Assembly (NCBI GenBank): GCA_017411305.1
Contig: JAFQQI010000041.1
Location: forward strand, 1 to 60,689
DNA length: 60,689 bases
Source of the DNA: Lachnospiraceae bacterium
GTDB lineage: Bacteria > Bacillota > Clostridia > Lachnospirales > Lachnospiraceae
Direction of reading: 5' to 3'
Shown: piece after piece, positions 1 to 60,689 of the stretch
Layout: each line of letters begins with the position of its first letter
How positions within the stretch are numbered: the first letter of the stretch is position 1
Made by a program: the position numbers and the translations under genes
The notes under the pieces: generated by a model
Database searches by the model: none
The model's input: only the letters and a program-made list of their open reading frames with translations
Told to the model about the DNA's origin: nothing

Positions 1-108
1 TATATCAGAACCGGTGTTGTGGAAGATTCAAAGAAAAGAAGGCGTATTGATTCACTGCATGAAAAAAATTTGTTTAAGGTAAAGCCGATGCCGGGATTTG
101 AAATCTAG
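1..108 (+). CDS. C-terminal end of an unidentified ORF (partial)
   Basis: The first frame is open from the left edge and gives 35 residues ending PMPGFEI before a TAG at 106-108. The segment is rich in Lys and Arg, with a DSKKRRR run. I do not recognise the family. It ends 360 bases before the AbiE-like cassette and belongs to the accessory edge on the left. It could equally be a remnant, because its start and most of its body lie outside the window. Confidence 0.45.
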   Translation, partial: YIRTGVVEDSKKRRRIDSLHEKNLFKVKPMPGFEI

Positions 109-263
109 TATAAAGAATTGATAAGGTGAGTAATGGATGATTTCCATTGCTCCCTTTTCATATTACCAGAAAAGTTGCAATACGACATAAAAAGCGTCGT
201 GAAGCAATCTGTTTTATGGTGGAGCGCATTGCTATCATTTATATTGAAAGCGAGGTTCAGACC

Positions 264-377
264 ATGAGAACAGAGAAGAAAGAACTTAATGTACAAATTG
301 GGAAGAGGTTGCAGACCGTCAGAGAGAACAGTGGATATACACAGGAAGCATTTGCAGAACCAAAGTCTTTTTATTAG
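264..377 (+). pseudogene. Truncated XRE-family HTH regulator (N-terminal stump)
   Basis: ATG at 264 opens a 37-residue reading frame. Its middle part (LNVQIGKRLQTVRENSGYTQ) matches the first two helices of a Cro/C1-type helix-turn-helix domain, where the usual continuation is 'Q..lAe..gis...is..E'. After EAFAE the similarity stops and the frame ends PKSFY-stop, so the recognition helix and the rest of the regulator are missing. The break near base 360 lies just before the promoter of the AbiE-like cassette, which suggests that insertion of the cassette or a deletion cut an older regulator. An ORF reading in from 147 is open but has no ribosome site. Being a fragment is seen; the cause is inference. 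Confidence 0.55.
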
Positions 378-393
378 TCTTTTAAGATATAGA

Positions 394-422
394 TTGAAAA
401 AGATTTAAAAAAGTGTTATTTT
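394..422 (+). promoter_or_regulatory. Predicted SigA promoter of the AbiE-like operon
   Basis: TTGAAA (394-399), a 17-base spacer and TATTTT (417-422). The predicted transcription start, about 428, falls inside the inverted repeat at 425-451. Confidence 0.5.
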
Positions 423-424
423 AG

Positions 425-451
425 AAATGTAACATAAAATAAGTTACATTT
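425..451. promoter_or_regulatory. Perfect 9-bp inverted repeat, likely operator
   Basis: AAATGTAAC (425-433) is repeated in inverse as GTTACATTT (443-451) around a 9-base AT-only centre. It covers the predicted start of transcription of the two-gene cassette, the expected place for a repressor site. AbiEi antitoxins are known to bind inverted repeats in their own promoter; that this site is bound by the 471-1421 product is inference. Confidence 0.55.
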
Positions 452-470
452 TTAAAACAAGGGTGATTCG

Positions 471-1421
471 ATGAAAGATTTTATAGAAAAAAGTTTAAGA
501 AGACCTATTATACTTGCGGATAATGCAGAGATTTTTAAAAAGCTTCCATTAAAATTTAGAGGAAACTATGAGTTGTTTTCTGTATATCAGGATAGTGTCG
601 AATGGATTATTGCAAAACCTAAGAAAGAATTGCGCTTAAATGCACTGCGCTATGATAGGAGTCAGATCGAGAAAACTGCAGGTTTGAATTGTGCTTTGTA
701 TTTTAATAAATTAAATTACTATACAAAAGAAACTATGTTGAATGAGGGTATTCCGTTCATTTTAGAGGGAAAGCAAGTGTTTCTGCCATTCCTTGGAATG
801 CTTTTGTCGGAAAAGGATGATAGAAGGTTAGTGCCGGTACACACAATTTCGTTTTTAACACAAAAGCTCATATTATGTGCTTTGTATGAAAAATGGAATG
901 ATATGAATGCGACAAAGATTGCAGAAAAGCTTGGTGTTACCAAAATGTCGGTAAGTAGATGCCTGGATGAAATAGAGTATTTGGACATTAAGATACTGGA
1001 TAAGTCTGGAAAAACAAGAAAAGTATCGGTTAATGAAGAAATCAGAGTACTATGGGAAGAAATTAAGCCGGTATTGAGGAATCCGGTTATAGCAAGATTT
1101 CAGTTAGCAGAGGATATTCGGTTGGATAAGAAAGCCGGTATATCTGCACTTTGCGAATTTTCCATGCTATCAGATAATGTGTATCCTACTTATGCGGTCA
1201 CAAAGGGCGATTTAAAAGAAACAAATATTAAAAAAATACGACAAATATCTATTGGAGAAGAAATTGGTTGTGAAGTATTGGAACTTGGCTATTTTATTGA
1301 GTACAACGGAAAAATGGTACAAGATCCTCTTAGTGTAATGTTAAGCTTATCTGCAGAAGATTTGGAAGATGAAAGAGTACAGATTTGTATTGAGGAAATG
1401 TTGGAGGAGTACGTATGGTAA
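471..1421 (+). CDS. AbiEi-like winged-helix regulator/antitoxin
   Basis: 316 residues, ATG with ribosome site AAGGGTGAT. A winged-helix motif lies around residues 140-180 (TKIAEKLGVTKMSVSRCLDE, then a hydrophobic wing strand). It is preceded by a segment ending GIPFILEGKQVFLPFLG, a stretch I associate with a recurring family of MarR-like proteins paired with nucleotidyltransferases. The C-terminal 130 residues have no recognised fold. The gene overlaps the following nucleotidyltransferase gene by 7 bases, so the pair is translationally coupled. The layout (regulator first, toxin-like enzyme second, palindrome over the promoter) is that of type IV AbiE systems. Unlike classical AbiEi, the winged helix is central rather than N-terminal, so this may be a separate branch. 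Function is inferred, not shown. Confidence 0.6.
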   Translation: MKDFIEKSLRRPIILADNAEIFKKLPLKFRGNYELFSVYQDSVEWIIAKPKKELRLNALRYDRSQIEKTAGLNCALYFNKLNYYTKETMLNEGIPFILEGKQVFLPFLGMLLSEKDDRRLVPVHTISFLTQKLILCALYEKWNDMNATKIAEKLGVTKMSVSRCLDEIEYLDIKILDKSGKTRKVSVNEEIRVLWEEIKPVLRNPVIARFQLAEDIRLDKKAGISALCEFSMLSDNVYPTYAVTKGDLKETNIKKIRQISIGEEIGCEVLELGYFIEYNGKMVQDPLSVMLSLSAEDLEDERVQICIEEMLEEYVW

Positions 1422-2173
1422 GAGGATTAGATACATTCAGAGAATATTTTAGAGGTTTTGAAAATCAGTATGTTTTAATAGGTGGTGCTGCCTGTAATAT
1501 TTTGTTTGCAAATAACGAAGGACAATTTAGGGCAACAAGAGATTTAGATATGGTACTGATTGTAGAGGCATTGACACCGGAATTTGGAGAGAAATTCTGG
1601 GAGTTTGTAGAAGCTGGACAATACAGAAATAAAGCAACCAGTGCGGGAAAACCACAGTTCTACAGATTTGATAAACCAGAAAAAGAAGCATATCCGAAGA
1701 TGATAGAGCTTTTTGCTAGAACGGATTTTGAATTAAAAGAGATGGATGGGTTGACACCAATTCATATCGATGACGAGGTATCCAGTCTTTCTGCTATTTT
1801 GCTGAATGAAGATTATTATAATGTATTACTTGCGGGTAGGGAGGTAGTACAGGAATTATCAGTACTAAGACCGGAATATTTAATTCTTTTTAAGGCAAAA
1901 GCATACTTGGATTTAAGTGATAGAAAAGAAAAGGGAGAGAATGTTGATTCACGTGATATACGAAAACATAAGAATGATATTCTTCGAATTGCAGTAGAGT
2001 TTGTTTTGGAAAGCGTTACTACTTTGCCGACAACAGTCATTAAAGATATGGAACAATTTATTATCCGACTGGAAGCAGAACCCTTTGATGCAGGAGTGTT
2101 GAAAAACTACGGTGTAGGTAATGAGGAATTAGTAGATAATCTCAGAAAACTGTATAATATGTCATCAAATTAA
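1415..2173 (+). CDS. AbiEii-like nucleotidyltransferase (putative toxin)
   Basis: 252 residues; ATG inside the end of the upstream gene, with ribosome site GGAGG at about 1404. The polymerase-beta-type nucleotidyltransferase signature is visible: LIGGAACNIL near residue 21 followed by RATRDLDMVL near residue 40, giving the GG...DxD core that binds Mg-NTP. The middle contains a conserved-looking GKPQFYRF stretch and the C-terminal half is helical. AbiEii and MenT toxins use this fold to modify tRNA or other targets, and AbiE systems act in abortive phage infection. I infer a toxin of this type because of the coupled winged-helix partner; a housekeeping nucleotidyltransferase role cannot be excluded. 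Composition is AT-rich, fitting an acquired cassette. Confidence 0.6.
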   Translation: MVRGLDTFREYFRGFENQYVLIGGAACNILFANNEGQFRATRDLDMVLIVEALTPEFGEKFWEFVEAGQYRNKATSAGKPQFYRFDKPEKEAYPKMIELFARTDFELKEMDGLTPIHIDDEVSSLSAILLNEDYYNVLLAGREVVQELSVLRPEYLILFKAKAYLDLSDRKEKGENVDSRDIRKHKNDILRIAVEFVLESVTTLPTTVIKDMEQFIIRLEAEPFDAGVLKNYGVGNEELVDNLRKLYNMSSN

Positions 2174-2231
2174 TAACGAGATTTTTTGGAGCTTATCAGC
2201 AGTGTGATAGAATCCGTTGATTGTTCCGCAA

Positions 2232-2260
2232 TTGTTAATATTAAAGTTATATGTTATGAT
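2232..2260 (+). promoter_or_regulatory. Predicted SigA promoter of the hybrid kinase gene
   Basis: TTGTTA (2232-2237), 17-base spacer, TATGAT (2255-2260). It lies downstream of a possible TTG start at 2186 and so supports the ATG at 2300 as the true start. Confidence 0.5.
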
Positions 2261-2299
2261 GTGAGTGATAACTTCCGCCTTGCAAAGGAGAAAACATAT

Positions 2300-4537
2300 A
2301 TGGTCAATTACTATTTAATAACTGCGGTTTTGGCAGTAATTAATTTATTTGTTTTGATTTTTATTTTTGAACCAAAGAAAACTAACTATTATTTTATGAT
2401 ATTGTTATTATTGTTTGCCTTAACCAATGGCGCTTATTTGGCAATTTCGGTGTCCACAAGCTTGGAAGAGGCGGTTTTGGCAAATAAAATTTCCTATCTG
2501 GGTGGCTGTTTTATGCCTCCCATTGTTCTTTTCCTGATTATTGCGATTTGTAATTATACGATTAAACCTTGGTTAAGGTGTGTGCTCTACAGCTATAGTG
2601 CAATTGTATATTTTTCAGTGTTAACAATTGGATACAGTAATATATATTATGACCGGATTTATCTTGATAAATTTATGGATGCAACAGTGTTAGGACATAC
2701 ATATGGTCCGGCACATAAAATGTTTTATGTCATATTGTATGGTTACTTAATTATTCAGATTGCATTGCTGATATACAGTTTGGTGAAAAGGCGCGTGGTT
2801 TCAAAATACAGTTTGGGAGCCATGTTGCTTATGGAAGGTGTCACCATCAGTTTGTTTATAGCAGGTCGCATGATCAATCCCAATATTGAAATTATGCCTT
2901 TAGTTTATGTGACAGACGGCTGGTTTTTCCTTTATATGTATCAACGGGGAATGGTATATAATGTTGAAGATAATATTGCCGGTTCTTTTGCAAAGCAAGG
3001 GACATACGGTTATATTATGTTGGATACGAAATTGAATTATTTAGGTTGCAATCAGACTGCTGTAAGTATTTTTCCCGGCCTGTCAGAATGTGTGGTAGAC
3101 CATACGATTACTAAGGTTCCGGAAATGGAAGTGGTTTCAACCTGGATTGGCGAATATTCCCAAAATGCCAGGAAAGTTTTTAATTATGAAAATAAAGAAA
3201 GACATTTTGAGTGCAGAATTGAGTCAATTATGTATGGCAGAAAAGTCTGCGGGTACATGGTTGAATTGCGGGATGATACAGACAGATGGCAAAAAATCAA
3301 TCTGATTTCCAAGCACAATGCTGAATTGCAGGAACTGACGGTACAGCTTGAAAAGGCAAAAGAAGAAGCAGAAAGAGCCAATAAGGCAAAATCTGATTTC
3401 CTGGCAAGGGTGTCCCATGAAATCCGCACGCCGGTTAATGCAATTTTAGGGATGAATGAAATGATTCTTCGGGAAAGCAATGACGATGAGATTCGTAATT
3501 ATGCTGACGATGTAAAAAATGCGGCATTGTCATTACTTAGCATTATCAATGAACTGCTGGATTCTTCAAAAATAGAATCCGGTATGATGGAAATCATTAA
3601 TGAGAACTATCAATTAGGAAGTGTTTTGAATGATTTATATACGATGGTCAGCATCAGGGCGAAGGAGAAAGATTTAAGTTTAAGCTTTACTGTTGATGAT
3701 AAGATGCCCAGGGCATATTGCGGTGATGCGAAACGCATTAAACAGGTTGTGTTAAATATTCTGACAAATGCAATAAAATATACCACACAAGGTTCCGTCT
3801 TATTAAAGGTAAGCTGCAATAGGATTGAACAGGAAGAAGCTGTTTTGATGTTCTCCGTAAAGGATACAGGAATCGGAATCCGGAATGAAAATATTGAAAA
3901 AATTTATGATGCCTTCCAGAGATTTGATCTTGAAAAAAATAAAAATGTAGAGGGCACAGGCCTGGGAATGAACATTGTACAGCAATTTTTAAAGCTGATG
4001 GGCAGTGAACTGAAAATTGTAAGCGAGTATGGAAAGGGAAGCGAGTTTTCCTTTGAAATAAAGCAAAAAGTAGTTGATGCTACGCCGATAGGAGATTTTA
4101 AAGACAAAAAATCTTATTTGGCAAAGAATAGCGATCAAAAGAATGAATTCACGGCACCGGATGCAAAAATTTTGGTGGTAGACGATAACAAAATGAACAT
4201 AAAAGTGTTAAAAGGCTTGTTAAAGCAAAATAAAGTACAGCCGGATGAAGCCATGAGCGGGAAGGAATGTCTTGCTTTAGCAGAGCAGAATACATATGAT
4301 TTGATTTTTCTCGATCACATGATGCCGGAAATGGATGGAATAGAAACACTACATGTCATGAAGGAAAAGAAGTTGTGTGAAAATACTCCGGTTATTATGC
4401 TTACGGCAAATGCTATCGCCGGTGACAGAGAACGATACTTAGCAGAAGGATTTGATGATTTTGTATCAAAACCGGTTATGCCCCAGGCACTTAATGAAGT
4501 GCTGTTAAAGTATTTGCCGGAAGAAAAAGTATTATAG
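2300..4537 (+). CDS. 7TM-PAS hybrid sensor histidine kinase with receiver domain
   Basis: 745 residues from ATG 2300, chosen for its AAGGAG site nine bases upstream. Residues 1-220 form about seven membrane helices (histidine-kinase 7TM input type). A PAS-like segment spans roughly 230-330, then a short coiled coil. The HisKA motif SHEIRTP has its phosphorylatable His near residue 373. The ATPase domain has the N box (NILTNAIKY), G1 (DTGIGI) and G2 (GTGLGM). A C-terminal receiver starts at KILVVDDN with the phospho-Asp (FLDHMMPEMDG) near residue 672 and a conserved TANA and KP. All catalytic residues are present. No separate output regulator is adjacent, so phosphotransfer must go to an unlinked protein. 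The ligand is unknown. Confidence 0.85.
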   Translation: MVNYYLITAVLAVINLFVLIFIFEPKKTNYYFMILLLLFALTNGAYLAISVSTSLEEAVLANKISYLGGCFMPPIVLFLIIAICNYTIKPWLRCVLYSYSAIVYFSVLTIGYSNIYYDRIYLDKFMDATVLGHTYGPAHKMFYVILYGYLIIQIALLIYSLVKRRVVSKYSLGAMLLMEGVTISLFIAGRMINPNIEIMPLVYVTDGWFFLYMYQRGMVYNVEDNIAGSFAKQGTYGYIMLDTKLNYLGCNQTAVSIFPGLSECVVDHTITKVPEMEVVSTWIGEYSQNARKVFNYENKERHFECRIESIMYGRKVCGYMVELRDDTDRWQKINLISKHNAELQELTVQLEKAKEEAERANKAKSDFLARVSHEIRTPVNAILGMNEMILRESNDDEIRNYADDVKNAALSLLSIINELLDSSKIESGMMEIINENYQLGSVLNDLYTMVSIRAKEKDLSLSFTVDDKMPRAYCGDAKRIKQVVLNILTNAIKYTTQGSVLLKVSCNRIEQEEAVLMFSVKDTGIGIRNENIEKIYDAFQRFDLEKNKNVEGTGLGMNIVQQFLKLMGSELKIVSEYGKGSEFSFEIKQKVVDATPIGDFKDKKSYLAKNSDQKNEFTAPDAKILVVDDNKMNIKVLKGLLKQNKVQPDEAMSGKECLALAEQNTYDLIFLDHMMPEMDGIETLHVMKEKKLCENTPVIMLTANAIAGDRERYLAEGFDDFVSKPVMPQALNEVLLKYLPEEKVL

Positions 4538-4567
4538 ATAGATTTATCTGAACTTTTGGAGGAAAAT

Positions 4568-5419
4568 ATGATTAGAATAGTAGCAGACAGTACCTGCGAT
4601 TTATCAGCAGACTTAATTCAAAAATACGGGATCCGGATTGCACCGTTACACATTGTGTTGGGTGAAAAAGAATATTTAGACGGTGCGGAAATTACCCCGG
4701 ATGAAATTTACGAATGGGCTGACCTCCACGGAGAAACGCCTAAAACCTCTGCCATCGGTTTTGAGGATGCCTCAGAGGTGATTGGGCAATTATCCGGTAC
4801 GGACGACGAGATGATTATATTTACCATTTCCGAAAAGATGTCAACAACAGCAAATGTATTTCGCATGGCAGCCGAAGAACTCAGATTGGATAAAAAGGTA
4901 ACCGTCATTGATTCTGCGAATTTATCAACAGGAATCAGCCTGATGATAATCAAAGCTGCAGTAATGGCAAAGGAAGGAAAAAGCAGAGAAGAAATTTGTA
5001 AAGAGATTGAAGTGTTGAGAGGGATGGTGCGTTCTTCCTTTGTGGTGGATACCTTGGTTTACCTGCATAGAGGAGGAAGATGCAGCAGTGTAGCAGCTTT
5101 GGCAGGCGGCGTTTTGAAGCTACATCCCAAGATTGTTGTTGCAAACGGTTCCATGAGTGCAGATAAAAAATATCGCGGCAACATAGGAAAAGTAATCATT
5201 GACTATGTAAAGGATTTAGAAAGTGAGTTAACAAATGCAGATAAGGACCGGGTATTTATCACTCATTCCGGCTGTGAACAGGAAATCATTGATGAGGTAT
5301 ATACTTATTTAGAGAATCTTCATCATTTTAATGAAATACTAATTACAAGAGCCGGTGGAGTGATTTCTTCCCACTGCGGTCCCGGTACTTTGGGAGTGTT
5401 GTATATTGCCGGGATATAG
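4568..5419 (+). CDS. DegV family fatty-acid-binding protein
   Basis: 283 residues. The start is ATG 4568 with GGAGG five bases upstream; an in-frame TTG at 4556 lies before that site. The N-terminal VADSTCDLS, the TISEKMSTTAN loop, the LHRGGR motif and the C-terminal GPGTLGVLY are typical of DegV. Family members, including FakB, bind a fatty acid and present it to a kinase (FakA) for acyl phosphate formation. No fakA is nearby, so the partner is not shown. The gene follows the hybrid kinase by 30 bases and may be cotranscribed with it. The terminator at 5461-5501 closes the unit. Confidence 0.88.
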   Translation: MIRIVADSTCDLSADLIQKYGIRIAPLHIVLGEKEYLDGAEITPDEIYEWADLHGETPKTSAIGFEDASEVIGQLSGTDDEMIIFTISEKMSTTANVFRMAAEELRLDKKVTVIDSANLSTGISLMIIKAAVMAKEGKSREEICKEIEVLRGMVRSSFVVDTLVYLHRGGRCSSVAALAGGVLKLHPKIVVANGSMSADKKYRGNIGKVIIDYVKDLESELTNADKDRVFITHSGCEQEIIDEVYTYLENLHHFNEILITRAGGVISSHCGPGTLGVLYIAGI

Positions 5420-5460
5420 TTTTTAGTCGCATGATAACAAGCTTCATAAACAGGAAAAAC

Positions 5461-5501
5461 AAAACGCCCGCTTCCCATGTGTTATGGGGAGCGGGCGTTT
5501 G
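5461..5501. terminator. Bidirectional intrinsic terminator between convergent genes
   Basis: AAACGCCCGCT... pairs with ...AGCGGGCGTTT (arms about 5462-5476 and 5486-5500), with A-rich and T-rich flanks on both sides. It lies between degV and the convergent alcohol dehydrogenase gene and can serve both strands. Confidence 0.85.
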
Positions 5502-5524
5502 TCATATTCTAATAGGTTTACATT

Positions 5525-6706
5525 TTAGAAGTCAACTTCAGTTCCGTAATATACACAGTTAAATAACCGTTCCATAGTAGCAGGGTCGATTGCTCTGGGG
5601 TTAGAGCCTGTACATGCATCACCTACTGCAAGCTCGGAAATTTTAGCGATTTTTTCTTTGAATTCTTCTTCGATGATACCGAATTCCTGAAGGGTCTTAG
5701 GAATGTTCATCTGTACGTTGAAGTCATCAATCTTTTCGCAAAGGCTGTTAATCAGAGCCTGTTCGGAAGTTCCTGCAAGTCCCATTCTTCTTGCAATTTC
5801 AGCATATCTGTGAGCTGCTACGGCATCTCTAGCGTTGTACTTGATTACATAAGGAAGATACATTGCGTTGGCACAGCCGTGAGTAATATGTCCGGTTGAG
5901 AAAGCAGCACCGGTTTTGTGAGCCATGGAGTGTACAATTCCAAGCAGGGCATTGGAGAATGCCATACCTGCAAGACACTGTGCATAATGCATTTGTTCTC
6001 TGGCAACCATGTTTCCTTTGTAGGAAGCAGGAAGGTAATCAAATACCATTTCAATTGCCTGAAGGGCAAGAGGATCTGTGAAGGAGCAGTTGCAGGTAGA
6101 TACATATGCTTCAATTGCATGTGTTAATGCATCCATACCGGTATAAGCAACCTGCTTTGCAGGAAGACCTTCTACCAATTCAGGGTCAACGATTGCAACG
6201 TCAGGTGTAATGTTAAAGTCTGCAAGAGGATATTTTACACCTGTCTGGTAATTGGTAATAACAGAGAAAGCAGTAACTTCTGTAGCAGTTCCGGATGTAG
6301 TAGGAATCGCTGCGAATTTTGCCTTCTGTCTTAATTTGGGGAAGTTAAAAGGAATACATAATTCCTCAAAGGTAACTTCCGGATATTCGTAAAATGCCCA
6401 CATAGCTTTTGCTGCATCAATAGGAGAACCGCCGCCCATGGATACAATCCAGTCAGGCTCAAAAGCACGCATTGCTTCTGCACCGCGCATTACGGTTTCT
6501 ACAGAAGGGTCAGGTTCCACACCTTCAAATAATTCTACTTCCATACCGCCTTCTTTTAAGTAGTTAACTGCTTTGTCAAGGAAGCCCTGACGTTTCATGG
6601 AGCCGCCGCCCACAACTAAGATGGCCTTCTTGCCGCCTAAATTTTTCAGTTCGGCTAAGCTTCCTTTGCCGTGGTAAACGTCTCTCGGTAATGTAAATCT
6701 TGCCAT
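5525..6706 (-). CDS. Iron-containing (group III) alcohol dehydrogenase
   Basis: 393 residues, normal length for the family. The NAD(P)-binding part shows VVGGGSM and the family signature GGGSPIDAAKAMW near residue 100, then PTTSGTATEV. The C-terminal domain holds the metal site: GMDALTHAIEAY, then GIVHSMAHKTGA and ITHGCANAM, supplying the expected Asp and His ligands. It probably reduces an aldehyde to an alcohol with NAD(P)H, regenerating the cofactor in fermentation; the substrate cannot be told from sequence. A GGGAGG site precedes the ATG. A promoter (6748-6776) and a Rex-type operator (6783-6800) lie upstream, which fits NADH/NAD-controlled expression. The gene is divergent from the EAL gene. 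Confidence 0.92.
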   Translation of the reverse strand: MARFTLPRDVYHGKGSLAELKNLGGKKAILVVGGGSMKRQGFLDKAVNYLKEGGMEVELFEGVEPDPSVETVMRGAEAMRAFEPDWIVSMGGGSPIDAAKAMWAFYEYPEVTFEELCIPFNFPKLRQKAKFAAIPTTSGTATEVTAFSVITNYQTGVKYPLADFNITPDVAIVDPELVEGLPAKQVAYTGMDALTHAIEAYVSTCNCSFTDPLALQAIEMVFDYLPASYKGNMVAREQMHYAQCLAGMAFSNALLGIVHSMAHKTGAAFSTGHITHGCANAMYLPYVIKYNARDAVAAHRYAEIARRMGLAGTSEQALINSLCEKIDDFNVQMNIPKTLQEFGIIEEEFKEKIAKISELAVGDACTGSNPRAIDPATMERLFNCVYYGTEVDF

Positions 6707-6747
6707 TGTAAATCCCTCCCAAAATATAGTATTATATGTATATAGCT

Positions 6748-6776
6748 ATTATATCCGTGAATGGAAAGAAAAACAA
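6748..6776 (-). promoter_or_regulatory. Predicted promoter of the alcohol dehydrogenase gene
   Basis: On the minus strand: TTGTTT (6776-6771), 17-base spacer, TATAAT (6753-6748). The -35 box lies seven bases from the Rex-like palindrome. Confidence 0.6.
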
Positions 6777-6782
6777 TATATT

Positions 6783-6800
6783 TTGTTATTATTTTAACAA
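6783..6800. promoter_or_regulatory. Rex-type redox operator (TTGTTA-n6-TAACAA)
   Basis: The 18-mer TTGTTATTATTTTAACAA matches the Rex consensus TTGTTAAnnnnTTAACAA at all but one fixed position, and the symmetry extends to TTTTGTTA/TAACAAAA. Rex is the NADH-sensing repressor that controls fermentative alcohol dehydrogenases in Firmicutes. The site sits just upstream of the predicted adh -35 box and 39 bases before the EAL gene start, so it could affect either gene. Confidence 0.65.
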
Positions 6801-6838
6801 AATGTGGCATGTTTTTTTCTCAGAAAAGGTGACAGAAT

Positions 6839-8839
6839 ATGAGTAATGCAAAAGACAAAAGAATTAAAAAATTAAGAAAGAAACGGATTTGGCCATCAGT
6901 ACTGGGATTATTTCTGATTTTATTACTGTTTTCCATTTTGATTTTCCTGGCGCTTGGTGTAGCATGTCTGGATGTTGTACAACGGAAAATCAATCAAAGC
7001 AGTCATCGTTCCGACGGGATTGCCGGGCTATATGAAGAATATAATGAGAATAATGCCGAGCAAATTCATGCCTCAGTATTGACCTATATGGATTTGGAAA
7101 AGGAAATCGCGACTGTGGCGGTTACAGGTAAGGATGGCGCACAGATTTGGTCCAGTGACGGGACTTATCCGGATGCCGGTAAGATGGCTGAGTTTGAAAG
7201 AGGGGAAAGTACATTAGACTCCGGAATCCAAATGCTTATTGAAGAAGATGCGGAACAGATTTTTTCAGACGAGGGAAATACCCTTGTAATCAATTCGGAT
7301 ATTATCGGTAAGCTTGATTTGGTGAGTTTATTTGCTCAAGGTGAGATACTTTCTGACAGCGGAGAGATTTCCCTCCTCCAATTAAAAGTATGGTTTGCGG
7401 TTCCCGGAGACGAATGGAATGTATTTGTGCTGAATCATATCCATGTGTACGCAAGTGATTTGCTGATGCTTATCGTGACGCTTGTATTGTTTGCGATTAT
7501 GATAGGTATTTTTGCAATCTACTATATCATTTCCTTTATCAGCGTAATTGTAAGTATGCGGAGAACGGATAAAATCATATATACGGATGTTGTGACCGGT
7601 GGAGACAACTGGTTGTATTTCGTTAAAAAGGGTACTTCACTGCTGAAGAAAAACCGCGGAAACAGACGGAAGTATGCAATGATTCATTTGCGGATGCATA
7701 AATACAGAAGCTTTTGTACCTGTTTTGGTGTACAGGAAGGGGAAGAGCTGCTTGAGAAGTTTTATTATGCACTAAAAAAGAAACTGAATCATAAAGAAGC
7801 TATGGCCTATCATGAAAATGCAGAGTTTGGCTTATTGCTTTATTATACGGATAAAGAACAACTTGCGGTACGCATCGAGGAGCTTCGAGAGACTTTAAAT
7901 GGTGTCCTGCCGGGAATGAAGATGTATTTCTGCTTTGGAGTGTGTCAGGTAGAGCCGGGGCAGAAGGATGTAGAACAGCTTTATAATAATGCTTTGATTG
8001 CCTGTGAAATAATGGGTGAAGACACCGAAAATAAGATCGCTTTCTTTGATGAAGAAATGAACAAGCAGAAGCTGTGGGAGCGTAAGGTTGAGGATGAGAT
8101 GGACCGGGCTTTGGCCAATAAAGAATTTAAGGTTTATTTACAACCTAAGATTAGTGCTGTGGAGGAACGGTTGGCAGGAGCGGAGGCTCTTGTCAGGTGG
8201 ATTCATCCGACAGACGGATTTATTCCGCCGAATAAGTTTATTCCGATTTTTGAAAACAATGGATTTATTCTTAAGCTGGATGACTATATGATTGAAGAAG
8301 TAGCAAGGCAACAGGCGCAATGGATTACAGAGGGACGCAGAATCGTTCCCATTTCAGTAAATGTATCCAGAGCCCACTTCACCAGAGAAGACTTGGCAGA
8401 GCATATATGCAGTATTGTTGATAAATACAAGGTGCCGCACAACGTGATTGAATTAGAGCTTACGGAAAGCGCGTTCTTTGATGATAAAGAAGTATTACTT
8501 AGTACGGTAAAGAAACTGAGGGATTATGGATTCCCGGTATCCATGGATGATTTCGGTGCCGGATACTCTTCATTGAACTCTCTGAAAGAACTTCAAATTG
8601 ACGTACTGAAAATTGACGCAGATTTCTTCCGGGGTGAAAATGTAGAAGAAAGAGGCATGCTGATTGTTTCAGAGGTAATAGATCTGGCCAAGAAACTGAA
8701 TATGAAAATTGTTGCGGAAGGCATCGAGAGTAGGGAACAGGTAGACTTTCTGATTGAGCAGGAGTGCGATTTGATTCAAGGGTATTTCTTTGCCAAGCCT
8801 ATGGCTGTAGAAGAATTTGTTGAGAAATATAAAGAATAA
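6839..8839 (+). CDS. Membrane EAL-domain c-di-GMP phosphodiesterase with degenerate GGDEF
   Basis: 666 residues. A membrane helix lies at about 17-40, an extracytoplasmic sensor region at 40-200 and a second helix pair at about 205-240. A GGDEF-like domain follows (about 250-410), but its signature is HENAEF, so it cannot make c-di-GMP. The EAL domain (about 425-660) keeps the catalytic set: GAEALVRW, SVNVSRAH, ELTES, DDFGAGYSS, VLKID, AEGIES and the terminal QGYFF. It should therefore hydrolyse c-di-GMP in the cytoplasm in response to an external signal. ATG 6839 follows AAAAGGTGA. The gene is divergent from adh and ends before the terminator at 8882. Confidence 0.88.
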   Translation: MSNAKDKRIKKLRKKRIWPSVLGLFLILLLFSILIFLALGVACLDVVQRKINQSSHRSDGIAGLYEEYNENNAEQIHASVLTYMDLEKEIATVAVTGKDGAQIWSSDGTYPDAGKMAEFERGESTLDSGIQMLIEEDAEQIFSDEGNTLVINSDIIGKLDLVSLFAQGEILSDSGEISLLQLKVWFAVPGDEWNVFVLNHIHVYASDLLMLIVTLVLFAIMIGIFAIYYIISFISVIVSMRRTDKIIYTDVVTGGDNWLYFVKKGTSLLKKNRGNRRKYAMIHLRMHKYRSFCTCFGVQEGEELLEKFYYALKKKLNHKEAMAYHENAEFGLLLYYTDKEQLAVRIEELRETLNGVLPGMKMYFCFGVCQVEPGQKDVEQLYNNALIACEIMGEDTENKIAFFDEEMNKQKLWERKVEDEMDRALANKEFKVYLQPKISAVEERLAGAEALVRWIHPTDGFIPPNKFIPIFENNGFILKLDDYMIEEVARQQAQWITEGRRIVPISVNVSRAHFTREDLAEHICSIVDKYKVPHNVIELELTESAFFDDKEVLLSTVKKLRDYGFPVSMDDFGAGYSSLNSLKELQIDVLKIDADFFRGENVEERGMLIVSEVIDLAKKLNMKIVAEGIESREQVDFLIEQECDLIQGYFFAKPMAVEEFVEKYKE

Positions 8840-8881
8840 GCAGAAGGGTTAATTAGCAAGAAATTACATAAAAAGTAAAAG

Positions 8882-8936
8882 AAAAGGATTCGCTTACTTT
8901 TGGGATAAACCGAAGCAAGTGAATCCTTAATTTTTA
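8882..8936. terminator. Intrinsic terminator between convergent genes
   Basis: AAGGATTCGCTT pairs with AAGTGAATCCTT (one G-U), followed by TTTTTATTT on the plus strand and T-rich sequence on the other. It separates the EAL gene from the convergent membrane glycosyltransferase gene. Confidence 0.75.
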
Positions 8937-8949
8937 TTTCAGTGTCCTT

Positions 8950-10482
8950 TTACCACTGATTCCAAACAAGAAGAATTATGGTAAGCAGTGTAAGGAGAGC
9001 GATAAATCCGTATTGTATCACGGAAACAAATACGCTGTGAGCTTTCGTTTTGATGTGTGGTTTGTCTGAGACCTGTAACAATCCGATTGCCGTATACAGG
9101 ATACTGATAACAACATAGCGGTAGTTGGCACTGCAGGTATATGGGTACTTCACGACAAACAGGATGAAGGTGATTACCACAAGCACATATCCTACAAGTA
9201 AATAGATACCAAGTTCTTTATTTCCTTTTTTAATCTCACGAATCTGCATGGTGATAATAACAAAAAAGAAAATTGCACCAAGTAACATAGCAAGGATTAA
9301 GGAAATCCGACAGCCCATCAATAAAGTCCCGGATAAATCCGGACGAACCTCATCAAATAGGGAGGTACGGAATAAAATCTGCCAGATATTGCAAATCTGT
9401 TCTCCGTTGATGGTATGGAAAGGATAATCAAATTCAAGGGGCGGTGTTAATCCGTAAATATCCCAAATGCCAAGGTCACCGATATACTGAACCGATTCTT
9501 CCGTCAGTACGGGAACACCGGGATTGGTATCATAAAATACCAAATTGCGGATGACATAGGAAAGACCAATGCCGGCAGTCACCACACCGAAAATTGCAAA
9601 TTCACGAACCGACTTCCATACCCGCTTTTCTTTACATTCGGAAATAAAATGAAGCAGGAAAACTGCTGCCAAAGGAAATGCCATAACGGCGCAGTTTAGC
9701 TTGGTAATCATGCCAAAACCCAGAGAAAGGGCAATTTTTAATAAATTTGTTAATGTTTTGTTCTCCATCCAATTAAGCCCAAAGTAAAAGCAGGTAAAGG
9801 TTAGGAGTGTACAAAGCATATCATTGTTTACACTGGCTGACATAAAAATCATACCGGGATGGAAGGTGACCAGTGCCATGGCAAGTAATATGCAGGTGTC
9901 GGTGCATTTCATCTTTTTGAAGATGCCGTAGGAAACCGGCAGACAAAGACAGGAGTACAAAACAGTCAGAGCCTGGATGTTTTCGAAGGCATAACGTTCA
10001 TATACGCCAAAGAGCATCTGAAGGTCTATGTACAGACAGGAAATAATGTGATGCACCGGCGGATGATAATAAGAGAATAACTTGTATGGACTGAAATCCG
10101 GCAAATGTCCGAACTTACATAAGTATTCTATATAACCAAGATGACCGGGATTAATCAAATCATCTGACAATCCGGAAAAATATCCTTCGTCATGTTGCCG
10201 GTCGGTGACACCGGTAAAAACCGCATAAAAGCTGCGGATGATGACGCCGCCTAAGATAATCAGAAATACTTTATCCTCAACGGTTAATTTTTTATAACGC
10301 AGTAAGAAGTAACAAAGAGTGCCATAGGTAAATAAAACAACCACATATACGCCCGATTTGGCTTCATGGCTTAAATTGATAAAAGCCGGAACTGCCTGCA
10401 TCAGGGTAGTAGCGATAAAAGCAATGAATATCATAACAATAATTCGGTATTTCGAAAAAAATGGAGTAAGTTTTTTGAACAT
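8950..10482 (-). CDS. GT39/ArnT-like polytopic membrane glycosyltransferase
   Basis: 510 residues, about a dozen hydrophobic helices. The first long loop carries an acidic motif (RQHDEGYF near residue 95) and then YYHPPVHH, the arrangement of dolichyl- or polyprenyl-phosphate-dependent (GT-C fold) sugar transferases of the PMT/ArnT group, where the loop Asp is catalytic. It probably moves a sugar from a lipid carrier to a cell-surface acceptor outside the membrane. The acceptor is unknown. AGAGG precedes the ATG, and a strong promoter (10516-10544) reads into it. It is divergent from two related genes. Confidence 0.75.
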   Translation of the reverse strand: MFKKLTPFFSKYRIIVMIFIAFIATTLMQAVPAFINLSHEAKSGVYVVVLFTYGTLCYFLLRYKKLTVEDKVFLIILGGVIIRSFYAVFTGVTDRQHDEGYFSGLSDDLINPGHLGYIEYLCKFGHLPDFSPYKLFSYYHPPVHHIISCLYIDLQMLFGVYERYAFENIQALTVLYSCLCLPVSYGIFKKMKCTDTCILLAMALVTFHPGMIFMSASVNNDMLCTLLTFTCFYFGLNWMENKTLTNLLKIALSLGFGMITKLNCAVMAFPLAAVFLLHFISECKEKRVWKSVREFAIFGVVTAGIGLSYVIRNLVFYDTNPGVPVLTEESVQYIGDLGIWDIYGLTPPLEFDYPFHTINGEQICNIWQILFRTSLFDEVRPDLSGTLLMGCRISLILAMLLGAIFFFVIITMQIREIKKGNKELGIYLLVGYVLVVITFILFVVKYPYTCSANYRYVVISILYTAIGLLQVSDKPHIKTKAHSVFVSVIQYGFIALLTLLTIILLVWNQW

Positions 10483-10515
10483 AAAAATCCTCTTTCTTTT
10501 GTACTGTCAGTCCTT

Positions 10516-10544
10516 ATTATAAAGAAAGAAAAATCTTTTGGCAA
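10516..10544 (-). promoter_or_regulatory. Predicted strong promoter of the minus-strand glycosyltransferase
   Basis: Minus strand: TTGCCA (10544-10539), 17-base spacer, TATAAT (10521-10516). The leader is about 25-30 bases with AGAGG before the ATG at 10482. Confidence 0.7.
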
Positions 10545-10548
10545 TACT

Positions 10549-10576
10549 TTGCAAAAGAAGTAGGACATGTTATACT
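10549..10576 (+). promoter_or_regulatory. Extended -10 promoter placing transcription start on the ATG
   Basis: TTGCAA (10549-10554), 16-base spacer, TGTTATACT (extended -10; TATACT at 10571-10576). The usual +1, seven to eight bases later, falls at about 10583-10584, which is the A of the gene's ATG. Confidence 0.65.
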
Positions 10577-10583
10577 TTACGTT

Positions 10584-12113
10584 ATGAAAACGAAACTAAT
10601 ACAAATTTCAACAATAAAGCAAAATAAGGGAACCGATGCTGTATTATCCGGGCTTATGATACTGATAAGTGCGGTGATTTTTGGTATTTGCATCATAAGC
10701 GGTACGGGAAATGATATTTGGTATGATGAGTTGTTTTCCGTTAAATTTATGGAGTGCGGATACGGAGAAATAGCGGCGCTTACGGCTGCTGATGTACATC
10801 CGCCGGTATACTATTGGTATCTGAAGGCTTTCTGTGATATCGGAAAACTGATAGTGCCCGAAGCCTCTTACGTGGTACTTGCGAAAATGGCTTCTGTGTT
10901 ACCCTTTGCAGGCATTTGGATTTATGCATTTACGCTGATTCGTAAGCGCATGGGACTTCCGGTAGCAGCGCTGTTTTTGTTTTTTATCGGTGCCATGCCG
11001 CAGATTTCCAATTATGTGATAGAAATCCGTATGTATGGGTTGGCGCTGTTTTGTATCACAGCATTGTTTCTTCACAGCTACGAAATGATTTTGGAGAATA
11101 AGAAAGGACACTGGATTGCCTTTTTGATTTACGGAATCATAACAGCTTATATCCAATATTATGCCTGTGTGGCGGTAATCGCAGTATATATAGCATTATT
11201 TGTGTATTTTTTCGTGGGAAAAGAAAAATTACAGTTAAGAAAACTGATATTATGTGCCGGATTATCGGTAATTGCTTATCTTCCGTGGATACCTTTCTTT
11301 ATCGGCCAAATACGGAATGTCAGCAGTAATTACTGGATTCAGCCATTAACCTTCCGAAGCATTTTCGGCTGCATTAAGTATATTTTTCTGCCGGTTGCTT
11401 CCTATGCCGGTGTGAAGAATTATATATTGGCTGTTTTGATGATTGGTATTTTCGGATTGTTTTATTCTTATGCGCTTTGGAAAGAAAAGGACTTAAAGGT
11501 ACGTTACCTGCTTCTTTCCGGTATTTTTATTCCGGTGTTTGTGGCGTTGACGGGGTTTGTGGCATCTGCCTTAAACAGACCTATATTTGTATATCGTTAT
11601 TTGATTTCCGGCTTGGGCGCTGTATGGCTTGTGGCAGCCTATGTACTTTTAAAATACCGCAGAGAGCTGATTGTACTTTTGGCACTGATTCCTTTTTTGA
11701 TGGCGGGAAAAACCAATATGGACGGTTTTGTAGCAGAAGAGAGCAAGAAGCTTTCCAATATGCAGCTGACGGATGCTTTTTTTGAAGAGTTTCCCAATGA
11801 TGCGGTGGTTTTGTGTAATTTTAATCATGTTCAGGCACTTGCGGCATATTATCTGGATAATGAAGTGGTGCTTTACGGCGGAGAGCCGGAAAGCCTGATT
11901 GCCAGGCTGATGCCTAATTGTGTGGGTATGCCGGAGACAGAGCAGATTCAGATGCTGGTATCGGAAAATGAGGTGTATTTTTTCGGAAGCTTTAACGCCA
12001 GAGAGGACTTGCTGAAGGAATGGGAGCAGTACGGAATTACCTATACCGAAGACGGAACCTATCTGTTGGAACGGTATTGGTTTAATGTATATCATTTAAA
12101 ATCGGCAGAATAA
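10584..12113 (+). CDS. GT39/ArnT-like membrane glycosyltransferase, probably leaderless
   Basis: 509 residues, polytopic. After the first helix come IWYDELFSV (near residue 47) and DVHPPVYYWYLK, the acidic loop motif and the HPP motif typical of GT-C ArnT/PMT-like enzymes using polyprenyl-phosphate sugars. About ten further helices follow, with a small C-terminal extracytoplasmic domain (about 400-509). No ribosome-binding site precedes the ATG. The only promoter found places the mRNA start at the ATG itself. Alternative ATG at codon 25 also has no good ribosome site and would delete part of the first helix. It is followed after 35 bases by a related gene, probably in one operon. Confidence 0.78.
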   Translation: MKTKLIQISTIKQNKGTDAVLSGLMILISAVIFGICIISGTGNDIWYDELFSVKFMECGYGEIAALTAADVHPPVYYWYLKAFCDIGKLIVPEASYVVLAKMASVLPFAGIWIYAFTLIRKRMGLPVAALFLFFIGAMPQISNYVIEIRMYGLALFCITALFLHSYEMILENKKGHWIAFLIYGIITAYIQYYACVAVIAVYIALFVYFFVGKEKLQLRKLILCAGLSVIAYLPWIPFFIGQIRNVSSNYWIQPLTFRSIFGCIKYIFLPVASYAGVKNYILAVLMIGIFGLFYSYALWKEKDLKVRYLLLSGIFIPVFVALTGFVASALNRPIFVYRYLISGLGAVWLVAAYVLLKYRRELIVLLALIPFLMAGKTNMDGFVAEESKKLSNMQLTDAFFEEFPNDAVVLCNFNHVQALAAYYLDNEVVLYGGEPESLIARLMPNCVGMPETEQIQMLVSENEVYFFGSFNAREDLLKEWEQYGITYTEDGTYLLERYWFNVYHLKSAE

Positions 12114-12148
12114 GAATGAGGCAGTAACTGACAGTAAAGAGGTTTGAG

Positions 12149-13687
12149 ATGAGTTTGACGCAAAAAGGAAAACAGTTTTTTAAGGAAAATAAAATCTTTT
12201 GCATTTTTTTTGCAGTCATGGTGATTTATTATACCTACAACATGTTTGCAATAAAACCATGGTACGATGAATTATATACCTATTATTTCTTTGTATCCAG
12301 AGGCCCGGTCTATTCAGCGATTCATTGGCCTGTGCCTAATAATCATGTGTTCTATTCAGTGCTGTCGGCGTTTTTGGATTATTTAGGAAATTCATACATT
12401 GGTTTAAGAGGAATTTCCCTGTTGTCAGCATGTGCCAATCTGGTGTTGCTTTATAAGCTGGCAGGGAAATTTATAAGCAGCCATCTGGCAGCAGGCTGCA
12501 CCTTTTTATATGCAGCCATCTGGCAGGTAAATAATTTGTCGGTACAGGGAAGAGGATATACCTTATCCATTTTGTTTTATTTAATTTCTTTGCATTGTCT
12601 GTACCGGATTTGCAAGGAAGAAGCGGGTAAAGTTACATACATTGTATTTGCAATTAGTTTGACCGGAGGATTATATGCACTGATTAGTTCTACCTTTTGG
12701 GTGATTCCGGTATGTCTGACCGGTGGTGTGGTATTGTTATTTCTCAAGAAATACAAGACCTTGTGGAAGCTGATTGGAGTATCTGTAGCGGCAGCCGCTA
12801 TGACGTTCTTTTTGTATTTACTGATTTGGCTGGCAATCGGTTCCAATCTAATGTCAAAGGATCCGGCCAATGCTTATTATGGTGTTTACCAGGTGACAAT
12901 TATTTTAAAAACACCGATTGAAGCAATGATTACCGGTATGGAGTATATGCTGGCAACCCCTTATATTCAGGGAGATGCCAGAAGCTATATTGTTGCAGAA
13001 CTGTTCGACTATCTGACAGGGGTGTTTAATTTGTTTTATACCAATGCAGGCAGTTATCTTACCGTATTTTGTGCAGTTATGGGGATTACAGCGCTTATCG
13101 CGGCAATCAAAAACCGGGGCAGAAACATGGCAAAATGGTTCCTGGGAATTTACTTTGCAGTTACCGTAATCATGGTGCCTGTAATGCTGATTATTCAAAG
13201 TGTACAGCCCTATTACCGGGTATTTACCTTTTTAGGTGTGCCGGTTGCCATGCTGCTTGCATGGACAGTGCAGTATTTGGTGAATATAAGGGAAAAGCCG
13301 GAAACTTTGGCACAAATCAGTTGTGGACTTATGTTGCTTATCAGTGTGTTTTTCCTGACCCGGGAGGGATATAATTATCAGTATGCAGACAGGGAAAATG
13401 AAATTGCAGAGATTTTTGAAGAAGAAGCAGCACAGATAGATACCATCTGTTATATGGATGATTACCAGAAATACGTGCTAAAATTCCATTACGGTATGGA
13501 CCCTGCCGAGGTATCTATGCAGGAAGCAGAGTATGTCCTGCTTCCAAAGGAGCTTCATGATGAAGATTATACAGTGCCGGCCTGGCCGACTCTGTACACG
13601 CATGAAAGCGTCGATTTTGTATGTCTTTCTAATGACTTTACCATGATAAGAGAAAGTAAAGCCTATGAGCTGTATCAAAGAAAGTAA
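12149..13687 (+). CDS. GT39-like polytopic membrane protein, second of the operon
   Basis: 512 residues. After one helix the loop reads KPWYDELYTYYFF and then PVPNNHVFYSVL, a divergent form of the acidic-loop/HPP arrangement in which HPP has become NNH. About ten more helices and a C-terminal soluble domain follow. The length and layout match the preceding gene, so the two look like ancient paralogues. It probably acts with polyprenyl-phosphate-linked sugars at the outer membrane face. AGAGG stands eight bases or so before the ATG. The 3' end faces the AraC gene with only 45 bases and no clear terminator between. Confidence 0.72.
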   Translation: MSLTQKGKQFFKENKIFCIFFAVMVIYYTYNMFAIKPWYDELYTYYFFVSRGPVYSAIHWPVPNNHVFYSVLSAFLDYLGNSYIGLRGISLLSACANLVLLYKLAGKFISSHLAAGCTFLYAAIWQVNNLSVQGRGYTLSILFYLISLHCLYRICKEEAGKVTYIVFAISLTGGLYALISSTFWVIPVCLTGGVVLLFLKKYKTLWKLIGVSVAAAAMTFFLYLLIWLAIGSNLMSKDPANAYYGVYQVTIILKTPIEAMITGMEYMLATPYIQGDARSYIVAELFDYLTGVFNLFYTNAGSYLTVFCAVMGITALIAAIKNRGRNMAKWFLGIYFAVTVIMVPVMLIIQSVQPYYRVFTFLGVPVAMLLAWTVQYLVNIREKPETLAQISCGLMLLISVFFLTREGYNYQYADRENEIAEIFEEEAAQIDTICYMDDYQKYVLKFHYGMDPAEVSMQEAEYVLLPKELHDEDYTVPAWPTLYTHESVDFVCLSNDFTMIRESKAYELYQRK

Positions 13688-13732
13688 GGTGCACTAGGCT
13701 ACAGAATATGGCAGAAATGCGAAAAAGCAGTA

Positions 13733-14581
13733 TTAGGAAGGCAGATAGCCGGACAGACTTCTTTGACGGTATTGAAGCGGAGACATTCCGGTCATTTTTT
13801 TGAATTGTGCGGACAGATAATCAATGTGACAGTATCCGCATTTGCCGGCAATTTCACTGACAGACAAATCAGTATTTGATAAAAATATCTGTACATTACG
13901 AATCCTGATATTGTTCAGATATACATTATAAGGCATACCCAACTGTGCATGAAAAAGGCGTGAAAAATAGCCTGCGGAAAAACCTACATGTTTAGCAGTT
14001 TCTTCCATGGTGGGGCGAAGCATGTAGTGTTGCTCCATATATGCTATGGCATCAGAAATTTGAGGTGAAAGAGGAGAGGGCTCCAAATAAGAACCGGTGG
14101 GAAGATGCTCTTCCAATACAGTGGTAAACAGACGAAATAACATCCCTTGCAGGATAAATTCCTTGTAAGGGGTGTCTTTTTTATATTCCATAAGCATTTC
14201 AAATAACATTTGCCTGATGTGATTTCGGGATTTGGGGGTAAAGTGGTATACATAGGTCTCATACAGTGTTTTGAAAACTGCGGAACCTAGTTCCCGGATA
14301 AAGGGCTCTGCAAATTTTCGGGAAAACTTAATCATGATACGTTCATAGGGTCCTTCCGACATTGCTGTTGTACGATGAAACAGATATGGCGGTGCCAAAG
14401 CAACATCTCCGGCCCCGTAGCAATAGGAAAAATGCGGGGTGATGGTACGCCGCTGCCCGTGCAGGGTCATGCCGATATTGTAATGGTCTGTTGCCATTTG
14501 CATGGATTTCATTTGATAATGTTCTTCATAACAGCCGTGATGAACCAAAATCTGCTGTCCGGGTAATAAGGGCGTAGGCAT
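13733..14581 (-). CDS. AraC-family transcriptional regulator
   Basis: 282 residues from the ATG at 14581, chosen because TTTAGGAGA lies eight bases before it; an upstream in-frame ATG at 14602 has no ribosome site. An N-terminal cupin-type sensor (about 15-160) is followed by the double helix-turn-helix domain: MEETAKHVGFSAGYFSRLFH and then VSEIAGKCGYCHIDYLSAQFKKMTG, ending P-x-QYR. Such proteins sense a small molecule, often a sugar, and activate nearby genes. Candidate targets are the convergent glycosyltransferases or the divergent KTR gene; neither is shown. Confidence 0.88.
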   Translation of the reverse strand: MPTPLLPGQQILVHHGCYEEHYQMKSMQMATDHYNIGMTLHGQRRTITPHFSYCYGAGDVALAPPYLFHRTTAMSEGPYERIMIKFSRKFAEPFIRELGSAVFKTLYETYVYHFTPKSRNHIRQMLFEMLMEYKKDTPYKEFILQGMLFRLFTTVLEEHLPTGSYLEPSPLSPQISDAIAYMEQHYMLRPTMEETAKHVGFSAGYFSRLFHAQLGMPYNVYLNNIRIRNVQIFLSNTDLSVSEIAGKCGYCHIDYLSAQFKKMTGMSPLQYRQRSLSGYLPS

Positions 14582-14724
14582 AATACAGTCTCCTAAATAC
14601 ATTTTGAATCTTTTTTAATAGTATGTCATATAATCACAAAAAAGGCAAGAAATGTGAAAATGGATTAAATGAAAAACTTTGTTTTTGGAGGTATACTGAT
14701 TTTGGTAAAGTGAGGTGTAACTCC

Positions 14725-14901
14725 ATGAGAGAAGAACAGTGGATTTTTTGTCCGGTTTGCCAAAGTAAAACAAGACTGAAAATGATACCGGAAACAGAAG
14801 CAAGCTTTTTGCCCCTTTTTTGTCCTAAGTGTAAACAGGAGACCCTGATTCATGTACATGAACGGAAAGTGTATGCTGCGGCGGATAGAGCGCATCATTG
14901 A
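14725..14901 (+). CDS. Cys-rich KTR zinc-ribbon small protein
   Basis: 58 residues from ATG 14725 (site GAGGTG, 7 bases). Two CxxC knuckles (FCPVCQSKTRLK and FCPKCKQET) with the K-T-R after the first pair match the Cys-rich KTR family of small Firmicute proteins, whose function is unknown. The frame is open upstream to 14623 without a ribosome site. Homologues are often found on mobile elements. The stop codon overlaps the -35 box of the next promoter. Confidence 0.72.
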   Translation: MREEQWIFCPVCQSKTRLKMIPETEASFLPLFCPKCKQETLIHVHERKVYAAADRAHH

Positions 14902-14926
14902 CAGGGAGAAGAAAAGGTTATATAAT
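14898..14926 (+). promoter_or_regulatory. Consensus SigA promoter TTGACA-17-TATAAT
   Basis: Perfect -35 (14898-14903) and -10 (14921-14926) boxes at the ideal spacing. Transcription should start near 14933 and enter the leader ahead of the HD-GYP gene. Confidence 0.85.
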
Positions 14927-14964
14927 AAAACAAATGTTACATAACGAAGTTATATATTAAAGAG

Positions 14965-15000
14965 CCAGACGCATAGACGCAGAGTCTGATAGACGCAGAG
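14965..15000 (+). repeat. Short direct repeats of AGACGC in the leader
   Basis: ATAGACGCAGAG occurs twice with a 16-base period (14973-14984, 14989-15000), and a third AGACGC lies at 14967-14972. CAGAC (14966-14970) can also pair with GTCTG (14984-14988). The repeats abut the 5' arm of the terminator hairpin, suggesting competing structures. Confidence 0.6.
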
Positions 15001-15041
15001 CCGGTAAACTTGTATTCATGACACAGTTTATCGGTTTTTTT
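15001..15041 (+). terminator. Leader terminator (attenuator) upstream of the HD-GYP gene
   Basis: CCGGTAAACT (15001-15010) pairs with AGTTTATCGG (15025-15034) with one G-U; TGT/ACA can extend the stem with one bulge. Seven T follow (15035-15041). With the consensus promoter at 14898-14926 this gives a leader of about 108 bases that ends in a full intrinsic terminator 40 bases before the likely start codon. The ATG at 15018 lies in the loop and is an unlikely start. The AGACGC repeats partly resemble the GACGCAAAGCC element of c-di-GMP-I riboswitches, but the rest of that aptamer is not present. Confidence 0.7.
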
Positions 15042-15080
15042 AGTGCATTCTTTGTTATTGGCCGGAAAGCGGGTGATAAA

Positions 15081-16379
15081 ATGCAATATTACAAATTACA
15101 GTTGGGATGTATGTTGATCTTATTATACATTGCATTTATTTACCGGAAGGAATGTATGAAATACCGGAATCGGCATAAACGAAAGGTATTTGATTATTTA
15201 CTTCCGGTGGGTATGTTCAGTGTGTTTTTTGACGGGATTACTGCGCACACGGTAAATCATCCTGATACCGTAAATTCTGTGGTAAACATGATTTGTCACA
15301 TGCTCTTTTTGGTGGGACTGGATACATTTATCTTCTTATTGTTCCTTTATATGCGTGCAATTACGGAAGGTGTTCCAAAACCGAAGAAAAAGGGATTGCT
15401 GTTGTATATTCCTTACCTGATAAATGTGGTTGCAGTAGTGGCATTTATGCCACAGCTAGATTACCTTGAAGGAGAAATAAGCAATTACTCTATGGGAATT
15501 TCGGCATACACCTGCTTTGCCATGGCCGGGATTTATATTATTCTGACCTGGATTACGTTTGTGGGACGATGGAAAAATATAGAAAGTCATAAGCGGTTTG
15601 GGATTTTCAGTTACCTGATGGTGCTTGGTGGTGTGACTGTTTTTCAGATGCTGCATCCTCAGGCACTAATCAGTAGTATCGGAATCACAACAATCATTAT
15701 CGGAGTTTACATTAATCAGGAAAATCCTGCGGTAGAGGAACTTTCCCGTTATCATAGGGAAATGGTAATGGGATTTGCTACCTTGGTGGAAACAAAAGAC
15801 GGTAGTACCGGAGGACACATTAAGCGAACTTCCTTATACGTGAAGCTGCTTACGGAGGAATTGAAACACAGAGGCTTTTATAAAGATATTTTAACGAAAG
15901 ATTATATTAACAATTTATGTAAGGCAGCTCCCATGCATGACATCGGAAAGATTGCAGTGCCTGATATGATTTTACAAAAGCCGGGGAAGCTTACCAATGA
16001 GGAATTTGACATTATGAAGCAGCATTCCCAAAGAGGAGGAGAAATTATTCAGGAAACCTTCGGGCATTTGGAAAACAAAGAGTATACCCAAATGGCCTAT
16101 GAGGTTGCCAGATATCATCATGAAAAATGGAACGGCAGAGGTTATCCGGAAGGGCTTAGAAAAAAGGACATTCCGTTATGTGCCAGAATTATGGCCATTG
16201 CGGATGTGTTTGATGCAGTATCCATGAAGCGGTGCTATCGGGATGCACTTCCCTTAGATAAGTGTTTTGAAATAATAGAGGAAGGAAGCGGACAGGATTT
16301 TGAACCCTTGCTGGTAGAAGTGTTTTTAGATATCAGGGATAAGGTAGAAGCTGCCCATCATGAAGTAAATAATCAGTAA
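15081..16379 (+). CDS. Membrane HD-GYP c-di-GMP phosphodiesterase
   Basis: 432 residues from ATG 15081 (GGTGAT seven bases upstream; the frame is open to 15018, but that ATG is inside a terminator loop). Residues 1-215 contain about seven membrane helices. The C-terminal HD-GYP domain shows ETKDGSTGGHIKRT, the metal-binding APMHDIGKIAVPD and HHEKWNGRGYPEG, with the later ADVFDA. These are the full metal-ligand and GYP motifs, so it should hydrolyse c-di-GMP. Expression probably depends on read-through of the terminator at 15001-15041. The MCP-like gene follows after 19 bases. Confidence 0.88.
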   Translation: MQYYKLQLGCMLILLYIAFIYRKECMKYRNRHKRKVFDYLLPVGMFSVFFDGITAHTVNHPDTVNSVVNMICHMLFLVGLDTFIFLLFLYMRAITEGVPKPKKKGLLLYIPYLINVVAVVAFMPQLDYLEGEISNYSMGISAYTCFAMAGIYIILTWITFVGRWKNIESHKRFGIFSYLMVLGGVTVFQMLHPQALISSIGITTIIIGVYINQENPAVEELSRYHREMVMGFATLVETKDGSTGGHIKRTSLYVKLLTEELKHRGFYKDILTKDYINNLCKAAPMHDIGKIAVPDMILQKPGKLTNEEFDIMKQHSQRGGEIIQETFGHLENKEYTQMAYEVARYHHEKWNGRGYPEGLRKKDIPLCARIMAIADVFDAVSMKRCYRDALPLDKCFEIIEEGSGQDFEPLLVEVFLDIRDKVEAAHHEVNNQ

Positions 16380-16398
16380 CAATCAGGAGGAAAAAGAT

Positions 16399-17925
16399 AT
16401 GATGACGGAAAACGGAATCTTAAGAGAAAACGAAAGACAGGCCAACAAAATTGCGGCAAAGGTAATGCGTATTACATTTCTTATTTTTACATTGGTATAT
16501 TTGCTTAATGTATTCCGTGTATTTGTAGTAGATGATGTAATTATGACAATTGCTTATATCGGAGGAGGTCTTTTACTTTTATTACCGACTCTTTTGACCG
16601 ATATTTTGAAATTGGATAAGGAATTTATTAAGTATATTAATGTATTTGCAGCAGCAGTTTTTGTAACCCTGCTTTGTACTACACTGACTTATCATGTGGT
16701 AGTCATTTATGTGTATCCCATTGCCATTGCGAGCTTATATTTCTCGAAGAAATTAAATATATTGGCTACTTGCTTTACGGTAGTTGGTGTTTCCGTAGGA
16801 CAGTTTCTGGCCTTTTATCTTCATACGTTACAGGATGATAATTTTACGGAAATAAACGGTGTGATTATTTTCGGAATTATTCCGAGAGCTTTAATTTTGA
16901 TTGCAGTTGCAGCAATTTTCACTATGCTTACGGCAAGAACGGCAGCCATGCTTTCTAATTTAATGGGGGCAGAGGAACAGGAAGCAATGCTGAATCGAAT
17001 GAAAGAAATGAAGGATAGTGCTTCAAAAACATCTGAAACATTGTTTGATATGGTAACAGAACTTTCAGCCATTTCAGAAGCATCCTTGCAGAATAACCAG
17101 CAGATTACAAAGGAAACAGAAACACTTTTACAGGGATCCGTTGAAAATACCCAGGCAGTAGAAGATGCTGACAATAGGATGCAGGATATCAGCAGACAGC
17201 TTGCTGAGCTGGGGAAGATGAATCATCGCACAGCGGCGTTAACAGAGCAGATTGGTATGAATACCGAAAAGAATCAGAAACGGATGGATGAGACAACAGC
17301 CAGTATGAAGCAGATTTCTGACAGTACGGATGTCTGTAAGCAGATTATTGAAACATTAGGAGAGGAATCTAAGGAAATTATCGGTATTGTGCAAACAATT
17401 ACCAGTATTTCCAGCCGTACCAATATATTAGCATTGAATGCAACCATAGAAGCAGCCAGAGCAGGAGAACAGGGCAAGGGCTTTGCAGTGGTAGCGGAAG
17501 AAATACAGAAACTGGCAGAGCAGACAAAAACAGCAGTGGAAAGTATTGGGGCCATAGTAAATCAGGTAGTGGGAAATACAGATAATGCTGTTGCTGCTAT
17601 GGAACAAAATGTATGGTATACCCAAAGCGGTATGGAACATATTGAACGGGCAAATGAGTCTACGGCACTGATTACCGCTTCAAATGCAGAGCTTGTTGAA
17701 CAGATTCATGCAATTGAGAAGACAGCGGAAGCAATTCAAAAAAAGAGCAGTGAAGTTGCAGAAGGTATGAACCGGATTAGTGATAATACGCAGAAGAATT
17801 GTATGGCAATCGAACAGGTAACTGCGGCCAGTCAGGAAAATAGTGCAGGCACAGAAAGTCTGGCTAAAATGGTAGTTCAGGTAAGAGCGCTTTCAGAGCA
17901 GCTGAGGCAGGTAGTGAATGACTAA
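16399..17925 (+). CDS. Methyl-accepting chemotaxis-type signalling protein
   Basis: 508 residues. Six or so membrane helices in residues 25-190 replace the usual periplasmic ligand domain. The cytoplasmic part is a long coiled coil with the MCP hairpin tip near residues 335-375 (SSRTNILALNATIEAARAGE, then GFAVVAEEIQKLAEQT). It should engage CheA/CheW or act as a cytoplasmic-facing sensor. AGGAGG stands upstream of ATG 16399; ATG 16402 is an alternative. No che or flagellar genes are in the window, and the neighbours are c-di-GMP enzymes. Confidence 0.9.
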   Translation: MMTENGILRENERQANKIAAKVMRITFLIFTLVYLLNVFRVFVVDDVIMTIAYIGGGLLLLLPTLLTDILKLDKEFIKYINVFAAAVFVTLLCTTLTYHVVVIYVYPIAIASLYFSKKLNILATCFTVVGVSVGQFLAFYLHTLQDDNFTEINGVIIFGIIPRALILIAVAAIFTMLTARTAAMLSNLMGAEEQEAMLNRMKEMKDSASKTSETLFDMVTELSAISEASLQNNQQITKETETLLQGSVENTQAVEDADNRMQDISRQLAELGKMNHRTAALTEQIGMNTEKNQKRMDETTASMKQISDSTDVCKQIIETLGEESKEIIGIVQTITSISSRTNILALNATIEAARAGEQGKGFAVVAEEIQKLAEQTKTAVESIGAIVNQVVGNTDNAVAAMEQNVWYTQSGMEHIERANESTALITASNAELVEQIHAIEKTAEAIQKKSSEVAEGMNRISDNTQKNCMAIEQVTAASQENSAGTESLAKMVVQVRALSEQLRQVVND

Positions 17926-17988
17926 TTGACAATACTCTTGCATTGTCAGAAAATACTGTATCGTGTTAAAAAGTTGTTAAAATATTTG

Positions 17989-18017
17989 TTGATAAGGCGT
18001 TGTTGTTTTGATAAAAT
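17989..18017 (+). promoter_or_regulatory. Predicted SigA promoter of the DUF342 gene
   Basis: TTGATA (17989-17994), 17-base spacer, TAAAAT (18012-18017). Confidence 0.6.
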
Positions 18018-18069
18018 AAAATTGTAAAAGAGTGTTTTTGGGGGACGCCCGGAAAGAGATGACAAAACA

Positions 18070-20235
18070 ATGACATCCAAAGAAAAAGAATATTTTTTAA
18101 ACGCCGGATTTACAAAGGAACAGATAGAAGAAATTGCCAAGGGGAAAGAGGCGGGGATTCAGACAGCCCTTTATGCCAATAAGAATTTTTTGCCCATTCA
18201 GATGCGTCAGATTCGGATTGGTCTGATGGAGGGACTTTCTGTTCAAATTTATGCCAAACCCGAGTTTGACTGGTTTCAGATGGAAGAAATCAGACTGGGG
18301 CTTAAATCCGGTGTAGATGTATCGCGTTATGCCCTGGCACAGATTCCTTACGAAAAGATGCGTCAAATGCGTAAGGGACTTGAGGCAGGTATTAATCTTC
18401 AAAGTTATCTTAAGCTGGATGCGGGAATAATCCGCCAGCTTCGCAAAGGCAGAGTTGCGGGTATTAACCTTCTGAAATATATTAACGAAGGATATGATGC
18501 CGAGCAATTAAATGAAATCAGATATTCCTTAGAAAATAATATTAATATCGAACCGTACTTACTGAAAGAATACAGAGCGCCATCCATTACCCAGATAAGC
18601 AAGGGCATAGCCAGGGGAGTGGATGTAGCTCTTTATGCGTCTATTAAGTATAACTGGCGTCAGATGCGTGAAATCCGGAAAGGACTTGAAAACAGAATTG
18701 ATGTAGAGAAATACAGTAGTCCCTTTTATTCCTGGGAACAGATGCGGACAATCAGATATGGCTTGGAACAGGGACTTGATGTAGACAGCTATTGTCCTTT
18801 ACGTTATACCGCAGAAGAAATGCAAAGAAAACTGCAGGCTATGCTGGATGAAATCAATAAGGAGAAGGAACGTATTTTACAAAGCCAGATTAAATCCGAT
18901 GACTTTTTATTTGAGTTTGGTTCCAATGACATGGAGGCTTTTGTAACAGTTCTTACCAATGAAAAAACGGTAACAACAGAGCGCTTGTTGGAAATTCTGG
19001 AGCTTAACGGTATTTATAAGGGAATCCTGGAGGAAGCAGTAGCACTGATTGTCAGCGGTAAGGCATACAGGAAAGCAGTTTTGATTGCTAGAGGGCAGAT
19101 ACCGGATAAAGGAGAAGACGGATGGTATGAGTATTTCTTTAACACCGATACGGAACGAAGACCGAAGGTTTTAGAGGATGGTTCCGTAGACTATCAGAAT
19201 ATTAACTGGTTTGAAATGGTAAAGGAAGGCCAGACACTTGCAATATATCATCCGGCAGGTGAAGGCAGGGACGGATATACCGTACGTGGAGGAGAGCTAA
19301 AAGGCAGAAAAGGTACTGAGAAGCGAATCCTGATGGGTCAGGGCTTTGCCTTGGACGAAGATAAAATAACTTATCGTGCTGCTATAGACGGTATGGTCCG
19401 TCTTGAAAACGATGAACTGCGAGTGACCAGCCATTTGGTGCTGGATGAAATCAATCTTGCTACCGGTAATATTCAGTTTAACGGCAGTATCCACATACGG
19501 GGGGATATCGGATACGGCACTGTGGTACGGGCAACGGATGATATCGTAATTGACGGCAATGTAGAAGCGGCAACCATTGAAAGTGAGGGAAGTATTGTAC
19601 TGAAAAAGGGAATGAATTCTGCCGGACGGGGAATGATTCATGCAGGCAGGGATGTTGTCAGCAGATTCTTTGAATCTGCCAAGGTAACGGCAAAAGGCAA
19701 TATTGAAGTGGATAAATGCTTAAACAGCCAGCTATATGCAGGCGGAATGATTAAAAGCACCCGTGTTATTGCAGGAGGTCTGGCGCAGGCAGAGAGTGGA
19801 TTCCAATTAAACAGTGTAGGAAATCAGGCAGGGCTTCATACGGTAATAAAAGTTCGGATGAATTCCAAAATGCGGGAAGAAAACCGCATGGTGAAGGTGG
19901 CTATTCAGGAATCAAAACAAGAGCTTGAGATGCTGAATCAATCCTACGAGGAGTATAAAGCAAAATTCCCTCCGGAAGTCAGAAACAATATGGAAATTTT
20001 TAAAAAGATTGAAAAAGCGGTATACACAAAAGGAAAGCATTTAGAGCAGTTCTTAAAGCTGGAAGCGGAAGTGAATGAAAGCCTGAAAAAGACAAGGGAA
20101 GCAAGGGTAGTAATTACCGGGCAGGCCTTTGAGGGCTGTGTAATTGAACTGGAAGAGGCAAGATGGGAAGCTGATAACCGTCATAACGTAACCATTAAGA
20201 GACAGGACGGACAAGTGGAAGTAATTAATAACTGA
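18070..20235 (+). CDS. DUF342/FapA-type polymer protein with nine N-terminal helical repeats
   Basis: 721 residues. Residues 13-244 are nine tandem units of 26 residues (one of 24) with the pattern Y.(4)QM..IR.GL..G(IV)(DN)(VI)..Y, predicted to form a helical solenoid. A charged linker follows, then the FapA region (about 350-620) with the glycine-rich turns of a right-handed beta-helix (GDIGYGT, IVIDGNVEAATIE, IHAGRD, IEVDKCLNSQLYAGG). A coiled coil spans about 610-680. FapA proteins are linked to flagellar assembly or cell-surface polarity in some bacteria, but the function in Clostridia is unknown. ATG 18070 has only a weak ribosome site. The gene heads a group with a REC-HD-GYP gene, 22 bases downstream. 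Confidence 0.78.
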   Translation: MTSKEKEYFLNAGFTKEQIEEIAKGKEAGIQTALYANKNFLPIQMRQIRIGLMEGLSVQIYAKPEFDWFQMEEIRLGLKSGVDVSRYALAQIPYEKMRQMRKGLEAGINLQSYLKLDAGIIRQLRKGRVAGINLLKYINEGYDAEQLNEIRYSLENNINIEPYLLKEYRAPSITQISKGIARGVDVALYASIKYNWRQMREIRKGLENRIDVEKYSSPFYSWEQMRTIRYGLEQGLDVDSYCPLRYTAEEMQRKLQAMLDEINKEKERILQSQIKSDDFLFEFGSNDMEAFVTVLTNEKTVTTERLLEILELNGIYKGILEEAVALIVSGKAYRKAVLIARGQIPDKGEDGWYEYFFNTDTERRPKVLEDGSVDYQNINWFEMVKEGQTLAIYHPAGEGRDGYTVRGGELKGRKGTEKRILMGQGFALDEDKITYRAAIDGMVRLENDELRVTSHLVLDEINLATGNIQFNGSIHIRGDIGYGTVVRATDDIVIDGNVEAATIESEGSIVLKKGMNSAGRGMIHAGRDVVSRFFESAKVTAKGNIEVDKCLNSQLYAGGMIKSTRVIAGGLAQAESGFQLNSVGNQAGLHTVIKVRMNSKMREENRMVKVAIQESKQELEMLNQSYEEYKAKFPPEVRNNMEIFKKIEKAVYTKGKHLEQFLKLEAEVNESLKKTREARVVITGQAFEGCVIELEEARWEADNRHNVTIKRQDGQVEVINN
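18106..18801 (+). repeat. Nine tandem 78-bp coding repeats (26-residue units)
   Basis: Protein-level repeats, for example NFLPIQMRQIRIGLMEGL, EFDWFQMEEIRLGLKSGV, KYNWRQMREIRKGLENRI and FYSWEQMRTIRYGLEQGL. Units diverge at DNA level, so the array is old, not a recent expansion. The fifth unit is 24 residues; a partial tenth (RYTAEEMQRKL) follows. Confidence 0.85.
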
Positions 20236-20257
20236 CACTGACAAGAGGATAATAATT

Positions 20258-21364
20258 ATGAGAAATAAAGTTTTAATTGTAGATGATTCCAAATTCAATC
20301 GTCAGGTTCTTAAAAATATTCTGGAAGAAGATTATGAAATTCTGGAAGCTGAAAACGGCAGGGAAGCACTTGTTATCATTGAAGAACGGATGAAAGAAAT
20401 TGCAGCCGTGCTTCTGGATATTGTAATGCCGGAGGTGAACGGAGTTACCTTACTGAAGATGCTGAATGAAAAGGACTATCTGAATGAATTTCCGGTACTT
20501 GTGGTAACCAGTGAACAAGACGTGGAACTGGTAGCAGAGTGTTTTGATTACGGGATTTCCGATTTTATCAGAAAGCCGGTGAATACGGATTTTGTAAAAC
20601 AGAGGGTACAGAAACTGGTGGATTTGTACTTGCAAAAGAATGAGTTTAAAGAGCGCTTAGAACGTCAGACATTTACACTGCGCAATCAATATAAGCTGTT
20701 GCAGCAACAGGCAGACCAGTTGAAAAAGAGTAATGAAAGAATGATAGATGTTTTGGGTACCGTAGTGGAATACCGAAACATGGAGGAACGTTCCCATCTT
20801 ACGATGGTAAAAGGATTTACGGAAATTTTGGCGAATCATATGATGCAGGATTATCCTGAATACGGTTTGACAGAAGAAAAAATCAAAATAATCGTATCTG
20901 CCAGTGTGCTTCATGATGTAGGTAAGGTAATGATACCGGATGCTATTTTATTAAAGCCCGGAAAACTGACCGGAGAAGAATTTGAATATATGAAGTCCCA
21001 TTCCATCAGAGGATATGATATGATAGAGAGTATTAAAGAACTGTGGGAAGAAGATTATGTAAAATGCAGCATGGAAATCACACGTTCCCACCATGAAAAA
21101 TACGATGGCGGCGGTTATCCGGACGGACTGAAGGGGGATGAAATTCCTATTTCGGCTCAGCTTGTTTCGGTTGCAGACTGCTATGCAGCACTTATCAGCG
21201 AAAGTGTGTATAAAGATGCCATTCCTTTGGATGAAGCTTTTAATATGATTTTACAGGGTGAGTGTGGCGTATTTTCTTACAAATTATTGGAATGCTTCCG
21301 CAAGGCAAAAGAGGAATTGAAAGAGGTTGCAAAAGCCTGCGGAATTACAGGAGAAGAAATATGA
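20258..21364 (+). CDS. Response regulator with HD-GYP output
   Basis: 368 residues. The N-terminal receiver reads KVLIVDDSKFNRQVLKNIL, with phospho-Asp in LLDIVMPEVNG near residue 53, the VTSE switch and KPV. A coiled coil at about 125-165 leads into HD-GYP: MEERSHLTMVKGFTE, VLHDVGKVMIPD and HHEKYDGGGYPDG. It is a phosphorylation-controlled c-di-GMP phosphodiesterase; no cognate kinase is adjacent, and the hybrid kinase at 2300 is a possible but unproven partner. AAGAGGA precedes the ATG. The last four bases (ATGA) are shared with the next start. Confidence 0.9.
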   Translation: MRNKVLIVDDSKFNRQVLKNILEEDYEILEAENGREALVIIEERMKEIAAVLLDIVMPEVNGVTLLKMLNEKDYLNEFPVLVVTSEQDVELVAECFDYGISDFIRKPVNTDFVKQRVQKLVDLYLQKNEFKERLERQTFTLRNQYKLLQQQADQLKKSNERMIDVLGTVVEYRNMEERSHLTMVKGFTEILANHMMQDYPEYGLTEEKIKIIVSASVLHDVGKVMIPDAILLKPGKLTGEEFEYMKSHSIRGYDMIESIKELWEEDYVKCSMEITRSHHEKYDGGGYPDGLKGDEIPISAQLVSVADCYAALISESVYKDAIPLDEAFNMILQGECGVFSYKLLECFRKAKEELKEVAKACGITGEEI

Positions 21365-22275
21365 AATATTTAATAATCGGTGCCGGCGGAACCGGCGGCT
21401 GCATGGGAGCTTATATGACACAGGCGGGGAAAGACGTGACCTTAATTGCTCGTGGTGCACATTTGAAAACGATGCAGGAAACCGGTCTTAGGATGGAAAC
21501 AACATCTAAAGGGAATTTTACGGTAGAAAATATTCAGGCAACGGACATGGAGCATTATAACGAAAATCCTGATGTGATTTTTGTTTGTGTGAAAGGCTAT
21601 TCCCTTGATGAAACCATTCCTTTTATCCGTAGGATAGCAAAGCCTGAGAGCGTTGTAATTCCGATACTGAATATTTACGGAACAGGAAGCAGGATGCAAA
21701 AGGAGCTTCCGGATTTATTGGTAACTGACGGCTGTATTTATATTGTGGGGCTGATTAAGGAACCGGGATGCTTGTTACAAAGCGGGAATCTGTTCAAAGT
21801 AGTGTTCGGTGTCAGGGAAGCAGGCGAATATCGCCCTATTCTGGCTGAGGTAAAAAAAGATTTAGAGGATAGTGGCATCACCTGTGTGCTTTCCGATAAT
21901 ATCAGAAAAGATGCCATGAGAAAGTTTTCTTATATTTCTCCGGCTGCCGCTTGCGGTCAGTATTACCGTGCGGCTTCCGACGACATTCAGAAGCCCGGTG
22001 AAATCAGAGAAACCTTCAAGGCATTAATTAAAGAGGTCATGGAACTTTCCAAAGCCATGGGGATAACCTTTGAAGAGGATATGGTGGTAACAAATCTTGC
22101 AATTATGGATACACTTGCTCCCGGTGTGAAAACATCCATGCAACGCGATGTGGAAGCCGGTAAAAAGTCAGAGTTAGATGGCTTGGTTTACTCGGTGGCG
22201 CGGATGGGAAAGGAATATGGGATAGAACTTCCAACGTATCAAAAGATTTCCCAAAAGCTGAAGCAGGAGGAATAA
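21361..22275 (+). CDS. Ketopantoate reductase-like (PanE/ApbA) dehydrogenase
   Basis: 304 residues from ATG 21361, overlapping the upstream stop by ATGA and preceded by AGGAG. The N-terminal Rossmann motif is YLIIGAGGTGGCMGAYM, the middle has VCVKGYSLDET, and the C-terminal domain has KTSMQRDVEAGKKSELDGL, the conserved catalytic and substrate region of PanE. Canonical PanE reduces 2-dehydropantoate with NADPH for coenzyme A synthesis. Since no panB or panC lies nearby and many paralogues act on other 2-keto acids, the exact substrate is open. Translational coupling to a c-di-GMP phosphodiesterase gene is odd. Confidence 0.78.
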   Translation: MKYLIIGAGGTGGCMGAYMTQAGKDVTLIARGAHLKTMQETGLRMETTSKGNFTVENIQATDMEHYNENPDVIFVCVKGYSLDETIPFIRRIAKPESVVIPILNIYGTGSRMQKELPDLLVTDGCIYIVGLIKEPGCLLQSGNLFKVVFGVREAGEYRPILAEVKKDLEDSGITCVLSDNIRKDAMRKFSYISPAAACGQYYRAASDDIQKPGEIRETFKALIKEVMELSKAMGITFEEDMVVTNLAIMDTLAPGVKTSMQRDVEAGKKSELDGLVYSVARMGKEYGIELPTYQKISQKLKQEE

Positions 22276-22313
22276 GCAGGCAGTAACTTGCATAAGGCAG
22301 AGGTTGCCGGAGT

Positions 22314-22342
22314 TTGCATTATGATATAAAAAATGATAAAAT
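22314..22342 (+). promoter_or_regulatory. Predicted SigA promoter of the ManC gene
   Basis: TTGCAT (22314-22319), 17-base spacer, TAAAAT (22337-22342). Confidence 0.6.
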
Positions 22343-22370
22343 AGTATCATCATAAATAAGTATTTTATAT

Positions 22371-22390
22371 GCCGCAGCAGTTGCTGCGGC
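22371..22390 (+). other. Perfect GC-rich hairpin in the ManC leader
   Basis: GCCGCAGC and GCTGCGGC pair around AGTT. The hairpin lies about 20 bases after the predicted transcript start and 30 bases before the start codon. No T run follows, so it is not a terminator; it may stabilise the mRNA 5' end. Confidence 0.5.
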
Positions 22391-22420
22391 TATTGATGTA
22401 ATAAAGCAGGAGAATGCAAT

Positions 22421-23731
22421 ATGAATATTATTTTATTATCGGGAGGAAGCGGAAAACGTTTATGGCCGCTTTCTAATGATATCCGTTCCAAACAGTTTAT
22501 TAAAATATTCCGTACAGAAAAAGAAGATTATGAGTCCATGGTACAAAGAGTGTACCGTCAGATTTTGTCAGTGGATGAAAAGGCGACCGTGACAATAGCC
22601 ACATCTAAGACACAGGTTTCTTCCATCCATAATCAGCTTGGAAGCGGAGTGGGGATTTGTGTAGAGCCTTGCAGAAGAGATACTTTTCCTGCAGTTGCTC
22701 TTGCCACTGCCTATTTACATGATGTGCAGGGGGTGCCTCTGGAAGAATCGGTAGTGGTATGTCCGGTTGATCCGTATGTAAACCAGGATTATTTTGAAGC
22801 AGTAAAGAAGCAGGGAGAGATTGCTGCAGAGGGAAATGCTAATTTAGTGCTGATGGGCATAGAGCCAACCTATCCCAGTGAGAAGTATGGTTATATTATT
22901 CCCTGCGACAAAGAGCCTGTCAGCAAAGTTGCAACTTTTAAAGAAAAGCCGGATGCCAAAACTGCCCAAAAGTATATGGAACAGGGAGCTTTGTGGAATG
23001 GCGGTGTATTTGCTTATAAACTGAAATATGTATTGGATAAAGCCCATGAGCTGATTGATTTTACGGACTATCATGATTTGCTTGCCAAATACGAAACTCT
23101 TAAGAAAATCAGCTTTGATTATGCTGTGGTAGAAAAGGAAGAACAGATTCAGGTGATGCGCTTTAGCGGTCAGTGGAAGGACTTGGGAACATGGAATACA
23201 CTGACAGAGGCTATGGAAGAGGACTGCATCGGAGAAGCGATATTAAACGAAACCTGTGAAAATGTTCATGTGATTAATGAGTTAGATGTACCGGTGCTTT
23301 GCATGGGTCTTAAGGATGTGGTGGTTTCTGCCAGTGCAGAAGGAATTTTGGTTTCGGACAAAGAGCAGTCCAGCTATATTAAACCTTATGTAGATAAAAT
23401 CGACCAGCAGATTATGTTTGCTGAAAAATCATGGGGAAGCTTCCGGGTACTGGATGTACAGGAAGAAAGTATGACGATTAAGGTGACTTTGAATCCGGGG
23501 CACGGAATGAATTATCACAGCCATGAGAGAAGGGATGAAATTTGGAATGTGATTGCCGGAAACGGTAATGCAGTGATTGACGGAAAAACCGTTTTGGTAA
23601 AGGCCGGAGATGTACTTACCATGAAAGCCGGTTGCAAGCATACCATTCTTGCAGAGACAGAATTGAAGCTGATTGAAGTTCAGTTGGGGCGTGATATCAG
23701 TGCGGATGATAAGAAAAAGCATGCACTGTGA
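22421..23731 (+). CDS. manC: Mannose-1-phosphate guanylyltransferase with C-terminal cupin (ManC-like)
   Basis: 436 residues. The nucleotidyltransferase domain starts with the signature LLSGGSGKRLWPLSN and carries VCPVDPYV, KYGYI, FKEKPD and NGGVFAYK. The C-terminal cupin (about 330-425) has NPGHGMNYHSHERRDEIWNV, the type II phosphomannose isomerase metal-binding motif. The enzyme makes GDP-mannose from mannose-1-phosphate and GTP, and may also isomerise fructose-6-phosphate if the cupin is active. GDP-mannose feeds surface glycan synthesis, in line with the GT39-like genes upstream and ugd downstream. AGGAG precedes the ATG. Confidence 0.87.
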   Translation: MNIILLSGGSGKRLWPLSNDIRSKQFIKIFRTEKEDYESMVQRVYRQILSVDEKATVTIATSKTQVSSIHNQLGSGVGICVEPCRRDTFPAVALATAYLHDVQGVPLEESVVVCPVDPYVNQDYFEAVKKQGEIAAEGNANLVLMGIEPTYPSEKYGYIIPCDKEPVSKVATFKEKPDAKTAQKYMEQGALWNGGVFAYKLKYVLDKAHELIDFTDYHDLLAKYETLKKISFDYAVVEKEEQIQVMRFSGQWKDLGTWNTLTEAMEEDCIGEAILNETCENVHVINELDVPVLCMGLKDVVVSASAEGILVSDKEQSSYIKPYVDKIDQQIMFAEKSWGSFRVLDVQEESMTIKVTLNPGHGMNYHSHERRDEIWNVIAGNGNAVIDGKTVLVKAGDVLTMKAGCKHTILAETELKLIEVQLGRDISADDKKKHAL

Positions 23732-23747
23732 AAGATGCCTGCCTTTG

Positions 23748-23776
23748 TTGAATAAACAGCAGATTTGTAGTAGAAT
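23748..23776 (+). promoter_or_regulatory. Predicted SigA promoter of ugd
   Basis: TTGAAT (23748-23753), 17-base spacer, TAGAAT (23771-23776). A small TGTCGG/CCGACA hairpin follows at about 23783-23802. Confidence 0.5.
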
Positions 23777-23845
23777 AAAAAATGTCGGTTGAAAATCCGA
23801 CACAAAAATGAAAAAGAAGAATATACGAAAGGTATGGATATTATA

Positions 23846-25156
23846 ATGAAAATAGCAGTAGCAGGAACCGGATACGTGGGCTTGGTAGCAGGTGTGTGTT
23901 TTGCAGAAATGGGATATGATGTAACCTGTGTAGATGTAGATGAAAAAAAGGTAGAAGTAATGCGTCAGGGAATTTCACCCATATATGAGGATGGACTGGA
24001 AGAATTGATGCAGAAGAATAATGCAAGAGGTACCTTACATTATACCACTGACTATAAAGAGGCTTATAAGGATGCCGATGCAATTTTTATCGGCGTAGGT
24101 ACCCCGGAAATGCCTGACGGTAGTGCCAATTTAAGTTATATTGCCACGGTATCGAGACAGATTGCGGAGAGCGTAGAGAAAGATTGCCTTGTGGTAGTCA
24201 AATCTACAGTTCCGGTAGGAACCAACGACAAAGTGGAACAGTTTATCAAAGACTTTTTGGTACATGACGTTAAAGTTGAAGTGGCTTCCAATCCGGAATT
24301 CCTTGCTCAGGGAACAGCAGTACATGATACTTTGCATGCCGCAAGAATTATTATCGGTACGGAAAGCAAAGAAGCGGAAGCGCTTTTGATGAAGATTTAT
24401 GAGCCTTTTCAGATTCCTATTGTATCTGTCAAGCGCCGTTCTGCGGAAATGATTAAATATGCAAGTAATGATTTTTTGGCACTTAAAATTTCTTATATGA
24501 ATGATATTGCCAATCTTTGTGAACTGGTGGGCGCAGATATAACGGATGTTGCCAAAGGAATGTGTTATGATGAGAGAATCGGCTCCCGGTTTTTAAATGC
24601 CGGTATCGGTTATGGCGGAAGCTGCTTCCCCAAGGATACTAAGGCATTAAAGTATTTGGCAAAAGAGCATGGGTATCAGCTTAGAACAGTAGAAGCCTGC
24701 GTGGCCGTTAATGCCGACCAGAAGACCCGCTTATTTGAAAAGGCAAAAGACCGTATGATTTCCTTTAGCGGTCTTAAGGTTGCTGTTTTGGGGTTGACCT
24801 TTAAAGCAGGCACGGATGATTTGCGGGAAGCACCGTCTATTGATAATATTAAGCTTCTTTTGGAAAACGGAGCGGATATTTATGCTTTTGATCCCAAAGG
24901 CGTGGACCGTGCCAAGCAGATTTTCCCGGAAGGTAAGCTGGATAAGGGAACCATGAATTATGTGTCTTCTCCAAAGGAGGCACTTACAGGAGCCAATATC
25001 TGTTTTGTATTTACGGAATGGAAAGATATTAAGGAAGTAACGCCAAAACAGTTTAAGGAATGGATGCATACACCGCTGGTATATGACGGACGTAATTTAT
25101 ATAGTCCTGATGAGATGGAGGAATGTAAGGTTGAGTATTACAGCATCGGAAGATAA
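23846..25156 (+). CDS. ugd: UDP-glucose 6-dehydrogenase
   Basis: 436 residues from ATG 23846, which gives the canonical N-terminus MKIAVAGTGYVGLVAG; ATG 23834 and 23789 are in frame, but the ribosome-site-like GAAAGG at 23827-23832 is too near the former. Domains in order are NAD-binding Rossmann, central helical domain with NPEFLAQGTAVHD and KYASNDFLALKIS, the active-site Cys in GYGGSCFPKD, and the UDP-binding C-terminal domain with GLTFKAGTDDLREAPS. It oxidises UDP-glucose to UDP-glucuronate with two NAD for acidic surface polymers. The CPBP gene overlaps its 3' end. Confidence 0.93.
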   Translation: MKIAVAGTGYVGLVAGVCFAEMGYDVTCVDVDEKKVEVMRQGISPIYEDGLEELMQKNNARGTLHYTTDYKEAYKDADAIFIGVGTPEMPDGSANLSYIATVSRQIAESVEKDCLVVVKSTVPVGTNDKVEQFIKDFLVHDVKVEVASNPEFLAQGTAVHDTLHAARIIIGTESKEAEALLMKIYEPFQIPIVSVKRRSAEMIKYASNDFLALKISYMNDIANLCELVGADITDVAKGMCYDERIGSRFLNAGIGYGGSCFPKDTKALKYLAKEHGYQLRTVEACVAVNADQKTRLFEKAKDRMISFSGLKVAVLGLTFKAGTDDLREAPSIDNIKLLLENGADIYAFDPKGVDRAKQIFPEGKLDKGTMNYVSSPKEALTGANICFVFTEWKDIKEVTPKQFKEWMHTPLVYDGRNLYSPDEMEECKVEYYSIGR

Positions 25157-26087
25157 ACGATTAAACAGGAAACGGATTGTTATTTATCTTGTAATTACCT
25201 TTGTGTTGACTTACGCAGCGGAGATTTTGGTTATTGCACCGTTATGGGGCAGTGCAGATATGACGGAAGCATTGATTGCCCAGAATTTAACGGCAACCGT
25301 TATGATGATACCGGCATTTGCAGTGGTACTTACCCGCCTGATTACCAAAGAGGGCTTCTTTGTGAATGGTTTGTACCTTGCATGCAGTATAAAAAAGAAT
25401 TGGAAATATTTTCTGTTTATCTGGTTCGGGTCAGCATTGCTGGTGATTCTTGGCGCAGCACTATATTTTGTGATATTCCCGTCAAAGTTTGACCCGGATA
25501 TGAGCTATATTTCAGCAACCATTTGGGCGCAGGCGCAAATGGAAGTCAGTAAGGAAGAACTGCAGGCAACTATGATATTGCAGTTTGTGACAGGTATTTT
25601 ATTATCTCCGTTTATTAATGCAGTGAATTGCTTTGGAGAAGAGTGGGGATGGAGAGGATATCTGCTTCCTAAGATGCAAAAGCAGTTTTCAATTGTTCCT
25701 ACATTGTTAATAAGCGGTGTGATTTGGGGTCTTTGGCATGCTCCCCTTACCGTACTGGGACACAATTACGGTGTAGGTTATCCCGGCTTTCCGATTACCG
25801 GTATTTTGATGATGTGCCTGTTTTGTACAGTGTTGGGCATTATTTTTTCCTATGTGACAATAAAAACCAAGAGCTGTATCCCGGCAGTGATGGGGCACGG
25901 ATTAATTAATGGGTTTGCATCTATCGGCATATGCTTTACTTCCATCGAAAATCCCTTTAATGTTTTCTTGGGACCGGCGCCTACGGGACTTATCGGACTT
26001 TCCGGTTTTGCAGCAGTGGCGGTTTATCTGCTTATAAAATTGCATAAGGAAGAAAAAACAGAAGCAAAACAGGAAGAAAATGCATGA
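25131..26087 (+). CDS. CPBP-family intramembrane metalloprotease
   Basis: 318 residues if the TTG at 25131 is used, which has GGAGG nine bases upstream; in-frame ATGs at 25083 and 25110 lack such a site. The start lies inside ugd (26-base overlap). About eight membrane helices are present. The Abi/CPBP motifs are visible: CFGEEWGWRGYLLP (EExxxR), IWGLWHAPL (the motif 2 His) and GHGLINGFASI. These are CAAX protease-like intramembrane enzymes, used in peptide maturation, bacteriocin immunity or surface-protein handling. The substrate is unknown. A Lys/Glu-rich C-terminal tail ends the protein. Confidence 0.82.
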   Translation: MSITASEDKRLNRKRIVIYLVITFVLTYAAEILVIAPLWGSADMTEALIAQNLTATVMMIPAFAVVLTRLITKEGFFVNGLYLACSIKKNWKYFLFIWFGSALLVILGAALYFVIFPSKFDPDMSYISATIWAQAQMEVSKEELQATMILQFVTGILLSPFINAVNCFGEEWGWRGYLLPKMQKQFSIVPTLLISGVIWGLWHAPLTVLGHNYGVGYPGFPITGILMMCLFCTVLGIIFSYVTIKTKSCIPAVMGHGLINGFASIGICFTSIENPFNVFLGPAPTGLIGLSGFAAVAVYLLIKLHKEEKTEAKQEENA

Positions 26088-26104
26088 TTTTTGAGAAAAA
26101 GCTA

Positions 26105-26133
26105 TTGATTTTACACAAAAACAGTGATAAGAT
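26105..26133 (+). promoter_or_regulatory. Predicted promoter of the rimP-nusA-infB operon
   Basis: TTGATT (26105-26110), 17-base spacer, TAAGAT (26128-26133), giving a leader of about 67 bases. Confidence 0.6.
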
Positions 26134-26156
26134 GATTAAGAACTAAAAATGATTAC

Positions 26157-26185
26157 AAAAAGTGGGCTGGCAAGTCCACTTTTTT
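26157..26185 (+). terminator. Terminator-like hairpin in the rimP leader
   Basis: AAAAAGTGGGCT region (26157-26168) pairs with AGTCCACTTTTT (26173-26184) with one G-U around GGCA, followed by T5. It lies between the operon promoter and rimP, so it could terminate or attenuate the whole translation operon. Terminator-type leaders ahead of rimP are a known RNA family; whether this belongs to it is inference. Confidence 0.6.
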
Positions 26186-26206
26186 GTTGCGACGAGAGGT
26201 GAAAGG

Positions 26207-26674
26207 ATGTCAAAAAGAGAAACCTATGAAGCAAGGACGGAAGAACTGCTTCTGCCTATTGTCTCAAGGTATGGGGTAGAAATCTATGACATTGAATATG
26301 TCAAAGAAGGCAGTGACTGGTATTTGCGTGCTTACATTGACAAAGAAGGCGGTGTAAATATCAATGACTGTGAAGCAGTCAGCAGAGCACTTTCCGATGA
26401 ACTTGACAGAACGGATTTTATTGCAGATGCCTATATTTTAGAGGTAAGCAGTCCGGGACTTGGCAGAATGCTCAAAAAGGATAAGCATTTGCAAAAGAGC
26501 ATCGGCCGGGCAGTGGAGGTGAAAACCTACAAACCGGTAAACGGAAGCAAGGAATTTGAAGGCAACTTAAAAGCATTTGACGAAAAGCAGATAACACTGG
26601 ATACTGATAATTCCGGGGAATTGGTACTTGAAAGAAGCGATATTGCCGCTATCAGGCTGGCTTTTGATTTTTAA
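26207..26674 (+). CDS. rimP: Ribosome maturation factor RimP
   Basis: 155 residues from ATG 26207 (GAGAGGTGAAAGG upstream). N-terminal alpha/beta domain with VEIYDIEYVKEG and the loop YIDKEGGVNINDCE; C-terminal SH3-like barrel after LEVSSPGLGRML, the family hallmark. It helps assemble the 30S subunit head. It is the first gene of the rimP-nusA-ylxR-L7Ae-infB-rbfA operon. Confidence 0.95.
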   Translation: MSKRETYEARTEELLLPIVSRYGVEIYDIEYVKEGSDWYLRAYIDKEGGVNINDCEAVSRALSDELDRTDFIADAYILEVSSPGLGRMLKKDKHLQKSIGRAVEVKTYKPVNGSKEFEGNLKAFDEKQITLDTDNSGELVLERSDIAAIRLAFDF

Positions 26675-26722
26675 TAACAAAGGTGCCCGCAATGGGAATG
26701 CGGGCGGAAAGGGATAAGGAAA

Positions 26723-27868
26723 ATGAACAAAGAATTAATGGAAGCACTTGATATTTTAGAAAGGGAGAAAGAAATCAGCAAAGAGACACTCTTTGAGGCA
26801 ATCGAAAATTCACTGATTACTGCCTGCAAGAATCATTTCGGTAAGTCTGATAACATAAAGGTGGAAATCGACAGAGATACTTGTGACTTCCTTTGTTATG
26901 CAGAAAGAGAAGTTGTAGAAGAAGTAGAAGATGATTGTCTGCAGCTTTCATTGGAAGAAGCACAGAAAATTAAGTCTGATGCACAGATTGGAGATATTCT
27001 GAATGTAGAGATTAAGTCCAAAGAATTCGGCCGTATTGCTACACAGAATGCAAAGAATGTTATCTTACAGAAAATCAGAGAAGAAGAAAGAAGCGTTATA
27101 TACAATCAGTATTACGAAAAAGAAAAAGATGTGGTAACCGGTATCGTTCAGCGCTATGTAGGAAAGAACATCAGCATCAACTTAGGAAAAGCTGACGGTA
27201 TTTTAAACGAAAGTGAACAGGTGAAGGGCGAAAATTTCAAGCCTACCGAAAGAATTAAGGTATATATTCTGGAAGTAAAGAATACACCTAAGGGACCCCG
27301 TATTCTGGTAAGCCGTACCCATCCCGAACTGGTAAAGAGATTGTTTGAGGCAGAGGTAACAGAGATTAAAGACGGCACTGTTGAAATCATGAGTATTGCC
27401 AGAGAAGCCGGAAGCAGAACCAAGATGGCAGTTCGCAGTGTAAATCCCAATGTGGATGCAGTGGGTGCCTGCGTAGGTATGAACGGTGACAGAGTGAATT
27501 CTATCGTAAACGAACTTCGCGGTGAGAAGATTGATATTATTAACTGGGACGAAAATCCCGGTAACCTGATTCAGAACGCATTGTCACCGGCAAAAATTGT
27601 TGCAGTATTTGCAGATCCCGATGAAAAGACGGCAAAAGTAGTTGTTCCTGATTATCAGCTTTCCCTGGCAATCGGTAAGGAAGGACAGAATGCAAGACTT
27701 GCAGCAAGACTGACCGGTTATAAGATTGATATTAAGAGTGAAACCCAGGCGAAGGATGCACCCGGATTCCGTTATGAGGACTATATGGATGAGTACGATG
27801 AGTACGAAGAGGGTGAATATGAAGAATATGAGGAATATGAAGAAGCTGAAGACGGTGACCTTGCATAG
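26723..27868 (+). CDS. nusA: Transcription termination/antitermination factor NusA
   Basis: 381 residues. The N-terminal RNA-polymerase-binding domain (about 1-120) is followed by an S1 domain (about 133-200, GIVQRYVGKNISINLG) and two KH domains with VGMNGDRVNSIVNEL and IGKEGQNARLAARL. It binds RNA polymerase and nascent RNA to modulate pausing. As in other Firmicutes there are no C-terminal AR repeats; instead the protein ends in a 28-residue acidic Tyr/Glu tail made of Glu-Tyr-Glu-type repeats. A GC hairpin without T run (26684-26703) lies before the gene. Confidence 0.95.
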   Translation: MNKELMEALDILEREKEISKETLFEAIENSLITACKNHFGKSDNIKVEIDRDTCDFLCYAEREVVEEVEDDCLQLSLEEAQKIKSDAQIGDILNVEIKSKEFGRIATQNAKNVILQKIREEERSVIYNQYYEKEKDVVTGIVQRYVGKNISINLGKADGILNESEQVKGENFKPTERIKVYILEVKNTPKGPRILVSRTHPELVKRLFEAEVTEIKDGTVEIMSIAREAGSRTKMAVRSVNPNVDAVGACVGMNGDRVNSIVNELRGEKIDIINWDENPGNLIQNALSPAKIVAVFADPDEKTAKVVVPDYQLSLAIGKEGQNARLAARLTGYKIDIKSETQAKDAPGFRYEDYMDEYDEYEEGEYEEYEEYEEAEDGDLA

Positions 27869-27882
27869 AAAGGAGCATCCCT

Positions 27883-28152
27883 ATGGCGAAGAAAATTCCC
27901 TTAAGACAGTGTGTGGGTTGTGGTGAAATGAAGGGCAAGAAGGAAATGATGCGGGTCCTGAAAACTCCGGAGGATACCATTACACTGGATACAACAGGCA
28001 AGAAGAACGGCAGGGGGGCCTACCTTTGCATTTCTAAGGAATGCCTGCAAAAAGCAAGAAAAAATAAAGGATTGGAACGGTCTTTTAAAATGAGCATTCC
28101 AAATGATGTCTATGACAGCCTTGAAAAGGAGTTTGATGAAGAAAATGGATAA
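27883..28152 (+). CDS. ylxR: YlxR nucleic-acid-binding protein (DUF448)
   Basis: 89 residues, ATG with AAAGGAG. The family motif PLRQCVGCGEMKGKKEMMRV and the later NGRGAYLCISKECL define YlxR. It is a small basic protein encoded between nusA and infB and proposed to bind RNA or act as a nucleoid or transcription factor. It overlaps the next gene by 17 bases. Confidence 0.9.
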   Translation: MAKKIPLRQCVGCGEMKGKKEMMRVLKTPEDTITLDTTGKKNGRGAYLCISKECLQKARKNKGLERSFKMSIPNDVYDSLEKEFDEENG

Positions 28153-28450
28153 GGTTTTATCCCTTTTGGGGCTGGCTGCCAGAGGCAGAAATCTGGTAAG
28201 CGGCGAATTTTCCACGGAAAAAGCAATTAAGGAAGGAAAAGCAAGTCTGGTAATTGTAGGAGCTGATGCTTCGGACAATACCAGAAAGATGTTTACCAAC
28301 ATGTGTAATTACCGTGAGATACCGATTTACTTTTATAGTGATAAGGAAGCCCTGGGCAGGGCAATCGGCAAACAAATGCGGGCATCGGTTGCGGTGACCC
28401 ATCAGGGAATGGCAGAGAACATAAGAAAAAATTTGGAAGCTTTGAAATAA
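28136..28450 (+). CDS. L7Ae-family RNA-binding protein (YlxQ-like)
   Basis: 104 residues from ATG 28136, with AAAGGAG four bases before it inside ylxR; ATG 28145 is an alternative. The L7Ae/L30e fold is indicated by KVLSLLGLAARGRNLVSGEF, then LVIVGADASDNTRK and the C-terminal KQMRASVAVTHQGMAENI. Family members bind kink-turn RNA. Its position between ylxR and infB is conserved in Firmicutes. Its exact target is unknown. Confidence 0.88.
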   Translation: MKKMDKVLSLLGLAARGRNLVSGEFSTEKAIKEGKASLVIVGADASDNTRKMFTNMCNYREIPIYFYSDKEALGRAIGKQMRASVAVTHQGMAENIRKNLEALK

Positions 28451-28465
28451 GACGGAGGTAACTAA

Positions 28466-31309
28466 ATGGCAAAAATGAAAGTGCATGAACTTGCAAAAGA
28501 ATTAAATATACAAAGTAAAGATATTATTGCTCTTTTGCAGGGCAAAGGAATAGAAGTAAAAGCAGCGCAGAGCTCTATTGAAGATGATGCGATTGCAATT
28601 GTTAAAAAAACATATGCAGCTCCTGCCGCAGAAAAGGCACCTGAAAAAGCACCGGCAAAAGCTGCTGCAGATGAGACGGCAAGGTCATCCGGAGAAAAGA
28701 AAGCAGAGACGGATTCAAAAGCAGAAACACCTGCTGCAAAAGCACAAGCGCCGGCAGCAGGAAATCAGGAAATGCCTAAAAAGAAAAAGAAAATTATTTT
28801 TGTAAGTAATCCTCACAACAGCAATATTCCCGGACAGCGTCAGGGTGGCGAAAGACGCCCTATGCAGGGACAGAATCAGGGAGGAAGACTTGCAAATCAG
28901 GGAAATCGTCCCGGACAGAACCAGAGAAACCAGGAAGCACCTCATAAAATAATCAGACCCCTGACCGCGCCTTCCGTGCCGGATAATATGAAGCCTGATT
29001 TTAAAGAAAATGCAAGACGCATGGAAAATGAAAGAGTTGCTAAGAATGCTGCTTTAGCTGCACCTGTGCAGGAAGTGAAAGCACCTGTAAAAGAGGAGAA
29101 GAATTTCAGAAATGAAAGACCTGAAAGAAATGAGAGACCTGAAAGAAGCGCTAATAACAATCAGGAACAAAGACCTCAGAGAAATGACTCCCGCGGAGGC
29201 TCTTTCGCTAATCGTCAGGGTAACCAAGGCGGCCGGAATGATTTCCGCAGTGGCGGCAATCATCAAGGCGGCAGCAGACCTGTGCAAGGTGGCGGTCGTC
29301 CTGAAAGAGGAAACAGCGGGCAGGATGCTCGATTCAAAAAGGCTGAAAAGCCGGGTAAGAGTTTCGTTCCGGAAGCTCCCGTTAAGGATATGGAAAAGCC
29401 CAGAACCGACGAAAAGCGCAGAAGCAATCAGGAACGTGACAAGAAGTCAAGAAAAGACTTCTTCTACGAGGAAGAGGATGGCGCATTAAAGGGAAAGAAT
29501 AAACCCGGTAAATTTATTAAGCCGGAAAAGAAGGTAGAGACGGTAGTGGAAGAGCAGATTAAGGTAATAACCATTCCTGAATCTCTCACCATTAAGGACC
29601 TTGCCGATAAGATGAAAATGCAGCCTTCTGTTATTATTAAGAAGCTCTTTTTGCAGGGACAGATTGTGACCTTAAACTCTGAAATTTCCTTTGAGGATGC
29701 AGAGAATATTGCAATTGAATATGAAATTATCTGTGAAAAAGAAGTGAAAGTGGATGTTATTGAAGAGCTTTTGAAGGAAGAAGATGAAGCAGAAGAATCC
29801 TTAACAAACAGACCTCCTGTTATTTGTGTTATGGGTCACGTTGACCACGGTAAAACATCCCTTTTGGATGCAATCCGTAAGACAAATGTAACAGACAAGG
29901 AAGCCGGAGGTATTACACAGCACATTGGTGCGTATACTGTAACTATTAACGGTCAGACCATTACATTCCTTGATACACCGGGACATGAAGCGTTTACCGC
30001 TATGCGTATGCGTGGTGCAAACTCTACAGATATTGCAATTTTGGTAGTTGCGGCAGACGATGGCGTTATGCCACAGACAGTGGAAGCAATTAATCACGCT
30101 AAAGCAGCCGGTATTGAAATTATTGTAGCTGTAAACAAAATTGATAAGCCCAGTGCCAATATCGACAGAGTAAAACAGGAAATGACCGAATATGAATTGA
30201 TTCCCGTAGATTGGGGCGGAAGCACGGAATTTGTACCGGTTTCTGCTAAGTCAGGGGAAGGTATTGAAGATTTACTTGAAACAATTCTTCTTACTGCAGA
30301 AATTATGGAGCTGAAGGCAAATCCTAACAGAAGAGCCAGAGGTCTTGTGATTGAAGCCGAGCTTGACAAGGGACGCGGTCCCGTTGCAACTGTTTTGGTA
30401 CAAAAGGGTACACTGCATGTAGGTGACTTTATTTCCGCAGGTGCAAGCCACGGTAAGGTAAGAGCCATGGTTGACGATAAGGGAAGAAGAGTTAAAGAAG
30501 CAACACCTTCCACTCCTGTGGAAATCTTAGGTCTTTCTGATGTGCCCAGCGCAGGTGAAGTGTTTATTGCCCATGAAAGTGATAAGCAGGCAAAATCCTA
30601 TGCAGAAACCTATTTGGCACAAAACAAAGAAAAGATGCTGGAAGAAACCAAGGCAAAAATGTCTCTGGACGATTTATTTACCCAGATTCAGGCAGGTAAT
30701 CTGAAGGAGCTTAATATTATTGTTAAGGCTGACGTACAGGGTAGTGTGGAAGCCGTAAAACAGAGTCTGATGAAGCTTTCCAACGAAGAAGTTGTGGTAA
30801 AATGTATCCACGGCGGTGTTGGTGCCATCAATGAATCCGACGTAACACTTGCATCTGCTTCTAATGCAATTATTATCGGCTTTAATGTACGACCTGATGT
30901 AACAGCAAAGACCATTGCAGAGCGTGAAGGTGTAGACGTAAAGCTTTATAAGGTAATTTATCAGGCAATTGAGGATATCGAAGCAGCCATGAAGGGTATG
31001 CTTGATCCTGTTTATGAAGAAAAGATTATCGGTCATGCAGAGGTAAGACAGATATTCAAAGCATCTCAGATTGGTAATATTGCAGGTTCTTATGTGCTTG
31101 ACGGAACCTTCCAGAGAGATTGTAAGGTTCGTATTACCAGAGAAGGAGACCAGATTTACGAAGGTGAGTTGAAGTCCCTGAAGAGATTTAAAGATGATGT
31201 AAAAGAAGTAAGAGCCGGATTCGAATGCGGTCTTGTATTCGAAGGCTTTGACCAGATGCAGGAACTTGATATTGTGGAAGCTTATATTATGGTGGAGGTT
31301 CCCAGGTGA
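28466..31309 (+). CDS. infB: Translation initiation factor IF-2
   Basis: 947 residues. The first 370 residues hold a short IF2-N domain and then a low-complexity linker: Ala/Lys/Glu-rich, then Gly/Asn/Gln/Arg-rich with repeated ERNERPER-type units. A second IF2-N domain follows (about 370-420). The GTPase domain begins near residue 450 with [14 protein letters not shown], then [12 protein letters not shown] and NKID. Domains II to IV complete the C-terminus and bind the ribosome and fMet-tRNA. All G motifs are intact. The stop overlaps the GTG of rbfA by four bases. Confidence 0.96.
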
Positions 31310-31674
31310 GAAAAAACAGTATGAAAAATACCCGTATCAACGGGGAGGTGCAGAGAGTACTGGCCGAGGTAATCAGAGGCGAAATCAAGGATCCCAGAAT
31401 CAGTCCTCTTACCTCAGTGGTAGCTGTGGAGGTGGCACCTGATTTAAAAACCGCAAAAGCATGGATTAGTGTATACGGTGACGAGCAGGTAATTGCAGAT
31501 ACACTGGAGGGACTTAAAAGTGCCGAAGGTTATATTAAAAATCAGCTTGCGAAGAAAATCAATCTCCGCAATACACCGGAAATTCGTTTTATCGTAGATG
31601 AATCCATTGCATACGGTGTCAGAATGTCTAAGTTGATTGATGATGTCATCAGCAATGACAATCGTGAAGCATAA
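31306..31674 (+). CDS. rbfA: Ribosome-binding factor A
   Basis: 122 residues, GTG start at 31306 with GGAGG seven bases upstream and a GTGA overlap with infB; ATG 31321 is a weaker option. The KH-like fold carries [28 protein letters not shown] and the C-terminal [20 protein letters not shown]. It aids late 16S rRNA processing and 30S maturation. Confidence 0.93.
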
Positions 31675-31702
31675 GAAATGATTGTAACTATTCAGAGCTT
31701 AC

Positions 31703-31733
31703 AAGAGCAAAGCCTTTTACGGGCTTTGCTCTT
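31703..31733 (+). terminator. Perfect 12-bp hairpin after rbfA
   Basis: AAGAGCAAAGCC (31703-31714) pairs fully with GGCTTTGCTCTT (31722-31733). The run after it is GCTTCGG rather than T-rich, so it may be a weak terminator or an mRNA stabiliser between the rimP-rbfA and nrnA-truB-ribF segments. Confidence 0.5.
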
Positions 31734-31775
31734 GCTTCGGATAGTCACAATCGGTTATAGGAAAGGCTGTATCCC

Positions 31776-32726
31776 ATGAATATTTATGAAGAAGTAAGAG
31801 AAGCAAAAACAATCGGCATCAGCGGTCATGTACGACCGGACGGAGACTGCGTAGGTTCTGTTATGGGACTTTATCTTTATCTGAAAAAGTTATGTAAGGA
31901 CGCCCGAATTCAGGTGATGATAGAAGAGCCGGCAGATATTTTTCATTGCATAAGCGGAGTTAGTGAAATCAGCAGTGATTTTCAACCTGTTACGGAGCAG
32001 TTTGATGTGTTTATTGCTTTGGATTGTGAGAAGTCAAGACTGGGAGAGGCAGAGAAGTTTTTTGACAGTGCAAAGAAAACTGTTAACATTGACCACCATA
32101 TCAGTAATGCGGCAGGTTGCGGGGATGTGAATTATGTGGTGCCTACGGCAAGCTCTGCCAGTGAGTTGGTATATCAGGTGATGGAAGATAAAAGTGCAAT
32201 AGATGAAGAGATTGCCAAGGCACTGTACATAGGAATCATTCATGATACCGGTGTATTTCAATATTCCAATACTTCTCCGCAAACACTTGAAATTGCGGCT
32301 AAGCTGATTGGCTACGGCTTTGATTTCCCTAAACTGATAGACAGTACGTTTTATGAAAAGACTTTTGTACAAAACCGGATTATGGGACAGGTACTGACAG
32401 AGAGCAGGCTGTACTTAGGCGGTAAGTGTATTGTGGGTGTGGCAGATATTGCCATGATGGAGAAATACCGGGCAAATACTAAGGATTTAGATGGTATTGT
32501 CAGTCAGCTCAGAAATACGAAAGGGGTAGAATGTGCCCTGTTCTTGTATGAGATGAAAGAAAAGGAATATAAAGCAAGCCTGCGTGCCAGCGGAGATGTA
32601 GATATGGCGAAGGTTGCTTCCTGCTTTGGCGGTGGCGGTCATGTGAAGGCAGCCGGAGTAACCATGCAGGGGGATGTACAGGAAATTATTGAAAAGTTAA
32701 TTGCAGAAATTGCAAAGCAACTATAG
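31776..32726 (+). CDS. nrnA: NrnA-type oligoribonuclease/pAp phosphatase (DHH-DHHA1)
   Basis: 316 residues. DHH phosphoesterase motifs occur in order: HVRPDGDCVGSVMGLY, FIALDCEKSRLG, the name-giving NIDHHISN and a DTG near residue 157. The C-terminal DHHA1 domain ends GGGGHVKAAGVTM. NrnA degrades nanoRNAs and 3'-phosphoadenosine 5'-phosphate. It normally follows rbfA in Firmicutes, as here. In cells with HD-GYP enzymes it may also remove pGpG or GMP dinucleotides, which is inference. Confidence 0.92.
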   Translation: MNIYEEVREAKTIGISGHVRPDGDCVGSVMGLYLYLKKLCKDARIQVMIEEPADIFHCISGVSEISSDFQPVTEQFDVFIALDCEKSRLGEAEKFFDSAKKTVNIDHHISNAAGCGDVNYVVPTASSASELVYQVMEDKSAIDEEIAKALYIGIIHDTGVFQYSNTSPQTLEIAAKLIGYGFDFPKLIDSTFYEKTFVQNRIMGQVLTESRLYLGGKCIVGVADIAMMEKYRANTKDLDGIVSQLRNTKGVECALFLYEMKEKEYKASLRASGDVDMAKVASCFGGGGHVKAAGVTMQGDVQEIIEKLIAEIAKQL

Positions 32727-32761
32727 AAGCAATTTTTACGGACAGGAAGTAACAGTAACAT

Positions 32762-33670
32762 ATGGAACACGGAATTATTAATGTCTACAAAGAAAAGGGC
32801 TTTACTTCCCATGATGTGGTGGCAAAGCTGCGTGGCATATGCAAACAGAAAAAAATAGGACATACAGGAACCCTCGACCCCGATGCGGTGGGGGTTCTTC
32901 CTGTTTGTCTCGGTAGTGCTACCAAATTGTGTGATATGCTTACAGACAAAGAAAAAGAATATATCGCGGAATTCAAGCTGGGATATGTAACAGATACCCA
33001 GGATATTTCCGGCAAAATACTGAAAGAGAATACGGTGGAAGTGACCGAAGAACAGGTAAGAGAGGCTATTTTTTCTTTTGCCGGCGATTACGACCAAATA
33101 CCGCCTATGTATTCAGCACTGAAGGTAAATGGGAAAAAATTATATGAGCTGGCCAGGGAAGGCAAGGAAATTGAACGGAAAAGTCGTCCGGTCAGGATAT
33201 TGGAAATAGAAATATTGGAAGAGAGGATGCCTGAGTTTTGTATCAGGGTACGTTGTTCCAAAGGTACCTATATCAGAACCTTGTGCCATGATATCGGGCA
33301 GGTCCTTGGCTGTGGGGCGGTGATGATTTCATTGAAAAGGACACAGTCCGGAATCTTTAAGATAGACGAGGCTTATTCTCTTTCAGAGATTCAAAGCAAA
33401 GCTGATGCAGGACAACTTAGTGAAATAGTGATTCCTGTGGAAAAAATGTTTTTACAGCTTCCGGAAGTAATGGCAGGTGAAAATGCCCGTAAGGCCCTTG
33501 ATAACGGAAATCAGTTAAAAAGCGACGAGTATGTAACGCAGAAAGAACTTGCAGATGATGAGCAGGTTCGTTTGTACAATGCGGAGGGAAGTTTTCACGG
33601 GGTATATCGATACGACAAAAGACGGAAGCTTTTATGTCCGGTGCAGCTCTTTTTCGCTGGTAGGGACTGA
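32762..33670 (+). CDS. truB: tRNA pseudouridine(55) synthase TruB
   Basis: 302 residues. The start MEHGIINVYKEKGFTSHDVV and the catalytic loop HTGTLDPDAVGVLPVCLG (Asp nucleophile) identify TruB, with YDQIPPMYSALKVNGKKLYELAREG and RCSKGTYIRTLCHDIG downstream. It converts U55 of tRNAs to pseudouridine in the T loop. The C-terminal PUA-like part is present. No strong ribosome site is seen beyond GGAAGTAA. Confidence 0.94.
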   Translation: MEHGIINVYKEKGFTSHDVVAKLRGICKQKKIGHTGTLDPDAVGVLPVCLGSATKLCDMLTDKEKEYIAEFKLGYVTDTQDISGKILKENTVEVTEEQVREAIFSFAGDYDQIPPMYSALKVNGKKLYELAREGKEIERKSRPVRILEIEILEERMPEFCIRVRCSKGTYIRTLCHDIGQVLGCGAVMISLKRTQSGIFKIDEAYSLSEIQSKADAGQLSEIVIPVEKMFLQLPEVMAGENARKALDNGNQLKSDEYVTQKELADDEQVRLYNAEGSFHGVYRYDKRRKLLCPVQLFFAGRD

Positions 33671-33724
33671 TGAAAGCGGTCGGAGAAAAACGTTTTAAGA
33701 GAAAGAAAACGGAAGGGAATCAGT

Positions 33725-34657
33725 ATGCAGATTATAAGTGGTTGCACAGACTTTAAGCTGGAAGAAAAAAGTGCCGTGGCAATCGGAAAATTTGACGGCA
33801 TTCATATCGGTCATAAGGTACTTCTGTTACATTTGATGGAGCAGAAGCGGAAAGGGCTGAAGGCAGTCGTTTTTACGTTTGACCCGCCGGCTTCTGTGTT
33901 TTTTGGAAAGACGGGAGAAGCGGAGCTTACGCCCCTTGCAGAAAAAAGGTGTCTTTTTGAAAAGCTGGGTGTGGATATTTTGATAGAGTTTCCTTTAAAT
34001 GCAGAAACAGCAGCAATTTCGGCAGAAGAGTTTGTACAAAAAGTGCTGACGGAGCAAATGAATACATCCTATATTGTGGCAGGCAGTGATTTGTCCTTTG
34101 GCGCAGGCGGAAAGGGAGACAGTCTTCTTTTGCACCGGATGAAAGAGCAGTGTGGTTTTACAGTGGAAATTATCAGTAAAATTTTGTATGAAGACCGTGA
34201 AATCAGTTCTTCTTATGTCAGAGAAGCAGTAGAAGCGGGAGATATGAAAACGGCTTCCCGGTTGTTAGGAAGGCAGTACAGTATAAGCGGTACGGTAAAA
34301 AGCGGTAAGAAATTAGGACGCAGGCTGGGAATGCCTACACTTAATATTTACCCCGGAAAAGACAAGCTTCTGCCTCCTAACGGCGTGTATTACTCTGTTG
34401 TAAATTGTAGAGGTAGAGAGTACAAAGCTATTACAAACATTGGTAAAAAACCTACCGTAAACGATACGGAGACTGTCAGTGTGGAGACCTATTTGTATGA
34501 CTATGAAGGAGACTTATACGGCGCAGAAGCGGTAGTTTTTTTTGTTGAGTATAAGAGAGCAGAAAAGAAATTTGAAAGTGTAGAAGCGTTGAAGGAACAG
34601 ATGAAAAAAGATGTGGAAGACGGCAGACGTTATCATGGATTGGAAAGTAATGGTTAA
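33725..34657 (+). CDS. ribF: Bifunctional riboflavin kinase/FAD synthetase
   Basis: 310 residues. The N-terminal FAD synthetase (nucleotidylyltransferase) shows AIGKFDGIHIGHKVLL and SSSYVREAVEAGDM. The C-terminal flavokinase has GRRLGMPTLNIYPGKDKLLP, GVYYS and TNIGKKPTV. It phosphorylates riboflavin to FMN and adenylates FMN to FAD. It follows truB as in most Firmicutes. No FMN riboswitch is present upstream. Confidence 0.94.
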   Translation: MQIISGCTDFKLEEKSAVAIGKFDGIHIGHKVLLLHLMEQKRKGLKAVVFTFDPPASVFFGKTGEAELTPLAEKRCLFEKLGVDILIEFPLNAETAAISAEEFVQKVLTEQMNTSYIVAGSDLSFGAGGKGDSLLLHRMKEQCGFTVEIISKILYEDREISSSYVREAVEAGDMKTASRLLGRQYSISGTVKSGKKLGRRLGMPTLNIYPGKDKLLPPNGVYYSVVNCRGREYKAITNIGKKPTVNDTETVSVETYLYDYEGDLYGAEAVVFFVEYKRAEKKFESVEALKEQMKKDVEDGRRYHGLESNG

Positions 34658-34671
34658 CGAAGGTGACTGAA

Positions 34672-34700
34672 TTGACAGGGTATCCGTTCCTTGCTATAAT
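34672..34700 (+). promoter_or_regulatory. Consensus SigA promoter of the NlpC/P60 gene
   Basis: TTGACA (34672-34677), 17-base spacer, TATAAT (34695-34700): a perfect match to the SigA consensus, so high basal expression is expected. Confidence 0.85.
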
Positions 34701-34742
34701 GAAAAAGGTTTGTAACAATTTTGTAATATTTGGAGGAACGTT

Positions 34743-35795
34743 TTGAAAAAACTGATATATATTGGGCTTTGCATGCTTACCTGCGGTGTCATCAGCGCAA
34801 CACCGTTAAAAGCAGAAGCTGCGGAGATTCCCGATAAAAATACGAACGAATCGGAAGAACTGCTTTCGGCAGGAATTGGTGATTTCTTTTCCCATGTTCT
34901 GACAGAGGAAGAATACAAGGAAATTGCAAAGAAGGCCAAGGGTGCCAGATGGGGGTATACCCATCTGGGAATCTGTAATGTGGAAGAAAACAACTTAAAT
35001 ATCAGGCAGGAGCCTGATGAGTCAGGGAAACTGGTAGGAAAGCTTCCGAAGAATGCGGCATGTGAAATTATCAGCAGTGAAAACGGATGGGCACATATCA
35101 CATCAGGTAAGGTTGAAGGATATGTAAAAGAAGAATATTTACTGACCGGTTTTGGTGCGCAGCAAAAAGGAGAAGAACTGGCAACTGCTACTGCGGTGGC
35201 ATCTGCAGATGCATTGAATGTCAGGGAAGAGCCAAATACAGATTCGGAAATAGTTACCCAGGTAGCTCAGGGAGAAAGCCTGGAAATTGCAGAGATTTTG
35301 GATAACGGTTGGGTGAAAGTATATCTGGATGATGATGAGGTGTATGTAGCTTCCGATTATGTGGAAGTAAAAGCTGACCTGAATACGGCAGTTACCATGA
35401 CAGAGCTTCTGTACGGACAGGGAGTTTCCGATATCCGTGTGGAAATTTGCCAGTATGCAAAACAGTTTTTGGGAAATCCTTACGTTTGGGGCGGTACAAG
35501 CCTTACCAAGGGTGCTGATTGTTCCGGTTTTGTGCAGAGCATCTTTAAAAAATACGGAGTATCCCTTCCCCGAACTTCCCGTGCACAGGCCAATGCAGGA
35601 ACGAAAATCCAGTATTCCCAGATACAGCCCGGAGATTTAATTTTCTATGCCAAGGGAGGAACCATCAATCATGTGGCAATTTATATCGGCGGCGGACAGG
35701 TGATTCATGCCAGCAGTCCAAAAACAGGAATTAAAATATCCAATTACAATTACAGAACGCCGTATAAAATGGTCAGAGTTTTGTATGATGCATAA
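34743..35795 (+). CDS. Secreted SH3b-NlpC/P60 cell-wall hydrolase
   Basis: 350 residues, TTG start with GGAGG six bases upstream. A signal peptide (MKKLIYIGLCMLTCGVISA, cleavage near residue 27) is followed by two bacterial SH3 domains (about 75-135, LNIRQEPDESGKLVGKLP; and about 150-210, LNVREEPNTDSE). The C-terminal NlpC/P60 domain (about 230-350) has the catalytic Cys in GADCSGFVQSIF, His in INHVAIYIGGG and the third polar residue in VIHASSP. It should cut D-Glu-diamino acid bonds in peptidoglycan stem peptides outside the cell. Transcribed alone from a consensus promoter. Confidence 0.92.
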   Translation: MKKLIYIGLCMLTCGVISATPLKAEAAEIPDKNTNESEELLSAGIGDFFSHVLTEEEYKEIAKKAKGARWGYTHLGICNVEENNLNIRQEPDESGKLVGKLPKNAACEIISSENGWAHITSGKVEGYVKEEYLLTGFGAQQKGEELATATAVASADALNVREEPNTDSEIVTQVAQGESLEIAEILDNGWVKVYLDDDEVYVASDYVEVKADLNTAVTMTELLYGQGVSDIRVEICQYAKQFLGNPYVWGGTSLTKGADCSGFVQSIFKKYGVSLPRTSRAQANAGTKIQYSQIQPGDLIFYAKGGTINHVAIYIGGGQVIHASSPKTGIKISNYNYRTPYKMVRVLYDA

Positions 35796-35800
35796 ATGAC

Positions 35801-35829
35801 TTGATTTTCTTTTAGGAAAATGATAGACT
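35801..35829 (+). promoter_or_regulatory. Predicted promoter of the amino-acid ABC operon
   Basis: TTGATT (35801-35806), 17-base spacer, TAGACT (35824-35829). Confidence 0.55.
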
Positions 35830-35881
35830 ACCTATGTTTTAAAAAACTGTAAAGAATACAGTTCATTTGAGGAGGAAAAGT

Positions 35882-36694
35882 ATGAAAAAATTAGTAGCAT
35901 TTTTATTGGCAACAGTTATGGTAATGTCTATGCTTACTGCTTGCGGCAGTAGTGAGGCAGCAACAGAGACTGCAGCAGAAGTATCCGAAAGTGCGGATGG
36001 CGCAACCAGCGCAGCTTTGGCAGATGGAGTATTGACAGTAGGTACCAATGCCGAATTCCCGCCCTTTGAGTATGTAGGAGATGACGGACAGCCTGACGGA
36101 TTTGACATGGCACTTGTGAAAGCAATCGGTGAAAAGCTTGGTGTGGAAGTAAAAATTGAAAATATGGAATTTGCTTCTTTGGTAACTTCTATCGGAAGCA
36201 AAATCGACATTGCTGCAGCAGGTATGACAGTAACTGAAGAAAGAAAACAGACAGTAGATTTTTCCAACCCTTACTATGAGGCTGTTCAGTATGTAGTTCT
36301 TCCGAAAGATTCTGCAATTGCATCAGCAGCAGATTTGGAAGGAAAGACAATCGGTGTACAGCTTGGAACAACCGGTGATTTTATCGCAACCGATATTCCC
36401 GGAAGTACTGTTTCTTCTTATAACAAGGCAGTAGATGCTGTTAATGATTTGATAAACGGCAAGGTTGACTGTGTTATCATCGATAAGAACCCTGCACTTG
36501 TATTTGAAAGCAAATTTGAAGGTCAGGTAGTGGCAGTAGATGGTGCCCAGTTTGATTTTGAAATTGAAAATTATGCGATTGCGCTTCCTAAGGGAGATGC
36601 TGTTCTTGCAGAACAGATTAACAAAGCCGTTGAAGAATTGAAGGCTGACGGAACCTTTGATGAATTAGTAAAAACTTATATTGAAGCAGAATAA
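35882..36694 (+). CDS. Amino-acid ABC transporter substrate-binding lipoprotein
   Basis: 270 residues from ATG 35882 (GGAGG upstream). A lipoprotein signal ends MSMLTAC, so the mature protein begins with a lipidated Cys on the outer face. A short Ala/Ser/Glu linker is followed by the type 2 periplasmic fold: LTVGTNAEFPPFEY, GFDMALVKAIGEKLG and GMTVTEERKQTVDFSNPYYE. This family 3 solute-binding pattern indicates a polar or basic amino acid such as cystine, arginine or glutamine; the exact ligand is not decidable here. Confidence 0.92.
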   Translation: MKKLVAFLLATVMVMSMLTACGSSEAATETAAEVSESADGATSAALADGVLTVGTNAEFPPFEYVGDDGQPDGFDMALVKAIGEKLGVEVKIENMEFASLVTSIGSKIDIAAAGMTVTEERKQTVDFSNPYYEAVQYVVLPKDSAIASAADLEGKTIGVQLGTTGDFIATDIPGSTVSSYNKAVDAVNDLINGKVDCVIIDKNPALVFESKFEGQVVAVDGAQFDFEIENYAIALPKGDAVLAEQINKAVEELKADGTFDELVKTYIEAE

Positions 36695-36724
36695 AAAATG
36701 AGGTACAATAATATAAGCTGATGT

Positions 36725-36756
36725 AAAAAGGATAGCATGTATGCTATCCTTTTTTA
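36725..36756 (+). terminator. Intraoperonic terminator between binding protein and permease
   Basis: AAAAGGATAGC pairs with GCTATCCTTTT around ATGTAT, followed by a T6 run. It should stop most transcripts after the binding-protein gene, giving excess binding protein over the membrane components. Confidence 0.8.
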
Positions 36757-36778
36757 TAAAGAGAAAGGAACGGAGCTT

Positions 36779-37480
36779 ATGCAAGCATGGTTTGAAAAAA
36801 TAAGTAAGATGTTTCATATGGCATTTGTAGAAGGTGACAGATGGAAGTTATATTTGGATGGTCTTGGAGTAACGTTGCAGATTGCTTTTTTTGCGGCAAT
36901 ACTTGGTTTGGCTATCGGTACGGTAGTTGCCCTGATGAAGCTTTCTGTTAAGAGAAACGGTAAAAAAACCATATGGGCGCATATTGCCAATCTTTATATT
37001 GATATTATCAGAGGAACGCCTTCGGTACTGCAGCTTTTGATTATGTGGTTTATTATCATGAAGAACTGCACTAACGGAACACTGGTTGCAGTATTATCAT
37101 TTGGTATTAACAGCGGTGCTTATGTGGCGGAAATTGTCCGTGCCGGTATCCTTGCTGTTGATAAAGGACAGACCGAAGCCGGAAGAAGTTTGGGGTTGTC
37201 TAAGGCACAAACGATGATGTACATAGTGATTCCCCAGGCAATTAAAAACGTACTTCCTCCCATTGGAAATGAATTTATTGTACTGCTAAAGGAAACTGCA
37301 ATTGTGGGATATGTGAGTCTGACCGACTTGACAAGAGCGGCAAATCAGATAACATCGAGAACCTACGAAGCATTTATGCCGCTAATTGGTGCTGCTGTAA
37401 TTTATTTCAGTATTATTAAGGTGTTAACCGTATTGCTGGAAAAGCTGGAGAGGAGGTTGCGTAAGAGTGATAATCGTTAA
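36779..37480 (+). CDS. Amino-acid ABC transporter permease
   Basis: 233 residues from ATG 36779 (AAAGGA upstream; earlier in-frame ATG 36737 lies within the terminator hairpin). About five membrane helices with the HisM/GlnP-type features: [33 protein letters not shown] and the EAA loop [20 protein letters not shown]. It forms the channel of a polar amino-acid importer. The ATPase start overlaps its end by 14 bases. Confidence 0.92.
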
Positions 37481-38189
37481 AGACCTGCATAAAACATTCG
37501 AAGATAATCATGTACTGCGAGGTGTGAATTACCATATCCACCAGGGAGAAAAAATCGTAGTAGTAGGACCCTCCGGTTCCGGAAAAAGTACGTTCTTGCG
37601 TTGTCTGAATCTGCTTGAGGTGCCTACCGGCGGAGAAATCTGGTTTGACGGACAACTGATAACAGATCCTAAAACAGATATTGACAAAGTCAGACAGCAT
37701 ATGGGTATGGTATTTCAAAACTTTAATTTGTTTAATAACCTTACCATTATGGACAATATTACATTGGCACCTGTGAAATTAAAACTAATGAATAAAGAAC
37801 AGGCCTGCGAAACAGCCTTAAGTCTGCTTGAGAGAGTGGGACTGAAAGAAAAGGCAGATGCTTACCCGAGCCAGCTTTCCGGAGGACAGAAGCAGAGAAT
37901 TGCTATTGTACGTTCTCTTGCCATGAATCCCAAAGTAATGCTTTTTGATGAACCCACTTCCGCTCTTGACCCGGAGATGGTTGGAGAAGTTCTTGAAGTT
38001 ATGAAGGGTTTAGCAGAATCAGGAATGACCATGGTGGTGGTGACCCATGAAATGGGCTTTGCAAGAGAAGTGGGTACTAAGGTGCTTTTCATGGATGAAG
38101 GAATTATTATGGAAGAAAACACCCCTGCCGAATTTTTTGCAAATCCTAAGTGCGACAGATTGCAGGAATTTTTATCAAAAGTGTTATAA
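37467..38189 (+). CDS. Amino-acid ABC transporter ATP-binding protein
   Basis: 240 residues, GTG start 37467 (GAGGTTG upstream inside the permease gene). Walker [12 protein letters not shown] loop [11 protein letters not shown], signature LSGGQKQR, Walker [15 protein letters not shown] and switch His VTHEMG are all intact. It energises uptake with the two preceding gene products. Confidence 0.94.
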
Positions 38190-38224
38190 AGGAAAATAAA
38201 GTAACAATATCAACAGTGTTGGAA

Positions 38225-38252
38225 AAATCCCCCTTTACACAAAGGGGGATTT
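38225..38252 (+). terminator. Perfect hairpin after the ABC operon (also overlaps rpsO promoter)
   Basis: AAATCCCCCTTT (38225-38236) and AAAGGGGGATTT (38241-38252) pair fully around ACAC. The following bases are TTATGTTATT, only modestly T-rich. Its 3' half forms the spacer of the predicted rpsO promoter. Confidence 0.65.
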
Positions 38253-38262
38253 ATGTTATTAT
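38234..38262 (+). promoter_or_regulatory. Predicted promoter of rpsO
   Basis: TTTACA (38234-38239), 17-base spacer, TATTAT (38257-38262). The expected start near 38269 gives an 85-base leader. Confidence 0.55.
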
Positions 38263-38280
38263 CAATAAGTATGAAATTTA

Positions 38281-38328
38281 GCCGAAGCTCAGACGTTGGA
38301 ATACTCCGACCGCATCTTAGCTTTTGGC
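38281..38328 (+). promoter_or_regulatory. Ribosomal protein S15-type leader RNA
   Basis: GCCGAAGCT (38281-38289) pairs with AGCTTTTGGC (38319-38328) with one bulge, and an inner hairpin forms from GTTGGA and TCCGAC (with a G-U) around ATAC. The structure lies immediately before the AGGAGG of rpsO. S15 represses its own mRNA in many bacteria by binding such leaders; binding here is inferred from position and fold. Confidence 0.55.
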
Positions 38329-38353
38329 GGTTAATAATAAGGAGGAGAAAGAA

Positions 38354-38620
38354 ATGATTTCTAAAGAAAAGAAAGCAGCTATCATGAAAGAATATGCAAC
38401 CTGCGCAAACGATACAGGTTCACCTGAAGTACAGATTGCAGTTCTTACAGCAAGAATCCAGGAGCTTACAGCTCACTTAAAGGAACATCCGAAGGATAAC
38501 CACTCCAGAAGAGGTATGTTCAAGATGGTAGGTCAGAGACGTGGTTTACTTGATTATCTGAAGAAGAAAGATATCGAAAGATACCGTGCTTTGATTGAAA
38601 GATTAGGTTTAAGAAAGTAA
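38354..38620 (+). CDS. rpsO: 30S ribosomal protein S15
   Basis: 88 residues from ATG 38354 after AAGGAGGAGAAAGAA, the normal length for S15; the upstream in-frame codons lie in the leader. The conserved [29 protein letters not shown] and the C-terminal [20 protein letters not shown] are present. It binds the central domain of 16S rRNA early in 30S assembly. It is followed by pnp, as in most bacteria. Confidence 0.97.
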
Positions 38621-38626
38621 TTGACG

Positions 38627-38664
38627 AGGCGGAGCGGACGATGTATTCGGAATCTCCGCCTTTT
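38627..38664 (+). terminator. Hairpin after rpsO
   Basis: GGCGGAG (38629-38634 region) pairs with CTCCGCC (38654-38660), followed by TTTT. The loop is about 19 bases. It probably gives partial termination between rpsO and pnp. Confidence 0.55.
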
Positions 38665-38693
38665 CAAAAGGAAACAGGGAGAGAGTCTCATAC

Positions 38694-38717
38694 ATGGCAG
38701 GTCAAGAAGTAACATAA
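38694..38717 (+). CDS. Possible seven-codon leader peptide before pnp
   Basis: ATG 38694 preceded by AGGGAGAGAG encodes MAGQEVT and stops at TAA 38715-38717. The last codons and stop coincide with the 5' arm of the terminator at 38708-38751, so a translating ribosome would keep that arm from folding. It is too short for homology; evidence is position and ribosome site only. Confidence 0.3.
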   Translation: MAGQEVT

Positions 38718-38751
38718 GCTTTTTGCGCCCGGAAGGTTTATGTTGCTTTTT
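38708..38751 (+). terminator. Terminator-type hairpin upstream of pnp
   Basis: AGTAACATAA (38708-38717) pairs with TTATGTTGCT (38738-38747) with one G-U, followed by T5 (38747-38751). It lies 90 bases before pnp. In enterobacteria the pnp leader forms a hairpin that PNPase and RNase III use for autocontrol; this one is different in sequence and may act by attenuation or as an RNA-decay signal. Confidence 0.55.
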
Positions 38752-38837
38752 GACAGAGGCAAAAGAAAGTCTCAAAAACAGCTTTGTATGAAAAGACTTC
38801 TTTCCTTCAACATATCAAAAAGAAAAGGAGAGAAACT

Positions 38838-40928
38838 ATGTACAAGACATTTTCCATGGAACTTGCAGGCCGTACTCTTAGTGTTGATGTAAACAGAGTA
38901 GGTAAGCAGGCAAACGGATGCGCATTTATGCATTACGGTGATACTACTGTATTATCCACAGCAACTGCATCCGACAAGCCCAGAGACGGAATTGATTTCT
39001 TCCCTCTGAGCGTAGAATACGAAGAAAAATTATATGCAGTAGGTAAGATCCCCGGCGGATTTAACAAGAGAGAAGGAAAGGCATCCGAAAATGCGATCCT
39101 CACAAGCCGTGTTATTGACAGACCTATGCGTCCTTTGTTCCCTAAGGACTACAGAAATGATGTAACATTAAACAATATGGTTATGAGTGTAGATCCTGCA
39201 TGTCGTCCTGAGCTGGTTGCTATGCTTGGTGCTGCAATTGCTACTTGCATTTCCGATATTCCCTTTGACGGTCCCTGTGCCATGACACAGATGGGCTTGA
39301 TTGACGGTGAATTTATTGTGAACCCTTCCCAGGAACAGTGGAAAGTTGGAGACTTAAACTTAACCGTTGCTTCCACCAAGGAAAAGGTTATCATGATTGA
39401 AGCCGGTGCAAATGAAGTACCTGAAGATAAGATGATTGAAGCTATCTACAAGGCTCATGAAATCAACCAGACAATCATTGCATTTATTGAAAGCATTGTA
39501 GCAGAAGTAGGTAAAGCAAAGCATGAATACACAAGCTGTGCAATTCCTGAGGAATTGTTTGCAGCAATTAAGGAAATTGTTCCTCCTGCAGAAATGGAAG
39601 AAGCAGTTTTCACTGATGAAAAGCAGGTTCGTGAAGAAAATATTAAGAACATTACAGCAAGACTGGAAGAGGCTTTTGCTGAAAACGAAGAATGGCTTGC
39701 ACTTTTAGGTGAAGCAATTTACCAGTATGAAAAGAAAACTGTCCGTAAGATGATTTTGAAGGACCACAAGCGTCCCGACGGTCGTGAAATTACACAGATT
39801 CGTCCTCTTGCGGCCGAAGTTGATTTAATTCCCAGAGTACACGGCTCTGCAATGTTCACACGCGGACAGACACAGATTTGTAACGTATGTACCCTTGCAC
39901 CGTTATCCGAGCAGCAGAAGATTGATGGTCTTGATGAAAACGAAGTAAGCAAGCGTTACATGCATCATTATAATTTCCCTTCCTACTCTGTAGGTGAAAC
40001 AAAGCCTTCCAGAGGTCCCGGAAGAAGAGAAATAGGACACGGCGCGCTGGCAGAAAGAGCACTGATTCCTGTGCTTCCTTCTGAAGAAGATTTCCCTTAT
40101 GCAATCCGTACCGTATCCGAAACTTTTGAATCCAACGGTTCTACATCCATGGCTTCTACCTGTGCATCCTGTATGTCCTTAATGGCTGCAGGTGTTCCCA
40201 TTAAGAGCATGGTTGCAGGTATTTCCTGTGGTCTTGTAACAGGTGATACGGATGATGATTTTGTACTTCTTACCGATATTCAGGGTCTTGAAGACTTCTT
40301 CGGTGATATGGACTTTAAGGTAACAGGTACAACAGAAGGTATCACAGCAATCCAGATGGATATTAAGATACACGGTTTGACAAGACCGATCGTTGAAGGT
40401 GCTATTGCAAGATGTCGTGAAGCAAGACTCTTCATCATGGATAACTGTATGAAGCCTGCAATCGCAGAACCCAGACCGGAAGTAGGTCCTTATGCACCTA
40501 AGATTGTATCTATCCAGATTGATCCTGAAAAGATTGGTGATGTGGTAGGTCAGCGTGGTAAGACCATCAACGAAATTATTGCCCGTACAGGCGTTAAGAT
40601 TGACATCACAGATGACGGTATGGTATCTGTTTGCGGAACAGACGCAGCAATGATGGATAAGGCTATTGAATACATCAAGACTATCGTAACCGATTATCAG
40701 GAAGGACAGATTTTCAAAGGTATCGTAGTAAGCATTAAGGAATTCGGTGCGTTTGTAGAGTTTGCTCCCGGTAAGGAAGGTATGGTTCATATCTCCAAGA
40801 TTGCAAAAGAAAGAATCAATCATGTAGAAGACGTTCTGACACTTGGCGACAAGGTAACTGTTGTATGCCTTGGCAAGGACAAGATGGGAAGAATGAGCTT
40901 CTCTATGAAAGATGTTGCGCAGCAATAA
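38838..40928 (+). CDS. pnp: Polyribonucleotide nucleotidyltransferase (PNPase)
   Basis: 696 residues from ATG 38838 (AAAGGAG upstream), standard length. Two RNase PH-like cores are present, the second with the catalytic region around GPGRREIGHGALAERAL and SNGSTSMASTCA. The C-terminal KH domain reads KIGDVVGQRGKTINEI and the S1 domain GIVVSIKEFGAFVEF. It is a phosphate-dependent 3'-5' exoribonuclease in mRNA decay. An upstream in-frame ATG at 38784 has no ribosome site. Confidence 0.96.
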   Translation: MYKTFSMELAGRTLSVDVNRVGKQANGCAFMHYGDTTVLSTATASDKPRDGIDFFPLSVEYEEKLYAVGKIPGGFNKREGKASENAILTSRVIDRPMRPLFPKDYRNDVTLNNMVMSVDPACRPELVAMLGAAIATCISDIPFDGPCAMTQMGLIDGEFIVNPSQEQWKVGDLNLTVASTKEKVIMIEAGANEVPEDKMIEAIYKAHEINQTIIAFIESIVAEVGKAKHEYTSCAIPEELFAAIKEIVPPAEMEEAVFTDEKQVREENIKNITARLEEAFAENEEWLALLGEAIYQYEKKTVRKMILKDHKRPDGREITQIRPLAAEVDLIPRVHGSAMFTRGQTQICNVCTLAPLSEQQKIDGLDENEVSKRYMHHYNFPSYSVGETKPSRGPGRREIGHGALAERALIPVLPSEEDFPYAIRTVSETFESNGSTSMASTCASCMSLMAAGVPIKSMVAGISCGLVTGDTDDDFVLLTDIQGLEDFFGDMDFKVTGTTEGITAIQMDIKIHGLTRPIVEGAIARCREARLFIMDNCMKPAIAEPRPEVGPYAPKIVSIQIDPEKIGDVVGQRGKTINEIIARTGVKIDITDDGMVSVCGTDAAMMDKAIEYIKTIVTDYQEGQIFKGIVVSIKEFGAFVEFAPGKEGMVHISKIAKERINHVEDVLTLGDKVTVVCLGKDKMGRMSFSMKDVAQQ

Positions 40929-40939
40929 CATAAATTTTC

Positions 40940-40969
40940 AAAAAGAACAGCGTAAGCTGTTCTTTTTTT
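40940..40969 (+). terminator. Intrinsic terminator after pnp
   Basis: AAAGAACAGC and GCTGTTCTTT pair around GTAA, followed by T7. Confidence 0.9.
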
Positions 40970-40981
40970 ATGCATAAAACA

Positions 40982-41010
40982 GTCATATCTGAGGTTCTGT
41001 TTCATATATT
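40982..41010 (+). promoter_or_regulatory. SigE-like mother-cell promoter of the spoIIIA operon
   Basis: GTCATATC (40982-40989), 13-base gap, CATATATT (41003-41010), resembling the SigE pattern (TCATATT ... CATACAnT). The predicted start, near 41017, lies 23 bases before the spoIIIAA ATG. SigE control of spoIIIA is established in B. subtilis. Confidence 0.55.
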
Positions 41011-41039
41011 GAGATAAAAGGTTGTACAAGGAGGCAGAT

Positions 41040-41975
41040 ATGAAAGAAAAACAAATCTTGGGAATGTTTCCGGGGCGGCTTAGAGAACGTTTCCGTATGC
41101 TTTCGGGAATAATGGACGAACTTCAGGAAATCAGGCTTTGTGCAGATATGCCGGTTAGAATTATCAGTGGAGATGCAGAATATTTTTTGAACGTGACCGG
41201 TGAGCTGTGTCACATTATTACGAGCTGTTGTTGGTATATTTCCGCAGGAGAAATGGAGCAAATATTGGATCATATATGCGGTTATTCCAGATATGCATAT
41301 GAAGAAGCAATCGGACAAGGCTTTCTGACTGTACCGGGAGGACATCGGATTGGTGTGTCGGGAGAAGTGATTTTGGGCAAAGACGGGCAAATAAAAAACA
41401 TGAAGTATATCCGCTATATGAATATCCGTATTGCACATGAAGTAATCGGTGCAGCAGATTGCTTAATGCCGCTTGTGCATGAAAACGGAAGACTATGCAA
41501 TACTTTACTGGTAGCACCGCCGGGCTGCGGTAAAACAACCATGCTCCGTGATTTAGTCAGGCAGATTTCCGACGGGAGCAGCTATGCGGCAGGCAAACAG
41601 GTAGGTGTGGTAGATGAGCGTTCTGAAATAGCAGGCTGTTTTATGGGAATGCCGGGAAATCGTCTCGGAATCCGGACAGATGTGCTTGACGGATGCCCAA
41701 AAGTACAGGGAATGATGCTACTGCTGCGGTCTATGGCACCTCAGGTTATTGCAGTGGATGAAATCGGAAGCGACCGGGATAAACAGGCAATACAGAATAT
41801 TCTGCAATGCGGTTGCAGGGTACTTGCCACCATGCATGGCAGCTCCATGGAGGAAGTCAGGAGCAGGGGGATTGAAAAAAATATGTTTGAGCGGTTTGTC
41901 TTTATGGGTAAAAAAAACGGAAAGTGTACAATTGTTTCTGTATATAAGGATTTAGGAGAAATCATATATGGTTAA
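41040..41975 (+). CDS. spoIIIAA: Stage III sporulation ATPase SpoIIIAA
   Basis: 311 residues from ATG 41040 (AAGGAGG upstream). A secretion-type ATPase with Walker A VAPPGCGKTTMLRDL near residue 162, the VVDERSEIAG motif and Walker B-like VIAVDEIGS. It is the mother-cell cytoplasmic ATPase of the SpoIIIA-SpoIIQ channel that links mother cell and forespore during engulfment. First gene of a complete AA-AH operon; its end overlaps spoIIIAB by eight bases. Confidence 0.95.
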   Translation: MKEKQILGMFPGRLRERFRMLSGIMDELQEIRLCADMPVRIISGDAEYFLNVTGELCHIITSCCWYISAGEMEQILDHICGYSRYAYEEAIGQGFLTVPGGHRIGVSGEVILGKDGQIKNMKYIRYMNIRIAHEVIGAADCLMPLVHENGRLCNTLLVAPPGCGKTTMLRDLVRQISDGSSYAAGKQVGVVDERSEIAGCFMGMPGNRLGIRTDVLDGCPKVQGMMLLLRSMAPQVIAVDEIGSDRDKQAIQNILQCGCRVLATMHGSSMEEVRSRGIEKNMFERFVFMGKKNGKCTIVSVYKDLGEIIYG

Positions 41976-42486
41976 GCTTTTTGGAGTGCTTTTCCTGATA
42001 GTGGGATGCGTAGGAATTTCGGCTGACCTGTGCAGAGAGAGGAAAAGACAGCAGCTGCAGCTGATGGAAATGAAGCATATGTTTTTACTGATGCAGGAAG
42101 ATATCAGATATTCAGGACTTCCCATCCCCCTTATTATCCAAAAGACTGCAAAAAAGACAGACACTCCCTTTTCAGAGGCTCTTACAGCAATTGCTGCTAT
42201 AGCATTACAAAATAACGGTGAGCAGTTGCAGCCGATATGGGAAAAGGAAATGCAGGCTGTTTCGGAACAACTGTCGTTATCAAAAGAACAACAGGAACTT
42301 TTATGGGAATTTCCCCAATCCTTGGGACTTTGGGAAAAGGAAGGACAAGCAAAAGCACTTTCGTATTACATAGAAGAGACAGACAAGTGGATTATACAAT
42401 CAGAAAAAGAAGAAAAAGACAAAAATAAGGTAATTATGAGTCTGGGAGCAGCGGCAGGTATTATGCTGTCTGTTCTGCTGCTGTAG
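41968..42486 (+). CDS. spoIIIAB: Stage III sporulation protein SpoIIIAB
   Basis: 172 residues. An N-terminal membrane helix, a central helical cytoplasmic domain and a second membrane helix at the C-terminus (VIMSLGAAAGIMLSVLLL). The motif VGISADLCRERKRQ and GLPIPLIIQKTA fit SpoIIIAB, a GspF-like component of the channel. Overlaps spoIIIAA. Confidence 0.9.
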   Translation: MVKLFGVLFLIVGCVGISADLCRERKRQQLQLMEMKHMFLLMQEDIRYSGLPIPLIIQKTAKKTDTPFSEALTAIAAIALQNNGEQLQPIWEKEMQAVSEQLSLSKEQQELLWEFPQSLGLWEKEGQAKALSYYIEETDKWIIQSEKEEKDKNKVIMSLGAAAGIMLSVLLL

Positions 42487-42503
42487 GCGGATTGGGAGGA
42501 ACT

Positions 42504-42698
42504 ATGGAAGTAAGCCTGATTTTTAAAATTGCTGCAGTTGGAATTCTGGTTACAATTTTGAGCCAGGTATTAAAGCACAGCGGTAGGGAAGAGCATGCTT
42601 TTTTAATAAGTCTTGCAGGATTAATACTGGTGTTGACATGGATATTGCCCTATATTTATGAACTGTTTGTCATGATACAGGATTTATTTACGTTGTGA
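42504..42698 (+). CDS. spoIIIAC: Stage III sporulation protein SpoIIIAC
   Basis: 64 residues from ATG 42504 with GGGAGG upstream. Two membrane helices (IFKIAAVGILVTILSQVLK and LISLAGLILVLTWILPYIY). Typical length of this small membrane component of the SpoIIIA complex. Confidence 0.9.
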   Translation: MEVSLIFKIAAVGILVTILSQVLKHSGREEHAFLISLAGLILVLTWILPYIYELFVMIQDLFTL

Positions 42699-42713
42699 GG
42701 AAAGGAGTTATCA

Positions 42714-43100
42714 ATGGATGTAGTCAAAATAGGAGTGCTGGGGCTTGCAGGTGTAATGCTTGCACTGCAATTTAAGTCTGTTAAGCCGGAAATCAGCATC
42801 TATATGGGACTGGCTGTGGGAATCGTTATTTTTTGTTTTTCCGTAGATGGATTACTGGGCATATTGGACAAGATTCAGTCTCTGCAAAGCTATATAAAAT
42901 CAGGAGAAGGCTATTTCGGACTTCTGTTTAAGGCTGTGGGAGTTACTTATATTTGTGAGTTTACGGCAGCAGTATGTAAGGATGCAGGTTATGGTGCCGT
43001 TGCCGGACAAATTGAAATATTCGGCAAGCTGACAGTGCTTTTTATGGGAATGCCTGCGCTTCTTGCCATAATAGAAAACATTAGTGCCTTTGCTGTTTAG
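42714..43100 (+). CDS. spoIIIAD: Stage III sporulation protein SpoIIIAD
   Basis: 128 residues, about four membrane helices, with KIGVLGLAGVMLALQFKSVK at the start and YICEFTAAVCKDAGYGAVAG in the middle, typical of SpoIIIAD. AAAGGAG precedes the ATG. Membrane part of the feeding-tube complex. Confidence 0.92.
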   Translation: MDVVKIGVLGLAGVMLALQFKSVKPEISIYMGLAVGIVIFCFSVDGLLGILDKIQSLQSYIKSGEGYFGLLFKAVGVTYICEFTAAVCKDAGYGAVAGQIEIFGKLTVLFMGMPALLAIIENISAFAV

Positions 43101-43112
43101 GAGAAGCTTGGA

Positions 43113-44342
43113 ATGAAAAGAAAAAGAAACAGAATCAGAATATATCTGATGGGCTTGTTGCTTTTGGGGCTGCTTTGGTTTTTTTCGGTACAAAACATAT
43201 ATGCGGGTAAAGTGTCTTTTGAGGAAAATAATACAGAAGCGGAAGATAACAGTTCGTTGGAAACGGCAGAAAAAGAGGCTGAACTGGAGCTGGAGCATTA
43301 TTTATGGGAACAGCTTAGCCGGTATGATTTAAAGGAGGTACAACGTAGTTTTGAAGAATTGTTTCCCGGATTTTCCATAGATACACAGCAGTTGCTTTCA
43401 CTTATTTTGGATGGAGAGTTTTTTTTGGCAGGTGATTTATTTCTGCAGGCTGTCAGAAAAGGATTCACAGGGGAACTGACAGGTGTCAGAGAGGTGCTGG
43501 TCAGCATTCTTGTGGTGGGCATTGTATCAGCACTTTTTTCCAATTTTTCCGATTTGTTTTCCGGAAAACAAGTTTCCCAGGTGGGGTACTATTTTTTATA
43601 TCTTTTGCTTATGGCAGTGTTGACAAGAGCTTTTATTTCCGCAACGGAGCTGGCAGTATCTACGATGGAGAATACGGTTCTGTTTGTGAAAATGTTTATT
43701 CCTACATGGATGTTGACTGTGGGAGCGACGGGAAGCGGCCAAAGTGCAGCTTTTTATTATCAGGTAATGCTGATAGCGGTTTATTTGGTAGAAAGCTTTC
43801 TTTTAAACGTACTGGTGCCATTTGTGCTTTGTTATGTAGTGTTAGCCCTTCTGACCGGTATCTGGGCAGAAGAGAGACTTACGCTTTTGTTGGAACTGTT
43901 GAAAAAAGGGATTATTTTTGCACAAAAGCTTACCATGGGTGCGATTACGGGACTTAGTTTGGTACAATCGTTAATTTTACCTGTGGCTGACCGTCTGAAA
44001 ATTTCCGCTCTGCGAAAAGTTGTAACAGCAATTCCGGGTATCGGCAATATGACGGATGGAGTAACAGAACTGGTAATCGGTTCTGCAGTACTGATAAAAA
44101 ACAGCATGGGCATTTTGCTGCTTTTTTTACTTTTAGCCGTTTGTCTGGTCCCGCTGTTGAAATTGTTTGTGGTGGGAGGGATTATCAAACTGGGAGCAGC
44201 GCTTAGCGGTGTGGTCAGTGATAAGAGGATTGCCGGTTGTGCGGATAAGGTGGGAGAAGGCTGCTTTTTGCTTCTTAGGTGTTTGTTTACGTCTGTCACC
44301 TTGTTTTTGATTGTAATAGCGGTTGTGGCATATTCGCTATAA
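43113..44342 (+). CDS. spoIIIAE: Stage III sporulation protein SpoIIIAE
   Basis: 409 residues. A signal-like helix, an extracytoplasmic segment rich in Glu (about 35-130) and seven or so membrane helices from residue 130 on. The stretches LSLILDGEFFL, PTWMLTVGATGSGQSAAFYY and AIPGIGNMTDGVTELVIGSAVLIKN are conserved in SpoIIIAE. It is the largest membrane component of the channel. Confidence 0.93.
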   Translation: MKRKRNRIRIYLMGLLLLGLLWFFSVQNIYAGKVSFEENNTEAEDNSSLETAEKEAELELEHYLWEQLSRYDLKEVQRSFEELFPGFSIDTQQLLSLILDGEFFLAGDLFLQAVRKGFTGELTGVREVLVSILVVGIVSALFSNFSDLFSGKQVSQVGYYFLYLLLMAVLTRAFISATELAVSTMENTVLFVKMFIPTWMLTVGATGSGQSAAFYYQVMLIAVYLVESFLLNVLVPFVLCYVVLALLTGIWAEERLTLLLELLKKGIIFAQKLTMGAITGLSLVQSLILPVADRLKISALRKVVTAIPGIGNMTDGVTELVIGSAVLIKNSMGILLLFLLLAVCLVPLLKLFVVGGIIKLGAALSGVVSDKRIAGCADKVGEGCFLLLRCLFTSVTLFLIVIAVVAYSL

Positions 44343-44356
44343 AGAAAGAAGGTATC

Positions 44357-44683
44357 ATGCTCGCGATTATAAAGGAAATGGGAATATTTGTAGTGATTGC
44401 ACAGGCAATTCTTTTTTTTGTGCCTAAGGAGACCTATGCAAAATATGTGAAGGTTTTAATCGGAATTATGGTGATTGCAAAGCTCATATCCCCCTTGTTT
44501 ACATTGTTTTCAAATGAAACATGGGAGGAAATTGTATTTTCCGGTTATGAGGCGGAAGAAGAAATAAAAAGTACACAGGAAGTATTTCTCGGAAAAGACG
44601 GATACGATAACTTAATGCAGCATTATACCAAAATAGCAGAAGAACGGAACAGTCAGATGATACAGGAGGCAGGAAATGAATAA
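44357..44683 (+). CDS. spoIIIAF: Stage III sporulation protein SpoIIIAF (short form)
   Basis: 108 residues from ATG 44357 (AAGAAGG upstream). Two N-terminal membrane helices (IKEMGIFVVIAQAILFFVP and VLIGIMVIAKLISPLFTLF) match SpoIIIAF. The B. subtilis protein is about 200 residues and carries a C-terminal ring-building domain; here only about 45 residues follow the helices. The gene is not frameshifted: the next start overlaps it by eight bases. A short SpoIIIAF may be normal in this lineage. Confidence 0.85.
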   Translation: MLAIIKEMGIFVVIAQAILFFVPKETYAKYVKVLIGIMVIAKLISPLFTLFSNETWEEIVFSGYEAEEEIKSTQEVFLGKDGYDNLMQHYTKIAEERNSQMIQEAGNE

Positions 44684-45287
44684 AAAAGTGAAGGAATTGA
44701 AAAAGGAAAATTTTGTGGTGATTCTATTAGTCGGAATACTACTTCTTGTAATTGCGTGGCCGGTTTCCGAAAAAGAAGATACCCAAATGGCAGAGTCCGG
44801 CATATCGGACACAATAAACGGTACAATAACAGATATAGGAACTGTAGAAGAAAGGGAAAGCAATCCGGCAGGACAGGACTGGGTAACTTATGCGGAATTT
44901 TTGGAGGATACACTGGAAGAAGTATTATCTACTATGGAAGGAGCCGGTAAGGTGAAAGTTATGATTACACTGGAATCTTCGGGGGAATCCATTGTGGAGA
45001 AGGATGTTACTACCGGAATAGATGCATCCACACAGGTAAACGCCGATGGAGGCAGCCATAACACAAGCGGAAACGAAAAAACAGGGGAGACGGTATACGT
45101 ACAGCAGGACAGAGTATCATATCCTTATGTGAAACAGATTATTAGCCCCCGTGTGGCAGGAGTGGTAGTTTCTGCACAGGGAGGAGATAACCTGACCATA
45201 AATAAAAATATAACGGAAGCAATTCAGGCATTATTCGGAATTGATGCACATAAAATTAAAATAATCAAAATGAGTTCCAGGGAATAA
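44676..45287 (+). CDS. spoIIIAG: Stage III sporulation protein SpoIIIAG
   Basis: 203 residues. One membrane helix (FVVILLVGILLLVIAWPV) and a secretin-type ring-building domain: LEEVLSTMEGAGKVKVMITL, a Ser/Asn/Gly-rich loop (about 110-140) and ISPRVAGVVVSAQGGDN. SpoIIIAG forms the large ring in the intermembrane space. AGGAGG precedes the ATG. Confidence 0.93.
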   Translation: MNKKVKELKKENFVVILLVGILLLVIAWPVSEKEDTQMAESGISDTINGTITDIGTVEERESNPAGQDWVTYAEFLEDTLEEVLSTMEGAGKVKVMITLESSGESIVEKDVTTGIDASTQVNADGGSHNTSGNEKTGETVYVQQDRVSYPYVKQIISPRVAGVVVSAQGGDNLTINKNITEAIQALFGIDAHKIKIIKMSSRE

Positions 45288-45300
45288 AGGAGATGCGGAA

Positions 45301-46026
45301 TTGAAAAATATTGTGAAAAAAAATCGAATTATGATTACGGCACTGGCAATTATGATTGCGGTGGCAGGTTACCTGAATTTTGCGGGTGAACAGATTACCG
45401 ACGAAGAAATTATGACTGCTGCGACAGAAAATGCGGTAGGAAGTATACAGGAAGAGGGATACATAGACGATACGGAAGTAGCGGCGCTTTTTGAAATTTC
45501 TGATGAGGATATGGAGCAGGCTGAAAACGGAGATATTGAAAGTCTGGATACGGAAGTGATTACTGAGCAGGAGAATTATTTGGAAGAAACGATGGAAGAA
45601 GTAGTCGGTGAAACCATTGGGCTGAGTGAGAGTGAGACACCCGGAGAAGCAGTATTTACATCGTCGTCAAGTTTAGATACCTCTTCAGGGGCGAAGCTGT
45701 TAAAGGAACAGACACGGGCTAAAAATAAAGAAACACTCCTTGAGATTATCAACAACGTAAATATTACGGAAGAGCAGAAGCAGGAGGCAATTGACAATAT
45801 GATTGCAATTACCGATATTGCAGAGAAAGAAATGGCAGCAGAAATTTTGCTGGAAGCAAAGGGCTTTCAGGATGTTGTAGTAAGCATTACGGACGGTACG
45901 GTGGATGTTGTAGTGAATGCACCGGAGCTCAGTGAAGCACAGCGCGCCCAAATTGAAGATATTGTTGTAAGAAAAACAGGGGTTGCACCGGAAAATATTG
46001 TAATCAGCACTATTACAGAACAGTAA
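45301..46026 (+). CDS. spoIIIAH: Stage III sporulation protein SpoIIIAH
   Basis: 241 residues, TTG start with AAGGAG eight to nine bases upstream. One membrane helix (residues 10-26), an acidic linker to about residue 130, then the EscJ/ring-building domain with EQKQEAIDNMIAITDIAEKE and FQDVVVSITDGTVDVVV. It binds forespore SpoIIQ across the intermembrane space. Last gene of the operon; deoB follows after 51 bases. Confidence 0.92.
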   Translation: MKNIVKKNRIMITALAIMIAVAGYLNFAGEQITDEEIMTAATENAVGSIQEEGYIDDTEVAALFEISDEDMEQAENGDIESLDTEVITEQENYLEETMEEVVGETIGLSESETPGEAVFTSSSSLDTSSGAKLLKEQTRAKNKETLLEIINNVNITEEQKQEAIDNMIAITDIAEKEMAAEILLEAKGFQDVVVSITDGTVDVVVNAPELSEAQRAQIEDIVVRKTGVAPENIVISTITEQ

Positions 46027-46077
46027 AATGTGGTATTCTAATACAAGAGAAAATTGTGAACAGAAAGGAATACCGAA

Positions 46078-47229
46078 ATGAAAAGAGTATTTTTGATTGT
46101 GCTTGACAGTGTGGGAATCGGAGCAATGCCGGATGCACCGGCATTTGGGGACATAGGTTGTAATACTTTAAAGTCATGTTCCGAAAGCTCCGCTTTCCAT
46201 ATGCCCAATATGGAAAAGCTGGGTTTGTTCCATATTGACGGAATAGATTGGAAAGAAACAAAGGAAAAGCCCCTTGCGTTGCATGCAAGAATGAAAGAAA
46301 GTTCTATGGGAAAGGATACTACCATAGGCCACTGGGAAATAGCGGGAATAGTTTCCGAAAATCCTCTTCCCGTATATCCTGAGGGCTTTCCGGAAGAGGT
46401 GCTTAAGCCTTTTCGCGAGATGACAGGAAGAGATGTTCTTTGCAATGCACCTTATTCCGGTACAGAAGTAATTAAAGAATTTGGCGAAGAACATATGAAA
46501 ACCGGAGCACTGATTGTATATACGTCTGCAGACAGTGTGTTTCAGATTGCTGCCCATGAGGATATTGTTCCTGTGGAAACATTATATGAATATTGTGAGA
46601 TGGCAAGAAAGCTTTTAGTGGGGAAACATGGTGTGGGAAGAGTGATTGCAAGACCGTTTATCGGGGAACCGGGCAATTTTTCCCGAACCCCAAGAAGACA
46701 CGATTACTCGCTGCTTCCGCCTGCAGATACCATGCTGGATGCTTTAAAGGATGCCGGAAAAACAGTAATCGGAGTAGGAAAAATTAAAGATATTTTTGCC
46801 GGGAAGGGCTTGACCTCTTATGTATACACTACCGGAAATGAGGATGGTATTGCAAAAACACTTGATTATCTGAAAGAGGATTTTGAGGGTCTGTGCTTTA
46901 TCAATCTGGTAGACTTTGATATGCTGTACGGACATCGTAATGACATTGAGGGATATGCCAAAGCACTTGCACAGTTTGACCGGGCACTGCCGGAAATGAT
47001 GTCACTGATGAGAGAAGAGGATGTGCTGATGATTACGGCAGACCACGGATGTGACCCGGGATATACCGTATCAACGGACCATTCTAGAGAGTATACACCG
47101 TTTTTGATGTACGGAGCAAATATAGAGGCCTTGAATTTAGGAACACGGGAAACCTTTGCAGATATTGGTGCAACTGTGTTAAAATACTTAGGTGTGTCCG
47201 GTAAGATTGCCGGAACGCCGATGATATAG
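46078..47229 (+). CDS. deoB: Phosphopentomutase
   Basis: 383 residues. The alkaline-phosphatase-superfamily motifs are present: RVFLIVLDSVGIGAMPDAP (metal Asp), MGKDTTIGHWEIAG (phospho-Thr region), and the C-terminal LMITADHGCDPG and STDHSREYTP. It converts ribose-1-phosphate or deoxyribose-1-phosphate to the 5-phosphate in nucleoside salvage. AAAGGA precedes the ATG. No other deo gene is adjacent. Confidence 0.95.
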   Translation: MKRVFLIVLDSVGIGAMPDAPAFGDIGCNTLKSCSESSAFHMPNMEKLGLFHIDGIDWKETKEKPLALHARMKESSMGKDTTIGHWEIAGIVSENPLPVYPEGFPEEVLKPFREMTGRDVLCNAPYSGTEVIKEFGEEHMKTGALIVYTSADSVFQIAAHEDIVPVETLYEYCEMARKLLVGKHGVGRVIARPFIGEPGNFSRTPRRHDYSLLPPADTMLDALKDAGKTVIGVGKIKDIFAGKGLTSYVYTTGNEDGIAKTLDYLKEDFEGLCFINLVDFDMLYGHRNDIEGYAKALAQFDRALPEMMSLMREEDVLMITADHGCDPGYTVSTDHSREYTPFLMYGANIEALNLGTRETFADIGATVLKYLGVSGKIAGTPMI

Positions 47230-47244
47230 CTTGGAGGAAAATAA

Positions 47245-48840
47245 GTGGGAACATTAGAGAAAGAAATAAACAGAAGGCGTACCTTCGCAATTATATCACA
47301 CCCGGACGCGGGTAAAACAACACTGACAGAGAAATTTCTTTTATACGGAGGAGCCATTAACCTGGCCGGTAGTGTAAAAGGAAAAGCAACAGCCAGACAT
47401 GCGGTTTCTGACTGGATGGAGATTGAGAAGGAGAGAGGTATTTCTGTTACTTCTTCGGTGCTTCAGTTTGAATATGACGGATTTTGTATCAACATTCTTG
47501 ATACACCGGGACATCAGGATTTCTCAGAGGATACCTACAGAACGCTGATGGCTGCAGATTCGGCAGTTATGGTGATTGACGCATCTAAAGGTGTGGAAGC
47601 ACAGACACGTAAGTTGTTTAAAGTTTGTGTAATGCGTAAGATACCGATTTTTACATTTATTAATAAGATGGACAGAGATGCTAATGATACCTTTGAGCTT
47701 TTGGACGAAATCGAAAAGGAATTGGGGATAGCAACCTGCCCCGTAAACTGGCCTATCGGTTCCGGCAAAGGCTTTAAGGGCGTGTATGACAGGGATGAGC
47801 AGTGTGTAATTACTTTTTCCGATACGGAAAAGGGAACGAAAGAAGGAGAAACAAGAGTCATTCCTGTTACAGACGAGACTGCGCTTACCGGTGCAATCGG
47901 AGAAGATGCATTTGCAACCCTTACCGATGAAATTGAACTATTAGACGGTGCCAGTGCCGAGTTTGATTTAGAACTGGTGCAGGCAGGAGAACTTACCCCT
48001 GTATTTTTCGGGTCTGCACTTACTAATTTCGGTGTTGAGTTTTTCCTGCAGCATTTCCTGGAAATGACAACAACACCTCTTCCCCGTAAGTCGGACAAGG
48101 GTTTGATTGCACCCGCAGAAAATGACTTTTCTGCCTTTGTATTTAAGATACAGGCAAATATGAATAAAGCACACAGAGACAGAATTGCATTTATGCGTAT
48201 TTGCTCCGGTAAATATGACGCCAGCATGGAAGTGAAACATGTACAGGGGGGAAAGGTAATGCGGCTTTCCCAGCCTCAGCAGATTATGGCAAGTGAACGG
48301 AAAATTTTGGAGGAAGCATATGCCGGAGATATTATTGGTGTTTTTGATCCGGGTATCTTTTCTATCGGTGATACGCTTTGCATGCCAAAAGAACAATTCC
48401 GATACGAAGGCATTCCTACCTTTGCACCTGAGCATTTTGCAAGGGTAAGACAGATGGATACCATGAAAAGAAAGCAGTTTGTTAAGGGAATTACCCAGAT
48501 TGCGCAGGAGGGTGCTATCCAGATATTCCAGGAGTTTAACACCGGTATGGAAGAAATTATCGTAGGAGTTGTAGGTGTACTTCAGTTTGATGTATTGAAA
48601 TACCGTTTGGAAAATGAATATAATGTGGAAATCAGATTGGAACCGTTACCCTACGAGCATATCCGCTGGATTGAAAATAAGGAGGAAGTAGACCTTAATA
48701 AGCTGGTAGGAACCTCAGATATGAAGAAAATTAAAGATTTAAAGGGCAATCCTTTGCTTTTATTTATTAATGCATGGAGTGTAGGAATGACTCTGGATCG
48801 AAATGAAGGATTGATTCTTTCAGAGTTTGGACGTGATTAA
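47245..48840 (+). CDS. prfC: Peptide chain release factor 3
   Basis: 531 residues, GTG start with TTGGAGG upstream. Translational GTPase with ISHPDAGKTTLTEKFLLYGG, switch I region and ERGISVTSSV, DTPGHQDFSEDTYR and NKMDRD, followed by domain II and an EF-G-like domain III. RF3 recycles RF1 and RF2 from the ribosome using GTP. The stop codon TAA abuts the ATG of the next gene with no gap. Confidence 0.95.
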   Translation: MGTLEKEINRRRTFAIISHPDAGKTTLTEKFLLYGGAINLAGSVKGKATARHAVSDWMEIEKERGISVTSSVLQFEYDGFCINILDTPGHQDFSEDTYRTLMAADSAVMVIDASKGVEAQTRKLFKVCVMRKIPIFTFINKMDRDANDTFELLDEIEKELGIATCPVNWPIGSGKGFKGVYDRDEQCVITFSDTEKGTKEGETRVIPVTDETALTGAIGEDAFATLTDEIELLDGASAEFDLELVQAGELTPVFFGSALTNFGVEFFLQHFLEMTTTPLPRKSDKGLIAPAENDFSAFVFKIQANMNKAHRDRIAFMRICSGKYDASMEVKHVQGGKVMRLSQPQQIMASERKILEEAYAGDIIGVFDPGIFSIGDTLCMPKEQFRYEGIPTFAPEHFARVRQMDTMKRKQFVKGITQIAQEGAIQIFQEFNTGMEEIIVGVVGVLQFDVLKYRLENEYNVEIRLEPLPYEHIRWIENKEEVDLNKLVGTSDMKKIKDLKGNPLLLFINAWSVGMTLDRNEGLILSEFGRD

Positions 48841-50028
48841 ATGAAAAAAAAGTGGTTTGCTGCTTTTGGAATGCTGATTCTTTGTCTGACCGGGTGTTAT
48901 GTACCGGAAGCAGATTATGATACGCAAGTTAAGGAAGCGGAAGAGACGAAAGAGCCGGAAGAACTTCCCTTTTTGTCGCAGGTATCACCGGAACAGACTG
49001 AGAATCTGAAACAGAAGCAAATCGGAAAGTTTTATTATGAAAAATTAAACAGATATGAGCAGGTAATCTATGTGGAAATGCTGGATGTTCTTGAAAAACG
49101 TCGCGTTGATGTGGCTCTTTCCTGTGACAGGGCAGAGGAAATCGAAAAGATTTTTCAGTATGTAATGAATGATCATCCGGAAATTTTTTATGTAGATGGG
49201 TATACTTATACCAGATATACGATGGGAGAAGAAATTAAAAAAATAACTTTTTCTGGAACGTATATCATGGATGAAGAACAGATTAAGGATTACCGGAGTA
49301 AGATAGACGACTATGTAAATGCCTGTATGGCAGGAATTTCTCCTTATATGGACGATTATGAAAAGGTGAAGCATATTTACGAGTATATTATCGGACAGAC
49401 AGAATATGATGCCGAAGCGCCGGATAATCAAAATATTTGTTCTGTTTTTGTTCATGGAAGAAGTGTTTGTCAAGGATATGCTAAGGCCACCCAGTATCTG
49501 CTTAGAGAGGCCGGCGTGGAGAGCACCCTTATTATGGGCAGAGTCGCGGGCGGAGAAGGACATGCATGGAATCTGGTGTGTATCGATAATGATTTTTATT
49601 TCGTGGATACCACATGGGGAGATGCTTCGTATCAAATGGTAGAAGGTGGTGACGCTTTTTTTGACAACAGTATACCACCCATTAACTATGATTATCTTTG
49701 TGTAACTACTGCCCAAATGGAAAAAACGCATACGCCGGACGATAAAGCCACGATTCCCATATGCGAAAATATGGAGAATAATTATTATGTACGTGAAGGA
49801 CTTTATTTTACGGAAATGGACAAGGACAAGCTTACTGCCATTTTTTCCGATGCTTATGAAACGGGGAGCACTTATGTTACTTTAAAATGTGCCACAGAGC
49901 AGGTGTATGCGGAAATGACAGATTATCTGATTAAGCAGCAGGGGATTTTCCGGTATTTAAGCAGCGGAGAAGGTTCGGTATCTTATGCGGATAATAAAGA
50001 GCAGTGCAGCATCAGTTTTTGGTTATAG
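48841..50028 (+). CDS. Lipoprotein with transglutaminase-like domain
   Basis: 395 residues. The signal ends with lipobox CLTGC, so the protein is membrane-anchored outside. Residues 60-170 are an alpha/beta region of unknown type. The transglutaminase/protease-like core (about 175-265) has the Cys in [20 protein letters not shown], His in [13 protein letters not shown] and Asp in YFVDTTWGD, a complete triad. The C-terminal 120 residues are unassigned. Such proteins may cross-link or cut surface proteins or peptidoglycan. The ATG begins on the base after the prfC stop and has no ribosome site of its own, so translation is probably coupled to prfC. Confidence 0.82.
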
Positions 50029-50038
50029 AAGAGAGGAT

Positions 50039-50088
50039 GTCTAAGGCGCAATAGACAAGTTCTTCAGGGAAGTTTTTTGTCTTTAGAC
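50039..50088 (+). other. Long nested hairpin between the lipoprotein gene and gls24
   Basis: GTCTAA pairs with TTAGAC (outer, 50039-50044 and 50083-50088), AGACAA with TTGTCT (middle) and CTTC with GAAG (inner). A T6 run sits within the 3' side. It may terminate the upstream gene or fold in the leader of gls24. The other bases from 50089 to 50164 show no clear signal. Confidence 0.45.
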
Positions 50089-50164
50089 TATGCAAAAACA
50101 GTAATTTTTGATATGATTAACATGTATATCTGTAAACGGAAGAAACCAAAGGAAGGAAAATATC

Positions 50165-50545
50165 ATGGAAAAAGTAATAGAACAGAACACATATGTATTA
50201 CAGGAGGATGACGGAATCGGAACCGTAAAGATTGCCGATGATGTAGTAGCCATTATTGCAGGGCTTGCAGCAACTGAAGTAGAGGGTGTTGTTTCCATGG
50301 CAGGAAATGTCAGCCATGAACTGATGAGCAAGATGGGTGTCAAGAAGCTTTCCAAGGGTGTTAAGGTGGAAGTAATCGGTAAAAGTGTAAAGACAGATCT
50401 TGCACTTGTAATCGAATACGGCTACAATATTCCCGCCGTTTCCCAGAAGGTACAGGAAAAAGTAAAATCCACCATTGAAAATATGACCGGACTTAGTGCA
50501 ACAGATGTAAATGTCCGTATAGCAGGCGTGGAGATGACAAAATAA
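50165..50545 (+). CDS. Asp23/Gls24 family envelope-associated protein
   Basis: 126 residues; AAGGAAGG precedes the ATG. The domain GTVKIADDVVAIIAGLAATEVEGVV and the following GVKVEVIGKSVKTDLALVIEYG and GLSATDVNVRIAGVE are diagnostic. Asp23/Gls24 proteins gather at the membrane and relate to alkaline or envelope stress. The gene directly before nusB is the usual arrangement in Clostridia. Confidence 0.93.
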   Translation: MEKVIEQNTYVLQEDDGIGTVKIADDVVAIIAGLAATEVEGVVSMAGNVSHELMSKMGVKKLSKGVKVEVIGKSVKTDLALVIEYGYNIPAVSQKVQEKVKSTIENMTGLSATDVNVRIAGVEMTK

Positions 50546-50567
50546 CAGACAAAAGCAGGATAAGTTC

Positions 50568-50966
50568 ATGAGTAGAAGAGAATTGAGAGAGCAGATTTTC
50601 AAGCTGCTGTTTCGTGTAGAATTTAATCAAAAGGAAGAAATGCCTGAACAGATGCAACTCTTTTTTGAAGAGGAGGAGAATCAGGCAGATGTTGCAGATG
50701 CTGCATATATTACTGAAAAGTATAACAAAATAGCAGAAAAACTTGATGATATTGATAACGCTTTAAATGAAAAGGTTCAGGGCTGGAATACTGCCCGTAT
50801 GGGTAAGGTTGACCTGACAATCTTAAGACTGGCAGTTTATGAAATCATGTTTGATGAGGAAGTACCCACCGGTGTGGCAATTAATGAGGCAGTAGAACTT
50901 GCCAAGAAATTCGGACAGGATTCTTCTTCTGCTTTTGTAAACGGTGTGCTTGCAAAATTTGCATAA
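50568..50966 (+). CDS. nusB: Transcription antitermination factor NusB
   Basis: 132 residues. RRELREQIFKLLFRVEFNQ at the start, and TILRLAVYEIMFDEEVPTGVAINEAVELAKKFG at the C-terminus, match NusB. It binds boxA RNA with NusE to antiterminate rRNA transcription. (The second motif spans about residues 84-116.). Confidence 0.94.
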   Translation: MSRRELREQIFKLLFRVEFNQKEEMPEQMQLFFEEEENQADVADAAYITEKYNKIAEKLDDIDNALNEKVQGWNTARMGKVDLTILRLAVYEIMFDEEVPTGVAINEAVELAKKFGQDSSSAFVNGVLAKFA

Positions 50967-51017
50967 AAGAATTTGAGGCTATGATAATGCCGAAGAAATC
51001 AGGGCAAGGTGGTTGAC

Positions 51018-52226
51018 ATGAAAAATGTATATACCGTTGGCCAGGTAAATTCATATATTAAAAACATGTTTTCCCAGGATTTTTTGTTGCAGAATTTGTC
51101 TGTGAAAGGTGAAGTAAGTAACTGCAAATATCATTCCTCGGGACATATATATTTTACACTGAAAGATATGAAAGGAACGATTTCCTGCGTGATGTTTGCG
51201 GGAAACCGTTCCGGTCTTGCATTTCGGCTAATGGAAGGCTTACAGGTAATCGTACGCGGAAGTGTAGATGTTTATGAACGTGACGGTAAATATCAGATGT
51301 ATGCCAAAGAGATTACCTTGGACGGTGCCGGAGCACTTTATGAACGGTTTGAAAGGCTTAAAAAGGAACTGGCAGAGCAGGGCATGTTTGATGCCTGCTA
51401 TAAGAAAAAGATTCCCGCCTATTGCAGGACATTGGGTGTGGTTACCGCATCTACAGGAGCTGCAGTAAGGGATATTATTAATATTGCTACCAGACGTAAT
51501 CCTTATGTACAAATCATTCTTTATCCGGCTCAGGTTCAGGGAGAGGGTGCGGCAGCCAGTATCGTAAACGGCATTCGGGCACTGGAAAAAGCCGGTGTGG
51601 ATGTGATGATTGTAGGACGCGGCGGCGGTTCCATAGAAGATTTGTGGGCCTTTAACGAAGAAATGGTAGCTCAGGCAGTGTTTGACTGTAATGTACCGGT
51701 TATTTCTGCGGTAGGACATGAGACGGATACCACTATTATTGATTATGTGGCAGACTTGCGTGCGCCGACTCCTTCAGCAGCAGCGGAACTTGCGGTTTAT
51801 GATGTAGCACTGACCTTTCAAAAAATGCAGGAAAGAGAAATGACTATGCAAAGGTTGCTTCGTAATAAAATTGAACGAAGCAGGGCTTACTTAAAAGCAT
51901 ATGAAGCCAAAATAAGGATGAATTCCCCGATGGGCAAAATCAGGGAAAAGAAGACATGGTTGCTTCATCAGGAAGAAAAACTGGAAGGTGCCATGAGAAA
52001 ACGGATTTCGGATAAACGTCATAAGCTGGATATTTATATAGAAAAATTAAAAGGGCTTTCTCCTTTGGAAAAGCTAAATCAGGGCTTTTCCTATGTTTCT
52101 GATGAAAAAGGAAGAAATATCAGGGATATCCGCCGGGTGGCATTAGGTGAGATCTTACAGATTTATGTAAAGAACGGTATTCTGAGAGCGGAGGTAACCG
52201 GCAAGGAGGAGTATCATGGAAAATAA
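51018..52226 (+). CDS. xseA: Exodeoxyribonuclease VII large subunit
   Basis: 402 residues from ATG 51018, which has AAGGTGG just upstream (an in-frame GTG at 51009 lies inside that site). The N-terminal OB fold (LSVKGEVSNCKYHSSGHIYF) is followed by the catalytic domain with GVVTASTGAAVRDI, GRGGGSIEDLWAFNEE and SAVGHETDTTIIDYVADLRA, then a coiled coil. It degrades single-stranded DNA to oligonucleotides with XseB. It overlaps xseB by 11 bases. Confidence 0.95.
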   Translation: MKNVYTVGQVNSYIKNMFSQDFLLQNLSVKGEVSNCKYHSSGHIYFTLKDMKGTISCVMFAGNRSGLAFRLMEGLQVIVRGSVDVYERDGKYQMYAKEITLDGAGALYERFERLKKELAEQGMFDACYKKKIPAYCRTLGVVTASTGAAVRDIINIATRRNPYVQIILYPAQVQGEGAAASIVNGIRALEKAGVDVMIVGRGGGSIEDLWAFNEEMVAQAVFDCNVPVISAVGHETDTTIIDYVADLRAPTPSAAAELAVYDVALTFQKMQEREMTMQRLLRNKIERSRAYLKAYEAKIRMNSPMGKIREKKTWLLHQEEKLEGAMRKRISDKRHKLDIYIEKLKGLSPLEKLNQGFSYVSDEKGRNIRDIRRVALGEILQIYVKNGILRAEVTGKEEYHGK

Positions 52227-52431
52227 CAAGAAAGAATTTAATTTAGAGGAAGCTTTTTTGGCACTGGATGAAACAGTAATGCGTTTAGAACAAGAGGACA
52301 TTTCTTTGGAGGAATCCTTTGCAGAATACCAAAAAGGAATGGAACTTCTGAGAAAGTGCAATGAAGCAATTGATAAGGTAGAGAAAAAGGTTCTGGTTCT
52401 GAACGAAAAGGGAGAAACCGATGAATTTTAA
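52216..52431 (+). CDS. xseB: Exodeoxyribonuclease VII small subunit
   Basis: 71 residues, GGAGG upstream. FNLEEAFLALDETVMRLEQE and SLEESFAEYQKGMELLRKCN give the helical hairpin typical of XseB. It overlaps both neighbours by 11 bases, so translation is coupled. Confidence 0.93.
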   Translation: MENNKKEFNLEEAFLALDETVMRLEQEDISLEESFAEYQKGMELLRKCNEAIDKVEKKVLVLNEKGETDEF

Positions 52432-53338
52432 AGAGCAGTTAAATCAAAAGATAATTCATATCGAAGAAGTTCTGGGATGTTTTTTGCCAAAGGAAACCGG
52501 TTATCAAAAAACGGTTTTGGAAGCAATGAATTATAGTGTTATGGCCGGAGGAAAAAGACTCCGCCCCATGTTTATGGAAGAATGTTTTAAAATGTTTGGC
52601 GGAGAAGGAGAAATTATTTATCCTTTTATGGCAGCACTTGAAATGATTCATAATTATTCCCTGGTGCATGATGATTTGCCGGCAATGGATAATGATGAAT
52701 ACCGCAGAGGCCGTAAGACAACCTGGACGGTTTACGGAGACGGTATGGCAGTACTGGCAGGTGACGGACTTTTAAATATGGCCTATGAAACTGCTGCTAA
52801 GGCATTTGATATGACGGACGATGCTGCTATGCTGAAACGCATTGCCAAAGCACTTCAGATTTTAGGAAAGAAATCAGGCGTATACGGCATGATTGGCGGA
52901 CAGACAGCCGATATGGAAGCAGAGGACGGTAAATGCTCTCTGACGGAAGACGTGCTTCTGTATATTCATGAGAATAAAACAGCTGCATTGATCCAGGCGG
53001 CCATGATGATAGGTGCGGTGCTTGCTGGCGGGGATGAAGAAGCTGTTAATGCAATGGAGCAGGCGGCGTATAATATCGGTATTGCATTCCAGATTCAGGA
53101 TGATGTTTTAGATGTAACAAGCACTACTGAGGTGTTGGGAAAGCCGGTAGGCAGTGATGAAAAAAATCATAAGCTGACTTATGTATCCTTAAAGGGACTT
53201 GAGCAGTCCCGTAAGGATGTGAAGCGGTTATCGGAAGAAGCAATTGCTATTTTAACGGCTTATTCCCAAGCAGAGGGAAATCAGGAGAATTTATTTTTAA
53301 TCGAGTTGACACAATCGCTGATAACCAGAGAAAAATAA
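52421..53338 (+). CDS. ispA: Polyprenyl (farnesyl/geranylgeranyl) diphosphate synthase
   Basis: 305 residues. The two Asp-rich motifs are YSLVHDDLPAMDND (first) and QIQDDVLDV (second), with GGKRLRP near residue 45 and the GDGLL and GQTADME segments. It condenses IPP with allylic diphosphates to C15 or C20 for undecaprenyl and quinone-type lipids. It lies directly before dxs, linking it to the methylerythritol phosphate pathway. Confidence 0.93.
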   Translation: MNFKEQLNQKIIHIEEVLGCFLPKETGYQKTVLEAMNYSVMAGGKRLRPMFMEECFKMFGGEGEIIYPFMAALEMIHNYSLVHDDLPAMDNDEYRRGRKTTWTVYGDGMAVLAGDGLLNMAYETAAKAFDMTDDAAMLKRIAKALQILGKKSGVYGMIGGQTADMEAEDGKCSLTEDVLLYIHENKTAALIQAAMMIGAVLAGGDEEAVNAMEQAAYNIGIAFQIQDDVLDVTSTTEVLGKPVGSDEKNHKLTYVSLKGLEQSRKDVKRLSEEAIAILTAYSQAEGNQENLFLIELTQSLITREK

Positions 53339-53361
53339 CCTAAGAAAAGAAGGGCAAAAGT

Positions 53362-55233
53362 ATGTTACTTGACAATATCAAAAAGGCAAATGATATTAAG
53401 AACATAAGGCCGGACAATTATCCGGAGCTTGCAGAAGAAATCAGACAGTTTTTGATAGAGAAAATTTCGAAAACAGGTGGTCATCTTGGCTCAAATTTAG
53501 GAGCAGTGGAGCTTACTATGGCTCTCCATCTGTCATTTAATCTGCCTGAGGATAAGATTGTATGGGATGTAGGACACCAGTCTTATACCCATAAGCTTTT
53601 GACAGGCAGAAGAGACGGATTTGAAAACTTGCGTAAGTATCACGGAATGAGCGGATTTCCCAAGCGCAAAGAAAGTGATTGTGACTGTTTTGATACCGGA
53701 CACAGCTCCACCTCTATTTCAGCAGGCTTGGGGCTGGTAAAGGCCAGAGATATCCAGGGATTAAACCATAGTGTCATTTCTGTTATCGGTGACGGTTCCC
53801 TGACCGGCGGCATGGCCTATGAAGCACTTAACAATGCGGCAAAACAGGAAACAAACTTTATTATTGTATTGAATGATAATAATATGTCCATATCCGAAAA
53901 TGTAGGTGGTGTGTCTAAATATTTAAATAATATCCGTACCGCCGATACCTATTTGGATATTAAAGAAGGCATTTATAATACGCTGAAGGATGTTCCCAAA
54001 TACGGAGGCAAGGTGGTACAGGGAATCCGCAAGGCAAAGAGCAGCTTTAAGCAATTGGTAGTTCCCGGAATGTTTTTTGAAGATATGGGAATCACCTATT
54101 TAGGACCTGTTGACGGTCATAATATTCCTGCTATGCTTCAGATGTTCCAGGAAGCAAAGCGTGTCAGAAATACAGTGTTGGTGCATGTCATTACCCAGAA
54201 AGGAAAAGGTTTCGCACCGGCGGAACGTCATCCTGCAAGATTTCACGGTGCAGAGCCTTTTGACGTAAAAACAGGTATTCCCACAAAACCCAGAACAGTT
54301 GCAAATTATACCGATATCTTTTCAACCGTAATGACCAAAATCGGTGCAAGGGATGAAAAAGTAGTAGCGATTACGGCAGCAATGCCTGACGGAACAGGAT
54401 TAAAGCGTTTTAGAAACTTATATCCTGACCGGTTTTTTGATGTGGGAATCGCTGAAGAGCATGCGGTAACCTTTGCTGCAGGGCTTGCTGCAGGAGGCTT
54501 AAAACCGGTAGTGGCAATTTATTCTTCCTTCCTGCAAAGGGCATATGACCAGATACTTCATGATGTTTGCATTCAAAATTTGCCGGTAGTGTTTGCCATT
54601 GACAGGGCAGGACTGGTAGGCAGTGACGGAGAAACCCATCAGGGAATTTTTGACTTGTCCTATTTGTCATCCATTCCTAATATGCATGTGATGGCACCCA
54701 AAAATAAATGGGAACTTTCCGATATGATGAAATTTGCATTGCAGCTGGGAAAACCTATTGCTGTGCGTTATCCCAGAGGAGAAGCATATGCAGGCTTGCA
54801 GGAGTTCCGTGCACCGATTGAACTCGGAAAAGCAGAAGCCCTGTATGCGGAGGGCGAAATCTGCCTAATGGCAATAGGAAGTATGGTAAAATCTGCAGAA
54901 AAGGTCAGAGAGCTTTTGCGTGAAGCCGGCCATAAGTGCAGTGTCATTAACGGCAGATTCATTAAACCTATTGATGAAGATGCAGTTCGCTGGGCAGCAA
55001 AGAATCATAAGCTTGTGGTAACCATGGAAGAAAACGTGGCAAGCGGTGGTTACGGAGAAAAGGTCAGAGAGTATATGGATTCTCTTTCTGTTGACAGCAA
55101 GCTGATGAATATTACCATTCCCGATGAATATGTAGAGCATGGAAATGTTGATCTGCTGAAAAAAGAAATCGGTATGGATGAAGAGAGCATTGTGAGCCGT
55201 ATTCTGGCAGAAATGGAAGCAATGGAAGCATGA
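53362..55233 (+). CDS. dxs: 1-deoxy-D-xylulose-5-phosphate synthase
   Basis: 623 residues. The thiamine diphosphate motif is GDGSLTGGMAYEALNNA, with KTGGHLGSNLGAVELT and DVGHQSYTHKLLTGR in the N-terminal domain. The transketolase pyrimidine-binding domain carries DVGIAEEHAVTFAAGLA, and the C-terminal domain ends the protein. It condenses pyruvate and glyceraldehyde-3-phosphate in the first step of the MEP isoprenoid pathway. Its TGA overlaps the tlyA ATG by four bases. Confidence 0.96.
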   Translation: MLLDNIKKANDIKNIRPDNYPELAEEIRQFLIEKISKTGGHLGSNLGAVELTMALHLSFNLPEDKIVWDVGHQSYTHKLLTGRRDGFENLRKYHGMSGFPKRKESDCDCFDTGHSSTSISAGLGLVKARDIQGLNHSVISVIGDGSLTGGMAYEALNNAAKQETNFIIVLNDNNMSISENVGGVSKYLNNIRTADTYLDIKEGIYNTLKDVPKYGGKVVQGIRKAKSSFKQLVVPGMFFEDMGITYLGPVDGHNIPAMLQMFQEAKRVRNTVLVHVITQKGKGFAPAERHPARFHGAEPFDVKTGIPTKPRTVANYTDIFSTVMTKIGARDEKVVAITAAMPDGTGLKRFRNLYPDRFFDVGIAEEHAVTFAAGLAAGGLKPVVAIYSSFLQRAYDQILHDVCIQNLPVVFAIDRAGLVGSDGETHQGIFDLSYLSSIPNMHVMAPKNKWELSDMMKFALQLGKPIAVRYPRGEAYAGLQEFRAPIELGKAEALYAEGEICLMAIGSMVKSAEKVRELLREAGHKCSVINGRFIKPIDEDAVRWAAKNHKLVVTMEENVASGGYGEKVREYMDSLSVDSKLMNITIPDEYVEHGNVDLLKKEIGMDEESIVSRILAEMEAMEA

Positions 55234-56126
55234 AAGAACGTTTAGATGTGATTTTAGTACAGGAAGGGTATGCAACCTCCCGCGAAAAAGCCAAGGCAAT
55301 TATTATGTCCGGTAATGTTTTCGTGGATGGGCAGCGAGAAGATAAAGCAGGAACCACCTTTGATTTATCCAAAATCAAGTTAGAGGTCAGAGGCAATACC
55401 TTGCGGTATGTCAGCCGCGGCGGATTAAAACTTGAAAAAGCAATGCAACAGTTTGGGATTGTGCTTGCCGATAAAATCTGTATGGATATCGGAGCATCTA
55501 CAGGCGGATTTACGGATTGTATGTTGCAAAACGGAGCAAAGAAGGTGTATTCCGTAGATGTGGGGCATGGTCAGCTTGACTGGAAATTACGAAGTGATGA
55601 GCGCGTGGTCTGCATGGAAAAAACAAATTTCCGGTATATGAAGCCGGAGGATATCACAGATGTTCTTGCGTTTGCATCTGTGGATGTTTCTTTTATTTCC
55701 TTAACCAAAATTTTAATACCTGCAAGAAGCTTACTTTGTGATATGGGTGAGATGGTTTGCCTAATCAAACCGCAATTTGAAGCAGGAAAAGAAAAGGTAG
55801 GAAAAAAAGGGGTTGTAAGAGACCCTGATGTTCACGAAGAAGTAATCCGTAAAGTGATTGATTTTGCGGATTTTATCGGTTTTGATATTTTACATTTGGA
55901 CTTTTCTCCCATTAAAGGACCGGAAGGAAATATCGAGTATTTGGTGCATCTGTGTAAAAATCCGGATAAAGTGACAAAGACACTGCAAATTACGGAAGCA
56001 GATGCTGAAGAAGAACTAAGAACAATTATTGTAGAAAAAAGCGGTTATTCTTACCAAACGGATATCAGTAAGCTGATTGAAGAAACAGTAGATGCAGCGC
56101 ATCGAAATCTGAAGGTGACAGAGTAA
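55230..56126 (+). CDS. tlyA: TlyA family rRNA (cytidine-2'-O)-methyltransferase/hemolysin-like
   Basis: 298 residues, ATGA overlap with dxs. An S4 RNA-binding domain at the N-terminus (RLDVILVQEGYATSREKAKA) is followed by an FtsJ/Rrm-J fold with MDIGASTGGFTDCMLQNGAK as the SAM site. In Mycobacterium TlyA methylates 16S and 23S rRNA; in Clostridia it is conserved between dxs and nadK. The rRNA target here is not shown. Confidence 0.92.
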   Translation: MKERLDVILVQEGYATSREKAKAIIMSGNVFVDGQREDKAGTTFDLSKIKLEVRGNTLRYVSRGGLKLEKAMQQFGIVLADKICMDIGASTGGFTDCMLQNGAKKVYSVDVGHGQLDWKLRSDERVVCMEKTNFRYMKPEDITDVLAFASVDVSFISLTKILIPARSLLCDMGEMVCLIKPQFEAGKEKVGKKGVVRDPDVHEEVIRKVIDFADFIGFDILHLDFSPIKGPEGNIEYLVHLCKNPDKVTKTLQITEADAEEELRTIIVEKSGYSYQTDISKLIEETVDAAHRNLKVTE

Positions 56127-56164
56127 AAGCATGGATGAGATAAGAGGCAGGAAGGTACGCAAAG

Positions 56165-56998
56165 GTGCAACATTTTTATATTATCACCAACCAGTCAAAG
56201 GATCCGGAATTTAAAATTACAAACAGAATAACAGATTACCTTGCATCTCATGGCAAAAAGTATACTGTATCCAGTGAAAGGCACACAGATGCCGGCAGTA
56301 TCCCGGAGGATGTGGATTTGGTTCTTGTTTTAGGCGGTGACGGAACATTGCTTCAGGCGGCAGCGGATTTGGCTGACAGTCATGTGCCTTTTCTTGGAAT
56401 TAACTTAGGGACACTTGGTTTTTTAACAGAGGTAAATAAGAACGATATCGAAACAGCCCTAGGCAGAATTCTTCAAGGAGATTACGAAATCGAAAAACGG
56501 ATGATGCTGGTAGGGGTAAGCTATGGAGCCCAGGGCGAAAAAGACAATACCAGGGCATTAAATGATATTGTTATTACCCGTAAAGGTTCCTTACAGATTA
56601 TTAAGTTTAATATCAGTGTTAACGGACAGTTTTTACATAAGTACCATGCAGACGGCATGATAGTGGCAACCCCAACCGGTTCAACGGGATACAATCTTTC
56701 CGCAGGAGGACCGGTAGTAGACCCTAAAGCACAGTTGATTGTTCTATCGCCTGTTTGTCCTCATTCCATGCAGCATAGCAGCATTGTATTATCACCGGAA
56801 GATGAAGTTACCATTGAAATTGAAACAGGACATGATGGCGCAAACCAGGAAGTAGAAGCAATATTTGACGGAAGCCATAGGGTGTCTCTATTTACAGGGG
56901 ACAAAATAGTAATCAGGCGTTCTGAGAAAACTACAGGAATTATGAAGCTGAATCAGGCAAGCTTTTTAGAAAATTTGCATCGCAAGATGAGTGACTGA
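56165..56998 (+). CDS. nadK: NAD kinase
   Basis: 277 residues, GTG start with GGAAGG nine bases upstream. The ATP-NAD kinase motifs LVLGGDGTLLQAA, GINLGTLGFLTE and ATPTGSTGYNLSAGGP are complete. It makes NADP from NAD and ATP. Placed between tlyA and argR as in most Clostridia. Confidence 0.95.
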   Translation: MQHFYIITNQSKDPEFKITNRITDYLASHGKKYTVSSERHTDAGSIPEDVDLVLVLGGDGTLLQAAADLADSHVPFLGINLGTLGFLTEVNKNDIETALGRILQGDYEIEKRMMLVGVSYGAQGEKDNTRALNDIVITRKGSLQIIKFNISVNGQFLHKYHADGMIVATPTGSTGYNLSAGGPVVDPKAQLIVLSPVCPHSMQHSSIVLSPEDEVTIEIETGHDGANQEVEAIFDGSHRVSLFTGDKIVIRRSEKTTGIMKLNQASFLENLHRKMSD

Positions 56999-57022
56999 TG
57001 AAAAATAGGAATATGGTGTGAG

Positions 57023-57475
57023 ATGAAAAAAAACAGACATCGAAAAATCAAAGAATTGGTGGAGCAGTTTGAAATTGAAACTCAGGAAGAACTGGCAGAT
57101 AAACTTCGGGAGGCCGGTTATGCGGTAACACAGGCTACTGTCTCCAGAGATATCAGGGAAATGAAGCTTTCCAAGGTGCCCATGGGAGATGGCAGGCAGA
57201 AGTATACCATTTTGGTACACAGTGACCATTATCTAAGCGATAAATACATCCGTGTACTGAAAGATGGTTTTGTTTCTATGGATATGGCCCAGAATATATT
57301 GGTAATAAAGACTGTTGCAGGTATGGCAATGGCAGTAGCTGCTGCAGTAGATGCCATGAAGCTTAAGGAGATAGTTGGTTCTATTGCAGGAGACGATACC
57401 ATTATGGTAGCAGTGCGTACCGTAGAAGATACCAAATGTGTAATGGAAAAAGTGCGTAGCGTGCTTGAAGAATAA
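57023..57475 (+). CDS. argR: Arginine repressor ArgR/AhrC
   Basis: 150 residues. The N-terminal winged helix has TQEELADKLREAGYAVTQAT and VSRDIREMKL. The C-terminal domain has the arginine-binding SIAGDDTIMVAVR. It represses arginine synthesis and activates catabolism when arginine is bound. Location before recN is conserved in Firmicutes and need not reflect shared regulation. Confidence 0.95.
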   Translation: MKKNRHRKIKELVEQFEIETQEELADKLREAGYAVTQATVSRDIREMKLSKVPMGDGRQKYTILVHSDHYLSDKYIRVLKDGFVSMDMAQNILVIKTVAGMAMAVAAAVDAMKLKEIVGSIAGDDTIMVAVRTVEDTKCVMEKVRSVLEE

Positions 57476-57501
57476 CCGGCTTTAGGCGGGAGGAAGTAGT
57501 A

Positions 57502-59181
57502 ATGCTTGAGAGTTTGCATGTAAAAAATCTGGCATTAATTGATGAGGCCGAGGTAACTTTTACCGATGGCCTTAATATATTAACAGGCGAAACGGGTGCC
57601 GGTAAGTCAATTGTTATCGGTTCCGTAAATCTGGCTTTAGGTGCCAAAGCAGATAAAGATTTTATCAGAGCCGGTGCAGAGTATGCGCTGGTTGAGCTTA
57701 TTTTTTCATTAAATGATAAACAAAATCAAATCATAAAAGATATGGAACTGCCTACGGAAGAAGACGGAATGCTCTTGTTGCAGCGTAAAATCAGTCCCAC
57801 CAGAACCACCTGCAAAGTGAATGGTGAAACGGTAAGCTCCGGACAATTAAAAGCGCTTTCGTCAGTTCTGCTGGATATGTATGGGCAGCATGAACATCAA
57901 ACGCTTTTAAAAGCATCCAAACATAAGGAAATGCTGGATGAATATGCGGGGGATGAAATAAAAGAGCTGAAAGAAAAATTAAATGCCCTGTATCGTGAGT
58001 ATCTGCAAATAAGGGATGAACTTTCAGAAAATAATTATGATGATGCAGCCAGAAAGCGGGAGGCAGATCTGTTAGCATTTGAAGTAAATGAATTGGAAAG
58101 CGCTGCGCTCCTTCCGGGAGAGGATGAGACATTAGAAAAGAGCTATCGCAGGATGGTCAACGCTAAAAAGATAAAGGAAGCCGTTTTTATTGTACACGGC
58201 ATGACCGGTTATGAGGATAATAACAGTGCCGGTGAGGCAATCGGACGGGCACTTCGGGAGTTAAGAAGCGTATCGGCTTATGATGAAAATGCAGAAGAAT
58301 TATGTGACCAACTGGCGGAAATAGATAATTTATTAAATGATTTTAACCGTTCTGTGGCAGACTATAGAGATAGCTTGGAGTTTGATGAAGAAGAGTTTGT
58401 CCGGACAGAAGAACGCTTAAATATCATTAACCGCCTGAAGGATAAGTATGGAAATACTTATGAACTGATGATGCAGGCATTAGATGAAAAATCAACACGG
58501 TTGGCTAAACTTGAGAATTACGAAGAATATTTGAGGAAGCTGGAACAAGTACTGTCCGAGAAAAAAAAGTGCGTTTTGTCGCTTTGTGCAGAGATTTCGG
58601 AAAAGAGAAAAGCGGCAGCAGAAAAATTATCGGAGAAGCTGACTTTAGCGCTCATTGATTTGAATTTTTTGGATGTGGATTTTACAATTTCGGTATTACC
58701 GGATGAAGAGAATTTTACCGGTGATGGCTATGACAGTATTACATTTATGATTTCAACGAATCCCGGCGAGGCGAAAAAGCCTTTGCAACAGGTGGCAAGC
58801 GGCGGCGAGCTTTCCAGAATTATGCTGGCTTTTAAGAGTGTATTTGCAGATGAAGAAGGAACAGATACGTTGATATTTGATGAAATCGATACCGGTATCA
58901 GCGGAAGAACTGCGTGGAAGGTTTCCGAAAAGCTGGGGCAGTTATCAGCAGAACATCAGATTATTTGTATTACACACCTTCCTCAGATTGCAGCTATGGC
59001 AGATACTCATTTTCTGATTGAAAAACAAGTGGCAAACGAAAGAACCGTAACACAGATTCATAAAATGAACGGGGAAGAGAGCCTGTATGAACTTGCAAGG
59101 CTGCTTGGCAGCGGCAGTGTAACGGAAGCTGTACTTAATAACGCCAAAGAAATGAAAGAAACGGCAGATAAGGTGAAATAA
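57502..59181 (+). CDS. recN: DNA repair protein RecN
   Basis: 559 residues. SMC-like ATPase: N-terminal SLHVKNLALIDEAEV and Walker A GETGAGKSIVIG, long coiled coils (about 150-370), ABC signature ASGGELSRIMLA and Walker B LIFDEIDTGISG. It acts early at double-strand breaks. GGGAGGAAG precedes the ATG. The terminator at 59253 follows. Confidence 0.95.
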   Translation: MLESLHVKNLALIDEAEVTFTDGLNILTGETGAGKSIVIGSVNLALGAKADKDFIRAGAEYALVELIFSLNDKQNQIIKDMELPTEEDGMLLLQRKISPTRTTCKVNGETVSSGQLKALSSVLLDMYGQHEHQTLLKASKHKEMLDEYAGDEIKELKEKLNALYREYLQIRDELSENNYDDAARKREADLLAFEVNELESAALLPGEDETLEKSYRRMVNAKKIKEAVFIVHGMTGYEDNNSAGEAIGRALRELRSVSAYDENAEELCDQLAEIDNLLNDFNRSVADYRDSLEFDEEEFVRTEERLNIINRLKDKYGNTYELMMQALDEKSTRLAKLENYEEYLRKLEQVLSEKKKCVLSLCAEISEKRKAAAEKLSEKLTLALIDLNFLDVDFTISVLPDEENFTGDGYDSITFMISTNPGEAKKPLQQVASGGELSRIMLAFKSVFADEEGTDTLIFDEIDTGISGRTAWKVSEKLGQLSAEHQIICITHLPQIAAMADTHFLIEKQVANERTVTQIHKMNGEESLYELARLLGSGSVTEAVLNNAKEMKETADKVK

Positions 59182-59252
59182 ACGAATTTGAAACATTTGG
59201 CAGATAAAAATAGTATTCGGTTAACTAAAATAAAAAGATTTTCACATACTAA

Positions 59253-59286
59253 GGGAGACATGCGAAAGCATGTCTCCCATTTTTTT
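59253..59286 (+). terminator. Intrinsic terminator after recN
   Basis: GGGAGACATGC (59253-59263) and GCATGTCTCCC (59268-59278) pair fully around a GAAA tetraloop, followed by a T7 run. Confidence 0.93.
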
Positions 59287-59354
59287 AGGAAACTTCTGTG
59301 AAATGAGATGACTTAAAAAATGGAGGTGAATCAAAAAGAAAAGGATGTGAGAAT

Positions 59355-60623
59355 GTGAAAACAGATGATAGTATCAACTGTTCCGTAAGGATATTAACAT
59401 ATAGAAAAATCTTATACATTTTACTGGCGTTGGGGGTGATATTGGTTATGTTTTCCCTGTATTATACGTTATGGAATCGTGTGCCGTCTACAATTATGGT
59501 AAAAGCAGGTGTAGAGCAGACATTGGATTTCGCCCTTCCCGCTTCCGGCAAACTACATCGTGAGGATGCTGTGGAAACAAGCGGAAATGTGAGGAAATAT
59601 GAATCCGCCAACGGCATGGAAGAAGTACTAATCGATTTTAGCAGTCCGGTTATTGTAAAAGCAAATCAGGTTGATACTTATACAATGAAACTTAAGCTTT
59701 TTGGCGTCATCCCGTTAAAGGATGTAGATGTTAAGGTTATTCAGGACGTAAAGTTAAAGCCTGCGGGGATTCCAATCGGCATTTATGTAAGGACTTCGGG
59801 GGTTTTAGTAGTAGCAGTCGGAGACTTTGAGGGAGAGGACGGACAAATGTGCGAACCTGCAAAATATGTATTACAGGCAGGTGATTATATCTTGGAAATG
59901 AATGATGAGGAAATAACAGGAAAAAAACAGTTGATTGAAAATATCAGCCACTCGGAAGGTCAGGAGATTGTTTTTAAAATCAGGAGGGACGGAGAAGAAT
60001 TTTTAGTCCGCGCCAAACCAAAAGCAAATAAAAGCGGAGAGTATAAGATGGGTATCTGGGTGCGTGACAATGCACAGGGAGTAGGGACTATGACCTATAT
60101 TGATGAAAATGGCGGTTTCGGGGCTTTGGGTCACGGCATTAATGATGTGGATACGGGTACCTTGATGGAACTTGACACCGGTACATTATATCATACAGAG
60201 ATTATCGGCATTACCAGAGGACGCAGCGGTTCTCCCGGGGAACTGACGGGGTTTATCGAATATGACGATAACAATATTATGGGGTCTATTACTAAAAATA
60301 CTGCGAAAGGAATTTTTGGTTCCTGCTGCGAAGAAACGATTGCAGCCAATGGATATGAGTATATGCCAATTGGTCTGAAACATGAAATTGAAATCGGTGA
60401 TGCGCAGATTTTTTGCTCTTTGGGAGATGTGGTAAAAATATATGATGTAGAAGTCACTGATATTCATTTAGAAAATGATAATATTAATCGGGGAATCATT
60501 ATCAAAATCACGGATCCGGAGCTTTTGGCAGTAACAGGAGGAATCGTACAGGGGATGTTCACGAGTTATAATGGGAGCAACAACAGGAAAGCTAGAAAAA
60601 TAAAGGGTTTCTTGATGTTCTAG
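59355..60623 (+). CDS. spoIVB: SpoIVB S55 peptidase, interrupted before the active-site serine
   Basis: 422 residues as read, GTG start with AAGGA upstream. One membrane helix (about 15-37), an N-terminal domain, a PDZ domain (about 130-225) and the S55 peptidase core are present. The catalytic His is in GALGHGIND (near residue 260) and the Asp in KITDPELL (near residue 387). The conserved GGIVQGM then ends at residue 401 (base 60557). In SpoIVB proteins it continues SGSPI, with the active-site Ser, and about 45 more residues. Here the next 21 residues begin FTSYNG, are unrelated, and stop. No other frame restores the motif. SpoIVB is made in the forespore and triggers SigK activation through SpoIVFA cleavage, so this product should be inactive unless the inserted DNA is removed. 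Confidence 0.85.
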   Translation: MKTDDSINCSVRILTYRKILYILLALGVILVMFSLYYTLWNRVPSTIMVKAGVEQTLDFALPASGKLHREDAVETSGNVRKYESANGMEEVLIDFSSPVIVKANQVDTYTMKLKLFGVIPLKDVDVKVIQDVKLKPAGIPIGIYVRTSGVLVVAVGDFEGEDGQMCEPAKYVLQAGDYILEMNDEEITGKKQLIENISHSEGQEIVFKIRRDGEEFLVRAKPKANKSGEYKMGIWVRDNAQGVGTMTYIDENGGFGALGHGINDVDTGTLMELDTGTLYHTEIIGITRGRSGSPGELTGFIEYDDNNIMGSITKNTAKGIFGSCCEETIAANGYEYMPIGLKHEIEIGDAQIFCSLGDVVKIYDVEVTDIHLENDNINRGIIIKITDPELLAVTGGIVQGMFTSYNGSNNRKARKIKGFLMF

Positions 60624-60689
60624 TCCTATTTCATTGACCACGAAATAGTGTACTCTTGCGCAAGATACAACAGAATACTTACTAACCAA
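60558..60689. mobile_element. Putative left end of DNA inserted in spoIVB
   Basis: From base 60558 the sequence no longer encodes SpoIVB. The 132 visible bases contain no recognised gene, a CTATTTC/GAAATAG inverted pair (60625-60647 region) and the 12-base palindrome at 60654-60665. No terminal inverted repeat or target duplication can be tested because the other end is outside the window. It could be the end of a recombinase-borne element, a prophage or an insertion sequence. Confidence 0.5.
60654..60665. repeat. Perfect 12-base palindrome near the insertion boundary
   Basis: TCTTGCGCAAGA, which extends to GTA...TAC with one extra base on the left side. It lies about 100 bases inside the foreign DNA and could be a protein-binding site of the element. 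Confidence 0.5.

Follow-up and report, generated by a model that had tools for sequence, protein, structure and literature searches.

What interrupts spoIVB, a core sporulation gene, immediately before the codon of its catalytic serine at the very end of a bacterial contig, and does this break reflect a programmed rearrangement, a mobile element or an error of assembly? The stretch of DNA analysed here (hereafter the window, 60,689 bp) is the complete contig C26 of a 123-contig MAG (G000, 82.6% complete), and it stops only 132 bp inside the interrupting DNA. The genes argR and recN lie upstream of spoIVB, which starts near 59355, and the spoIIIA genes found further upstream on the same contig indicate that the host has sporulation genes. 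One of their six NCBIfam matches exceeds the curated cut-off and five fall under it.

41022..45284, plus strand: spoIIIA genes (AA, AB, AD, AE, AF and AG recognised; NCBIfam matches), the sporulation context of the host

An earlier sequence-only reading of this locus expected spo0A to come next after spoIVB, which is generally not the case in this group: HIKGY, which we take to be a Spo0A motif, was found (plus strand only, flanks of up to 5 kb) on five of the 40 loci L011-L050.

The open reading frame that spans the break (59355-60623, 422 aa) matches Peptidase_S55 of Pfam (5.5e-57) and reaches 282.5 bits against TIGR02860, under the cut-off of 305, presumably because its C-terminus is missing. 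Its homology to SpoIVB ends with GGIVQGM at 60557, dividing the frame into two parts.

59355..60557, plus strand: 5′ part of spoIVB, 401 codons in an open frame, with the PDZ domain and most of the S55 peptidase domain (Pfam and NCBIfam matches)
60558..60623, plus strand: element-encoded codons fused to the spoIVB frame, 21 codons translated as FTSYNGSNNRKARKIKGFLMF, then TAG at 60621-60623

At the break position, the PDB chain of the B. subtilis SpoIVB S378A mutant reads QGM-A-GAP, so that the first codon lost is that of the nucleophile Ser378, and this alignment places the break exactly between the codons of Met377 and Ser378 (B. subtilis numbering). The equivalents of His236 and Asp363 are present upstream (GALGHG and ITDP); a 2025 structure paper doubts that Asp363 is catalytic and favours Thr393 (PMC12502668), whose equivalent is also missing from the spoIVB part of the window. 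For comparison, 100 spoIVB-bearing loci chosen by homology were fetched, all of which gave a homologous open reading frame, and the 73 distinct genes among them all go on with SGSP, preceded by QGM in 72 cases and by QGL in one. Among 54 near-invariant columns, the 5′ part of the window violates a single one (intact genes: mean 0.47, maximum 4), while the interrupted genes of two relatives, G184 and G202, violate three and four, more than most intact genes, both being also more diverged. A frameshift or pseudogene was ruled out, as no SGSP follows 60557 in the reading of the window or in the frames shown for these two relatives, and the 5′ part is undecayed. An SGAP in three interrupted genes had also been considered as a sign of decay and was dropped, Ala occurring there in B. 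subtilis SpoIVB too. The sequence-only reading had described a frame that follows SpoIVB to QGM and turns at once to unrelated residues and a stop, with His and Asp kept, the serine and C-terminus gone, SGSPI restored in no other frame and no decay upstream, and it is borne out on each of these points. It had also raised a second intact spoIVB as an option that would speak against it; the MAG of the window, which is incomplete, yielded neither a second copy nor a spoIVB 3′ half.

The last 150 bases of the window were searched against 397 genomes of the family, and six matched: the window's own, G184 and G202 nearly full-length, and three others over 24-46 bases, which were taken for chance. 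G184 and G202, which represent two further genera, each have a diverged spoIVB that the insert interrupts at this very codon, with 0/129 and 1/132 differences, respectively, from the insert end of the window.

60558..60689, plus strand: left 132 bp of the element, running to the contig end and matching the inserts in spoIVB of G184 and G202

Such a near-identical left end between genera points, from sequence comparison, to a recent transfer, and a recent insertion would also explain the undecayed 5′ part. The three contigs stop at similar depths inside the insert (132 bp in the window, 129 bp in G184, 138 bp in G202). With a k-mer of 141, the host bases left over would number 9, 12 and 3, respectively, and would end in the codons of the conserved QGM; with one of 127, the cut would fall 2-11 bases within the insert. 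If the k-mer was 141, the contigs may have been cut at a repeat common to several hosts per sample, which is only a suggestion.

The missing half of the gene was sought in these three genomes with a 48-residue query from the SpoIVB C-terminus of a relative; it lies on contig C124 of G202, and none was found in G000 or G184. To the left of this 3′ half come a right-end arm and, in tandem, three large serine recombinases (LSRs), which measure 546, 573 and 530 aa and contain Resolvase and Recombinase domains. Two contigs of G202 hence hold the two halves of one spoIVB, each bordering one element end, and their flanks, joined by script without the element, read in frame through to the stop. No contig contains both element ends and the interior was not assembled. 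The window's own bin is devoid of the right end, of an LSR of the spoIVB type and of the 3′ half. The sequence-only prediction that the 3′ part would reappear beyond the element therefore held in the relative G202 and not in the bin of the window, while those of a large serine or tyrosine recombinase near either end, realised by the serine recombinase triplet beside the 3′ part of G202, and of an intervening element entering between the Met codon and the active-serine codon are upheld by the junctions in relatives. Its proposed shared core, GGGGATG, was by contrast replaced through the comparison of left and right junctions by the dinucleotide TG, the only sequence common to all junctions seen.

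60556..60557, plus strand: TG, the putative crossover dinucleotide, common to the left ends (window, G184, G202) and the right ends
60532..60581, plus strand: attL, made of the host half-site (length assumed), TG and the 24-nt left arm at 60558-60581

The left arm of the window and the right arm of G202 form an inverted repeat centred on TG, with 17 of 24 positions matching; none of 200000 shuffles was as good, and the best of 199 other offsets reached 13.

Nine right-hand junctions with this recombinase type run into the spoIVB 3′ part, namely in G202, G280:C20, G195, G662, G782 and the four IMG/VR loci L106-L109, and adding the left ends of the window and of G184 brings the host contexts to eleven. 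Relative to LSR3 of G202, identities are 100% in G280:C20, 62% in L106-L108, 48% in L109 and 53-55% in G195, G662 and G782. Three tandem LSRs in the same orientation stand at the element end in G202, G280:C20, L107, L108, L109, G195, G662 and G782, the short contig L106 holding LSR2 and LSR3 only; we infer the same triplet for the window's own element, before which the contig ends. The aligned DNA of L106-L108 is 98.8-99.8% alike, yet it enters three different spoIVB genes, and LSR3 of G195 and G662 are open frames of 540 and 518 residues. Contig G280:C20 includes just 12 codons (SGAPIIQNGKIV) of the spoIVB 3′ part and is probably mis-binned, since G280 also has its own intact and different spoIVB. 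In G782, ordinary chromosomal genes are found to the left of the module after a broken transposase, and this copy may be rearranged or misassembled.

The spoIVB 3′ part was found in none of 27 genome loci of other LSR3 clades (L117-L143, flanks of up to 1.5 kb) by a tblastn scan in which one of the four queries was empty and for which the 12-codon tail of G280:C20 is too short to detect. It was likewise not seen in the other four of eight IMG/VR LSR loci (30-34% identity), the match of L113 reaching the contig end. At E 1e-100, the class search retrieved two of 391 genomes (G662 and G782); at E 1e-60, the family search retrieved at least 102 of 397, with identities above 50%, among the matches listed, only in G202, G280 and G195. 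In a recombinase tree (82 rows left after 11 repeats or near-repeats had been removed from 93; quick method, no bootstrap, midpoint root), the proteins cluster by triplet position into three groups (SH-aLRT 93, 94 and 100), and those of the spoIVB type form three clades, each with SH-aLRT 100. Exact-pattern searches of IMG/VR with two left-end stretches returned no match, and a 16-base right-end pattern matched five contigs. In the phage collection, the left end had just one 24-base match, in a Pelagibacter phage, and the right end just one 64% match over 10%; a plasmid search with the element ends returned none.

In genus g420, spoIVB looks split in two of the seven genomes that match it: G662 and G782 each give a pair of matches, the best with E near 1e-44, against a single match of about 1e-65 or better in each of five further species. 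G527 gives no match. An intact spoIVB was found in every one of the 29 same-genus loci L051-L079. The insertion thus occurs sporadically, even within a genus, and is most simply explained by elements that enter one site repeatedly. Large serine recombinases of other types were also noted in G202:C127 (L156), in G280:C10 and in the window's own genome (G000:C37:1209-2738, 34% identical to LSR3). Near the one in G202:C127, a 308-bp stretch shares 95% identity with the PemK region next to the triplet of the spoIVB type, and modules may therefore exchange parts.

The target itself belongs to the most conserved DNA of the gene. When stretches of the 73 spoIVB genes are ranked by nucleotide conservation, the one of 30 bp with the crossover at its centre comes 4th of 1252, and those of 20, 40 and 50 bp come 18th of 1262, 7th of 1242 and 5th of 1232. 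One element would therefore be able to enter many hosts, and an integrase reading the DNA around the crossover could, judging from this conservation, enter nearly any spore former. LSR1 at L086:74-1711 has a weak match to DUF4368 (26.2 bits, cut-off 25), a domain tied to multi-target recombinases (PMC10083194); despite this match, the LSR1 module was seen in spoIVB only.

PemK, DUF6870 and HTH genes were found near the triplets, and no conjugation gene was seen in the few kb covered beside them. A small DUF6870 gene precedes LSR1 in all seven spoIVB-type loci with enough DNA.

L090:554-790: DUF6870 gene (PF21757)
L107:2612-2851: DUF6870 gene
L109:1752-2003: DUF6870 gene

DUF6870 was detected in 14 of 18 scanned loci, seven of the spoIVB type and seven of other modules; among the four negative ones, L086 and L106 are without DNA upstream, and DUF6870 had no match in L146 or L148. 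Being small and placed before LSR1, it is a candidate for the directionality factor, which is a guess. A sigma-A-like promoter (TTGACA-17-TATAAT-like, 0-2 mismatches) precedes LSR1 in seven of seven loci, representing about five distinct elements, and was equalled by 16 of 200 shuffles in L090, by one in L107 and by none in the other loci; directly before DUF6870, no clear sigma-A site was found. With such a promoter before LSR1, the recombinases seem to be available during growth. Two smaller observations concern the surroundings of these genes. At 60607-60622 of the window (minus strand), pointing to the boundary of the element, 16 bases (TAGAACATCAAGAAAC) are the same as the LSR1 leader bases at L090:886-901, and GTCAATGAA precedes them at both places (0/300 shuffles as long), which is perhaps a shared control element. 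The DUF6870-LSR module is preceded by the Rfam pemK RNA motif (RF02913) at L144:183-246 and L153:167-262; at the gathering threshold, it had no match in L090, L107 and L109.

Taken together, we consider it highly probable that the window ends in the attL of a mobile element with a triplet of serine integrases, site-specific in spoIVB, most likely an ICE or IME that deprives its host of sporulation, and not a programmed developmental element. Its integration module would be the three tandem large serine recombinases at the other end, as known from the relative with the same left end, and the small DUF6870 gene before the triplet in related copies may act as directionality factor. The putative attP would be the palindrome GTTGCTCCC-N9-CGTGAC-TG-TTCACG-N9-GGGAGCAAC, which the recombinases would join to the DNA coding for the QGM-SGSP active-site loop, with crossover at the TG of the Met codon. 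Integration would remove Ser378 and the remaining C-terminus and inactivate SpoIVB, as predicted from its known catalytic residues, and excision would restore the frame exactly, as it does on paper for G202. For a host deprived of Ser378, Thr393 and the C-terminus, the loss of SpoIVB activity follows from the described catalysis (PMC12502668), and by extension sporulation would be affected in these hosts; carriers would probably be unable to complete spores unless the element leaves. Many clostridia are described as lacking SpoIVFA or SpoIVFB, with spoIVB still listed among the conserved genes (PMC3533761, PMC3416734).

A chimeric contig tail is barely credible as the origin of the junction, even though this tail is just 132 bp long and sits at a contig end in a bin from which the 3′ half is absent. 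Three genera share this junction, at one and the same codon of their diverged spoIVB genes and beside three different host sequences, with the far end found in one of them (G202), and the 9 bp common to the window and G184 hosts at the junction would be too short to cause a false join. An assembly error as the cause of the break, including the join error at 60558 that the sequence-only reading had envisaged, is therefore very unlikely, and the interruption is genuine. A prophage with a serine integrase would account for the listing of related contigs as viral in IMG/VR and for the match of LSR1 and LSR3 to the PHROG integrase family phrog_95; we nevertheless find it improbable, as no phage structural gene was seen in the few kb beside the triplets, where the modules consist of PemK, DUF6870 and LSRs.

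The sequence-only reading raised the possibility of a skin-like element. An element of this kind would be excised during sporulation, in the predivisional cell, mother cell or forespore, to rebuild spoIVB. This would fit the splitting of a sporulation gene, its precise in-frame restoration when the G202 flanks are joined, the undecayed half in the window and the open 3′ halves seen elsewhere, and there is a parallel in gin, an element of gerE that leaves its host gene in sporulation and likewise has three serine recombinases (PMC5595907). However, B. subtilis reads its spoIVB in the forespore (PMC3416734), so that a useful excision would lose the element from the spore too; moreover, LSR1 has a sigma-A-like, vegetative-type promoter in all seven loci, and the insertion is sporadic, with the few split genomes in g420 and only intact genes in the same-genus loci. 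The skin-like label is therefore not supported, and we regard this alternative as hardly probable. A phase switch within the population, in which rare vegetative excision would yield a sporulating minority while carriers stay vegetative and transfer the element, is doubtful but carries more weight: it agrees with the vegetative-type promoter of the recombinases and with the undecayed half of the window, and yin in yabG is described as giving mixed integrated and excised cells (PMC10747680), but no empty-site sequence came from the same sample. Such a switch is compatible with the site-specific mobile element and does not exclude it, a horizontally mobile, ICE- or IME-like element remaining the best reading.

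If so, spoIVB, a core forespore sporulation gene, is added to the targets of serine-integrase elements, and a family of elements keeps entering the same active-site codon in diverged hosts, its recurrent att sites defining a set of sequence-specific integrases. This would be a case of a mobile element blocking or gating spore formation, which would affect the spread of these bacteria between animals. More speculatively, and with considerable doubt, the family may span at least two bacterial families and be specialised on the catalytic-serine codon, with reversible integration as an on/off switch of sporulation, integrated cells being vegetative and transferring the element and excised cells sporulating.

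In the open-licence literature, no report of spoIVB as the target of an integrating element was found among the matches listed, nor were spoIVB and serine recombinase found together; papers combining spoIVB with "integrative and conjugative" concern, by title, B. subtilis sporulation and an acidobacterium. Within this literature, the integration module is known and the target is new. Streptococcal ICEs are described with serine integrase triplets that cluster by position, with repeats of 2-8 bp and with disruption of coding genes such as mutT, traG and hsdM (PMC4701971). The spoIVB element shares with them three tandem, same-orientation LSRs at the element end, clades by position, a tiny direct repeat (here TG) and a disrupted coding gene; it differs by its target and by its hosts, Clostridia with sporulation genes, its LSR clades being distinct within a tree built without the streptococcal proteins. 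The gin element of Bacillus cereus also combines three serine recombinases, a split sporulation gene (gerE) and an imperfect att palindrome, but its recombinases do not form a single tandem triplet (girC lies apart), its core is 9 bp long, and it lies in a mother-cell gene, from which it is excised in sporulation (PMC5595907). Similarly, skin (sigK), SPbeta (spsM), vfbin, vrin and yin are serine recombinase elements in sporulation genes whose precise restoration is possible; they are described as prophages or prophage-like, inserted in mother-cell genes (PMC4191935, PMC10747680), and as a class with a single recombinase (PMC5595907). The developmental elements described in these three sources are in mother-cell genes, whereas spoIVB is a sigma-F/sigma-G forespore gene in B. 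subtilis (PMC3416734). The spoIVB element thus stands apart from the skin class by its recombinase triplet, its forespore target and its sporadic occurrence across genera.
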